Below are positions 1 through 46,535 of a stretch of DNA of 46,535 nt, piece by piece. A program made the translations under genes and the position numbers. Source of the stretch: a bacterium (lineage in GTDB: Bacteria > SAR324 > XYD2-FULL-50-16). The notes beneath the pieces are model-generated. The model saw nothing but the letters and a program-made list of their open reading frames with translations, was not told the origin of the DNA and searched no databases. The first letter of the stretch is position 1, and the number at the start of each line of letters is the position of its first letter. The stretch covers positions 1-46,535 of the forward strand of contig JAJRZQ010000045.1 of the NCBI GenBank assembly GCA_024275165.1, written 5' to 3'.

Positions 1-1
1 A

Positions 2-2605
2 GAAGCGACTTTCAAGATGAAAACCCACAGTGAAGATGGAATTGCCCGCTATTTAGTCAATTTAGTCCAATCCACGCTGCGCACAAATTATATGACCCTG
101 ACACCGGGCTTGGGGATGGCCATTAAAATAGAAAGCGGTAAGGTCGCGCATATGCCCTTGCCTCGTCCTCTTTATGAAATCTATGTTCATGCCTACGGAA
201 TGGAAGGGGTTCACCTCCGCGCGGCTAAAATCGCCCGGGGGGGAATTCGTTATTCAGATCGTCTCGATGACTTTCGCACCGAGATTTTAGGCCTGGCGCA
301 GACCCAGCAGATGAAAAATGTCGTGATCGTGCCTGAAGGCAGCAAGGGAGGGTTTGTTGTTAAGTACCTTAAGAAAAATAAATCGGAGCAGCAAGAAGAG
401 GTGCAAAAACAATATCGCACCTTTATCCAAAGTTTGCTTTCTCTAACCGACAATCGAGTCGCCGATGAGCTGGTGCCCCTACCTGGGGTGGTTTGTTACG
501 ATGAGCCCGACCCTTACTTGGTCGTGGCCGCCGACAAGGGAACCGCGCAATTTTCAGACCTGGCCAATCAAGTCAGTTTAGATCGAGGTTTTTGGCTGGA
601 CGACGCCTTTGCCTCCGGGGGGAAAAGCGGATACGACCATAAAGCCATGGGAATTACCGCAAAGGGGGCTTGGGAGTCGGTAAAGCTGCACTTTTTGGAA
701 TTGGGTAAAGATATCCAAAACGAACCCTTTAGCGTTATTGGGATTGGGGATATGGGCGGGGATGTTTTTGGAAATGGAATGTTGCTGAGTCAAGAAATTC
801 GTTTAATAGGGGCCTTTAATCACATCCACATCTTTTTAGACCCAAACCCGCAAGCTAAACAAAGTTTTCAGGAGCGTCAACGGCTTTTTCAAACCTCGGG
901 CAGTACCTGGCAGGATTTCGACGCTTCTTTAATCAGCCCCGGAGGGGGCGTTTTTGCCCGCAGCGCCAAAAGCATTTCCTTATCCGCTGAAGTGAAAGAG
1001 GCTCTGGGGATTCAAGAGCCTCACCTGGTTGAGTTGAGTGGAGAAGAGTTGATCCAACGGCTTTTAAAAGCGCCGGCGGACCTCTTATGGAATGGAGGGA
1101 TTGGAACCTATGTGAAATCGAGCCAAGAGAGCGACCTGCAAGTGGGGGATTTGGCCAATGACAGTGTACGGGTTTTAGCGAACGAGCTGAGGGTGCTGGT
1201 TGTCGGTGAAGGGGGGAACTTGGGCTTTACCCAAAAAGCGCGCATCGAATACGCGGTCAAGGGGGGGCGAATCAACAGCGATGCGATTGACAATTCAGGA
1301 GGGGTCAATTGTTCGGATCACGAAGTAAATTTAAAAATTCTCTTTACCAGTTTGGGCCATCAAGGCTTACTGCCCCGTAAAGAGGCCCGAAATGAGTGGT
1401 TGAAGCGGCTTGAGCCCGAGATCATTGAATTGATTTTAGCCTCGAATCGGTCCCAAGCTGAAATATTGAGCTTGGATTCAATTCGGTCACAGCGAGATTT
1501 ACCCCGTTTTTTAGACTGGATCGGCTACCTTTCCATCCATCAAATCTTAGATCGCAGAACAGAATCCTTTAGTTCCAACAATTCATTAACAGCTTTGAAC
1601 AAATTAGGGCAGGGGATACCCCGTCCTGATTTAGCGGTTCTGCTGGCCTATACGAAAATGCATGCCTATCAAAAAGTGGTGGATGACCCGCTTTTGCAAA
1701 CTGGGTTTTTTGACGCCCTGTATCTTGAATATTATCCACAAAGCTTGCGAGAGGGGTTTGACTTACTCAGCGTCCAGCATCCCTTAAAACAGCGAATCGT
1801 TGCCACTTTGGTCGTCAACCGGGTTTTAGATCAGGCTGGATGTGCTATGATTGGTTGGATCAAATCCGTCACCAACAGGGAAATAAACCATATTTTAATC
1901 AGCTATTATTTGATATTTAAAATCATTAATTATGAAAAAATATTTAAAGAAATTTTACGGTCAACAGGCGCTACAAGCAAAGAAAATATCTATCGCTTAA
2001 AAATCGAAATCACCCAATGGATGCAACGCTGGTGTGCTGAGGTATTGAGCGGTTCTTTCCCGATTGGATTGTTTATTCAGGAGTTTTCACAATTAGAGCA
2101 AGAATTTGAGCAACTTAAAGTAAGCGCGGATTCCTCCGCAATCATGCTGCAAGAATTAAAAATTCGAGATTCGGACTTAATCAATGAAAAAACAAAACAG
2201 AGTTTAATGGGGTTATGGAGTAGGGGGAGCGCGGTGCGAGCCCTACCCCTGATGGCTGAATTGAAGTTGAATTTAAATGAAACCCTGATTTTATCCAATT
2301 GGCTGGAAGAACAATTTTGTTTTGGGGAGGTGATTCAAAAACTTCTGGAACTTCAGATCACCGATTCTTGGGAAAAAACCCATCGAAGTATACTTTTAAA
2401 GGAGCTCTCTTCAATCCGCAGCCAACTTGGAAGAGAGTATTTAACTCATAAAAAGGCAGGGCAAGACCCTTTTGGGCAACTGGCCGACCAGTTGCAACCC
2501 CTTTTGGAAAACTGGATGCGCGAGGTGCAGAAATATCTGGAAGGAGAGGGCCACTTGAGTGCTGCGGCGGTTTTGGTTTTTACCTTAAAGGAAAACTTGT
2601 CTTGA
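2..2605 (+). CDS. gdhB: NAD-specific glutamate dehydrogenase, large (180-kDa) type, 3' part
   Basis: Catalyses oxidative deamination of glutamate to 2-oxoglutarate with NAD in the cytoplasm. The frame is open to the left edge (codons for EATFK precede the first ATG at 17), so this is the C-terminal ~867 residues of a protein that is normally about 1,600 residues. The GDH catalytic core is visible: ARGGIRYSDR followed by DFRTEILGL and PEGSKGGFVVK (glutamate-binding and catalytic Lys region). Then come DKGTAQFSDLAN, a nucleotide-binding stretch with GIGDMGGDVFGNGML, NGGIGTYVK and EGGNLGFTQ. The last ~400 residues are the helical C-terminal domain typical of this family. The family assignment is secure. 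The missing N-terminus lies outside the window, and no break is seen in the visible part. Confidence 0.95.
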   Translation, partial: EATFKMKTHSEDGIARYLVNLVQSTLRTNYMTLTPGLGMAIKIESGKVAHMPLPRPLYEIYVHAYGMEGVHLRAAKIARGGIRYSDRLDDFRTEILGLAQTQQMKNVVIVPEGSKGGFVVKYLKKNKSEQQEEVQKQYRTFIQSLLSLTDNRVADELVPLPGVVCYDEPDPYLVVAADKGTAQFSDLANQVSLDRGFWLDDAFASGGKSGYDHKAMGITAKGAWESVKLHFLELGKDIQNEPFSVIGIGDMGGDVFGNGMLLSQEIRLIGAFNHIHIFLDPNPQAKQSFQERQRLFQTSGSTWQDFDASLISPGGGVFARSAKSISLSAEVKEALGIQEPHLVELSGEELIQRLLKAPADLLWNGGIGTYVKSSQESDLQVGDLANDSVRVLANELRVLVVGEGGNLGFTQKARIEYAVKGGRINSDAIDNSGGVNCSDHEVNLKILFTSLGHQGLLPRKEARNEWLKRLEPEIIELILASNRSQAEILSLDSIRSQRDLPRFLDWIGYLSIHQILDRRTESFSSNNSLTALNKLGQGIPRPDLAVLLAYTKMHAYQKVVDDPLLQTGFFDALYLEYYPQSLREGFDLLSVQHPLKQRIVATLVVNRVLDQAGCAMIGWIKSVTNREINHILISYYLIFKIINYEKIFKEILRSTGATSKENIYRLKIEITQWMQRWCAEVLSGSFPIGLFIQEFSQLEQEFEQLKVSADSSAIMLQELKIRDSDLINEKTKQSLMGLWSRGSAVRALPLMAELKLNLNETLILSNWLEEQFCFGEVIQKLLELQITDSWEKTHRSILLKELSSIRSQLGREYLTHKKAGQDPFGQLADQLQPLLENWMREVQKYLEGEGHLSAAAVLVFTLKENLS

Positions 2606-2685
2606 AAAAAAATAGCTCTAAAATTGCCTTTAATTCTTAAATCAAGTTCTGTTTCAGGCTTGTAGCTGTCGGATGAATAAAAATC

Positions 2686-2703
2686 AATTCAAATGAATTT
2701 TTG
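2686..2703 (+). terminator. possible weak terminator after the glutamate dehydrogenase
   Basis: AATTC / GAATT stem with a 4-base loop followed by a short T-run, 80 bases after the gdh stop. The stem is A/T-rich and short, so this is weak. The rest of the 272-base gap to the recombinase is strongly A/T-rich and contains no convincing small ORF. Confidence 0.25.
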
Positions 2704-2807
2704 AGGCCAAATAGTTAAAAGCTGCTTTTTTTGATTTAATTTTTGTTGGTTTTCCCCTTATTTTTGTTGTGAAGTTTGTTTTTGGATTTTTAGTTTTATT
2801 AAGATTG

Positions 2808-2829
2808 TAGATATAATTTAAGTTATCTA
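2808..2829 (+). promoter_or_regulatory. putative promoter -10 with overlapping dyad upstream of the recombinase
   Basis: A perfect TATAAT lies at 2812-2817. It is embedded in an inverted repeat TAGATA (2808-2813) ... TATCTA (2824-2829). No good -35 hexamer is present at 16-18 bases. A dyad over the -10 would fit a repressor operator; this is inference only. Confidence 0.35.
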
Positions 2830-2877
2830 TACTACATTAAAAAAAAACACAACTCTCCACAAAACTCAAACCCCAAA

Positions 2878-3867
2878 ATGCCCCAATCCCTCTCTCAAGG
2901 TAATCATCATCCCCATCTGCTACAAACAGATTCTTATAGCTTCGCAGAAATTAAAGCTTACCAGCAAGAAGCAAACTGGGATCAATTAAAAAATTGGAGC
3001 CTCGCCCAAGCCCTTGAATTTTGGCTTAAAAGTTTAAAACCCTTGACTCAAAAAAATTACGCCACCTCCTTTAAGGTTTTGTCGCGGCAGGGGTTGGTTG
3101 ACCTCAATGCCTCCCTACAAGCCTTTGCCCTGATCAATCATGAACAGATTATCGACGAGATCAAACTGCAAAACCAGTGGCAAGAAGCGACGAAACAAGC
3201 GAGAGCCGCGGCCTACATCAGCTTCACCGCTTTTTTGCAACGGCGGACTCAAGGAATCATTCAAAAAGCGCTGGCGAATCGGGAGGGAGCAAATCCAACC
3301 TTTTTCAAGGTTCGAGATAAGGTAAAAACCAATCCCCTCTCTAAAGCGCAAACCCAAGCTTTTTTGCGGGAATTGGGAAAACTCAATCATCGAGACCTCT
3401 TGATCGCCAAATTGATTTTACATGGGGGAAAGCGCAAGGGAGAGGTTTTGGCCTTAAAAATTGAAGAGATTGATTTTTTTAACTCTCAAATTCGCTTTAC
3501 TCAGAGCAAAACCAAGGGGGTGATTAAAGAAACCCTGATCACCTATCCACCCAGCGTGATGGATGAACTGGAAAGCTATTGCCAAGGTAGAACAGGCCTC
3601 TGTTTTGTCACCCGAAACGGGCAAGGCATAGCCCCTTACCAGTTGAATCGAACCTTTATCAAGGCGGGACAAAGGGCAAAAATCCCCTTTCCCGTGACAC
3701 CTCATATGCTTCGGGTGACTTTGGTGACCCGGTTAAAGGAATTGAAAATCCAAGATTCAGAAATCATGAAAATTACCGGGCATGCCAGCCCAGCCCAACT
3801 TTTAGCCTATGACCGAAGTGATCTGGCCGATAATCCGACAGCGAAATACAATTTTTTAGAGGCATAG
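2878..3867 (+). CDS. tyrosine recombinase, similar to chlamydial plasmid integrases pGP7/pGP8
   Basis: Site-specific DNA recombinase of the phage-integrase/XerCD superfamily, 329 residues. An N-terminal SAM-like core-binding region (about 45-150) precedes the catalytic domain. Catalytic residues visible in order are Arg in GGKRKGEVLAL, Lys in TQSKTKG, HMLR (H-x-x-R), the GHAS histidine and Tyr in LLAYDRS. Stretches such as LTQKNYA, TKQARAAAYISFTAF, TFFKVRDKVKT and HRDLLIAKLI match what I recall of the integrases on the chlamydial virulence plasmid (pGP7-D/pGP8-D) much better than generic XerC/XerD. The gene stands alone and ends in a strong terminator. No att repeats or phage genes are seen nearby. 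It could be a relic of plasmid integration or a domesticated chromosomal recombinase. Confidence 0.85.
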   Translation: MPQSLSQGNHHPHLLQTDSYSFAEIKAYQQEANWDQLKNWSLAQALEFWLKSLKPLTQKNYATSFKVLSRQGLVDLNASLQAFALINHEQIIDEIKLQNQWQEATKQARAAAYISFTAFLQRRTQGIIQKALANREGANPTFFKVRDKVKTNPLSKAQTQAFLRELGKLNHRDLLIAKLILHGGKRKGEVLALKIEEIDFFNSQIRFTQSKTKGVIKETLITYPPSVMDELESYCQGRTGLCFVTRNGQGIAPYQLNRTFIKAGQRAKIPFPVTPHMLRVTLVTRLKELKIQDSEIMKITGHASPAQLLAYDRSDLADNPTAKYNFLEA

Positions 3868-3870
3868 AAC

Positions 3871-3900
3871 AAAAAAAAACCCGCTCAAGGCGGGTTTTTT
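3871..3900. terminator. bidirectional rho-independent terminator
   Basis: A9 tract, then CCCGC-TCAAG-GCGGG (3880-3894), then T6. It works in both directions, ending the recombinase (+) and rplC (-), which converge here with 52 bases between them. Confidence 0.9.
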
Positions 3901-3919
3901 ATATCAATTTACAGTCAGT

Positions 3920-4552
3920 TTAAGCTTTAATCGACCTTTTGACCTCAACCAAGCGGCCTTTTGGCCCGGGAATAGCGCCTTTAACCAAGATCACTCCGAG
4001 ATCTTGGTTGACTTCTACGATCTCTAAATTTTGCACCGTAACGCGTTCATTACCGTAATGCCCGGCCATCCGCTTATTTTTAAAAACTCGAGCAGGCCAG
4101 GTATGCTGCCCAATCGAACCGGGACGGCGGTCCATCATGTGTCCGTGAGAAGCGCGACCACCACCGAAATTGTAGCGTTTCATAACACCGGCAAAACCAC
4201 GGCCCTTGCTGGTCCCGGCGACATCAACCCTTTGACCTTTTTCAAAAATGGAAACATCGAACCGCTGCCCGACTTCAATGGCGCTCAAATCATCCGCCTG
4301 AAACTCCACCAGATGACGGGTGGGACTGTTCTCTTTAAAGTGCGCCAAATAAGCCTTGGGCTGTTTGCGTTTTTTGGATTCCTTCAATTCCTCAAAACCG
4401 ATTTGTACGGCTTCATAGCCATCAATATCTTTGGTTTTCTTCTGGATCACCGTTACAGGCCCCGCCTGAATGACCGTCACGGGGATGCGTGCGCCATTGG
4501 CGTCAAAGACCTGAGTCATGCCTACTTTTTTTCCTAAAAGTCCGTTCAACAT
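3920..4552 (-). CDS. rplC: 50S ribosomal protein L3, encoded alone
   Basis: Primary 23S rRNA-binding protein near the peptidyl-transferase centre, 210 residues (normal length). It begins MLNGLLGKKVGMTQVF. The L3 signature is present: GTSKGRGFAGVMKRYNFGGG, then RRPGSIGQHTWPARVFKNKR, then MAGHYGNERVTVQNLEIV. The residue aligning with E. coli Gln150, the PrmB methylation site, appears to be Thr (QHTWP against QNQTP). The start is supported by AAGGAAAC just upstream. The gene is monocistronic: it has its own promoter at 4585-4613 and a terminator immediately downstream, with no rpsJ, rplD or rplW next to it. L3 genes normally sit inside the S10 operon, so this is either a relocated gene or a second copy. 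Confidence 0.97.
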   Translation of the reverse strand: MLNGLLGKKVGMTQVFDANGARIPVTVIQAGPVTVIQKKTKDIDGYEAVQIGFEELKESKKRKQPKAYLAHFKENSPTRHLVEFQADDLSAIEVGQRFDVSIFEKGQRVDVAGTSKGRGFAGVMKRYNFGGGRASHGHMMDRRPGSIGQHTWPARVFKNKRMAGHYGNERVTVQNLEIVEVNQDLGVILVKGAIPGPKGRLVEVKRSIKA

Positions 4553-4584
4553 TGTTTCCTTATATCTAAAGAGTTGATCTACTC

Positions 4585-4613
4585 ATAATGCCCATAAATT
4601 CATATATAGTCAA
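4585..4613 (-). promoter_or_regulatory. sigma70-type promoter for rplC
   Basis: On the minus strand: TTGACT (4613-4608), a 17-base spacer, then CATTAT (4590-4585). The predicted start site is near 4578, about 26 bases before the rplC ATG. Five of six -35 and four of six -10 positions match consensus. Confidence 0.6.
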
Positions 4614-4646
4614 GTTTTAGCGAACAATCACTTAAAAAGCTCCGAC

Positions 4647-5195
4647 TTGGAGATCAGGAGATTGGATTATCCATTGCATAACCCCTCTTACAACAAGTAT
4701 ACTGGTTCTCTTAAAGCCAACTCCTTTACTGACTTTTTTTATATGTCGATCAATTTCATCTCCAACTTACCCCCCAACGCAAAGCTCTGGGTCGCAAAAG
4801 CAATCGCGGGGCTGATTATCGCCGATGGTGTGGTGAGTGACCAAGAACTCGCTATTTTGCGCGAAAGCATCTCTTTTTTAGAGAACATGGATCAAGTCAA
4901 TGAAATTGTGAACATGGTCAAATCCAAGCAAAAGCCGATTTTAGAGGTACTCAAAACAGAGCGGAAGCTCTCTTGCAGTATTTTGATGTCCTTAGCTATG
5001 GTCGCCTTGACCGATGATAAACTTTCTGGGTACGAAACCGAATACTTTTCCTACATTGCCGGAAAACTCGGATTTGAATCCTCCTATGCCCATTTGGTGA
5101 TCAAATGGGGAAAAGACTACATACGCTTAAATCAACAGAAAAAAAAGCTGCTGCAATATGGTGAAAAACTCCCCCCCATCTACATCAATTATTAA
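4647..5195 (+). CDS. TerB-like domain protein of unknown function
   Basis: A 182-residue reading from TTG at 4647; the first ATG is at 4743 and gives 150 residues beginning MSINFISNLPPNAKLW. The ATG form is more likely the real product, because the first 32 residues look non-coding. Neither start has a clear Shine-Dalgarno. The all-helical core with IAGLIIADGVVSDQELAIL and later MVALTDDKLSGYE resembles the two acidic helical repeats of TerB/DjlA-type domains (metal-binding acidic loops ADGVVSDQE and TDDKLSGYE). No signal peptide or membrane segment is visible. It is divergent from rplC and converges with the aminotransferase. The function is unknown; the TerB-like fold is a motif-level inference. 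Confidence 0.7.
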   Translation: MEIRRLDYPLHNPSYNKYTGSLKANSFTDFFYMSINFISNLPPNAKLWVAKAIAGLIIADGVVSDQELAILRESISFLENMDQVNEIVNMVKSKQKPILEVLKTERKLSCSILMSLAMVALTDDKLSGYETEYFSYIAGKLGFESSYAHLVIKWGKDYIRLNQQKKKLLQYGEKLPPIYINY

Positions 5196-5206
5196 AAAAG
5201 TTTTTC

Positions 5207-6403
5207 TCAGTCTTTGACCAAAAGATCTTCCATCGCGGCCATTCCGGCTGCCAAATCAACCCCATATCCCACATGAATAAATCCCATGCCCATTGCGTGG
5301 AGGGTTCTAAACAGGTTATGGCTCCGGCATTGCTCGCCCATTTGCCCAATGCGGACGATATTGTGCCCAAAGGCATCGGCAATTTCCACCTTGAACTTTT
5401 CGTTCATGTATTTGCGCATGCTATAGCCATCCACCCCTGGAGGAAGGTCAATCGATACCACCGAATTGAGCCGATACTCTTTAGGGACATAAAGTCTCAA
5501 TCCCATCCCCTCAATTCCGGCCTGCAAGGCCAAGCTGCTCTTTTTATGGCGATCAAAACGGGCTTCCAGCGTTTCTTCGCAGATTAAACGCAAGGCTTCA
5601 TACATCGCTAAAATCCCGGGAACCGGCGCCGTATAATGATAGTTATGCTTGACCCAAAACTCTTGAGCCCTTAAGGCGCTATAACACCAATGGGGGCCGG
5701 TCTTCCCTCGTTTTTCAATCGTTCGCCACGACTCTTCGGAAAAGGCAATGAGAGAAACCCCGGGAATACTGCTCAACCCCTTTTGCCCCCCCGTAATCAC
5801 CACATCCAATTGCCAATCGTCCATTTTCAAGGGCATGGTGGTGAGGGTGCAAACGGCATCGACCACCACCAAGGCCCCATAGGACTTACAAAGAGCGGCG
5901 ATCTCTCGTAAATTGGCATTATAGACCCCACAACTCGTTTCCCCCTGCACCAAGGTAACCACATCGAAATTTTCTTTTTTTAAGGCCTCTTCCACCTCAT
6001 TGATATTAATAGGGCTGGGCTCTTTTGATATAATTCGCGTAATACTCGCCCCCACTCCATGGGCCATCTGCCCCAAACGATTGGAAAAGGTGCCGTTTTC
6101 CAAAATCAACGCCTTACGGCCGGGCCACAAGAGGTTGGTCATGGCCATTTCCATGGCGGCCGATGAAGGCCCGGCAACCCCCAGTACAAAAGGGCTTTGG
6201 GTTTGGAAGGTGTATTGCGCCATGGATTTCACATTTTCGATCACCTTCCCCATGGTTTCACCAAGGTGGTTGATCACCACCCCGTTGGCCTGGGCCACGG
6301 CATGGGGAATCGGCACGGGGCCGGCCCCCATCAGGAGTAAGGGTTCCGGGGGCAAAACTTGGCTTAAGGGCATCAATGCTGGAGGTGGATAACTCAAAGA
6401 CAT
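5207..6403 (-). CDS. class V aminotransferase, alanine-glyoxylate / serine-pyruvate type
   Basis: PLP-dependent transaminase of about 398 residues, probably converting glyoxylate with alanine or serine as amino donor. The fold-type I, class V features are in order: MGAGPVPIP near the N-terminus, VAGPSSAAMEMAM (PLP phosphate region), GETSCGVYN, VVDAVCTL (Asp that pairs with the PLP ring N), TGGQKGLSSIPG (Schiff-base Lys) and C-terminal RIGQMGE. The start is ATG at 6403; a TTG two codons upstream is also possible, and neither has a strong ribosome site. It stands alone between the TerB-like gene (convergent) and recC (divergent). Glycine hydroxymethyltransferase encoded at 35.1 kb could share the glyoxylate/serine/glycine pool, but the two are not linked. 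Exact substrate preference cannot be read from sequence. Confidence 0.88.
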   Translation of the reverse strand: MSLSYPPPALMPLSQVLPPEPLLLMGAGPVPIPHAVAQANGVVINHLGETMGKVIENVKSMAQYTFQTQSPFVLGVAGPSSAAMEMAMTNLLWPGRKALILENGTFSNRLGQMAHGVGASITRIISKEPSPININEVEEALKKENFDVVTLVQGETSCGVYNANLREIAALCKSYGALVVVDAVCTLTTMPLKMDDWQLDVVITGGQKGLSSIPGVSLIAFSEESWRTIEKRGKTGPHWCYSALRAQEFWVKHNYHYTAPVPGILAMYEALRLICEETLEARFDRHKKSSLALQAGIEGMGLRLYVPKEYRLNSVVSIDLPPGVDGYSMRKYMNEKFKVEIADAFGHNIVRIGQMGEQCRSHNLFRTLHAMGMGFIHVGYGVDLAAGMAAMEDLLVKD

Positions 6404-6591
6404 ATTCAACGCAAAAATGAAAAATTGAACAAAGGCGGGCCTCTCTATTTACTTGTTTCATATTCCCCGTAACCCCTTGCTGGCAAGTGTTTTTGTACGG
6501 GTCAGAAGTTTGAAAGCCGATAGAGGTAGAAAAATGAACTCCTTTCGCTTATGCTCAATAAAGCCAAAAAATTTTATGATTCTCTCCAATC

Positions 6592-8661
6592 ATGCACCTT
6601 TATCAAAGCAATCACAGTGAAAACCTCGTAAAAACACTCTGCCATATTCTCGCAGAGCCCTTACAAAACCCCTTTGATTCGGAATGGATTATTGTCCAAA
6701 ATAAAACCCTGGGCGATTGGCTTTCCCTGCAACTCGCTCAACATTTGGGTGCCTGGTCGGGGCAAGATTTTCCCTTCCCCCGTAACGCTCTGATTGAATT
6801 GCTTCGACTTGTTTTACCAAAACAAGTCGAAGCTTTGCGCAGTTTTGAGCCAGTGGTTCTTTTTTTCGACCTCCTCCAGGGATTGCGAGACCACCGAGGG
6901 GAAAAGGCCTTTCTCCCCCTGGAGCCTTTTTACGATCCAGAGATTAAACTATGGGATTTAGCGAGCCAAACCGCCCAACTCTTTGACCGCTACGCGCTCC
7001 ACCGCCCGGAATGGGTTTTGGCTTGGGACCGGGCAGATTACTCTTTGTTGCCGAAGGAAGCGCTCTGGCAGGGGATTTTATGGAACAAAATCAGCTCAAA
7101 ACGCGACCAAGCTCATTGGGCCGCCCTAATCAAGCCCTTTAAAGCAAGCTTGCGGCAAAACCGAGAAAACTTGTTGAACCGCCTCCCTTCCAGAATTTCT
7201 CTCTTTGGTTTAAACCTCTTACCCCCAATTTATGGGGAGCTTTTCACCCACCTCGCTCAAGTGATTCCCGTACATTTCTTTCATTTCTCCCCCAGCCCGC
7301 ATTTTTACGCTGATTTAGCCTCGAAAAAACAAATCCTGAAAGAAGAATGGAAAAAGGGAATCCCCGCAGAAGCCTTGCACCTCGAAGAGGGAAACGCTCT
7401 TTTTGCCGCCTGGGGCAAAACAGCCCAAGAATTTCAACTGTTGGCCGAAGCGCTGTGGGATTATACCCAACCCGAACCGAGTCAATATGTACCTCAATTC
7501 AACGATTCTTGGCTGCAACGCTTGCAAAGCGACATCTTCCACCTTACTCAAGAACCCTTGACCAAGGATAAGCCACAAGACTCCAGCCTGGAGTTTCACA
7601 ACTGCCCGGGGGAAATGCGAGAAGTGGAACTATTGAAAGATCGACTCCTGGCTCACTTCAACCAAGGGATCCAACCAGAAGAAGTGCTGGTCCTCGCCCC
7701 GAACATGAGCGAATACGAGCCCTATATCAAAGATGTCTTTGAGCGGCAACCCAACCCGCTTCCCTACGCCTTCGCGGAAGTACAACTCAAGGATGAAAAC
7801 CGAGCTTTTCACCTCTTGCGCAAATTTTTTTCCCTTGCTCAAAAACGCTTTCGCTTCAGTTGCGTCTTTGAACTCTTTGAATACCCCGAGGTCTATACCC
7901 ATTTTGAGGTCGCCTTCGAAGAGTTGGCCCAAATTCAAAAGGAGTTGCAGGCAGCCGAAATCCGCTGGGGGTTGGATGGGAAGGACAAGGCCCGCTGGGG
8001 GTTGACTCAACTTGAGGCCAACAGCTTTCAAGAGGGCCTAACCCGCCTTGCCTTAGGGCTGGTTTTAAACCCTTTAGACCCCAAACCTCAATTTTCGACC
8101 ATGCCCTATTTTGGTTTAGAGGGGAAGGCCGCAGAGCCCTTAGGGGGCTTTTTTGCCTATTTGGCTCAGCTCCGCAGACTGTACCCGCAATGCTTGGAAA
8201 CCCATGATTTAGCGGGATGGATTAGTCTAATTCGTGAATTTTTCCAAAGCGTTCTCTTGTTTTCTGCTGATTTCGAGGCGGATCGGCTGGAACTGGAGAG
8301 CAAGTTTGAGGAACTCTTAGGACAAGCTGAGCAGGCTAATTTTACCTCATCCTTTTCCTTAGATTGCCTGCTTTTGTTTTTTGAAGAACGGTTGACCGGC
8401 CAAACCCGGGTAAAGGGATATTTGGCCAAGGGAATCACCTGCGCCAGTTTACAGCCCATGCGGAGCGTGCCCTTTCGAGTGATCGCCCTATTAGGGCTGG
8501 TTGAGGGGGCCTTTCCTCGGGTGGCTTACCCCTCTGGAATCGACCTCATGTCCACCCAGCGCCGCCTAGGCGACCGAAACTTAAAAGACGAAGACCGACT
8601 GCTCTTTTTAGAAACACTGCTCAGCGCGCGCGATAGCTTGATCCTCCTCTACCCGGGGTAA
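6592..8661 (+). CDS. recC: RecC (exodeoxyribonuclease V gamma), N-terminal two thirds, ends at an in-frame TAA
   Basis: RecC is the Chi-recognising scaffold of the RecBCD helicase-nuclease. This frame opens with MHLYQSN and then WIIVQNKTLGDWLSLQLAQ, matching the RecC N-terminus (inactive helicase-like domains). It runs to LLSARDSLILLYPG and stops at TAA 8659-8661. The same frame continues without another stop to 9816 with recognisable RecC C-terminal sequence, so the gene is split by one nonsense codon. Full-length would be about 1,074 residues against about 1,120 in E. coli. At this place RecC proteins normally read Y-x-G-x-S/D. CAA or AAA changed to TAA by one base would explain the stop. 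Without the C-terminal part the product would lack the RecB-nuclease-contacting region. It could be a recent pseudogene or a sequence error. Confidence 0.9.
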   Translation: MHLYQSNHSENLVKTLCHILAEPLQNPFDSEWIIVQNKTLGDWLSLQLAQHLGAWSGQDFPFPRNALIELLRLVLPKQVEALRSFEPVVLFFDLLQGLRDHRGEKAFLPLEPFYDPEIKLWDLASQTAQLFDRYALHRPEWVLAWDRADYSLLPKEALWQGILWNKISSKRDQAHWAALIKPFKASLRQNRENLLNRLPSRISLFGLNLLPPIYGELFTHLAQVIPVHFFHFSPSPHFYADLASKKQILKEEWKKGIPAEALHLEEGNALFAAWGKTAQEFQLLAEALWDYTQPEPSQYVPQFNDSWLQRLQSDIFHLTQEPLTKDKPQDSSLEFHNCPGEMREVELLKDRLLAHFNQGIQPEEVLVLAPNMSEYEPYIKDVFERQPNPLPYAFAEVQLKDENRAFHLLRKFFSLAQKRFRFSCVFELFEYPEVYTHFEVAFEELAQIQKELQAAEIRWGLDGKDKARWGLTQLEANSFQEGLTRLALGLVLNPLDPKPQFSTMPYFGLEGKAAEPLGGFFAYLAQLRRLYPQCLETHDLAGWISLIREFFQSVLLFSADFEADRLELESKFEELLGQAEQANFTSSFSLDCLLLFFEERLTGQTRVKGYLAKGITCASLQPMRSVPFRVIALLGLVEGAFPRVAYPSGIDLMSTQRRLGDRNLKDEDRLLFLETLLSARDSLILLYPG

Positions 8662-8703
8662 AGCCAAAAGGAGGAGCAACACCGCCCCCCGAGCCCGATT
8701 ATT

Positions 8704-9816
8704 TTGGATCTGCTCGATTATTTGGCTCATTTGCAGCAAATCCCCGCCCAAGAAGCGGAGCAGCGCTGGGTGCAACAACATCCCTTGCACCCCTTTTCGG
8801 CTTTTTATTTCGCTTCCGCGGCACCGCGAAGCTTTGCCGGCAATGAAATGGCCGCCTTGCAAGCTTTGCAAAACCCCCAAAAAGAACCCGAACGCTTCTG
8901 CCCCCAAGAAATTGACGAACCCGTTAAGGTTGAAATCGACGCAGAGGAGCTGCTCTCCTTCTTTACCCGCCCCACGGCAAGTTTTTTTAAAAATAGCTTG
9001 GGAATCACCTACCCAAGTAAAGAAGACCCCCTGCAAGACACCGAGCCCGTTGAGCTCAGTGGCTTGGAGCGTTGGCAAGTCGGGGATGCCGCCTTAGCCT
9101 CCATCCAAGACGGAACCCCTTGCCCCCCCGAGGCCTTTTTATGGAGTGGCAAGCTGCCCCCCCTGGCCTGGGGGGAAGCCGAATGGGCTCAGTTGCGAGA
9201 AAACCTCGACCCCCTGATCGAGCAATGGCAAAACCGATGCGACGGGGCTAAGGCCCTCAACATCCCCCCCTTTACCCTGGAGTTTTCCCGTCATCGTCTG
9301 CGATGCGACCCCACCGGGGTTTACCCTCAAGGCCTATTGCGGCTTACCTACTCGAAACTGAAAGGGAAAAACCTTCTGATCTTTTGGATTCAGCACCTTT
9401 TAATTTGCGCCGCGCCGCAGGCAGAGTTGAATCAAACCAGCTATCTCATTGCCCGGGGAGAGAAAAAAACCGCAGTCTGCTTGCAGCTCCCCCCCCAACC
9501 CCAGCCTTTATCCCTCTTAGAAGATTTAATCGAGCTGTTTCATCTCGGCCAAAGGCGCCCCCTCCCCCTGCCGATCAATACCGCTTGGGCCTATGCGGAG
9601 GCTATTTTCACAGGAAAAACGCCCGAGCAAGCCGCCTTATTGGCCCGCAAACTCTGGCAAGGCAACCCAATGAGCCCCGGCGACCAAGAGGACCCTTACC
9701 TCCTTCGTGCTTTTGGAGAGCTCGGCCCCGATTTTACGGCCTCGGAGAAAGCTGATTTTTCCTCCCTCGCCCTGCAAATATTTACTCCTTTATTGCAAGC
9801 CCTCAAGGAATCATGA
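8704..9816 (+). CDS. recC: RecC C-terminal third (after the in-frame stop)
   Basis: Continues RecC in the same frame as the upstream part. The codons between 8662 and 8703 already read SQKEEQHRPPSPII, which matches the conserved PPS region of RecC. The first conventional start is TTG at 8704, giving 370 residues: DLLDYLAHLQ, HPLHPFSAFYF, FFTRPTASFFKNSLGI and PVELSGLERWQ, all typical of the RecC C-terminal domain. An AAGGAGGAG stretch at 8668-8676 looks like a strong Shine-Dalgarno but lies about 28 bases before the TTG, too far to drive it well. Its TGA overlaps the recB ATG (ATGA at 9813), so recB translation is normally coupled to this part. Whether it is made at all as a separate protein is doubtful. 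Confidence 0.85.
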   Translation: MDLLDYLAHLQQIPAQEAEQRWVQQHPLHPFSAFYFASAAPRSFAGNEMAALQALQNPQKEPERFCPQEIDEPVKVEIDAEELLSFFTRPTASFFKNSLGITYPSKEDPLQDTEPVELSGLERWQVGDAALASIQDGTPCPPEAFLWSGKLPPLAWGEAEWAQLRENLDPLIEQWQNRCDGAKALNIPPFTLEFSRHRLRCDPTGVYPQGLLRLTYSKLKGKNLLIFWIQHLLICAAPQAELNQTSYLIARGEKKTAVCLQLPPQPQPLSLLEDLIELFHLGQRRPLPLPINTAWAYAEAIFTGKTPEQAALLARKLWQGNPMSPGDQEDPYLLRAFGELGPDFTASEKADFSSLALQIFTPLLQALKES

Positions 9817-12800
9817 CCCTTGATCTGCTCCAATTGCCCCTCCAGGGAAATTGCCTCTTAGAGGCCAGCGCGGGTACCGGTAAAACCTTCAGTTTAACCG
9901 CCCTTTACCTGCGGTTGCTTTTGGAAGAGAAAATTCCCCTCCAGCAAATCCTGGTGGTGAGTTTTACCAAAGCCAGCGCAAGAGACCTACAAGAAAAGAT
10001 TCGGCATCGCTTAAAATTCGCCTTAGAATACTTAGAGGCCGACAACCCTCCCCAAGATCATTTTTTAGCCGGTCTTTTCTCTAAAATCCCCGATTTAAAC
10101 TGGGCTATTCAATGGCTTACACTAGCCTTGCGCAGTTTTGACGAGGCACAAATCCAAACGATTGACTCCTTTTGTACCCGCTCTTTAAAAGAAAATTCCT
10201 TTGAGGCCCGGTTACTCTCTCAATGGGAGGTGACCCCGGATTTAAGGGATTTGGACCAAGAGATTATACAGGATTATTGGGCCCAGCAAACCTTTCACCT
10301 TCCCCTTGAGTTGGTGAAAGCTTTAAAGGAGGCGAAGTTTAGCCCCTCTAGTCTGGTGAACCTGCTCCATTCAATAGGCAATCATGACCAGGTTGAACTG
10401 GTCTATCACACTTACCTCCCCGGATTGCCCGCTCAAAAAACGCTAACCCACGCCTTCCATGCCCTGCGCGAGGCCAAAGGGGAACTGGTGGCCGCCCGGG
10501 CCTTTCTGCTCCAATTGGATTGCTTTGATCGTCGTAAAATCAAGCCCAACTCTCTTGAAACTTGGTTTCAAGAGGTGGAGCGCTTTCTTCAGCAAAGTTC
10601 ACCTCTACCAATCCCCAAAGAGCTGGAACGCATCTGCCCCAATACTTTAGAAGCCGCCAACAAAGGAGAGGCGATCTCTTTTCCCGCTGTTTTCACTTTG
10701 GTCGAGAACCTGGTTGCCCAAGCCCAGACCTATCAGCAAGAGGTTCAGGGTTGGATCAACCGTTTGCAGGTCGAGTTTTATCGCTACTGGCAACAAGAGC
10801 GCCCCCAACGGCTCGAACAGGCAAGGCAAAAGGGCTTTAAGGAATTGCTCCAAGCCCTGCACCGCGCCTTAAGGGGCCCCCGGGGGCAGAGCCTGCTCAA
10901 GAAATTGCAAAGCCAATACCAGGCGGCATTGGTCGATGAGTTTCAAGACACAAACCCCCTGCAATATGAAATCTTTTCTCGCATCTTTAACCAGCGGCGA
11001 TTTTACATGATCGGGGACGCGAAGCAGGCGATTTACGCCTTTCGGGGGGCGGATATTCACGCTTATTTTCAAGCCAAGCAAGACGCTGAAGCACTCCCCC
11101 CCATGGATGTAAATTGGCGCAGCGACCCAGGTTTGATTGAAGCGCTCAATCAACTCTACCAAAGAAGACCCAACCCCTTTCAGTTTCACTTCATCCCCTA
11201 TGTGCCCGTTGCCCCCCGCCCTGAGGCAGCCAACGGCCTCATCGACCTCGGTGCCCCCATTGAGTTAGTCTATTGGCCCAAGGGAGACGAACCCGCTTCT
11301 TCCAAAAATGGCCCCCTCATCGCCAAGGGGCATGCCTTCAGCGAAATTCCCCGCTTTGTGGCCCAACAGGTTTACGATAGCTTGACCGGAGGAGGGCGGT
11401 TGCTCACCCCCCAGGGCCCTATTCCCCTTGAGGCCGATCATATCGCGATCTTGGCGCAAACCAATCAGGAGGGGGAGGCGATTCGCCGGGCTTTGGAAGA
11501 AAAAGGGATTCCCGTTACGGCCCTGCACCGCAAGAGTATCTTTTACAGCTTGCAGGTAAACGAACTCGATTTGATCCTGCTCGCGCTTTTGACCCCCCGC
11601 GACACTACCAAGGTGCGGGCCGCGCTGGCCACTCGGTTGATGGGGCTCAACGCGGCGGCAATCCATCTTTTAGGTAAGGAGGAGCAACGCCTTGCTCAAT
11701 GGATCTCTACTTTTGAAGAAACCGCGAAAATTTGGCACCAGCAAGGCATTGCCCGTGCCTTGCGCCGTCTATTCGACCATGCCCAAACCAAGGTTCGGCT
11801 CTTGAACCAACAAGGAGGAACGCGCTGGGTCACCAACCTGACCCACTTAATAGAACTCTTAACCAAACAAGAGCGCAATGAGCGGCTTAAACCCCAGGAG
11901 CTTTATGATTGGCTGAGTAAAAAACAGCAAACACAATCCGAGGAGGAAGAAGAAGCCTTCATCCGCATGGAAACCGGAGCCAAGGCGGTCAGCGTCTTAA
12001 CCTTACATAAAAGTAAAGGATTAGAGTACCCTATTGTTTACTGCCCCTATCTTTGGAGCAGTGCCAAGCGCAAGCAGGCCCGACTCTTTCACGACCCCGT
12101 TAAAAATCAGCTCTCCTTTGCTTTGGATTCAGAAACAAAAAACCAATACCAAGAGTTGATCGATCAAGAATGCCTACAAGAAGCCCTGAGGTTGCAATAT
12201 GTAGGTTTAACCCGAGCCAAGCACAAGTTGGTGCTCTATTACGGAATGATTGCCGGGATGTTTGATTCCTCCCTAACCCAACTTTTATTTGGAGAAACCC
12301 TCCAGCCCAAAGACAAAGACCTCGCCCCAAAGATACAACAAAGCTTAACCGAGCTTTGTCGGGTCACAGGAATCAAGCTGAAAGGGTTACCCTCCTTGGA
12401 CCATCAACTCTATAGCCCCCAGGGAACCGCTCCCCTCAACTTGGATTTTTTGCGCTTGGATCAACCCTTGGATACCCGTCACCGGGTGAGCAGTTTTTCA
12501 GGGTTAACCCGCCTGCACCACACCGCGCCCGGCCCCCTCTGGCTAGAGCGCTTAGAGGGAGAAGACGCTGTTTCCCCCTCCATCGAAGTCTCTCACCCCA
12601 TTGCCTTAAAATCGTTTCCCAAAGGAGCCAAGGCAGGGAATTTTTTCCATGATCTTTTGGAAAAAATTGATTTTACGCGGCTCGACAACGCAGAGACTTG
12701 GCAAACCCTTCAACGAGAATGCGCCCGCTACGGATTCGTTTACGATGCTTGGAAACAACCGCTGGAGCGTTTTTTAAGCGACTTTCTGCATACTCCCCTT

Positions 12801-13343
12801 GACCCGGCTCCGTCCGCCTTTGCCTTAAAGGATTTACCCCCCCAAGCGCGCTGGAACGAATTGGACTTTCTCTTTCCCGTCAAGGGGAACCTGACCCCCT
12901 TCCGTTTGGCTCAACGCCTCCGGCCCTTTGAGCGTGAATTAGGGCTCGTGGGTTACGCAGAGGAGGTGGAACAATTGGAGTTTCAGCACTTGCGTGGATT
13001 TTTAAAGGGCTTTATCGACCTCGTTTATTTTTGGCAAGGGCGCTATCATTTACTGGATTATAAAAGTAACCACTTAGGGGATGAGTATGCGGATTACTCC
13101 CCCAGCAAGATGAATCAATGCATGCGACAACACCATTACCCCCTGCAAATGCTTTTTTATTCCTTGGCCCTGCATCGGCTTTTGAAAATTCGTTTAAAAA
13201 ATTACCATCCGACACAACATTTGGGAGACTGCCATTATCTTTTTCTTCGGGGAATGCGGCCAAGCGGCGGCGAAGGGGTCTATCCAACCACCCCGCCCTT
13301 TGCCCTGATTGAGTCTTTAGATCAACTCATGGAGGGACAATGA
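9813..13343 (+). CDS. recB: RecB, helicase-nuclease subunit of exodeoxyribonuclease V
   Basis: 3'-5' superfamily 1A helicase and the only nuclease of RecBCD, 1,176 residues (E. coli 1,180). Walker A is EASAGTGKT at 17-25. Then come VVSFTKASARDL (motif Ia), DEFQDTNPLQYEIF (Walker B, ~370), GDAKQAIYAFRGAD (motif III), a long helicase 2B/2A region, LTLHKSKGLEYPIVY (motif V) and YVGLTRAKHKL (motif VI). The C-terminal RecB-family nuclease is intact: GFIDLVYF with Asp near 1068 and LLDYKSN with Asp/Lys near 1081-1083, almost the same numbering as E. coli D1067/D1080/K1082. The start overlaps the recC stop (ATGA), and its own stop overlaps recD in the same way, so the three are translationally coupled. 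No defects are seen. Confidence 0.97.
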   Translation: MTLDLLQLPLQGNCLLEASAGTGKTFSLTALYLRLLLEEKIPLQQILVVSFTKASARDLQEKIRHRLKFALEYLEADNPPQDHFLAGLFSKIPDLNWAIQWLTLALRSFDEAQIQTIDSFCTRSLKENSFEARLLSQWEVTPDLRDLDQEIIQDYWAQQTFHLPLELVKALKEAKFSPSSLVNLLHSIGNHDQVELVYHTYLPGLPAQKTLTHAFHALREAKGELVAARAFLLQLDCFDRRKIKPNSLETWFQEVERFLQQSSPLPIPKELERICPNTLEAANKGEAISFPAVFTLVENLVAQAQTYQQEVQGWINRLQVEFYRYWQQERPQRLEQARQKGFKELLQALHRALRGPRGQSLLKKLQSQYQAALVDEFQDTNPLQYEIFSRIFNQRRFYMIGDAKQAIYAFRGADIHAYFQAKQDAEALPPMDVNWRSDPGLIEALNQLYQRRPNPFQFHFIPYVPVAPRPEAANGLIDLGAPIELVYWPKGDEPASSKNGPLIAKGHAFSEIPRFVAQQVYDSLTGGGRLLTPQGPIPLEADHIAILAQTNQEGEAIRRALEEKGIPVTALHRKSIFYSLQVNELDLILLALLTPRDTTKVRAALATRLMGLNAAAIHLLGKEEQRLAQWISTFEETAKIWHQQGIARALRRLFDHAQTKVRLLNQQGGTRWVTNLTHLIELLTKQERNERLKPQELYDWLSKKQQTQSEEEEEAFIRMETGAKAVSVLTLHKSKGLEYPIVYCPYLWSSAKRKQARLFHDPVKNQLSFALDSETKNQYQELIDQECLQEALRLQYVGLTRAKHKLVLYYGMIAGMFDSSLTQLLFGETLQPKDKDLAPKIQQSLTELCRVTGIKLKGLPSLDHQLYSPQGTAPLNLDFLRLDQPLDTRHRVSSFSGLTRLHHTAPGPLWLERLEGEDAVSPSIEVSHPIALKSFPKGAKAGNFFHDLLEKIDFTRLDNAETWQTLQRECARYGFVYDAWKQPLERFLSDFLHTPLDPAPSAFALKDLPPQARWNELDFLFPVKGNLTPFRLAQRLRPFERELGLVGYAEEVEQLEFQHLRGFLKGFIDLVYFWQGRYHLLDYKSNHLGDEYADYSPSKMNQCMRQHHYPLQMLFYSLALHRLLKIRLKNYHPTQHLGDCHYLFLRGMRPSGGEGVYPTTPPFALIESLDQLMEGQ

Positions 13344-15151
13344 CCCTCCGCCAACAACTCTACGAATTAGGCTACCTCTCTCACCTGGATTTTCATGTTG
13401 CCGAACTTTTAGGCCCCCTGGCCCCCCGAAGAGACGAGCAGGTGCTTTTGGCCCTGTCCTTGACCCATCGGGCCACGGGCCACGGGCATATCTGCCTTCC
13501 CCTGCAAGGGCTGGAGTCTCTTTATGTCCAGAGGGGGGAGCAAGAATTGGAAATCCAACTCCCCCCCACAAAAGAATGGATCAACGCCTTAAAACAAAGC
13601 CCCTTGGTCGGCCCTGATTTGCCTCTTTTTTTAGATGACCGCTCCCGGCTCTACTTGGGAAAGTACTACGCCTATGAGCGCAAGCTGGTACAAGAGGTGC
13701 AAAACCGCCTGCAATATGAACGGGTTCAAACTGAAGAACTCTTCCCCTTGCTGCAATATTATTTCCCCCAAGGTGATCGGCAAGATTTGCAACGACTCGC
13801 GGCAATCAATGCGCTCCATCATCGTTTTTCGGTGATCACCGGGGGGCCGGGAACCGGAAAAACCACCACCGTAGCCAAGTTGTTGGGAATCTATATTGAA
13901 AGCGCCTTAAAAAAAGGAAAAAAGCCGCACATTACCCTTTTAGCCCCCACCGGAAAAGCCGCCGGGCAAATGACCCGCAGCCTGACTCAAGCGAGAGAGC
14001 AGTTGAATTACCCCCCAGAGGTACTGCCCTATCTACCTGCAAAGGCAACCACTCTCCACCGCGCCTTAAAGGTAGACCGGAACCATCCCTCAAGCTTTAA
14101 AAAAAACCGTCACAACCCCTTGGTGACTGATTTGGTGGTAATTGATGAAGCGAGCATGATCGACTTGCCCCTTTGGACCAAACTGCTCGACGCCATTCCT
14201 CCAACCAGCAAGGTGATTTTTTTAGGGGATCGCGACCAACTCGCCAGCGTAGAGGCAGGCGCGATTTTGGGGGATTTATGCAACCCCGCCCGCTACGGGG
14301 GCCAAAGCCAAGAACAACTGCGAGATTACGCCGCCTTGAACGCGCCTCCAGCCAAAGAAAGCAACCCCCGGCAAAGGGGCTTTTATGATTGTATCACCCA
14401 CTTGGATTTTTCCCGTCGTTTTGACCCCACCCAGGGGATTGGCCGACTCGCCACGGCCATTCGGAAGGGGGATGTCGCCGAGGTGTTTCGAGCTTTGGAA
14501 GAAGAAGAACAGGTCGAATGGATTCAGCCAACTCAACAACAGGGGCTCTCAAAGCTTTTTTTTCCGCTCATCGAGCAGGCCTTATCCCCCTATTTAAAAA
14601 CTCAAACCCCTCAAGAGGCTCTTGCGGCGAGCGAAAACTTTGCCCTCCTATGCGCTCATCGGGTCGGCTTTTTGGGGGCTGATTGGGCCAATGAAGTCAT
14701 TGAGGCTGATTTACAAAACAAGGGATTGCTGGATTCTTCCGGCTCCTGGTATCGCTTACGGCCCCTGATGATTCGCGCCAACGACAGTCGACAAGATTTG
14801 TTTAATGGAGATGTCGGCTGCGTCTTCCCCGACTATCGTTTGTCTCATGCCCCCCCCATGGCTTGGTTTGCCCAGGGGGAAGAACTCAAACCCCGCTCCC
14901 CCAGTTTATTGCCCCCGCACCAAACGAATTTTGCCATGACCGTGCATAAATCTCAAGGGTCTGAATTTAAAGAAGTATTTTTACTGCTCCCCGCAAACCC
15001 TTCCCATGTTCTCAACCGAGAACTGATCTACACGGCCGTGACCCGAGCGAAAAGCAAATTTTGGGTCTTGGGCTCGAAAGAAGTCTTGAGCGCGGCCATC
15101 CGCACCCGTATTCAGCGCGACTCCGGGTTAAAAGATCATTTTTGGGGCTAG
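13340..15151 (+). CDS. recD: RecD, 5'-3' helicase subunit of exodeoxyribonuclease V
   Basis: Superfamily 1B helicase that gives RecBCD its fast motor, 603 residues (E. coli 608). An N-terminal RecC-contacting domain (1-~140) is followed by Walker A TGGPGTGKTTT (~166-176), LLAPTGKAAGQM (Ia), VVIDEASMIDL (Walker B), GDRDQLASVEAGAIL (III), FAMTVHKSQGSEF (V) and IYTAVTRAKSKFWVLG (VI). The start codon overlaps the recB stop (ATGA, 13340-13343). There is no gap or break. It completes a recCBD operon; with recC interrupted, intact RecB and RecD could not form the normal complex. Confidence 0.97.
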   Translation: MTLRQQLYELGYLSHLDFHVAELLGPLAPRRDEQVLLALSLTHRATGHGHICLPLQGLESLYVQRGEQELEIQLPPTKEWINALKQSPLVGPDLPLFLDDRSRLYLGKYYAYERKLVQEVQNRLQYERVQTEELFPLLQYYFPQGDRQDLQRLAAINALHHRFSVITGGPGTGKTTTVAKLLGIYIESALKKGKKPHITLLAPTGKAAGQMTRSLTQAREQLNYPPEVLPYLPAKATTLHRALKVDRNHPSSFKKNRHNPLVTDLVVIDEASMIDLPLWTKLLDAIPPTSKVIFLGDRDQLASVEAGAILGDLCNPARYGGQSQEQLRDYAALNAPPAKESNPRQRGFYDCITHLDFSRRFDPTQGIGRLATAIRKGDVAEVFRALEEEEQVEWIQPTQQQGLSKLFFPLIEQALSPYLKTQTPQEALAASENFALLCAHRVGFLGADWANEVIEADLQNKGLLDSSGSWYRLRPLMIRANDSRQDLFNGDVGCVFPDYRLSHAPPMAWFAQGEELKPRSPSLLPPHQTNFAMTVHKSQGSEFKEVFLLLPANPSHVLNRELIYTAVTRAKSKFWVLGSKEVLSAAIRTRIQRDSGLKDHFWG

Positions 15152-15291
15152 GCTACAGACCCCTCCAATCTACAGCTTTTTGGGGCTTCCTCTTGCCAAG
15201 CGAGAAAAGCTCCCATATATAAAAGGAGAAAGGGGGGAGTTTAGTTTACAAGGGGCGACCCAATTTATCCTCGCAGACCATAGGAATCTAT

Positions 15292-15990
15292 ATGCCTTTA
15301 TTTTTTCTTGCTTTATTCGCCCTACTTTTTTCTCTCAGCGGCTGCGACAATGATAAAGCTCAGTTACTGAAAGAGAAAAATTGCCCCAACTGCCAGCTCA
15401 TCAATACTTATTTGCGCGAATCCAAACTCGCTGGCGCGGATTTATCCAAAGCCAATCTGCAAGCGGCGGACTTGACCTTTGCCGATTTAAAGGGGGCCAA
15501 CTTAAAAGGAGCCTTTTTGTTTGGCACGATCTTAGCCGGATCAGACCTCTCCGGGGCTGATTTAACCAACGCCTTTGTGGTAACCGCCAACTTGCAGGGG
15601 GCAAAGCTTGAAGGGGCCATCATTAAAAATACGGATTTCTCCGGAGCGATTTGGACCAATGGAATCCGCTGCCGCCGCCGCTCCATTGATAAATGTTACT
15701 TTAGTGATCGGCAACGCTTGAGCGAAACCAACAATTGCGAAAAATGCAAACTCGAAAACCTTGATTTATCGGGGAAGTCACTTGCCGGGGCCAACTTAGC
15801 CGAGGCAAAACTCAATAAAGCCAACCTCATTCAAACGGACTTATCCGGAGCCAACCTGACTGCCGCCGACCTGAGGAGCGCGAAGCTCGAAGGGGCAAAT
15901 CTAAAGGGCACAATCTTAGAAGGCGCGATTTGGACGGACGGAAAGCAATGCCAGAAAGGCTCCATTGGTAAATGTATCCGGGCAAAGTAG
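15292..15990 (+). CDS. pentapeptide-repeat lipoprotein with duplicated CxxC module
   Basis: Predicted lipoprotein of 232 residues: a hydrophobic leader ends in the lipobox LSGC, with lipidated Cys18. The mature part consists of pentapeptide repeats A(D/N)LxX, which form a right-handed four-sided beta-helix. The repeats are arranged as two homologous halves. Each half starts with a cysteine pair (NCPNCQL ~31; NCEKCKL ~144), runs through seven or more pentapeptides (for example GADLSKANLQAADL) and closes with GAIWT(N/D)G and a C-x(n)-SI(D/G)KC pair. The paired cysteines suggest periplasmic disulfides or metal sites capping each beta-helix. The surface location and lipid anchor argue against a gyrase-protecting Qnr-type role. 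It sits 140 bases after recD and just before the R3H gene; transcription may continue into the latter. Confidence 0.8.
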   Translation: MPLFFLALFALLFSLSGCDNDKAQLLKEKNCPNCQLINTYLRESKLAGADLSKANLQAADLTFADLKGANLKGAFLFGTILAGSDLSGADLTNAFVVTANLQGAKLEGAIIKNTDFSGAIWTNGIRCRRRSIDKCYFSDRQRLSETNNCEKCKLENLDLSGKSLAGANLAEAKLNKANLIQTDLSGANLTAADLRSAKLEGANLKGTILEGAIWTDGKQCQKGSIGKCIRAK

Positions 15991-15993
15991 TCT

Positions 15994-16482
15994 TTGCTTG
16001 ACCCTAGACCCCGTAAACTCTATGTTGAGTTTTACCCAGAAGGAACCAGGATGGACGAACAGCTAATTGAGACCTACGAGCAAGAGTTTATCGGCTTTTT
16101 GAAGTCCGGTGAAGAGATTTTGCATCTACCGCCAATGAACTCCTACCAACGCCGATTGATCCATCAATTGGCCTCGGAGTTTAAATTTGACACCAGTTCC
16201 GAAGGGGAGGGGGAGCAGCGGCATGTGGTCGTTCGAAAAAATGACGATTCCTCTGCCCCGGAGAAACGAAAAACCGGCCAGCCCACCCTCTGGAACTTTG
16301 GCGATCGCGAGTTCATTGTCAACAGCATGGAGTCGATCTGGATCTTCTTAGCGAAAGATGGCAGCATCGGTACCTGGGATGAATCGGTCACTCAGTTGAT
16401 TCTAACCAAAAAATTAGTCACCAGCGGTTCCTTTAAGATTAAAGACAGCCAGATCATTGAGATTCAAGACCCAAATTGGTAA
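15994..16482 (+). CDS. small R3H-domain protein
   Basis: Likely single-stranded nucleic-acid-binding protein. Reading from TTG at 15994 gives 162 residues; ATG at 16051, preceded by AGGAACCAGG, gives 143 and is the better start. An R3H motif is seen at the N-terminal side: SYQRRLIHQLASEF has the defining R-x-x-x-H spacing, followed by HVVVRK, the usual terminal strand. The C-terminal ~80 residues (LWNFGDREFIVNSMESIW onward, with DPNW at the end) match no domain I know. There is no signal peptide. It follows the pentapeptide lipoprotein by only 3 bases if TTG is used, so the two are probably co-transcribed. It is not the oriC-linked R3H protein Jag, which has KH domains. Confidence 0.7.
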   Translation: MLDPRPRKLYVEFYPEGTRMDEQLIETYEQEFIGFLKSGEEILHLPPMNSYQRRLIHQLASEFKFDTSSEGEGEQRHVVVRKNDDSSAPEKRKTGQPTLWNFGDREFIVNSMESIWIFLAKDGSIGTWDESVTQLILTKKLVTSGSFKIKDSQIIEIQDPNW

Positions 16483-16678
16483 GCATAGCTACATAAATTC
16501 CAATTACTTTGCTCTTAACCACCTTGTCTGTTGAAAGATTTTATTGATCCGGCTTGGTTTGCTTTTGCCCCTCCGCCACCACGCTGTCTATATTCGGGTA
16601 ATCTTTTGTTTTAATAGGTAAAATAAACACTTTTAAAGAATCAATCCCCTCCCTTTACTGCTCGGTTTTTCTTAAGAA

Positions 16679-16739
16679 TTTCGCTTCGCGAAAGGCTGTT
16701 TTACACAGGTTATCCACAAGTTGGAATTTGCGGAAATTC
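16679..16739. promoter_or_regulatory. two tandem DnaA-box-like 9-mers flanked by small dyads
   Basis: TTTTACACA (16699-16707) and TTATCCACA (16710-16718) lie head-to-tail 11 bases apart. The second is the perfect consensus DnaA box, and the first fits the relaxed TTWTNCACA form. They are flanked by TTTCGC-TTC-GCGAAA (16679-16693) and GAATTT-GCGG-AAATTC (16724-16739). The rest of the 275-base gap (16483-16757) holds no gene. It could be a DnaA-controlled site; nothing nearby (dnaA, dnaN, parAB) supports a replication origin. Confidence 0.4.
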
Positions 16740-16741
16740 TG

Positions 16742-16760
16742 AAAAAAAACTCGAGTTTTA
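16742..16760 (-). terminator. terminator overlapping the smr stop codon
   Basis: Palindrome AAAACTCGAGTTTT (16746-16759) followed on the minus strand by four more T. It overlaps the TAA of the smr gene at 16758-16760. The stem is short and A/T-heavy. Confidence 0.45.
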
Positions 16761-17282
16761 AGAAAAAAATAATAGAATCGCCCCCTCGCCCCCGAGATGC
16801 TGAGGGGCTCGTCTCATTTCCTTGATCTTCGCTTCTCGTAAATGAGAGAGCCAATCCCAAATTTCTCGCCGCAAAACCCCTCCTGAAGGGCCGGAATTGA
16901 GCCCTTTCCCCGTAATGATCAATAGGCTTTGAATGCGCCCCGCCCGCCCTAAATCCAACATGATCTGAGTTTGGCGCATGGCCTGTTCTAAGGTCAAGCC
17001 ATGTAGGTCCAGGATTTTTTGAGGTTGAAAATGCTTTTTCTTCCCTAAAGGGGCACGAGTTCGCGCCACCTTGGACGCGCCGAGAAATTTATTGGGCTCC
17101 GTCTTTTTTACCACTCCAGGCCGCAGAGAAGGCAAGGTCGGATTTTTTTTCAAAATTCGCTGATTCTCTTTATGGGGCTCTCGTTTTAGAGGCTTCACCC
17201 CTTGCATCAGCTTTTTAAATTCTTCATCTTCGCTATGGGAAGTCATTGTTTTGCCCTTGCTCTCCCCGGCAGGTTGGTTCAT
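16758..17282 (-). CDS. Smr-domain protein
   Basis: Small MutS-related (Smr) domain protein of 174 residues, a family with nicking-endonuclease or RNA-cleaving activity. The N-terminal half (to ~85) is basic and low-complexity, with GVKPLKREPHKEN of the kind seen in proteobacterial SmrA/B proteins. The Smr domain follows: ILDLHGLTLEQAM (the catalytic DLHG), then LLIITGKGLNSG (GKG loop, normally TGKG followed by G/L), GGVLRREIWDWL and the closing GGEGAILLFF. Two ATG starts are possible: 17282 and, 12 codons in, 17246, which has a weak AAGGGC site. The gene is divergent from dapB with about 56 bases between starts. No operon partner. Domain call is firm; the biological role is not known. Confidence 0.88.
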   Translation of the reverse strand: MNQPAGESKGKTMTSHSEDEEFKKLMQGVKPLKREPHKENQRILKKNPTLPSLRPGVVKKTEPNKFLGASKVARTRAPLGKKKHFQPQKILDLHGLTLEQAMRQTQIMLDLGRAGRIQSLLIITGKGLNSGPSGGVLRREIWDWLSHLREAKIKEMRRAPQHLGGEGAILLFFS

Positions 17283-17337
17283 GTTTATGGATACAGGGGG
17301 CTTTCGTGCCCCTGATTCATTTCAAAGGAGTAGCCAA

Positions 17338-18087
17338 ATGAAACTTGCCCTCATCGGATACGGCCAAATGGGAAAAATGATCGAAAACTGCGCGAGCGAG
17401 CGTGGGGATGAAATCATCTCCACCATCGACCCCTACTCGCCCCAGGCAAAGTTCCCTCAGATCACCGCCGAAAGCCTAGCCGGAGCGGATGCCGCCATTT
17501 GCTTCACCCAACCTGATTCGGCTTTGGAGAATATCCAGAAAGTCTTACAATGCAAAGTCCCCCTCATTATGGGCACGACCGGCTGGACACATCAAATAAA
17601 ACAGGTACGGGCCTGGGTGCAGGAATCCGGTGTCGCCATGCTCTATTCTTCTAATTTCTCCCTGGGCGTCAATCTCTTTTTCCGCATGGTGGAAGAGGCG
17701 ACAAGAATCATCGAACCCTTTGACCTCTATGATGTAATGGGGACCGAGTGGCACCACCGCCTAAAAAAAGACAGCCCCTCGGGCACCGCTTTGACCTTAG
17801 GAGGCTTGCTTTTAGAAAATCTAAGCCGAAAGACCAGCCTGGTTACCGAGCGCTTGGACCGACAACCTAAAGCCGAAGAATTGCACTTTGCCTCGGTTCG
17901 CGGCGGAGCCATCCCAGGGACCCATCAAGTCTTGTTTGATTCCGAGTTCGACAGCATTGAGTTGACCCATCGAGCCCGCACCCGCAAGGGCTTTGCCTAT
18001 GGCAGCCTGCTCGCGGCGAATTGGATTTTGGGCAAAAAAGGTTTTTTCACGGAAAAAGATCTCATGGATCATCTGCTTTACGGCTGA
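17338..18087 (+). CDS. dapB: 4-hydroxy-tetrahydrodipicolinate reductase
   Basis: NAD(P)H-dependent reductase of the lysine/diaminopimelate pathway, feeding peptidoglycan. The start at 17338 (MKLALIGYGQMGKMIE) is chosen because AAAGGAG lies 8 bases upstream and the dinucleotide-binding motif GYGQMGK then falls at the expected N-terminal place; an upstream in-frame ATG adds unrelated residues. The product has 249 residues, normal for the shorter DapB proteins. The substrate signature is present: TEWHHRLKKDSPSGTAL, with the paired histidines and the catalytic Lys. GTTGW and SSNFSLGVN are also typical. Its last 10 bases overlap the convergent ygfZ gene. No other lysine genes are nearby. Confidence 0.95.
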   Translation: MKLALIGYGQMGKMIENCASERGDEIISTIDPYSPQAKFPQITAESLAGADAAICFTQPDSALENIQKVLQCKVPLIMGTTGWTHQIKQVRAWVQESGVAMLYSSNFSLGVNLFFRMVEEATRIIEPFDLYDVMGTEWHHRLKKDSPSGTALTLGGLLLENLSRKTSLVTERLDRQPKAEELHFASVRGGAIPGTHQVLFDSEFDSIELTHRARTRKGFAYGSLLAANWILGKKGFFTEKDLMDHLLYG

Positions 18088-19043
18088 GCCTGCGGGTCTA
18101 TCTCTCGGTCGAGCAAAAGCTCTGAGGTAGCGCAATACAGCGGATGACGGGGCTCCTTCAACCAGATCGTCTCCAAGTAGGCCAAGGCATAGAAAAAACC
18201 CCGTACCTGAATCGACGATCCGCTCGTCACCACCCCGACCTCTTGATCTCCCGCGACAAGCGGAGCCCCGCTCGGAATGGGGTTCGGCCCCTTAAAACAA
18301 AAAAGTTTATGTTTTACCCGCCCCCGATAAGCGATTCGGCTAATGGGCTCTTGCCCGATGTAACACCCCTTGGTAAAGCTTACCGCCCTTTCCAAACCCG
18401 CCTCTTGGGGGAGCCGTTGGTTATCGAAATCAACCCCGGAGCGGCTCAATTCAAAGGCGGGGCGCAATTCCTCAAACAATTCAAAACCCACAGGCCGCAA
18501 CCCCTCTTTTTGCAGCGAAGTAAAACCCTGATCCTGCTGCTCCGCTAAGGCCACAACCCATTCCCCTTGGGCTTTTTTTTGTCGATAAACGACTTGCATC
18601 CCCGCGAGAGGAGCTTGCCCCTCTTCCAGCAACAAATAAAAGCAATCCAGGTTGTCTCGTAGGGTCAACTCTACTTGCTCTACAATACGGTAAAACTCCA
18701 AATGCTGAACTAAACCCGCTTCTTCACCAGGGTCGGTCATTAAAAACAGGTGATCGGAATTCGCCCACAAAAAGCAATCAAAGTGAATCTTGCCGTTTTT
18801 ATCGGTAAACAGGCAACGCACCCCTTCCCGCTCGCCTAATTTTAAAACATCGGCAGTACAAAGCCCTTGGAGGAAGCTTTTTCGATCCGCGCCGCTCACT
18901 TCGATGATTCCCTTGGAAAAGGGGAAAAAGGCCCGAATCGGGGAGGTGAGGTCTTCTCGAGCGGTTAGGTTTAAGGGCAAGGAATGCGGGCCCACTTCAA
19001 CAAATTGGGTATGGGGAAAGTATCGTAAAATTTCTGCGCGCAT
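18078..19043 (-). CDS. ygfZ: folate-binding Fe-S cluster repair protein YgfZ
   Basis: GcvT-like tetrahydrofolate-binding protein that supports Fe-S enzymes such as MiaB. The signature KGCYIGQEPISRIAYRGRV (K-G-C-Y-x-G-Q-E) is exact. The start is ATG at 19043 (MRAEILRYFPHTQ), 7 bases after the lpd stop; the upstream in-frame extension would run back into lpd. The product has 321 residues, within the family range. The N-terminal domain includes SGADRKSFLQGLCTADV, the other common YgfZ motif (usually G-x-D-x-x-x-F-L-x-x). It is the last gene of a trkA-trkH-lpd-ygfZ run and converges with dapB. Confidence 0.93.
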   Translation of the reverse strand: MRAEILRYFPHTQFVEVGPHSLPLNLTAREDLTSPIRAFFPFSKGIIEVSGADRKSFLQGLCTADVLKLGEREGVRCLFTDKNGKIHFDCFLWANSDHLFLMTDPGEEAGLVQHLEFYRIVEQVELTLRDNLDCFYLLLEEGQAPLAGMQVVYRQKKAQGEWVVALAEQQDQGFTSLQKEGLRPVGFELFEELRPAFELSRSGVDFDNQRLPQEAGLERAVSFTKGCYIGQEPISRIAYRGRVKHKLFCFKGPNPIPSGAPLVAGDQEVGVVTSGSSIQVRGFFYALAYLETIWLKEPRHPLYCATSELLLDREIDPQAQP

Positions 19044-19050
19044 AAAAACT

Positions 19051-20448
19051 TTATAGATGATGATTGCGGCCCAGGGCCTGTAAGGCTGCTTCCTTAAAGG
19101 ATTCACTATAGCTCGGGTGAGGTTGCATCGCCCTTTGAATCTCTTCGAGACTTAAACCCAACTCCACCGCTAGGCTCCCCTGACCGATCAGGTCGGTTGC
19201 TCGTTCCCCTACGAGATGGACCCCCAAGACCTTCCCCTCTGCGTTGCTGAGTATTTTGGCAAAACCGTCCAACTCGCCAGAGGCTAGGCTTCGGCCTAAG
19301 GGCCTTAAGGGGAAAAACCCTTTTTTATAGGGAAGTTGCCCCTGGATCAGCGCCTCTTCGGTCTCCCCCACGCTCGCCGCTTCCGGGCTTGTATAAATCA
19401 CCAAGGGAACGGGCCGCGGGGTAAACCCCTCTAAATACCCAGCGAGGATCTCCGCAACCTGCGCCCCCTCTTCACTCGCTTTGTGAGCCAACATATCCCC
19501 CCCAATCAGGTCACCAATGGCAAACACTCTGGGGTTCGTAGTTTGCAACGCTTGATTGACCCGCACAAAACCCCGCGGAGTAATCGCGACCCCCGCCTTG
19601 TCCAGACCCAAACCTTGGGTATTGGGACCCCGCCCCGTGGCCACGAGTATCTTTTCTCCTGAAAGTACGACCTCCTGCCCCTTTTTATTTTTTACCTTCA
19701 ACCGCGCCCCTTCGATGTCGGTCTCTAAAGCCGTTGCCCGGCAACTAAGATGAAACTTGATTCCCTGTTTTTTAAGGCAACGAAGCAATTCCTTAGAGAC
19801 CTCACCATCCATTTCGGCTAAGGGGCGCTCTCGCATTTCAATGATCTCCACCCTCGTGCCAAGACGACTATAGACACTACCCAATTCCAGGCCGATCACT
19901 CCAGCGCCCAAAATCAACAAACTCTGGGGTAGCTGGGTTAAATTCAAGGCCTCGGTCGAGGTCAGAACCCGCTCCCCCTCCAGCTTCAAATTCGGCGGCG
20001 CGGTGGCCCGCGAACCCGTGGCCAAGATACAATGCTCAAAATTCAGGGTCTGTTCACCGGTCTCCCCCCGCACGAGGATTTCATCGTCTCCTTGAAAGCT
20101 TGCCCGGCCCCGCACTACCTGAATTTGGTTTTTCTTCAATAAAAATTCCAGCCCCCGGCGATTGGTCGCCACAACCTGTTGCTTGCGGGCCATCAAAGCG
20201 GCAAAATCGAGGAAGACCTCGGGGGTTACAATTCCATGTATCTTGAATTTATTCTTCACCCCGGCAAAATGCTTGCTCGATTCCAGTAAGGCCTTGGAGG
20301 GGATGCAACCTTCGTTGAGACAGGTGCCGCCTAAAGCGGCCTTTTCAATCAAGGTGACCGCTTTGCCCAGTTGGGCAAGCCGCAGGGCGGCCACATAGCC
20401 ACCAGGGCCAGAGCCGATAATTAAAACAGGGGGTTTGCTTAAATTCAT
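19051..20448 (-). CDS. lpdA: dihydrolipoyl dehydrogenase
   Basis: FAD flavoprotein (E3) that re-oxidises dihydrolipoamide in 2-oxoacid dehydrogenase complexes or the glycine cleavage system. The start is set at 20448 (MNLSKPPVLIIGSG) so that the FAD-binding GSGPGGYVAA begins near residue 11; 465 residues. The redox disulfide motif GGTCLNEGCIPSKALL is intact. Then come ATGSRATAPP, the NAD-binding GAGVIGLELGSVYSRLG, FAIGDLIGGDMLAHKASEEG and the C-terminal HPSYSESFKEAA (catalytic His-Glu pair). No lipoyl-domain tail is present at the N-terminus. No E1/E2 or gcv genes adjoin, so the partner complex is unknown. It is 29 bases downstream of trkH. Confidence 0.95.
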   Translation of the reverse strand: MNLSKPPVLIIGSGPGGYVAALRLAQLGKAVTLIEKAALGGTCLNEGCIPSKALLESSKHFAGVKNKFKIHGIVTPEVFLDFAALMARKQQVVATNRRGLEFLLKKNQIQVVRGRASFQGDDEILVRGETGEQTLNFEHCILATGSRATAPPNLKLEGERVLTSTEALNLTQLPQSLLILGAGVIGLELGSVYSRLGTRVEIIEMRERPLAEMDGEVSKELLRCLKKQGIKFHLSCRATALETDIEGARLKVKNKKGQEVVLSGEKILVATGRGPNTQGLGLDKAGVAITPRGFVRVNQALQTTNPRVFAIGDLIGGDMLAHKASEEGAQVAEILAGYLEGFTPRPVPLVIYTSPEAASVGETEEALIQGQLPYKKGFFPLRPLGRSLASGELDGFAKILSNAEGKVLGVHLVGERATDLIGQGSLAVELGLSLEEIQRAMQPHPSYSESFKEAALQALGRNHHL

Positions 20449-20477
20449 AAGAATACAAAAAACAAGGTTAAGGCTCC

Positions 20478-21932
20478 CTAACCCTTTTTCCAGGTTTGCG
20501 GTAAAAAGAGCAAAAGCAGGGTTAAAATCTCTAAGCGGCCCATGACCATATTGAGGGACAAAACCCATTTGGTAAAGCTGCCCAAGTGCCCGTAATTATC
20601 GGTCGGGCCGACCTCTCCCAAACCGGGGCCAATATTGCTCAAACAAGCAATGACCGCGCTGATTGCCGTGGTGAGGTCGGAGATTTCAATACTCACCAGC
20701 AAAACCGAGCAGATCATGACGGTCAGGTAGATAAAGCTGAAGCCAAGAATGCTCGAGAGCAAGCTCCGCCCAACGATTCCCTCCCCCAATTTAACGGTTC
20801 GCACCAGATTGGGATGCAGCAGCTTCAACATTTCGCCGTACATGTATTTAAAAATCAACAACACCCGAACTGTTTTCATCCCCCCCGCAGTGCTGCCCGC
20901 GCTCCCCCCAACCAACATCAGCAAGAGGAGCAAAAATTGACCGTAAACAGGCCAATACTCATAATCCGCCGTACCAAACCCGGTCGTGGTCATGATCGAG
21001 ACCACGGTAAAAAATACCCCGCGAATCACGGTGGCGTCCAAACCCTCTTGGGTAAAGTAGATGGTCGCTAAGATCGTTAAGGCGGCGGCGAGCAGCAGGC
21101 CTAAGTAAAACTGACATTCCGCGTCCCTCCAATACTGGCTCACCTTGAAGTTGCGAAAGAAAAAATGATAATGCAGGGCAAAGTTGATCACCGCAATCGT
21201 CATGAACAAAAGGATGATCCATTCCGCCAAGGGGTTGTGAAACCCCGCCACACTTGTATTTTGGGTAGAAAACCCACCGGTGGACATAGTTGTAAAAGCA
21301 TGACAGGTCGCATCAAAGAGACTATACCCCGCCAGCCAAAGCAAGCCGATTAAAATCACGGTTAAAATGGCATAGACCTCCCATAATACCTTGGCCGTAT
21401 CTTGAATTCGCGGGGTGAGTTTTTCTGCCGTGGGCCCGGGCACCTCGGCCTGAAAGAGGCTCATCCCCCCACCGATATTCAAATAGGGTACAATCGCCAA
21501 GGTGAGCACGATAATCCCCATTCCCCCAAACCATTGGGTCAGGCTTCGCCACAGTAAAAGCTCGGGGCTTAGGCCTTCGATATTGCTTAAAATGCTCGCC
21601 CCCGTGGTGGTAAACCCCGAAATCGACTCAAAATAAGCGTCCGTAAAGCTTGCCGTCGCCCCGGAAAACCAAAAGGGCAACGCCCCAAACAACCCCGCCG
21701 CGAGCCAACCGAAACTTACCAAGGCAAAACCGTCTTTACTTTTAAAATGCCGTTCTGATTTGGGAATAAACAACAGCAGCAACCCGGCCACCACCGTAAC
21801 CCCAAAGCTTATGGCCAGGGCGATGAAGTCCCTTTGTTCCGTCAAATAAGAATAGGCCAGGGGAACCAAAAGCCCCAAGGCAACCACGAGAACAATCACC
21901 CCTAAGGCTTTGAAGATGCTGTTAAACTGCAT
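20478..21932 (-). CDS. trkH: Trk-type potassium uptake protein TrkH
   Basis: Potassium-translocating membrane subunit, 484 residues, with about ten predicted membrane helices and the four P-loop repeats of the SKT family. The filter segments are recognisable: ISGFTTTGASIL, FTTMSTGGFSTQN, VSIMTTTGFGTADY and CLSNIGPGLGEVG. The C-terminal MGRLEILTLLLLFLP is the usual TrkH end. ATG 21932 abuts the trkA stop, and a GAGGTGG ribosome site lies inside the end of trkA, so translation is coupled. With TrkA it forms the NAD(H)/ATP-gated K+ uptake system. Confidence 0.96.
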   Translation of the reverse strand: MQFNSIFKALGVIVLVVALGLLVPLAYSYLTEQRDFIALAISFGVTVVAGLLLLFIPKSERHFKSKDGFALVSFGWLAAGLFGALPFWFSGATASFTDAYFESISGFTTTGASILSNIEGLSPELLLWRSLTQWFGGMGIIVLTLAIVPYLNIGGGMSLFQAEVPGPTAEKLTPRIQDTAKVLWEVYAILTVILIGLLWLAGYSLFDATCHAFTTMSTGGFSTQNTSVAGFHNPLAEWIILLFMTIAVINFALHYHFFFRNFKVSQYWRDAECQFYLGLLLAAALTILATIYFTQEGLDATVIRGVFFTVVSIMTTTGFGTADYEYWPVYGQFLLLLLMLVGGSAGSTAGGMKTVRVLLIFKYMYGEMLKLLHPNLVRTVKLGEGIVGRSLLSSILGFSFIYLTVMICSVLLVSIEISDLTTAISAVIACLSNIGPGLGEVGPTDNYGHLGSFTKWVLSLNMVMGRLEILTLLLLFLPQTWKKG

Positions 21933-23294
21933 TTATACCACCTCTTTGGCGTGAAACAGGGTTCGGGCTTTTTTTCGATCCAACTGATGAAACAACAAAA
22001 TAATTTGATCCCCTGCCCCGAGTACGGTGTCGGCTTGAGGTAAGATAAACTTTTGCCCCCGCTTGATCATGGCAATCCGCAAATCCACGGAGCAACCAAG
22101 GGCAGCCAAGTCTTTGCCCACGCAGGGGGCATCGGCATCCATCTTCATCTCTTGGATTTCGATATGCCCCACATTGCAAAAGGAGCTAAGGGTAATCCCC
22201 TTAACAAAGCGGCTGAGATACTTCCCCGTGACTTGTCTCGGGTTTAACGCCGCGTGAATGGGGGTGGCGTGTTCGATGATGGAGGTCATCTCCACCTGCT
22301 TCACCAAAGCTAAGGTGCGCGGCACCCTTAAACTTTGGGCCAAAAGACAAGAAGCGATGTTCACCTCTTCATTGTTGGTTAAGGAATAAAAATGATGCGC
22401 TTCTTCCAACCCTTCTGCTAAGAGTTGATTTTTATCCGTCCCATCAAAGTTGAGCACCATGGTTTTTTCCAAATGCTCCGATAGATATTGACAGCGATCC
22501 GCATTGATTTCAATGATCTTAACCTCATACCCCTCTTCTTCTAAGGCTTTTGCCAACCATAAACCGATGTTCCCCCCTCCATTGATAAAGATGCGATTGC
22601 GATCTTTTTGGTATTGCCGATAACCTAGATAGGCGCGCAGGTCGGAATGAAGATAGGAGTGGATAAAGAAATATAGACGGTCCCCCTCTTCCACAATCAT
22701 TTCGGAAGTGGCGACAATGGAACGCTCGTTGCGCATAATTAAAGCCAGCTCTCCATTGCGTTCCAGCAGCCACTTGCGGACCTCCTTCCCGCTTTTGCCG
22801 ATAATTTGGCAGTAGGGCTGGACTCGGTACCCCACTAAAAGCATATCCCCCCCAAAAAAATCTTGTTTCTCAATTAAATTAGGGGTCAAGGTGAGCTGGG
22901 TTAACTCTAAGGCGGCAAGGCGAACCGGATTAATCACCACATCAATGCCTAAAGTCTCTTGGGTTTGCTTGCGCTTACTGCCTTGCAAGTCGATTTGCCG
23001 AATCCGGCAGAAGGTTTTCTTCGCTCCCGCCTCCTTGGCCATCTTGCAAGAAATCATATTGGTCTCGTCATCACTGGTAATGGCCAAAAACAAATCGACC
23101 TCTTCCATTCCCCGATGGTTAAACAGCGGGCAATCAACCAGGTTCACCTCTAGGGTTTTTACCCCGAATTCATTGCGAATGCGCTCTAGGGTCTCTCCAT
23201 TGAAATCAATAACGGTAATCTTGGGGTAATCGCGGTAAAGGGCGGCAATCAGATTGTAGCCGACTTCTCCGGCGCCTGCGATGATAATATTCAA
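21933..23294 (-). CDS. trkA: Trk system potassium uptake regulatory protein TrkA
   Basis: Peripheral cytoplasmic gating subunit for TrkH, 453 residues, with two tandem RCK-N/RCK-C units. The first Rossmann motif is IIIAGAGEVGYNLI at the N-terminus, followed by VTVIDFNGETLERI. The second is IFINGGGNIGLWLAKALEEEGYEVKI around 230, written here as GGGNIGLWLAK. Both RCK-C domains are present (GDMLLVGYRV; CVGKDLAALG ... LGAGDQIIL). The start is TTG at 23294 with AAGGGGA just upstream. It is the first gene of the trkA-trkH-lpd-ygfZ run. Confidence 0.95.
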   Translation of the reverse strand: MNIIIAGAGEVGYNLIAALYRDYPKITVIDFNGETLERIRNEFGVKTLEVNLVDCPLFNHRGMEEVDLFLAITSDDETNMISCKMAKEAGAKKTFCRIRQIDLQGSKRKQTQETLGIDVVINPVRLAALELTQLTLTPNLIEKQDFFGGDMLLVGYRVQPYCQIIGKSGKEVRKWLLERNGELALIMRNERSIVATSEMIVEEGDRLYFFIHSYLHSDLRAYLGYRQYQKDRNRIFINGGGNIGLWLAKALEEEGYEVKIIEINADRCQYLSEHLEKTMVLNFDGTDKNQLLAEGLEEAHHFYSLTNNEEVNIASCLLAQSLRVPRTLALVKQVEMTSIIEHATPIHAALNPRQVTGKYLSRFVKGITLSSFCNVGHIEIQEMKMDADAPCVGKDLAALGCSVDLRIAMIKRGQKFILPQADTVLGAGDQIILLFHQLDRKKARTLFHAKEVV

Positions 23295-23343
23295 AAATCC
23301 CCTTGAAAAATGAGGGAAGAGGCAGAAGAATGAACCTTCATCA

Positions 23344-23372
23344 AATTAAGGGCAGTGCCTCCCCCCTGTCAA
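23344..23372 (-). promoter_or_regulatory. putative promoter for trkA
   Basis: Minus strand TTGACA (23372-23367), 17-base spacer, TTAATT (23349-23344). The -35 is perfect and the -10 is weak. The spacer contains the small palindrome GGCACTGCC. The start site would be about 43 bases before the TTG start of trkA. Confidence 0.45.
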
Positions 23373-23388
23373 GGGTTGGCAATGGCGG

Positions 23389-23418
23389 TTGACCTTTTGG
23401 GCCACTTGAGCCTAAAAA
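23389..23418 (+). promoter_or_regulatory. putative promoter for the yajC-secDF operon
   Basis: TTGACC (23389-23394), 18-base spacer, TAAAAA (23413-23418). It is divergent from the trkA promoter, with the two -35 elements 16 bases apart. The yajC ATG is at 23466. Confidence 0.4.
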
Positions 23419-23465
23419 GGTAGATGCTTTTGTATATCTCAACCCTTCGTCTATTGAATTAAAAA

Positions 23466-23816
23466 ATGATCCTTCTACCCAGCAACCTCTTTGCCGCGGC
23501 CGAGCAAGCCCAAAACCCCCTAACAGGTCAGATTTTTCTTTTCGGGCTGATTTTTCTGATTTTTTATTTTCTTGTTCTGCGCCCCCAAAATAAAAAAACA
23601 CAGGCCCATAAAGCCATGCTGACAACCTTAGACAAGGGCAACGAGGTGATCACTACCGGAGGAATCTACGGCAAGGTCCACAAAAAACCCAGCCCAGATG
23701 AAAACCAAGTTCTCCTTGAAATCGCGGAAAAAACCATCATCAAAATCCAAAAAAGCCAGGTCGGCGAACTGGTCAAAGAATCTCCCAAAGAGGCCAAGGC
23801 CAAATCGGAGGCATAA
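23466..23816 (+). CDS. yajC: preprotein translocase subunit YajC
   Basis: Small accessory membrane protein of SecDF-YajC, 116 residues. One membrane helix (about 22-40, QIFLFGLIFLIFYFLVLRP) is followed by the conserved RPQNKK and a cytoplasmic domain with LDKGNEVITTGGIYGKV, the YajC signature. The C-terminus is Lys/Glu-rich. It is the first gene of yajC-secD-secF-argS-glyS-hisI, with secD starting 6 bases after its stop. Confidence 0.96.
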   Translation: MILLPSNLFAAAEQAQNPLTGQIFLFGLIFLIFYFLVLRPQNKKTQAHKAMLTTLDKGNEVITTGGIYGKVHKKPSPDENQVLLEIAEKTIIKIQKSQVGELVKESPKEAKAKSEA

Positions 23817-23822
23817 TCCAAC

Positions 23823-25832
23823 ATGAGTACCACGACCAAGGGCCTGATCATTCTTTTTATCCTGCTCATTGCCCTGTATAACAATATCCCGACTCTCGAG
23901 GCCCTCCTGCCCCAGCGAGGGGAACAAACCGCTCAAGAGACCCAAAAGAAAATCGAGCGATACCAAAAAGAAATCGCTAGCCTCACCCAGGTGCAATTGG
24001 TTTTGGCAGAAGCAAAGAAAAACCGCATCCAATTGATGGGCGACAGCCCCCTCCCTCAGGTCACCGAGCTTGCCGGCCTAAAAGAATTGCTCGCGCCCTT
24101 TGCCCAAAAAGGGGATTTCTTGGTCTTGAAAAACCCGGAAGAAAAAAAGGTTTTTATCAGTAAGGTGGCCAAGCAATTCAATGCCATCTTAACCGAAGCG
24201 CGCAAGATTCAAGGCTGGGAAAAAGGAGAGGACAGCGAAAGCATTATCTTAAAGGTTGCCCCCAACAAACGCATGAGCGATCAAATCGAACCTTTAAAAT
24301 CCCTGCTCGCCGGCTCCATGGATTTAACCTATTCCCCAGACCAATCCGCCTACATCTTGCGCAAAAGGAGCAGCGAAAATATCGTTAATCTCGGGTTGGA
24401 CCTGCAAGGGGGAATGTATCAAGATATCGGGGTCGATACCGACACGGTCGTTGAATCGGTTTTAAAGCATTACCTGCAAACCATTGAGGATCGCCTTTTA
24501 GAAGACAACATCAATTACGATGAAGTGCGGCTCTTGGAAGATAAAAGTCTCGAGGTGGTTTTAGAGGCCGATGAACAAATCAACCTCCAAGAGGAGAATT
24601 GGCTTTCCATTACCGATCTAATCTTTGATGTCGAGCAGCAGGGGAGTCATTACCGTTTTACCCTCACCACGGATGAAGAAAAACAGATCCGCAAAAAAGC
24701 GGTCGACCAAGCTTTGGAAACGATTCGCAACCGGATTGACCAATTAGGAGTCAAAGAACCCAGTATCCAACGGCATGGGGATAACAGCATCATCATTCAA
24801 TTGCCGGGATTAAAAGACCCGGAACAGGCACGCAGAGTGATCTCGCAAGTAGCCGTACTCGAATTCATGCTGGTCGCCCAAAACGGCGATCCCAATGCGC
24901 TGAAAAAGGATCAAATCCTTTTATTTGAGGAACAACGCGACCCCATCACCAAAGAAGTGATCCAAACCCGCCCTTGGGTGTTGGAAAACAAAGTACTCCT
25001 ACAAGGCAACCTGATCCGCGACGCGCGGGTGGGTTTTATGCGCGCCGGGGATGCTTTTGTCTCCATGTCCTTTGATGACGAGGGAACCAAGGCCTTTGCC
25101 CAGATCACCACCGACAGCGTTGGCCGCCAGTTGGCAATCGTACTGGATAACAAGGTGCAATCCGCCCCCCGCATCAACGAGCCGATTCAAGGAGGAGAAG
25201 CGCAAATCACCGGGAACTTTAGCCCTGAAGAAGCCAGTGAACTGGCTCTCGTCTTGCGTTCCGGCGCCTTGCCCGCACCCATCATCATTCATGAAGAGCG
25301 CACCGTGGGGGCAAGCCTGGGCGACGACTCCATTCGCATGGCCATGACCTCCTTAGTCATTGGTTTTGGCATCGTGATCTTTTTTATGATTCTTTATTAC
25401 CAACTCTCGGGTATCTTTTCGGTGCTGGCGCTATTGTTCAACTTGGTGCTGATTGTCGCTGTCTTGGCTTACTTCGGCGCTACCCTGACCCTTCCGGGGA
25501 TGGCGGGAATCGTTTTGACCATCGGGATGGCGGTGGACGCGAATGTATTGATCTTTGAACGAATTCGAGAAGAAATGCAAAAGCGGGTGGCCCCTCGCAG
25601 AGCCATTAATTTGGGCTTTCAAAAAGCGACGATGACTATTTTAGATGCCAACATCACCACGATTTTAGCGGCAATCATCCTCTTTCAATTCGGGACAGGC
25701 CCCATCAAGGGATTTGCCGTGACCCTCTCCATCGGTATTGTGGCGAGCATGTTTACGGCAATCTTCGTCTCTCGTTTTCTTTTTGAAGTGGTTTATTTAA
25801 GAAAATCCCGCTTGGAAAAAATTTCCATCTAA
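23823..25832 (+). CDS. secD: protein translocase subunit SecD
   Basis: RND-family membrane subunit that uses the proton gradient to complete protein export. It has 669 residues: one N-terminal helix (~8-25), a large periplasmic region, then five helices (~500-660). Family motifs are LGLDLQGGMY (~190-199), NRIDQLGVKEPSIQ, FSPEEASELALVLRSGALPA, ERTVGASLGDDSI, PGMAGIVLTIGMAVDANVL (with the proton-path Asp) and the ANITTILAAIIL helix. The region before LGLDLQGG is some 65 residues longer than in E. coli SecD and contains a coiled-coil-prone, Gln/Lys/Glu-rich stretch (~37-75). It is a normal SecD apart from that. secF follows after 29 bases. Confidence 0.96.
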   Translation: MSTTTKGLIILFILLIALYNNIPTLEALLPQRGEQTAQETQKKIERYQKEIASLTQVQLVLAEAKKNRIQLMGDSPLPQVTELAGLKELLAPFAQKGDFLVLKNPEEKKVFISKVAKQFNAILTEARKIQGWEKGEDSESIILKVAPNKRMSDQIEPLKSLLAGSMDLTYSPDQSAYILRKRSSENIVNLGLDLQGGMYQDIGVDTDTVVESVLKHYLQTIEDRLLEDNINYDEVRLLEDKSLEVVLEADEQINLQEENWLSITDLIFDVEQQGSHYRFTLTTDEEKQIRKKAVDQALETIRNRIDQLGVKEPSIQRHGDNSIIIQLPGLKDPEQARRVISQVAVLEFMLVAQNGDPNALKKDQILLFEEQRDPITKEVIQTRPWVLENKVLLQGNLIRDARVGFMRAGDAFVSMSFDDEGTKAFAQITTDSVGRQLAIVLDNKVQSAPRINEPIQGGEAQITGNFSPEEASELALVLRSGALPAPIIIHEERTVGASLGDDSIRMAMTSLVIGFGIVIFFMILYYQLSGIFSVLALLFNLVLIVAVLAYFGATLTLPGMAGIVLTIGMAVDANVLIFERIREEMQKRVAPRRAINLGFQKATMTILDANITTILAAIILFQFGTGPIKGFAVTLSIGIVASMFTAIFVSRFLFEVVYLRKSRLEKISI

Positions 25833-25861
25833 CTAACCGAAATCCGCCTCAGGGCCACAGC

Positions 25862-26761
25862 ATGCAATTCTTTAATAAAATTCCATCTTTTCAGATCATG
25901 GCTAAACAGAAAATCGCCTTCGCGATTTCTCTAGCCTTGATTATTTTGGGAATCTCTAGTTTTTTTGCCAACGGCATCCGCTACGGTATCGACTTCAACG
26001 GGGGAACCCTGATCCAGGTTAAGTTTACCGCCCCGCCCCCCTTAGCGGAGATTCGCAGCCTCTTAAACAATAAACTGGGCTACTTAGTCGAGATCATTAC
26101 CTTTGGCAGCGCAGAAGACAACGAAATCCTGATCACCTTACCCCAAGAGGCCTTGAGTACGCTTGGGCAAGACCTGCAAACTCGTTTGAAAGGTCTTTTG
26201 AGCAGTCGCTTCGATCACTTTTCCGAGATTCGCCGAGTGGAATCCGTGGGCCCCAAGGTGGGGGAAGAATTACGCATGAAAGCCTTGGAGGCGGGACTAT
26301 TTACCCTGGTGGGCATCTTAATCTATATTAGCGTCCGTTTTCGCTTCAATTACGCTTTTGGCGCTGTTGCCGCGCTCTTTCATGATGTCTTGATCACCAT
26401 GGGGGTTTTTGTTCTTTTGGGGAAAGAGTTCAACCTCACCACGGTCGCCGCTTTATTGACCATCATTGGTTATTCCCTAAACGATACCATTGTGGTTTTT
26501 GATCGGATTCGGGAAAATGTTTCCCGTTTACCAAAAACCAGCTTATTGGATATCGTCAACTTGAGTGTAAATGAAACCTTAAGCCGCACCATTCTCACCA
26601 GTTTAACCACTTTTTTCGTGGTGGCCATTTTGTTTTTCTTTGGGGGGCAGATCATTCACGATTTCAGTTTCGCCATGATGATCGGCTTACTGGTAGGAAC
26701 CTACTCCAGCATCTTTGTAGCCAGCCCCATCATGATCTTTTTTGACCGGCTCCGCAGCTGA
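25862..26761 (+). CDS. secF: protein translocase subunit SecF
   Basis: Partner of SecD, 299 residues with six membrane helices: one at ~15-35, then five between ~140 and 295. The periplasmic motif GIDFNGGTLIQVKF (family G-x-D-F-x-G-G), RVESVGPKVGEEL, then RFRFNYAFGAVAALFHDV and GYSLNDTIVVFDRIREN are diagnostic. The TGA stop is followed directly by argS (TTG at 26762, ATG at 26765). Confidence 0.97.
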   Translation: MQFFNKIPSFQIMAKQKIAFAISLALIILGISSFFANGIRYGIDFNGGTLIQVKFTAPPPLAEIRSLLNNKLGYLVEIITFGSAEDNEILITLPQEALSTLGQDLQTRLKGLLSSRFDHFSEIRRVESVGPKVGEELRMKALEAGLFTLVGILIYISVRFRFNYAFGAVAALFHDVLITMGVFVLLGKEFNLTTVAALLTIIGYSLNDTIVVFDRIRENVSRLPKTSLLDIVNLSVNETLSRTILTSLTTFFVVAILFFFGGQIIHDFSFAMMIGLLVGTYSSIFVASPIMIFFDRLRS

Positions 26762-26764
26762 TTG

Positions 26765-28519
26765 ATGAACAAAAGCCTCATGCGCCTCGCTAAGGAAGCG
26801 CTTTCCCAAAAAATGCTGGAGGTGATCGCCCAAGAATTTGCTTTTTCCGCCCAAGCCTCTAACTTTAAAATTGAGTTCCCCCCGGACCCGACCATGGGGC
26901 ACCTGGCCTTTGCCTGCTTTCCCTTAGCCCGGAACTTGCGGAAAGCGCCGCCGCAGATCGCCAAGCAACTGGCAAGCCGCCTACTCCCCGATGCAATCTT
27001 TGCTCGCATTGAGGCGGTCGGCCCCTATGTCAACTTTTTTTTTCGGCCCGATTGGTTGGCCAAAGGGCTTTTAGAAGCCGCGAAACAGGATTCCTTTGGG
27101 GCCTCGGAGGAGGGTAAGGGCAAGCGCATCCTCTTAGAATACTCCTCGCCCAATACCAATAAACCCCTGCACTTGGGCCACGGGAGAAACAACCTTTTGG
27201 GCATTACCTTGGCGCGGCTCTTTGTCGAGCAAGGCTATGAGGTGATCAAGGCAAATCTGATCAATGATCGGGGGATTCACATTTGCAAATCCATGCTCGC
27301 CTACCAAAAATGGGGCCAGGAACAAACCCCAGAACAGGCCGGTAAAAAAGGGGACCAACTGGTCGGGGACTACTATGTTCTGTACGATAAAAAATTAAAA
27401 GCAGACCCGAGTTTAGAAGAAGAAGCCCGTAAATTGCTCCAAGCTTGGGAAGAGGGTAACCCCCAAACCCTCGCCCTGTGGAAAAAGCTCAACCAGTGGG
27501 TTTATGAGGGCTTTCGTTCCACCTACCAACGCATGGGGGTTGAGTTTGACCGCTACTACTACGAAAGTGAAACCTACCAGGGGGGCCGAAAGTTAATCTT
27601 AGAGGCCTTGGAAAAAGGAATTTGCCAAAGAGAAGACAACGGCGCGGTGTCCATTGACCTAGAAACCGATCATCTGGGAAAAAAAATCCTCCTCCGCGGC
27701 GATGGCACCAGCATGTACATCACCCAAGATATAAATACCACTTATTTGAAATTTAAAGATTATTCCCCTTTAGATGCCTGTCTTTTTGTGGTAGGGAACG
27801 AGCAAGACAACCATTTTAAAGTCCTATTCAAAGTCTTAGAGCATTTCGGTTTTGCCTGGGCCAACCGCTTGGAGCATATCAGCTACGGGATGATCACCCT
27901 CCCCGAGGGGAAAATGAAATCCCGCGAAGGAACGGTCGTTGACCTGGACGACTTAATGGAAGAAATGAAAAACCTCGCTTTGCTGGAGATCGACAAACGG
28001 GGAAACTTCAACCAAGCCCCCACAGAGATCAAAGAAGCGACCGCGGAAGCCATTGGACAAGGGGCCATCAAGTTTTTCATCCTCCGCAGCGGGGCGGCCA
28101 AAGAGATTCAATTTAACCCCAAGGAATCCTTGAGTTTTGAAGGGCAAACCGGCCCCTACCTGCAATACACCCACGCGCGACTCTCCAGTTTACTCACCAA
28201 AGCCGAGGCCAAAGACCGGCAAAGAGCCCAAAGCTTTACCCAGGCGACCAGCAAAGAGCGGATTGAGGTTCAACTCCTGTTGCAGCTCGCCCATTATGCC
28301 GATATTCTTCAACTCGCCGCCAAGGAACGCAACCCCGCGGTGCTGACCGGTTGGACCTATGAACTCTGCAAGCTTTACAATAAATTTTATTACGACTTAC
28401 CCATCTTAAAGGCAGAACAAGAGGTCAAACTCTTTCGTTTGAGCCTGACCCTGGCCGTGCGCAGCGTACTCGCGAAGTCCTTGCGTATCTTAGGCATTCA
28501 ACCTTTAGAAAAAATGTAG
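26765..28519 (+). CDS. argS: arginyl-tRNA synthetase
   Basis: Class I synthetase charging tRNA-Arg, 584 residues. An N-terminal Add-1 domain (1-~115) ends in [19 protein letters not shown], which contains the HIGH signature as HLGH. The KMSK equivalent is [17 protein letters not shown], a form known in many bacterial ArgS. The C-terminal anticodon-binding DALR domain includes [15 protein letters not shown] and ends near [17 protein letters not shown] 26765 is preferred over the adjacent TTG 26762, which abuts the secF stop. Co-transcription with secF and glyS is very likely. Confidence 0.97.
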
Positions 28520-28524
28520 GGCCC

Positions 28525-29915
<1,391 letters not shown>

Positions 29916-29919
<4 letters not shown>

Positions 29920-30335
29920 ATAAAGAAAAAGAAGAAGGCAGCAAGCTAGAGCTTGATTTCAATAAGCTTGCTCAGGTTGCCGCCGGTAAAGAGGCTGTTT
30001 TGCCGGCCGTAGCGCAGGACGCGGATACGGGCGAGGTCTTAATCGTTGCCTATGTCAACGCCTTAGCCCTCCAGGAGGCCTTAAAACGAAAAGTCGCCGT
30101 TTTTTGGAGTACCAGCCGCAATGAATTGTGGATTAAGGGGGCGACCAGCGGTGAATTCTTAGACCTGGTGGAAACCCGGGTCAACTGTGAGCAGAATTCG
30201 CTATTATACCAAGTGAGGATTCGTCAAGTTGGAGCCTGCCACACCAAAAAAGCCAGCGGCGAGCCCAGACGAGGTTGCTATTACCGCAAGCTTACCCCTA
30301 CCGGGGAATTGGAATTTCTCCCCGGGCAAGCTTAA
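29916..30335 (+). CDS. hisI: phosphoribosyl-AMP cyclohydrolase family protein, variant metal motif
   Basis: Member of the HisI family, third step of histidine synthesis (ring opening of phosphoribosyl-AMP), 139 residues. Recognisable are [53 protein letters not shown]. The zinc cysteines (CHT, CYYR and the Cys in VNCEQ) are kept. The usual Mg-binding DCDGD motif reads NCEQN, so the acidic residues are replaced by Asn, Glu and Asn. I recall this NCEQNSLL form from a branch found in planctomycete/verrucomicrobial-type genomes, so it may be a functional subfamily rather than a decayed gene. The start overlaps the glyS stop. No other his genes adjoin, so the histidine role is unproven here. Confidence 0.8.
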
Positions 30336-30347
30336 CAGGGCCTTGAA

Positions 30348-30872
30348 TCAGTTTGCCTTGACCTGAATCTTGCCCCAACCCAAGGTGGACTCCACCACCC
30401 CTTCCCAGGTGGGGTCCTCGAGTCGAACCCCGTACTGGGGTTGGCTGGCGATCCAGTGATGTTTGGCCAGTTCCAATTCCAATCGGGTCTTGGAAATAAA
30501 AATACTCAAATAGCGTTGGGCATAATTGAGCTTCTGACCCAATTCGGGAGTGCGCAGCACTTCGACAAAGTCCGGATCAAAGCTCTCTTTGCCAAAGCGC
30601 TGGATGAACTGGTGAGAAAGCAGGCTGTTAAAGGCCATGTGATAGAGTTGCTCTTTCTCTACCGTGTTCTTTTGCCAAATGATTTCTCCCTCGAAGTGCT
30701 CTAGGCCTTTTTTGAATTCGATTCTGGAGCCTTGCTGTACGGGGAACTCGGAGAAGAAATTAAAACCCCTGGCAGACCAGTTGCGGGCTTTGATCCAAAA
30801 CCAATCCTTCTCAGGCTGCATCTTGATGTTGATATACACATAATCAAAGCGCTGACCACTGCGTATGCTCAT
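30348..30872 (-). CDS. PilZ-domain protein, probable cyclic-di-GMP receptor
   Basis: Cytoplasmic protein of 174 residues. Both c-di-GMP contact motifs of PilZ are present: RSGQR at the N-terminus (R-x-x-x-R, residues 4-8) and NWSARG at ~31-36 ((D/N)-x-S-x-x-G). The expected beta-barrel strands follow, with FEGEIIWQKN as the usual V/I-x-W strand. The C-terminal ~90 residues are helical and unassigned. It converges with hisI (12-base gap) and lies just downstream of gap in the same direction (15 bases), so it may be read from the gap promoter. The output target is unknown; no cyclase or pilus gene is in the window. Confidence 0.8.
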   Translation of the reverse strand: MSIRSGQRFDYVYINIKMQPEKDWFWIKARNWSARGFNFFSEFPVQQGSRIEFKKGLEHFEGEIIWQKNTVEKEQLYHMAFNSLLSHQFIQRFGKESFDPDFVEVLRTPELGQKLNYAQRYLSIFISKTRLELELAKHHWIASQPQYGVRLEDPTWEGVVESTLGWGKIQVKAN

Positions 30873-30887
30873 ACTATCCCCAATAAA

Positions 30888-32190
<1,303 letters not shown>

Positions 32191-33714
32191 ATGAACCAAC
32201 AATTCGACACGGAAGAGCCGCAAACACCCTCCACAGAAAGCGTAGAGCAGAAGGAGAAAAAAAACCCTCCTCCTCGGCAGAGCCCGGAAAAACCAGAGAG
32301 CCCAGGCGAAGCCAAGGCGGCCGAAACAGCAGCCACCACGGAAGAAGGTGCCCCCTCAAGCCCGAAAAAAGAAAATTCTGCCGGGAAGAAAACCATTACG
32401 GTCAAAAAAGCCTCTGTTTTACCCAAGGACTTTGCTCTACGCATCGCCACCCGCATCATCACCATCAATGAACGGGAGATGGACGAGCATACAGCGAATA
32501 CCCGAGTCGCTGATTTAGTCTATCGAAACCTCAAAGAACCAGAATTACATTCCTTTTTTCTAGACGCCATTGATATTCTCTTAGCCAATGAGGAAACCCA
32601 AAAATACGCGGCCCGCATCTGGACCTCCTTGACTTGGTCTGAGGAAAATCACCCCGAATACAACAGTTTTATTCTCAGCATCGTCAACACCTGCGCAGAG
32701 GGACACCGTCACAACCTGCGAGAGTCTTGGGTGGATGAAGAAACCGCCAAGTCTTTTTCTTACTTTGCCTACCTGCTGGGGGAATGTTTTATTCAAATGA
32801 TGAAGGTATCCGCGGATCTCTATGATATCGTAACAGAAATGTTCAGTCATTTGATTCGCTTTGAGATGACCCGCGATCTCGATGAAAAAGATAAAAATGA
32901 ACACCAGAAAAAAAACCCGAGAAAGCGCAGAAAAAACGAAGAAACCGGCAACTTGAACCCTAAAAAGCTCTATGATGATGTGGTTGATTTTGTTTCCCAT
33001 CGGGGGGACTTCCGTTCCGATACCCTAAACCAAAAAAACCCCAATGAATTTATCTTGATGTTGGCCGATCGCATGCGCAGCACCCGCCGTTATGTGATCC
33101 AAGACATCATGAATCGCTTTGCCCTCGAAAAGAAAAAGCAACTGGAAAAGGAATTAAAAGAACGGGAAGCGAGCGCGGAAGAGGTGATTCAAGCGGCCCG
33201 CCCCTTCAATCACGGGCTTTACCTCTATTGGGTAGAAAAAAGATATAATTTCAAATATTTAGCTGTTGAAAAAGTGAGAATCACCCTCCAGGTTCTAGGC
33301 TTTCTTTTTGGGATTGGCTCGGTTGGGGCCAGCTATTTAGGGTTGTGGGAACTCACCATTTTAGAATCCCTCATTACCGCCACCTTAATGTTTGCCTTTG
33401 CCAAAGCCTATTGCAGCCGTTATGTCTTTGTGCCCTTTTACCCCAAAGATGTCACCGCCGAACTCGAAGAGGATGTGGGGATGTTTACTCCCGTTTTTAG
33501 AAAAATGTCGAGCGGGCAGATGCACAGCTTTATCAACAAACAAATTAAACAACCAGAAAACAACCTTTTATTGCACCTTTTACCAGAATACATGAAATAT
33601 GTATTTGCCGTCATGCCCGATCGTTCCAACATCTTGATGAATAAAGAAGAGGTCAATGAAATGCTCGAGCGGCTGGAATCCAATATATCCAAGTTTCAGC
33701 GCGGCGCTAGCTAA
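32191..33714 (+). CDS. unknown inner-membrane protein with long charged cytoplasmic part
   Basis: I do not recognise this gene. The ATG at 32191 gives 507 residues; a TTG 15 codons upstream is possible but adds unlikely sequence. The first ~75 residues are Pro/Glu/Lys-rich and probably disordered. A helical, acidic region follows, beginning PKDFALRIATRIITIN, with a very charged linker around 245-265 (KDKNEHQKKNPRKRRKNEE). A K/E-rich helix with KKKQLEKELKEREASAEEV precedes two membrane helices (about 375-395, VRITLQVLGFLFGIGSV, and 405-425, LESLITATLMFAFAKAY). The C-terminal ~75 residues follow the membrane pair. There is no signal peptide. It converges with the DnaC-like gene with a 4-base overlap. 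Confidence 0.75.
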   Translation: MNQQFDTEEPQTPSTESVEQKEKKNPPPRQSPEKPESPGEAKAAETAATTEEGAPSSPKKENSAGKKTITVKKASVLPKDFALRIATRIITINEREMDEHTANTRVADLVYRNLKEPELHSFFLDAIDILLANEETQKYAARIWTSLTWSEENHPEYNSFILSIVNTCAEGHRHNLRESWVDEETAKSFSYFAYLLGECFIQMMKVSADLYDIVTEMFSHLIRFEMTRDLDEKDKNEHQKKNPRKRRKNEETGNLNPKKLYDDVVDFVSHRGDFRSDTLNQKNPNEFILMLADRMRSTRRYVIQDIMNRFALEKKKQLEKELKEREASAEEVIQAARPFNHGLYLYWVEKRYNFKYLAVEKVRITLQVLGFLFGIGSVGASYLGLWELTILESLITATLMFAFAKAYCSRYVFVPFYPKDVTAELEEDVGMFTPVFRKMSSGQMHSFINKQIKQPENNLLLHLLPEYMKYVFAVMPDRSNILMNKEEVNEMLERLESNISKFQRGAS

Positions 33715-34529
33715 CCCCCTTGGGAATCGCGAAAATCAAGCGCCTCCACCCGGACGAATTCACTCATTTCTTGCAGGCGGGAATAGATTCTTTGGAACAC
33801 CCGCTCTTTTAGAGTTTCCGCCTTGACCTCTCCTTTAATCCCCGCGGCGTCTTTATAGCTGGTGCTGAGTTGATCCGTATAATTGGTGGTAAAGTGGGTG
33901 GTCTTTTGCATATTATAACGGCGAGAGATGATTTGATCTAAGATTTGCACCTCCCAATCCGTTTTTCGTCCCTTGCCCAATTCATCTATAATCAGCACCT
34001 CCACCTCGCTGATTTGCCCTAAAAGCTCGCTTTCACTGATCCCCTTATCATATCCCGCTTTAATCTCGCTCAAAAGCCTGGAAAACTCCTGAAACAAACA
34101 GGGCACCCCGAGGTTAAAGATATAATCCTTGGCCAGGCTACAGAGCAAACGGGTTTTGCCCGTGCCCACTCCACCCATGAGCAACAACCCGCGATGATGC
34201 CCTTTTTTGTAGTTTTTGGTTTGCATGTTGACGGTATGAAACGCTTCTTCCAGGCTTTTGTTGTTCAGCGTTTTAAAATTACCCAAGACTGCGTCAAAAA
34301 ACTGGGCCGGTATTTGCGCCTGATTATAAAAGGAAATACGGCGATCCAACTCTTGACAACCGCAAGGCTGCATGTAGTCGCGCCCTTTTTCGTCGCGGCT
34401 CAGTTGATACCCCTCCCCCTGACAATAAGGGCATTGGGCATAACACCTCGGGCAGCGTTGCGCCCGGGCAAAGAGCCCCACAGGTTCGATGATGTATTTT
34501 TTGTTCTGGCAATGTGGGCAGCGGGGCAT
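33711..34529 (-). CDS. DnaC/DnaI-like AAA+ ATPase with N-terminal zinc clusters
   Basis: ATPase of the helicase-loader/IstB group, 272 residues. The N-terminus is cysteine-rich: CPHC (4-7), CPRC and CPYC about 27-37, then CGC near 57, which is enough for two zinc sites as in DnaI-type or DnaJ-like zinc ribbons. The AAA+ domain follows: LLMGGVGTGKTRLLC (Walker A, ~115-129), VLIIDELGKGRKTDWE (Walker B), HFTTNYT (sensor 1, with the usual Asn) and RVFQRIYSRLQEM (arginine-finger/sensor 2 region). It resembles the DnaC/DnaI proteins that load replicative helicase in some bacteria and phages. No phage or transposase gene adjoins, so it may be a housekeeping loader. Divergent from rpiB. Confidence 0.82.
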   Translation of the reverse strand: MPRCPHCQNKKYIIEPVGLFARAQRCPRCYAQCPYCQGEGYQLSRDEKGRDYMQPCGCQELDRRISFYNQAQIPAQFFDAVLGNFKTLNNKSLEEAFHTVNMQTKNYKKGHHRGLLLMGGVGTGKTRLLCSLAKDYIFNLGVPCLFQEFSRLLSEIKAGYDKGISESELLGQISEVEVLIIDELGKGRKTDWEVQILDQIISRRYNMQKTTHFTTNYTDQLSTSYKDAAGIKGEVKAETLKERVFQRIYSRLQEMSEFVRVEALDFRDSQGG

Positions 34530-34644
34530 AGGGCTTTTTGCTTGTCAATTTTAGGACTGACCGATAGATTGTGATGAAGAACCAAAAATTCTTTTAGGGT
34601 TCCCTAGCATAAAAACCTAGCCCCAATTTGAAAAGAGCTAATCC

Positions 34645-35085
34645 ATGCCCCTTGAACAAATTCCCCTCGGCAGCGACCACGCCGGATTTGAACTCAAACA
34701 AGAACTCATTGAGTTTTTAACCCAAGAAGGCTTTACCCCTATAGACCAAGGCTGTTTCAGTACCGAATCGGTTCCCTACCCCGAATACGGCAAAAAAGTG
34801 GCCCAACTGCTGGCCCAACGCCAAGCGGAACGAGGAATCCTGATCTGCGGGAGCGGCATCGGCATGTCGATTACGGCCAATCGCTTTAAGGGGGTACGGG
34901 GCACCTTGGTTCATGACGAAGAAACAGCGCGCCTTTGCCGCCTGCACAATAATTCCAACCTACTCATTTTAGGGGCTAGAGCCCTCAGCCCTAAAATTGC
35001 CAAAAAACTGGTAAAAATCTGGCTCACCACCCCTTTTGAAGGGGGCCGTCACCAACAACGACTCAACCTGATCGACCAAAAATAA
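34645..35085 (+). CDS. rpiB: ribose-5-phosphate isomerase B
   Basis: Interconverts ribose-5-P and ribulose-5-P (RpiB/LacAB family), 146 residues. It begins with IPLGSDHAGFELKQ. The active-site CGSGIGMSITANRFKGVRG carries the catalytic Cys and the anion-binding loop. Then come HDEETARLCRLHNNSNLL and LGARALS, standard for the family. It is 6 bases upstream of glyA. This rpiB-glyA pairing is common across bacteria. Confidence 0.95.
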   Translation: MPLEQIPLGSDHAGFELKQELIEFLTQEGFTPIDQGCFSTESVPYPEYGKKVAQLLAQRQAERGILICGSGIGMSITANRFKGVRGTLVHDEETARLCRLHNNSNLLILGARALSPKIAKKLVKIWLTTPFEGGRHQQRLNLIDQK

Positions 35086-35091
35086 GCGACT

Positions 35092-36336
35092 ATGAAAGAC
35101 CTTCACTCCTTTGACCCCGAATTGGCTCACGCCATCGACCTAGAGCATCATCGCCAAATCGACAAACTGGAAATGATCGCTTCGGAAAACATCTGTAGCC
35201 CCCGCGTATTAGAGGCTACGGGCAGCGTCTTGACCAACAAGTACGCTGAAGGCTACCCTAAAAAACGCTATTATGGCGGGTGCGAGTTTGTTGACCTTTC
35301 TGAAAACCTAGCGATTGAGCGGGCAAAACAACTCTTTGGGGCCGAGCATGCGAATGTGCAACCTCACTCAGGGAGTCAGGCGAACATGGCGGTTTATCTA
35401 GCCGAGGTGGACCCAGGGGATCGGGTCATGGGAATGGACCTCTCCCATGGGGGACACCTCACCCACGGCAGCCCGGTGAATTTTTCGGGCCTGCTCTACC
35501 AGATCGTCAGCTATGGGGTGCGCCCCGACAACCAACGAATTGATTATGACCAACTGAGGGACCTGGCGAAAAAAAACAAGCCCAAGATGATTATTGCCGG
35601 GGCCAGTGCCTACCCGAGAGCCATTGACTTTAAAATCTTTCGCGAGGTGGCAGACGAGGTCGGTGCCGTTTTAATGACCGATATGGCTCATATTGCCGGG
35701 TTAATCGCCGCGGGGCTGCACCAAAACCCGGTGCCCTATTCCCACTATGTGACCAGCACCACCCATAAGACTTTGCGTGGCCCTCGGGGAGGCTTGATTT
35801 TATGCGCCCGGGAAAAGGCAAAAAAACTCAACTCCCGCATCTTCCCCGGTAGCCAGGGCGGCCCTCTCTGCCATGTGATCGCCGCCAAGGCCGTGGCCTT
35901 TAAAGAGGCCTTGAGCGAAGAATTCAAGGTCTATCAGCGCCAGACCCTAGACAATGCCAAGGCCTTGGCCCAAGCCTTGATGGAGCGCGGTTACAACTTA
36001 ACCACCGGCGGCACCGACAATCATTTGATGTTGGTGGATTTAACCAACAAAGACATTACCGGCAAGGATGCCCAAATTGCCTTGGATTTGGCCAACATTA
36101 CCGCCAACCGCAATACCATTCCCTTTGAAACCCGCAGCCCCTTCATCACCAGTGGAATCCGCCTCGGCACCCCCGCCTTGACAACCAGGGGAATGAAACA
36201 AGCCGATATGGTCACGATAGCGAATTTTATTGATCAAGCGCTCAACAAACTTACCGATGAGGCGGCGGTCAAAGCGATTGGGGAAGAGGTCAAAGCCTTT
36301 GCCCAGAGCTTCCCCGAATTTGATGATCCTTTCTAG
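35092..36336 (+). CDS. glyA: serine hydroxymethyltransferase
   Basis: PLP enzyme interconverting serine and glycine with tetrahydrofolate, main source of one-carbon units, 414 residues. The N-terminus reads [15 protein letters not shown]. Then come [49 protein letters not shown] and [14 protein letters not shown] with the PLP lysine at 226. All active-site segments are intact. It ends 52 bases before the next lipoprotein-like gene in the same direction. Confidence 0.97.
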
Positions 36337-36388
36337 CCTCTGCGCAGATAAAGGGGTCAGCCCCCCTTGGACGCAAACGACGCCCTGC

Positions 36389-37282
36389 TTGAACTTCAAT
36401 CGGCTTCTGAACAGATTGGGGTTCTTTTTTTTCCTTGGCTTTTTTGTCTCGCTCACTGATTGTTCCAGTTCATCGGTCTTAATCCGCACAAAAGACCGAT
36501 ACTTTGCAAGCTCCCAAAAACAGCTGGAAAAAACCACGCAAACGATAAATTCCCTGCATCCGCCCGCCGCTGAACAAACCCTCTTTCTTCAAGCCGAAGG
36601 CTTTTATCGCTATCGCTTTGAACCCTTAAGCCAAAGCTCGGCAATGTATTTTGCCCAAGCCGCCGCAGCGATCACCGATTTTCCGGCTTTTCAATCTCTG
36701 GCAGGTTCCTTGAATTTACAAGATATCAGATATCGCTCTTCAGATAGCGCGGTACAGCTTTGGGAGTCCCTACTGAGCCTCTATCCAAAATCAAGCTTAA
36801 AGCCGATGACGCTGTACCGCCTTGGATGGGCCTACCGAAATGTAGGCACAAGGGGCTTGCCTCGAAACTCGCCTAACGAGGCTTTTGAGGAACTCATTCG
36901 TAAATACCCCCTCTCGCCTTTGGCCTCCCTGGCCAAAGAAGCGAAAGCAGTACCCTGGAAATCAAAAGACATCGCAACCACCTGGTCTCTGTTACCTGGA
37001 GCCGGTCAAATTTACCTAGGTCAAACTAAAAGCGGAGTTGTTCGTATGAGCATCGCCACCACTGCCCTTATGGCGTTATTGTTACCGATTAGGGAAGCCG
37101 CTCGCAGCAACGGCGACCTCAATTGGCAAAAAGACAAACCCCTCTTGCTAATCGGGCTTGCCGGATTGATCGCCTTGAGCTTTGACTACACCAACTCTTA
37201 CGAAGACGCTATGAAGGGGGTTGTGGAGTGGAATGAAAGGAAAGAAGATCAATTTAACCGCCGCCACCCCAATGCATTTTAA
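36389..37282 (+). CDS. exported lipoprotein-like protein with two C-terminal membrane helices (DUF5683-like)
   Basis: No ATG fits. TTG at 36389 gives 297 residues with a clear leader (NRLLNRLGFFFFLGFF) ending in SLTDC, a possible but non-ideal lipobox (Asp at -1). An open frame extends upstream into glyA but is implausible as coding there. The middle is TPR-like and helical: QTLFLQAEGFYRYRFEPL, then LYPKSSLKPMTLYRLGWAY, then EELIRKYPLSPLASLAKEA. The C-terminal part begins SLLPGAGQIYLGQTKSG, a P-G-x-G-Q-x-Y motif of small membrane proteins such as DUF5683/TM2-like families, and has two hydrophobic helices (MSIATTALMALLLPI; LLLIGLAGLIALSF). Function unknown; probably envelope-associated. Confidence 0.65.
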   Translation: MNFNRLLNRLGFFFFLGFFVSLTDCSSSSVLIRTKDRYFASSQKQLEKTTQTINSLHPPAAEQTLFLQAEGFYRYRFEPLSQSSAMYFAQAAAAITDFPAFQSLAGSLNLQDIRYRSSDSAVQLWESLLSLYPKSSLKPMTLYRLGWAYRNVGTRGLPRNSPNEAFEELIRKYPLSPLASLAKEAKAVPWKSKDIATTWSLLPGAGQIYLGQTKSGVVRMSIATTALMALLLPIREAARSNGDLNWQKDKPLLLIGLAGLIALSFDYTNSYEDAMKGVVEWNERKEDQFNRRHPNAF

Positions 37283-37454
37283 GACCTCCTGTTCTTTTTG
37301 GTAGCTGCTTGACTACCAGGGGAAACTTTTCTTAGCCCATACAGGATAAGCAGCTTGAAATTCAAATCATTATCGCTTGATTTTAATAGGCTAAACCAAT
37401 CACTCGTTGATTCAAAAAGAAATTTCTAACCCTTTTTTTTGTCTACCCAAGCCC

Positions 37455-37483
37455 TTGAACCCGTTTATTTACCTTGGGTTCAA
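37455..37483. repeat. perfect 8-base inverted repeat at the algH stop
   Basis: TTGAACCC (37455-37462) and GGGTTCAA (37476-37483), overlapping the algH stop codon. A second pairing ACCCAAG (37445-37451) / CTTGGGT (37473-37479) is mutually exclusive. There is no T-run on the minus strand, so it is not a standard terminator. The other ~170 bases between 37283 and 37454 hold only a small GGTAG...CTACC hairpin. Confidence 0.45.
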
Positions 37484-38046
37484 TTGATCGTTGGCGGGGC
37501 AAAGGGATTGGTTGGATCAACCATCTCGTCGGACTCAATCCCCATCAGCTTAAAGGCCCCATGCCATTTTGCCGGGTTGGGAGTGGCGTAAATCTCTTCC
37601 CAATCAATCTCTTCTTTCCACCAGGCCCCCTCTTCAATCTCTTTTTCCAATTGCCCCTCCCCCCAGCCGGCATAACCAACCCCAAGATAGTAAATCGTAT
37701 AAGTCGGGTCTTTTTCCTTCTTTGTCAGCAGTTCCAAGGCAGGGGAAACGGCAAATAGGGGATGATCAATCACCGTGTTGGCAACCCGAACCTCTTTACT
37801 GTGAATGGCCCAAAAAAAATCAGTCTGCACCGGCCCACCCAGCAGAATCGACATATCGTCATATTTTTCGGACTCAAAACTCATCAGCTTGGCCGCTTCT
37901 TTTAGGGTTGCCCCGGTTTCATGATTCAACATAAACCCCAAGGCCCCATCTTTACCCATATTGGCCATGAGGATTAGCGATTTGGTAAAGATCCCGTCGG
38001 TGAGCGAGGGCATGGCAATCAGAAAGCTGGCTTTTTTAGCGCCCAT
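37480..38046 (-). CDS. algH: YqgE/AlgH family protein (UPF0301)
   Basis: Small conserved protein of 188 residues, linked to alginate regulation in Pseudomonas but with no settled biochemical role. It begins ASFLIAMPSLTDGIFTKSLI, followed by GALGFMLNHETGATLKE, the family's G-x-x-G-x-x-x-N signature. Then comes ILLGGPVQTDFFWAIHS and VGYAGWGEGQLEKEIEEGAW, which are almost invariant. No signal peptide. Monocistronic: convergent with the lipoprotein-like gene and divergent from the next one. Confidence 0.93.
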   Translation of the reverse strand: MGAKKASFLIAMPSLTDGIFTKSLILMANMGKDGALGFMLNHETGATLKEAAKLMSFESEKYDDMSILLGGPVQTDFFWAIHSKEVRVANTVIDHPLFAVSPALELLTKKEKDPTYTIYYLGVGYAGWGEGQLEKEIEEGAWWKEEIDWEEIYATPNPAKWHGAFKLMGIESDEMVDPTNPFAPPTIN

Positions 38047-38107
38047 AAGTTAGTGTAGGTTCAGGTGAACTTTGAGTTCTTTCCTTTAATTTTCTCTTCT
38101 TTTTACA

Positions 38108-38815
38108 TTGAAATCAATCCTTTTTAATTTTCACCTTAAAAAGAAAAGGGGGCCGCGCCTTGCTCTCCTCCTCCTCTCCGGCTGGATGATTGCGGCCTGC
38201 GACAGCCAAAAACTGGATGAATACGGGGGGTTTTACAATGAAAAAACAGGAAGATATAAATATGTGCGCCCCATCAAACGCGCTAGCCGCCACTCTACCT
38301 TAGGGGTGAGTCAACCGAGTGAAAAAAAGCCCCAGCAGATTTGGGGCCTGGTCTCCGGTTTTTCTGAAGATTTAAAGAGTTTTTGGGTTTATATTGATGA
38401 TCGGCAATCTTATCAGATGCTCGCAGAGCATGTAACGGGCCTGAACCGAGATGACAAAAACAAACGCCTCCGGATCCACCTCAAATATGTTTCTCCCTTG
38501 GGCTCCATCCCCGATCCGGCATTGCGCCGCCAATGGCAGCCCTATGTGACCCAGCAATTAGAAGCCCTCTTTGGTCAAGACGAGGTCTATGTCACCACCT
38601 TTTACCATGAAAAAACCAAGCAGTTTTCAGGTGAGGCCTTTAAGATCATTCAAACCAAAGATGGCGAGATCATGCGCAACCTCAATTTGAGGATGGTTTA
38701 TGAAGGCTTGAGCGTCTATTTTTTCGACCCTAAGGAAAAAGAACCGCAAAAAGACTATATCAAAGCGCAAGCCCTTGCCAAAGAGCGGCGCGCAGGGTTA
38801 TGGAACTATCAATAG
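38108..38815 (+). CDS. lipoprotein with degenerate staphylococcal-nuclease-like domain
   Basis: Predicted lipoprotein, 235 residues from a TTG start: KKKRGPRLALLLLSGWMIAAC places the lipidated Cys at 31. No ATG would keep the signal peptide. The C-terminal half resembles the SNase/thermonuclease fold: VYVTTFYHE, IIQTKDGEIMRNLNLRM, VYEGLSVYFFDP and the closing KAQALAKERRAGLW. However, the R-x(4)-D-x-P-E segment that holds one catalytic Arg and the acidic residues is not present (RIHLKYVSPLG in its place), and the second Arg (normally in Y-G-R) is replaced by FSGEAF. It is therefore probably not an active nuclease. The terminator at 38830-38859 follows. Confidence 0.75.
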   Translation: MKSILFNFHLKKKRGPRLALLLLSGWMIAACDSQKLDEYGGFYNEKTGRYKYVRPIKRASRHSTLGVSQPSEKKPQQIWGLVSGFSEDLKSFWVYIDDRQSYQMLAEHVTGLNRDDKNKRLRIHLKYVSPLGSIPDPALRRQWQPYVTQQLEALFGQDEVYVTTFYHEKTKQFSGEAFKIIQTKDGEIMRNLNLRMVYEGLSVYFFDPKEKEPQKDYIKAQALAKERRAGLWNYQ

Positions 38816-38829
38816 ACCCAGTCGTCACC

Positions 38830-38859
38830 TCACCCAAGGCCCCGTTTTGGGTGATTTTT
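38830..38859 (+). terminator. rho-independent terminator
   Basis: TCACCCAA (38830-38837), 9-base loop, TTGGGTGA (38847-38854), then T5. It ends the SNase-like lipoprotein gene and isolates ndk. Confidence 0.8.
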
Positions 38860-38903
38860 CTGGTATTCTTTCACCAACACATTTAATATAATACGAGGCA
38901 TCT

Positions 38904-39326
38904 ATGGCCCTAGAACGAACACTTTCCATCATTAAACCCGACGGAGTCGCCCAAGGGGTGATCGGTGATATTCTCAACCGCTTTGAAAAAGCGGGCTTGA
39001 AAATCGTAGCCCTTAAACTAACCCAGCTCTCTTTACAAGAGGCAGAGGGCTTTTACGCCGTACACCGTGCCCGTCCCTTTTTTGGCGAACTCACCGAATA
39101 CATGGCGAGCGGCCCCGTAGTGATCAGTGTTTTGGAAGGGGAAAACGCAATCAGCGCCAACCGCGACCTCATGGGGGCGACCAACCCCGCGGAAGCGGCC
39201 GAAGGCACCATTCGCAAGGCTTTTGCCCGCTCCATTGGAGAAAACACGGTGCATGGCTCCGATGCCCCAGACACGGCAGCAACAGAAATCGCTTATTTCT
39301 TTGCCACCACGGAACTCGTAAACTAA
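38904..39326 (+). CDS. ndk: nucleoside diphosphate kinase
   Basis: Transfers phosphate between NTPs and NDPs through a phospho-histidine, 140 residues (usual length). It begins [18 protein letters not shown]. The active site NTVHGSDA carries His117, and KPD plus [13 protein letters not shown] plus [15 protein letters not shown] are typical. A TATAAT lies at 38887-38892, only 11 bases before the ATG, so if used the mRNA would be almost leaderless; the weak ACGAGG site then would not be transcribed in full. It is monocistronic between two hairpins. Confidence 0.97.
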
Positions 39327-39364
39327 AGGACCTCAAAGTTTTTTAAAAATTCTGTAAAACCCAA

Positions 39365-39402
39365 CTCAACTAGGGCAAGGGCAAAACCCCGCCTTAGTTG
39401 AG
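39365..39402. repeat. long hairpin between ndk and the next gene
   Basis: CTCAACTAGGGC (39365-39376) pairs over 12 positions (one G-U) with GCCTTAGTTGAG (39391-39402); an inner GGG/CCC pairing can extend it. No T-run follows, so it is not a classical terminator. It is 65 bases before the ATG of the following gene and might act on that leader RNA. Confidence 0.55.
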
Positions 39403-39467
39403 CGGGGTAAATCGGATACAAAGATCAAACCAAAGCTTATCAACTCGGTATTTTTAGGAGGCCGGAC

Positions 39468-40643
39468 ATGCTGCTGCATGACCTAAGAACTCAATTTAAT
39501 CAAACGATTCCCGTGTGCGAGGGTTTTTTTAAGCTCATGCAGCAAACCTTTGGTTTTTACGCTGACTTGAGCAATCACTTCATCGCCAACCTAGGCACCA
39601 GGCTGGAACAGGGAAGATTAAACGAGTTCTTGAGCGGTGAGCTAAAGGTCAAACTCATGGAACCGGCTTTTTGCCAGGGGCTGGAAGAACGAAAAAAACA
39701 AATCCTCGCTGAAACCATCAAGCTAGAACAGTTTATCGCCTCGGGTCACCTGCAACTCGACTACCTCAATGATTTAGAAGCCTTAAAGGGCGTATCCAAC
39801 AACTTATACGACCTCTTAACCCGTCATTGGGAAATCTATAAATACGAAAAACAAGCGATCAGCCCAAACCATTTAGTGGGCTTGATGCAAGAAATTGATC
39901 GCATCGCGATCGGCTGGGATAGTTATTTAGAGAAGTATCTCGCCGTAGGCAAGCTCTTGCGCGAGACCGGCCACTTCCCCGAGAAAAAAGGCTTTGCCCC
40001 GGTAAAGGTCTACTTCCACCTGCTCGAAGGGTCTCCCTTTGATTTAGAAGTGAGCAACCAACTCAATCGGTTTTTGTTCAACGCCTATGAGTTTGTCTTG
40101 CTCAGCCATGGGTTAAAAGCCGATCACAGCCGCCCCGAAATACTCAACCAAGAAAGCCTGAACCCTGTCAGCCTGCTATTGTGGATCCCCCAGGACTTGG
40201 CTGCCAGCTTTGCCAAACTCTTGAGCTATCTTTCCATTGAGGTCATTAAACGGGAAACCTTAGTCAAATATGTCATGGAAGTCGTGGCAGCGGGCAGCGG
40301 CAAGGAGGTGCCCAAAACCGTTACCCTCAGCTACCAAAAAAAGTTGGCCAAACTGCTCGAAACCCTGCCCGCGGGGAGCTATTTCACGATTCATGAAGAA
40401 GAAATGGCCGATTCCGTGGCCATGCTGACCCAACTCGTCCATGAACTCGACCGCTTTTCAATCCAATACAAGGACTTACTCGCGGCGACCTCGAAACGGA
40501 TCAACCACCTCCGTCCCCAAGAAAACAAAACTCCCGCCAAAGCCCCCGGCCCCTCAACAGGGGCAAACCCGAAAGGGGAAAGTCAAGGAGAAGTGAAAAT
40601 CAATGTGGATCAAAAAGAACATCACGGCTTTCTCACCTCCTAA
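39468..40643 (+). CDS. unknown helical cytoplasmic protein
   Basis: I do not recognise this protein of 391 residues. It is predicted all-helical with no signal peptide or membrane segment. The N-terminus reads LHDLRTQFNQTIPVCEGF; other stretches are NHFIANLGTRLEQGRL, GVSNNLYDLLTRHWEIY and YLEKYLAVGKLLRETGHF. The last ~45 residues are low-complexity (Pro, Lys, Gly, Ser) and end HHGFLTS. AGGAGG lies 8 bases before the ATG, one of the best ribosome sites in the window, so it is probably well expressed. A 38-base hairpin precedes it. It converges with the response-regulator gene (9-base gap) and does not belong to the cytochrome transcript. Confidence 0.8.
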   Translation: MLLHDLRTQFNQTIPVCEGFFKLMQQTFGFYADLSNHFIANLGTRLEQGRLNEFLSGELKVKLMEPAFCQGLEERKKQILAETIKLEQFIASGHLQLDYLNDLEALKGVSNNLYDLLTRHWEIYKYEKQAISPNHLVGLMQEIDRIAIGWDSYLEKYLAVGKLLRETGHFPEKKGFAPVKVYFHLLEGSPFDLEVSNQLNRFLFNAYEFVLLSHGLKADHSRPEILNQESLNPVSLLLWIPQDLAASFAKLLSYLSIEVIKRETLVKYVMEVVAAGSGKEVPKTVTLSYQKKLAKLLETLPAGSYFTIHEEEMADSVAMLTQLVHELDRFSIQYKDLLAATSKRINHLRPQENKTPAKAPGPSTGANPKGESQGEVKINVDQKEHHGFLTS

Positions 40644-40652
40644 GACCCCCAT

Positions 40653-41321
40653 TCAATTCAAAGTCAACATATAGCCGACCCCCCGCACGGTGCGGATATA
40701 TTCTTGCGGGGTCACCTCTTCAAATTTTTTGCGGATCGACTTGATATGGACATCCACCACATTGGTGTTGGGATCGAAATCATAGCCCCATACATTTTCT
40801 AAAATCTGCGTACGGCTCACCACGCAGTCTTGGTTGCGAACCAGATATTCTAAAATCGCGTATTCCTTGGGGCGCAATTGCAACTCTTGATCCCCCACAA
40901 AAACCCGATGGCTTTGGGTATTGATTTTTAAATCCCCTAGGGATAATTCCACCCGCAACCCTTGTTTTCTACGGAGTAAAGCACGAATTCGGGCCAAAAA
41001 CTCATCAAAGGCAAAGGGCTTGGTCAAGTAATCGTCGGCGCCGGCGTCTAACCCGGTGACCCGCTCCTTCACCGACACCCGGGCCGTCAACATCAAAATT
41101 GGGGTTTGTACCCCATGGCCACGCAAGGACTTGCAGATTTCAATGCCGTTCATGCGGGGCAGGTTGATATCTAAAATGATCAAGTCGTAAGAAGTCCCCA
41201 ACCCGTAATCCAGCCCCTCGCGCCCATCAGCGAGGTGATCTAGGGTAAAGCGTTCTTCTTCCAACCCTTTTTTGATAAATGAAGCGACCCCGGCTTCATC
41301 TTCGACCAACAGAATTCTCAT
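40653..41321 (-). CDS. OmpR/PhoB-family response regulator
   Basis: DNA-binding response regulator, 222 residues. The receiver domain has the acidic pair (LLVEDEA, residues 7-8), phospho-acceptor Asp51 in LIILDINLPRMNG, the switch Thr in LMLTARVS and the Lys in DDYLTKPFAFDE. The C-terminal winged helix is of the OmpR type: LRPKEYAILEYLVRNQ, then ENVWGYDFDPNTNVVDVHI and IRTVRGVGYML. The sequence is closest in feel to CusR/CopR-type regulators. AAAGGTG precedes ATG 41321. It is the last gene of the minus-strand cytochrome run, and the kinase at the right edge (46.3 kb) is its likely partner. Confidence 0.95.
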   Translation of the reverse strand: MRILLVEDEAGVASFIKKGLEEERFTLDHLADGREGLDYGLGTSYDLIILDINLPRMNGIEICKSLRGHGVQTPILMLTARVSVKERVTGLDAGADDYLTKPFAFDEFLARIRALLRRKQGLRVELSLGDLKINTQSHRVFVGDQELQLRPKEYAILEYLVRNQDCVVSRTQILENVWGYDFDPNTNVVDVHIKSIRKKFEEVTPQEYIRTVRGVGYMLTLN

Positions 41322-41328
41322 TGCACCT

Positions 41329-41994
41329 TTATTTGCCTTTTAATTCCCGACATCCGAAAAAATCCTTTTTGGAAAGAACATGGATATTTTCTTTTTTAAA
41401 CAGCTCCGCGAAGGCCTGTGCGTCATTTTTATGATAACTGTGATCATCCCCTTCATGAATCTCACAAAAAAACACCTTAAAGGAGATATTCAACTCGTCT
41501 TGCATATCCACCAGCCCCTTTGAGTAAGGCTTGATCCCAAATTCAGACTGCTTAATGACAAAATCCCCCTCCACTTGGACCACGGGGGGGAAGTACTCAA
41601 ACCGGGTCGCGATGGTAATGGGCCGCACCGTACCCCTTAAAGAAAGCAGACTTTGGACTTTTCTCGGTTTGGTTGAAGGCACAAAGTTTTCTAAATTGAT
41701 GGTGATTTCAGGGTACTTTTTCGCGTTGATGTAGTCTTCATCTTCCAAGACGCTTAAAACCCCGGGCAGGTTGAAGTCGAGCTCACTAAAGTGGAGGATG
41801 ATTTTCCCGCGATATTGGTCATTCTCTTCGATTAATTTCCCCTCGTGCTTCAGCGCTCGGCCTTGAAAATCAAAAAAATTGGTTTTCCCCTCGATGTCGA
41901 TGAAGCCTTTTTGCAAAATATAATAGACTTCGTACTCGGTGGCATGGGCTGCCCAGGGCAGCAAAAAAAACAAGAGGGCAAGCATTGCCTTCAT
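41329..41994 (-). CDS. YceI-like periplasmic protein
   Basis: Exported beta-barrel protein of the YceI family, which binds isoprenoid or lipid ligands such as quinone-like molecules; 221 residues. The leader MKAMLALLFFLLPWAAHA is a clear signal peptide. The family pattern is kept: YPEITINLENF, LRGTVRPITIATRF, FVIKQSEFGIKPYSKGL and VDMQDELNISFKV. The C-terminal ~45 residues (HEGDDHSYHKNDAQ, then a KKDFFGC end) go beyond the usual domain. ATG 41994 overlaps the stop of the 13-heme cytochrome by one base (TGATG); a TTG one codon earlier is possible. Co-expression with cytochromes suggests a role in quinone or haem-related electron transfer, which is inference. Confidence 0.85.
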   Translation of the reverse strand: MKAMLALLFFLLPWAAHATEYEVYYILQKGFIDIEGKTNFFDFQGRALKHEGKLIEENDQYRGKIILHFSELDFNLPGVLSVLEDEDYINAKKYPEITINLENFVPSTKPRKVQSLLSLRGTVRPITIATRFEYFPPVVQVEGDFVIKQSEFGIKPYSKGLVDMQDELNISFKVFFCEIHEGDDHSYHKNDAQAFAELFKKENIHVLSKKDFFGCRELKGK

Positions 41995-43235
41995 CAAGGT
42001 TCCTTCGGGAATTCATCGGCAAAGCGATGGGTTTTTTTCAAGCGTTTCAGCCGCTGGATCGGGTTTTCTCGATGTTTTCTTTTCCCGAATTTTTTTACCC
42101 TATGATCCCAGAGATCGCCAAAGGGCTCACTGTGGCATTTCACGCAGCGCTTTCTTACCATTTTATAGGTGAGCCGGTTGTCTTTCGGGTTATGGCAGCC
42201 CTCGCAACTCATGGTGCGGTACATGGGGTCGGGGCCGGCCCTTTCCCCCTTGGCATTGAGAAAGTCACCGAGCATCACCTTGCGCGCCACCTGATGGCAG
42301 GTATCGCATTGATTTTTCCCCGGCAATTTATATTGCTTGTTAGGGTGGCACTCCTTGCAAGCTATCTTTTTATGCAGATTCTTTAAAGGGAAAACCGCCT
42401 TGTCATGGTTAAAACGCCGGACACTCTTTTCTTCTTTGAGGTGGTTCCACCCCAAGGCTTGGTGACAATTCTTACAGTTGGGCAGTCGCTTTGCGTGAGG
42501 GTCTTGATGGCACCGGTCGCAGCGGCCCGGTATATCCTTAAAAGGAACCACCCGCGGGTTTTTTTCGCTTTTGTGGTGGCAGGCCTGGCAGAGCAGATTT
42601 TTATGCTTGCCTGCAATGGGGAAGTCGGAATCCTTGTCATGATCGAATTTCGTTTTATCCCAAGCGGAATCTCGGTGGCAATCCACACAAAACCGGTCAT
42701 CAAACTGCTTGGCATGCGGGTTTTTATGACAACTGTCGCAAGCTTTGTCCAACCCTTGATAACTAAACAGTTCGCGCTGCTTTTTATCGATGAGCAAGCT
42801 TTTGCTCTTTTCACTGCGGAATTTTTGCTGATGGCATTTTTTGCATTCGACCCGTTGGTGCGCCCCCTCTAAAGGAAAATCAACCTGATCGTGATCCACC
42901 TGTTGGATATCATAGATCCGGGCCTCTCGCCCTTGATGCTCACCATGACAGGTTTGACAAGAAGGAGGTTTTTGATAAAGCCCATGAAACCCCTCTTTTT
43001 CTTCTAAGCTTACGGCGATTTCCCGGTGGCAGGAAAGACAATTCTCATCAATCACCCCCTGATTTAAGCTGTGGCAAGAAAAACAACCTTGGGTCGTTTC
43101 CAAATAGGCATGGGCCTGACTTAAGGGGCCCGGGCTTAGAAAATCGCCCAAACGATGCAAAACCGGCTTACCGGCCCCTTGGCTCAATCCGGGAAACATA
43201 AAAAAAAAGCAAATCAGCCCAAGCTTATACCTCAT
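41994..43235 (-). CDS. 13-heme c-type cytochrome, periplasmic
   Basis: Multiheme electron carrier of 413 residues with 13 CxxCH heme sites and the signal peptide MRYKLGLICFFFMFPGLSQG. The start at 43235 is chosen for that leader. Sites in order: CFSCH, CLSCH, CQTCH, CKKCH, CDSCH, CVDCH, CQACH, CDRCH, CKNCH, CKECH, CDTCH, CEGCH, CVKCH. The middle is built of a repeated module of the form (F/V)xHD...FPLxxxHxxxxCxxCH: VDHDQVDFPLEGAH, FDHDKDSDFPIAGKH, FNHDKAVFPLKNLH. Such modules are known in large cytochromes of metal- and sulfur-respiring bacteria. The C-terminal ~40 residues are very basic. It overlaps the cytochrome b gene by 11 bases and YceI by 1. Confidence 0.93.
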   Translation of the reverse strand: MRYKLGLICFFFMFPGLSQGAGKPVLHRLGDFLSPGPLSQAHAYLETTQGCFSCHSLNQGVIDENCLSCHREIAVSLEEKEGFHGLYQKPPSCQTCHGEHQGREARIYDIQQVDHDQVDFPLEGAHQRVECKKCHQQKFRSEKSKSLLIDKKQRELFSYQGLDKACDSCHKNPHAKQFDDRFCVDCHRDSAWDKTKFDHDKDSDFPIAGKHKNLLCQACHHKSEKNPRVVPFKDIPGRCDRCHQDPHAKRLPNCKNCHQALGWNHLKEEKSVRRFNHDKAVFPLKNLHKKIACKECHPNKQYKLPGKNQCDTCHQVARKVMLGDFLNAKGERAGPDPMYRTMSCEGCHNPKDNRLTYKMVRKRCVKCHSEPFGDLWDHRVKKFGKRKHRENPIQRLKRLKKTHRFADEFPKEP

Positions 43236-43848
43236 GATCCCTTTTCGCCTCCAGGGCCCGCAATTGCAAGCTGTGATGTTCTTCCATGTACTCTCGAGGC
43301 ACAAACCCCCCATTAAACATCCCGGGCAAACCTTTTTTTGTGCTGGGATTGACCAACGCCATGAAAAGATGCCCCATCACCAACACCAAGGCAGCACAAG
43401 CAATTAAAGTATGCAGCCAGCGAGGGGCCATGCCCTGTGGGGCGAGCCACAACCAAACCCCGGTCAACTGCAATAAAATCGAATTCACCAAACTAGCCAA
43501 GGCGTTGATCTTTTGCCCGAAATTAAACTTTTCCTGGGCGGAATGCTGGTGAGTCCTTTGCGCTTGAATCCATTGCTTATCCAAATCCCCAAAGCTTGCG
43601 ATGTCGGTTAAATCCTGGGTAATAACCTCTGTTTTGCCCGCTAGGCTGACAATAGGGGGCAAACAGATCAAGACTATTCCCATGATCTTATGCAGATCAC
43701 TGAGGAACTCACCGCGCTGCATCCCCAACCAGCCCTCTAAGGCAAGCCAAAAGCCCGAAAGCAGCAAAATCAAAAAGGGGACCGCGTTAGCCCAATGCAA
43801 AAGGATCTCGGTTTTATGGAAGCGTTTGATCCAGCCAATGGGAGTCAT
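43225..43848 (-). CDS. cytochrome b subunit, FdnI (formate dehydrogenase gamma)-like
   Basis: Integral membrane diheme b cytochrome, about 207 residues, with four predicted helices. Candidate heme ligands are His in LLHWANAV (helix I), DLHKIMG (II), RWLHTLIA and VMGHLFMAL (IV). The C-terminal GLPGMFNGGFVPREYMEEHH matches the family's ...M-x-x-G-x-V-x-x-x-Y-x-x-x-H-H end. This subunit normally passes electrons between quinone and a periplasmic partner. No formate dehydrogenase alpha or beta subunit is next to it, so the neighbouring c-cytochromes are the expected partners. The start at 43848 lies 1 base after the pentaheme stop, with AGGA upstream. Confidence 0.88.
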   Translation of the reverse strand: MTPIGWIKRFHKTEILLHWANAVPFLILLLSGFWLALEGWLGMQRGEFLSDLHKIMGIVLICLPPIVSLAGKTEVITQDLTDIASFGDLDKQWIQAQRTHQHSAQEKFNFGQKINALASLVNSILLQLTGVWLWLAPQGMAPRWLHTLIACAALVLVMGHLFMALVNPSTKKGLPGMFNGGFVPREYMEEHHSLQLRALEAKRDHEV

Positions 43849-43849
43849 A

Positions 43850-44824
43850 TCAAATCCTGTTGCGCTGCGTAAAAATCCTTCGCCCAAAATCGGTGCGAGA
43901 GGTTCGCCGATTCACCTGAAACTCTACATATTCCGCTTCAGCTCGGGCTGAAGCGGAAAAAACAAAGCGTTTTTTAACCCTCTTACCGGGGAGGATGTTC
44001 CGCTTTTCCTCCACATAAAAGGTCACTATTTTTTCTTCTAAGGTCTTACCGCTAGGATTTTTTAAGGCCACAATCAAGTCAATCGCCTTGAAGCCGAAAA
44101 TCCCACTCGGCAAGCTATGGGGAATCTGGTGAGAAATCACCAAGTCAACGATAAAGCGCTCTTTTTGCTCCATAAACTTCGAGCTGATTCGCACCCAATC
44201 TTGATCGTCAAAGGGCTTTACATCGAGATTGAAGGTATGGCGGCCCACTTTTTGTTCCCAGTGCAAATATTGAAAAATCCCTTGGGGGATAAGTTTCCTC
44301 TCAGCTCGAGGCATGTGGCATTGCTGGCAGGTTTTAAGCTCTTTTTTGGGGTTGAGTTGTTGGACCCCCTCCCATTCTTTGAGATGCTCTTTGTGACAGG
44401 TACCGCAAAGTTTGGAATCTCGATAAAAGGGATCTTCCGTTTTACTGGCATGAGCGGGCAAAATGAATAAAGGGCCGGCGAGTTCTTGATCCGGGGTCAG
44501 GTGACAGGTGACACAGGTTACCCCTTCTGTAATATTGTTTTGCCGAACGCTCAATTTCTTGGACCCATAAATGGGGGCGGTGGCATGGCATACCAGGCAC
44601 TTTTTTACCGCGTAATTGTCGGTTTGCCGCTGAAAGTGAACGGAACGATAGGCCTGAGCGTGCCGACTTTTTTCCCACTCTTGATATTCATTCAGGTGGC
44701 ATTCTTTGCATTGCTCTGCCTTGGCCGTATGGGGCGGGGCTTCCACCAAATCGCTGTGGAGAAAGCAACCGCTCAAAGCCCAAAGAGGCAGCAAGACGAT
44801 AAAATTACGAATAAACTGTTTCAT
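43850..44824 (-). CDS. pentaheme c-type cytochrome lipoprotein (cytochrome c554-like)
   Basis: Predicted lipoprotein of 324 residues: the leader MKQFIRNFIVLLPLWALSGC puts the lipidated Cys at 20. Five CxxCH sites are present: CKECH, CLVCH, CVTCH, CGTCH, CQQCH. The pattern CKECHLNEYQEWEKSRHAQAY is typical of the c554/HAO-related group, where a W-x-x-S-x-H follows the first heme. The C-terminal ~150 residues have no hemes and look like a beta-sandwich (HTFNLDVKPF, IVDLVISHQIPHSLPSG, VTFYVEEKRNILPGKRV). It starts the block pentaheme, cytochrome b, 13-heme, YceI, RR, and directly precedes cytochrome b. The candidate operator at 44851-44877 lies upstream. Confidence 0.9.
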   Translation of the reverse strand: MKQFIRNFIVLLPLWALSGCFLHSDLVEAPPHTAKAEQCKECHLNEYQEWEKSRHAQAYRSVHFQRQTDNYAVKKCLVCHATAPIYGSKKLSVRQNNITEGVTCVTCHLTPDQELAGPLFILPAHASKTEDPFYRDSKLCGTCHKEHLKEWEGVQQLNPKKELKTCQQCHMPRAERKLIPQGIFQYLHWEQKVGRHTFNLDVKPFDDQDWVRISSKFMEQKERFIVDLVISHQIPHSLPSGIFGFKAIDLIVALKNPSGKTLEEKIVTFYVEEKRNILPGKRVKKRFVFSASARAEAEYVEFQVNRRTSRTDFGRRIFTQRNRI

Positions 44825-44850
44825 GGACCAAAGCAAAATGACTAACTTTA

Positions 44851-44877
44851 GAAACCTCAGCAAAATGAAGAGGTTTC
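44851..44877 (-). promoter_or_regulatory. inverted repeat upstream of the pentaheme cytochrome
   Basis: GAAACCTC (44851-44858) and GAGGTTTC (44870-44877), perfect over 8 bases with an 11-base spacer, 26 bases before the ATG. A direct repeat AGCAAAATGA also occurs at 44832-44841 and 44859-44868. It could be an operator or leader hairpin. No convincing -35/-10 pair was found beside it. Confidence 0.4.
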
Positions 44878-44966
44878 GCGCAGGGCTGAAGGCCTTGCCA
44901 AATCAATATGTTACACACCTTGATTTGCGTTAGGGTTGTGGATTTTCTTCCCAACGCCCAAGACTG

Positions 44967-44992
44967 AAAAACTCCATGAAGGGAGTTTTTTT
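44967..44992. terminator. hairpin terminator after the octaheme gene
   Basis: AAAAACTCC (44967-44975), 6-base loop, GGAGTTTTT (44982-44990) with further T. It reads as a terminator in both directions. On the minus strand it ends the octaheme transcript 10 bases after the stop, so the pentaheme block probably has its own promoter or receives attenuated read-through. Confidence 0.7.
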
Positions 44993-45002
44993 ATAGGCTC
45001 CT

Positions 45003-45701
45003 TTAGTCTCCTTCGCCAAGCCATTTAGCTCCATGGCACTTATAACAAGAAGAAGGGGCTTTTGTCCCGCCCGTCAAGGCTGCCCCATGGCAAGGGCTGC
45101 AAAAGGCATCGGGTTGATTGAGGTTTTTCCCGTGCAAATACCCATCTTGGCTCTCAACATGCGGGGTTTTAATCCAATAGTCGCTATGGCAGCTATAGCA
45201 AGAAGGGGCGTTACCCGCTCCCTTCAAGTCCGCGCCGTGGCAATTGAGACAAGATTTTTCCGGGGTATATAAAGACACCCCATGATAATATCCCCCCCTT
45301 TGATCAATATGAATGGCGAGGGGCTCCCAAACCGCGCCATGGCATTGATAGCAACTAGGCCTGGAATAGCGCCCTTTTAAGTCCGAACCGTGGCAGGGGG
45401 TGCAGGTTGTGGCGGCGATGACCGCGCCGGAGCGGTGCATGGAACCTTGCCGACTGACTTGATGATCATCCCGATTCCATAAAACATCATGGCAGGAGTA
45501 GCAGCCCTTGATCGGGCCGTTGCCGTTTAAATTTATTCCATGGCATGCGGTACAGTTTTTTGCCCCCTTATAGAGCTTTTTACCATGCATCTTCCCATTT
45601 AAATTGATGTTGTGGGAAGTCAGCCCCTTCAGCGCGTCCTTACAACCGACACTGATGAAACTCAGCAACAATAAACTTAAAATTAAAACATAAAACCGCA
45701 T
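45003..45701 (-). CDS. octaheme c-type cytochrome lipoprotein made of four diheme repeats
   Basis: Predicted lipoprotein of 232 residues with Cys20 in the lipobox SVGC and eight CxxCH sites. The mature protein is four copies of a ~50-residue unit, starting at heme cysteines 50, 100, 151 and 201. Each has CxxCHGxxLxG followed 12-13 residues later by CYxCHxxxW. Outside the heme motifs there are exactly eight histidines (30, 39, 80, 89, 131, 140, 181, 190), in four H-x8-H pairs, one pair before each unit. This fits bis-His ligation of all eight hemes. The ribosome site GGAGGAGG is strong. The start overlaps the end of the preceding exported-protein gene by 19 bases. Likely an elongated periplasmic or surface wire; no named family recognised. 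Confidence 0.9.
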   Translation of the reverse strand: MRFYVLILSLLLLSFISVGCKDALKGLTSHNINLNGKMHGKKLYKGAKNCTACHGINLNGNGPIKGCYSCHDVLWNRDDHQVSRQGSMHRSGAVIAATTCTPCHGSDLKGRYSRPSCYQCHGAVWEPLAIHIDQRGGYYHGVSLYTPEKSCLNCHGADLKGAGNAPSCYSCHSDYWIKTPHVESQDGYLHGKNLNQPDAFCSPCHGAALTGGTKAPSSCYKCHGAKWLGEGD

Positions 45702-46234
45702 AAAACGCCTCCTCCAATTAAGCCGCCAAACGAATTGGCTGTCGCCTCACAAGCAAAGGGACCAAATTGTTCTTGAAGCTTGAACAATAAAACCCCATAA
45801 TGCACATCTTTTGCGGTGAAAAAAGGAGTTAGGTCAAGACTCCCGGTTTGGGTTTCGGTTGTCTCGGCAATACCGTAACCAATACCGGGGCCAATCCCAT
45901 CTAAGCCCCAAACATCGGTAAACAGGGCAAACCAATCAGCCTCAACCGACCTCATGCCCACCGTCACGGTTCCACTGGCACCGTTCTTGGTTTTTAGGGC
46001 CGAACCAGTTAGAGTATGCAGATAAATGGTCGTCTCTTGCTGCATTCCCCAAAACAAATCAGCCTGATACCCCCCCATTACCGAGAGACCCAGCATAGGA
46101 ATCCCTTGACTGGTCAAAGAAACCCCGCCCAAGACTTTCGCTTCACCGGCGCGCAAATTTTTTGCCTGAAAGGAAAAAAGAATCAAAAAAGTTAGCGTTA
46201 AGGGTCCAAAAAGTTTTTTATAATCCAAAGACAT
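45683..46234 (-). CDS. small exported Gly-rich protein, possible outer-membrane beta-barrel
   Basis: Protein of 183 residues that I do not recognise. The start at 46234 (MSLDYKKLFGPLTLTF) has GAGGAAAAC upstream and gives a normal signal peptide; an ATG ten codons earlier would spoil it. The mature part is rich in Gly and alternating hydrophobic residues (KVLGGVSLTSQG, LGLSVMGGYQADLFWG, GTVTVGMRSVEADWF, GIGPGIGYGIAET), with a terminal Phe, as in small outer-membrane beta-barrels. It overlaps the octaheme lipoprotein gene and follows the kinase gene, so it belongs to the cytochrome run. An outer-membrane role is inference from composition. Confidence 0.72.
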   Translation of the reverse strand: MSLDYKKLFGPLTLTFLILFSFQAKNLRAGEAKVLGGVSLTSQGIPMLGLSVMGGYQADLFWGMQQETTIYLHTLTGSALKTKNGASGTVTVGMRSVEADWFALFTDVWGLDGIGPGIGYGIAETTETQTGSLDLTPFFTAKDVHYGVLLFKLQEQFGPFACEATANSFGGLIGGGVLCGFMF

Positions 46235-46318
46235 GGTTTTCCTCAAAGCAAAAGCAACTACCAAAGTGCCTAAATGTCAGTTTAGCAAAAAAAAATTAAA
46301 TTGTAATAACCTACTTCA

Positions 46319-46535
46319 TTACCGTAAGGGAATTTGCATCCTTAAGGTGAACTCTTGGGGTTGAGTATAACTTGCCTCCATCTTGCCTCCGTGAGAGAAA
46401 ATAATGTAGCGCGCGATATTCAAACCCAGCCCCTTGCCTTTTGCGCCTCCCACATTGCTGCCACGAAAAAAGGGATCAAACAAATGCTCGACTTCTTCTT
46501 CCTTTAAAGGCTGGGCCGTGTTGGAAAAGATCAGG
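46319..46535 (-). CDS. sensor histidine kinase, C-terminal end (cut by window edge)
   Basis: Last 71 codons of a histidine kinase ATP-binding domain, stop TAA at 46321-46319; the gene continues beyond the right edge. Visible are FDPFFRGSN (F box), GGAKGKGLGLNIARYI (G2 box), FSHGGKMEA and the final LRMQIPLR. The sensor, HAMP and phospho-His regions are outside. It is upstream in transcription of the cytochrome run whose last gene is a response regulator, and no other kinase is in the window, so these are the natural pair. Confidence 0.9.
   Translation of the reverse strand, partial: LIFSNTAQPLKEEEVEHLFDPFFRGSNVGGAKGKGLGLNIARYIIFSHGGKMEASYTQPQEFTLRMQIPLR

Follow-up and report, generated by a model that had tools for sequence, protein, structure and literature searches.

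Genomic organisation of the locus

The window analysed here, the whole stretch of 46,535 nucleotides, is a complete contig of an uncultured bacterium from the Lambdaproteobacteria/SAR324 group and ends inside a kinase gene. Eight minus-strand genes lie at this end, in the order originally predicted from the sequence. This included the C-terminal 71 codons of a sensor histidine kinase (46319..46535), a small exported protein (45683..46234), an octaheme predicted lipoprotein (45003..45701), a pentaheme lipoprotein (43850..44824), a cytochrome b (43225..43848), a 13-heme exported cytochrome with class III/c7 repeats (41994..43235), an exported YceI-like protein (PF04264; 41329..41994) and an OmpR/CzcR-type response regulator (PF00072 + PF00486; 40653..41321), which is the last gene of the operon. 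CxxCH counts (8 + 5 + 13) reproduced the 26 c-heme sites first reported. The overlaps of 19 (small exported protein and octaheme genes), 11 and 1 bases were likewise exact with ATG starts at 45701, 43235 and 41994. The gap between the octaheme and pentaheme genes is 178 bases in the source genome, so a single transcript is not certain. A hairpin in this gap (~44945-45002) was rejected as a terminator, its fold being no better than those of shuffled sequences (z = -0.84), and promoter and terminator scans gave no usable excess.

A second contig of the same genome, C27, shares a 341-base overlap with the end of the window, identical at 339 positions. It completes the kinase (L024:125-1345, 406 aa) and adds two upstream cytochrome genes on the minus strand, DHC (L024:1342-1917) and SHP (L024:1918-2397). 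The full operon comprises ten genes in the order SHP–DHC–kinase–small β-barrel–octaheme lipoprotein–pentaheme lipoprotein–cytochrome b–13-heme–YceI–response regulator. An assembly artefact at the join was ruled out, as the order SHP–DHC–kinase–barrel was found inside single contigs in three relatives. The original identification of a kinase was borne out by its HATPase_c domain, although only the last 71 residues lie inside the window. In contrast, the proposal of a self-contained cluster bracketed by its own two-component system did not hold, because in each of the four operon-bearing genomes the kinase is immediately adjoined on its far side by DHC and SHP.

Conservation of the operon

The ten-gene order was identical in four genera (the source and three others) from one SAR324-group family and was found nowhere else among the 52 genomes searched in the phylum. 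Since this order was kept while the proteins were 36-75% identical, the operon is not a chance arrangement. One relative (G001) retained it despite a different upstream neighbourhood. The genes thus travel together, whereas the original proposal would have fallen had they not.

A contig scan with the cytochrome b protein alone gave no match; matches came from a pentaheme alignment search. A related pentaheme beside a long multiheme protein, a cytochrome b and an adjacent kinase/regulator pair recurred in a MAG labelled as Nitrospira (L064; cytochrome b, 19-heme, 5-heme). Related pentahemes also stood beside long multiheme proteins in anammox planctomycetes (5-heme + 10-heme + 5/11-heme; L027-L044), where no FdnI-like cytochrome b was detected within the fetched flanks. 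SHP, DHC, the barrel, the octaheme lipoprotein and YceI were detected neither in the anammox loci nor in L064.

SHP and DHC within an enlarged operon

SHP was assigned through PF09086 (E = 1e-33) and its best PDB match, 1dw0 (profile E = 5e-24). It carries a single CxxCH and, at the sequence level, an Asn-ligand/disulfide motif (RNC...C) that was invariant in 4/4 genomes. The adjoining DHC belongs to PF09626 (best PDB match 2fw5, E = 3e-32). NO dioxygenase activity has been reported for SHP, a ligand-binding cytochrome, and operons that combine it with DHC, a cytochrome b and a two-component system are already known (Meyer et al. 2010, PMC2909971). The SAR324 operon resembles these in its adjacent SHP and DHC genes, membrane cytochrome b and kinase/regulator pair, all within one operon. 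However, it holds ten genes rather than the 3-6 described, the extra ones encoding the small barrel, the 8-heme, 5-heme and 13-heme cytochromes and YceI. Its own cytochrome b is FdnI-like, and its kinase lacks the printed SK1 motifs, as SK1-like strings (SGVYWQ/RSRSLWD) occurred in none of the four kinases in a comparison covering type SK1.

The combination had originally been one that could not be named. Part of it now has a name, as SHP, DHC, cytochrome b and the two-component system make up an SHP operon (PMC2909971), whereas our literature search found no description of the full combination, nor of Lambdaproteobacteria multihemes. The original prediction also allowed that an oxidoreductase directly beyond the kinase might turn the set into a known complex; SHP goes halfway towards this, but the whole set is still not a known complex.

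In G001, the gene immediately upstream of SHP encodes a classical CytB/mDHC chimera. The other three genomes (the source genome G000, G002 and G004) have their single chimera at a separate locus, next to an additional DHC protein and with no SHP. Other SAR324-group genera possess SHP operons alone.

Cytochrome b, multiheme proteins and the small barrel

The cytochrome b (PF01292) is a predicted four-helix, quinone-reactive subunit. Its profile matched FdnI (PDB 1kqf_C, E = 3e-6), aligned over its length, and four histidines (H31, H66, H159 and H173) were invariant. Like the formate dehydrogenase gamma subunit, it is a four-histidine diheme cytochrome b with a KxNxGQK motif. Unlike FdnI, it is not accompanied by FdnG/FdnH or any other catalytic dehydrogenase in its operon, and it scored below the curated formate dehydrogenase cut-offs. 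No catalytic or iron-sulfur formate dehydrogenase subunit was found in the operon or near flanks of the four genomes, and a formate dehydrogenase remnant was ruled out by this lack of catalytic genes. The FdnI-like, YceI-like and response-regulator assignments made originally were all confirmed, the regulator being of the OmpR type. An alternative TTG start for the cytochrome b lies at 43887.

Inner-membrane quinol oxidation gates, such as CbcL of Geobacter, couple a cytochrome b to a periplasmic multiheme cytochrome c. The SAR324 locus may follow a similar scheme, but its genes are separate rather than fused, and, unlike porin-cytochrome conduits, it encodes no large porin. The counterpart of the 13-heme cytochrome has 16 hemes in two relatives and 13 in the third. 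The YceI-like protein is a possible lipid or quinone carrier.

The pentaheme lipoprotein, which has a C-terminal Ig-like β-sandwich, gave a value of 1.8e-11 against NF040886 (ExtKL) at 43 bits, below the cut-off of 250. It matched PDB 5ze8 in sequence (1.4e-10) and also in fold, and these two matches point to a kinship with ExtKL and T. tepidum c552. In the AlphaFold model the heme part had a pLDDT below 50, leaving only the C-terminal domain usable. Five hemes, a C554-like start and an Ig-like C-terminal domain are shared with ExtKL of Geobacter, cable-bacteria sPHC and T. tepidum c552. The SAR324 protein differs from this family in having no adjoining ExtI-type porin and in being paired with a cytochrome b, the 13-heme protein and SHP.

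The small exported protein matched no Pfam family. AlphaFold2 (mean pLDDT 75.5) placed eight strands of 9-20 residues each after a signal helix, and fold comparison gave Ail, PagP and OmpA as weak top hits (E about 7e-3), consistent with a predicted 8-stranded outer-membrane β-barrel. In MtrCAB and other porin-cytochrome conduits, by contrast, the large porin has 20+ strands. Two further barrel and octaheme pairs were found elsewhere in relatives, with 16-base overlaps, and for all six barrel-family members identified in the phylum the next gene was an octaheme one. This recurrent pairing suggests an outer-membrane cytochrome arrangement unlike large porin conduits.

Proposed electron route and alternatives

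Our preferred reading, in which we have about even confidence, is that the ten genes form one redox operon in which a quinol-driven multiheme relay is combined with the SHP/DHC pathway. The cytochrome b would take electrons from quinol and pass them to the 13-heme cytochrome in the periplasm, which would feed the pentaheme and octaheme lipoproteins; the octaheme protein would sit at the outer membrane together with the small barrel. SHP would receive electrons from DHC and may bind a small ligand at its open heme site. By analogy with SHPs already studied, this ligand would be O2 or NO, and SHP would act as either the reactive terminus or a protective branch. The kinase/regulator pair, whose genes flank the multiheme module, would switch the set on upon a periplasmic signal. 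For the six middle genes, the quinol-to-periplasm/outer-membrane conduit originally proposed remains the interpretation that fits best. The merger of the two pathways would link SHP with respiratory or extracellular electron transfer, a testable clue to its function.

How closely the two branches are connected bears on this reading. SHP operons stand by themselves in other SAR324-group genera, and L064 has the multiheme core but no SHP. The two modules can therefore exist apart, and co-regulation may be all that joins them here. Furthermore, 3/4 genomes have a CytB/mDHC chimera elsewhere, and this, rather than the multiheme chain, may supply SHP with electrons. As a less favoured alternative, the multiheme module might serve in extracellular electron transfer to minerals or partner cells, with SHP–DHC a separate NO/O2-scavenging protective pathway sharing its operon and regulators. 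Two lipoprotein multihemes, an outer-membrane-like barrel and a pentaheme akin to ExtKL, itself proposed for Geobacter extracellular electron transfer (PMC11976967), would suit such a conduit. However, a barrel of only eight strands leaves no room for a cytochrome inside it, MtrB-type porins (PF11854, the one porin family searched) were absent from the four operon-bearing genomes, and the link to SHP was kept across four genera. We regard as unlikely a new kind of envelope-spanning terminal oxidase or NO/O2-reducing system, in which the quinol-driven relay would have two end points: the oxygen-binding cytochrome SHP, and multiheme lipoproteins at the cell surface that sit in a small 8-stranded barrel rather than a large porin.

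Electron flow in the opposite direction, from an extracellular or periplasmic donor such as Fe(II) or mineral sulfide through the lipoproteins and 13-heme protein to the quinone pool, appears rather improbable. In principle, such a cytochrome b can operate in either direction, and the SHP operon genes of Allochromatium vinosum (Alvin_0020-0025; DHC, cytochrome b561, DUF1924, regulator) were among the most induced on pyrite versus sulfide (PMC11267869). However, that response may be to metals, because efflux genes were induced alongside; no donor-side enzyme was found, and the studied SHP was read as quinol-reduced (PMC2909971).

The response regulator matched TIGR01387 (E = 7e-69, below its cut-off), and regulator and kinase were closest to the heavy-metal TIGR01387/TIGR01386 subfamilies, both scores lying far below curated cut-offs. 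A metal- or redox-stress operon, in which a CzcRS/CopRS-like system would induce the cytochromes and YceI to balance envelope redox with no respiratory role, would fit these affinities and the link of A. vinosum SHP genes to Czc/efflux genes (PMC2909971, PMC11267869), but is improbable, given that members of the OmpR class all resemble one another, the kinase sensor domain matched no Pfam family and 29-36 hemes would be a heavy outlay for a stress response.

The multiheme cluster is part of a ten-gene operon

All eight minus-strand genes of the original prediction were found in the predicted order between 40653 and 46535, and the cluster proved to be both real and conserved. Pfam assignments comprised Response_reg/Trans_reg_C, YceI, class III/c7 cytochrome repeats, Ni_hydr_CYTB (cytochrome b561), cytochrome C554 and HATPase_c, and the three cytochromes carried 13, 5 and 8 CxxCH motifs. 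The predicted overlaps of 19, 11 and 1 bases were reproduced with ATG starts at 45701, 43235 and 41994, starts which are backed by the sequences of relatives. The gap separating the 8-heme and 5-heme genes was 178 bases in the window and ~70 bases in locus L009, and these genes were adjacent in loci L010 and L011. Close to the 3' end of the pentaheme gene, bases 43931-43958 form an inverted repeat whose 12-base arms pair perfectly around a 4-base loop.

The window spans an entire contig, C38. When the relatives' kinase was compared with the same genome (G000), the sole strong full-length match ended at base 125 of a second contig, C27, which shares its first 341 bases with the end of the window at all but two positions. 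Past this overlap, C27 yields the complete kinase (406 residues), a diheme cytochrome (DHC; 191 aa, two hemes), a Sphaeroides heme protein (SHP; 159 aa, one heme) and then an Hpt-like gene, whose domain call rests on a test of its L010 counterpart. This brings the operon to ten genes, with 29 c-type heme sites in total. The initial interpretation, a conduit from quinol to the surface or another acceptor, was partly right but incomplete, because the contig stopped too early.

The identical gene set and order occurred in three further genera of the family (36 heme sites in G001, with a CytB/mDHC chimera counted in; 32 in G002; 29 in G004). Mean pairwise identity ranged from 39% (barrel) to 70% (regulator). 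Across 52 genomes of the phylum, the barrel profile matched only these four genomes, to which strong octaheme and YceI profile matches were also confined. The upstream flank (Hpt-like, rlmH-like and nadD-like genes) was common to G000, G002 and G004 and not found in G001, so the ten-gene unit stayed together despite a changed neighbourhood. G004 corresponds to Candidatus Lambdaproteobacteria RIFOXYD2_FULL_50_16 and G001 to a 'Deltaproteobacteria' MAG, placing the family in the Lambdaproteobacteria/SAR324 group, for which we infer the GTDB phylum name.

SHP and multiheme modules are separable

The SHP profile matched R. sphaeroides SHP (1dw0, E 5e-24) and also cytochrome c'' (1e8e), and the DHC matched solved DHC structures (2fw5). 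The RNC...C segment of SHP was invariant; it corresponds to the Asn that serves as sixth ligand, and to the disulfide after it, in the account of Meyer et al. (PMC2909971). Published SHP operons combine SHP, DHC and cytochrome b in 3-6 genes, mostly with a kinase and regulator, and are read as passing electrons from quinol through cytochrome b and DHC to SHP, for which O2 binding and NO dioxygenase activity are reported (PMC2909971). SHP-operon genes were strongly induced in A. vinosum on pyrite (PMC11267869). The reading we favour, at roughly even confidence, is a regulated quinol-driven chain with SHP as a ligand-reactive terminus or protective branch. We infer electron direction, contacts, protein location and signal alike.

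The classical operon's CytB/mDHC chimera is the gene immediately upstream of SHP in G001. The single chimera of G000, G002 and G004 occupies a separate locus without SHP, beside a three-motif DHC protein (G000:C14 118154-119927, equivalent to L158:6155-7928; kept in L159 of G002 and L160 of G004). Other SAR324-group genera carry a plain SHP operon that lacks the multiheme module. In a Nitrospira-labelled MAG from outside the phylum, one row (L064:3489-10987) encodes a regulator, a kinase, an FdnI-like cytochrome b, an epimerase-like protein, a 19-heme protein and a pentaheme; two genes within this row are unrelated to the module, and no SHP was found in the genome. The modules are thus separable, yet this family has combined them and retained the combination. 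The main alternative, which we consider rather unlikely, would be an outward conduit with an SHP pathway that operates independently of it, a single regulator controlling both.

In loci of anammox planctomycetes (L027-L044), the pentaheme adjoins 10-heme and 5- or 11-heme proteins; in L029, the N-terminus of the 10-heme protein includes a hydrophobic segment similar to a NapC-like anchor.

Cytochrome b, pentaheme and predicted outer-membrane components

Four histidines are retained in the operon cytochrome b, which can be aligned to FdnI along its whole length; it is unaccompanied by dehydrogenase subunits. The pentaheme, which has an Ig-like C-terminal domain, gave weak sequence matches to ExtKL and T. 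tepidum c552; a study of cable bacteria assigns ExtKL to a pentaheme family structurally homologous to c552 (PMC11976967).

The barrel protein has eight predicted strands and a fold weakly like Ail, PagP and OmpA. Barrel genes were followed by an octaheme gene in 6/6 cases found in the phylum, and the profile matches of two extra pairs overlapped by 16 bases. This pairing supports the barrel and octaheme lipoprotein as a unit at the outer membrane. Eight-stranded barrels are too narrow to house a cytochrome, so any outer-membrane passage would differ from MtrCAB. The four genomes yielded no MtrB/PioB porin. Beside the favoured quinol-driven chain, inward electron flow appears improbable, and a metal/redox stress response slightly more so.

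Octaheme-lipoprotein paralogues were found across the four genomes (L176, L177, L178, L179, L180 and L181), including three in a row in G001:C158, and a barrel and 10-heme pair occurs in G004:C46. At L177:7855-11378 (G000:C42), the octaheme family is represented by a 5-motif member in the vicinity of an 8-heme cytochrome and a hemerythrin-domain gene, an arrangement that hints at an O2/NO link.
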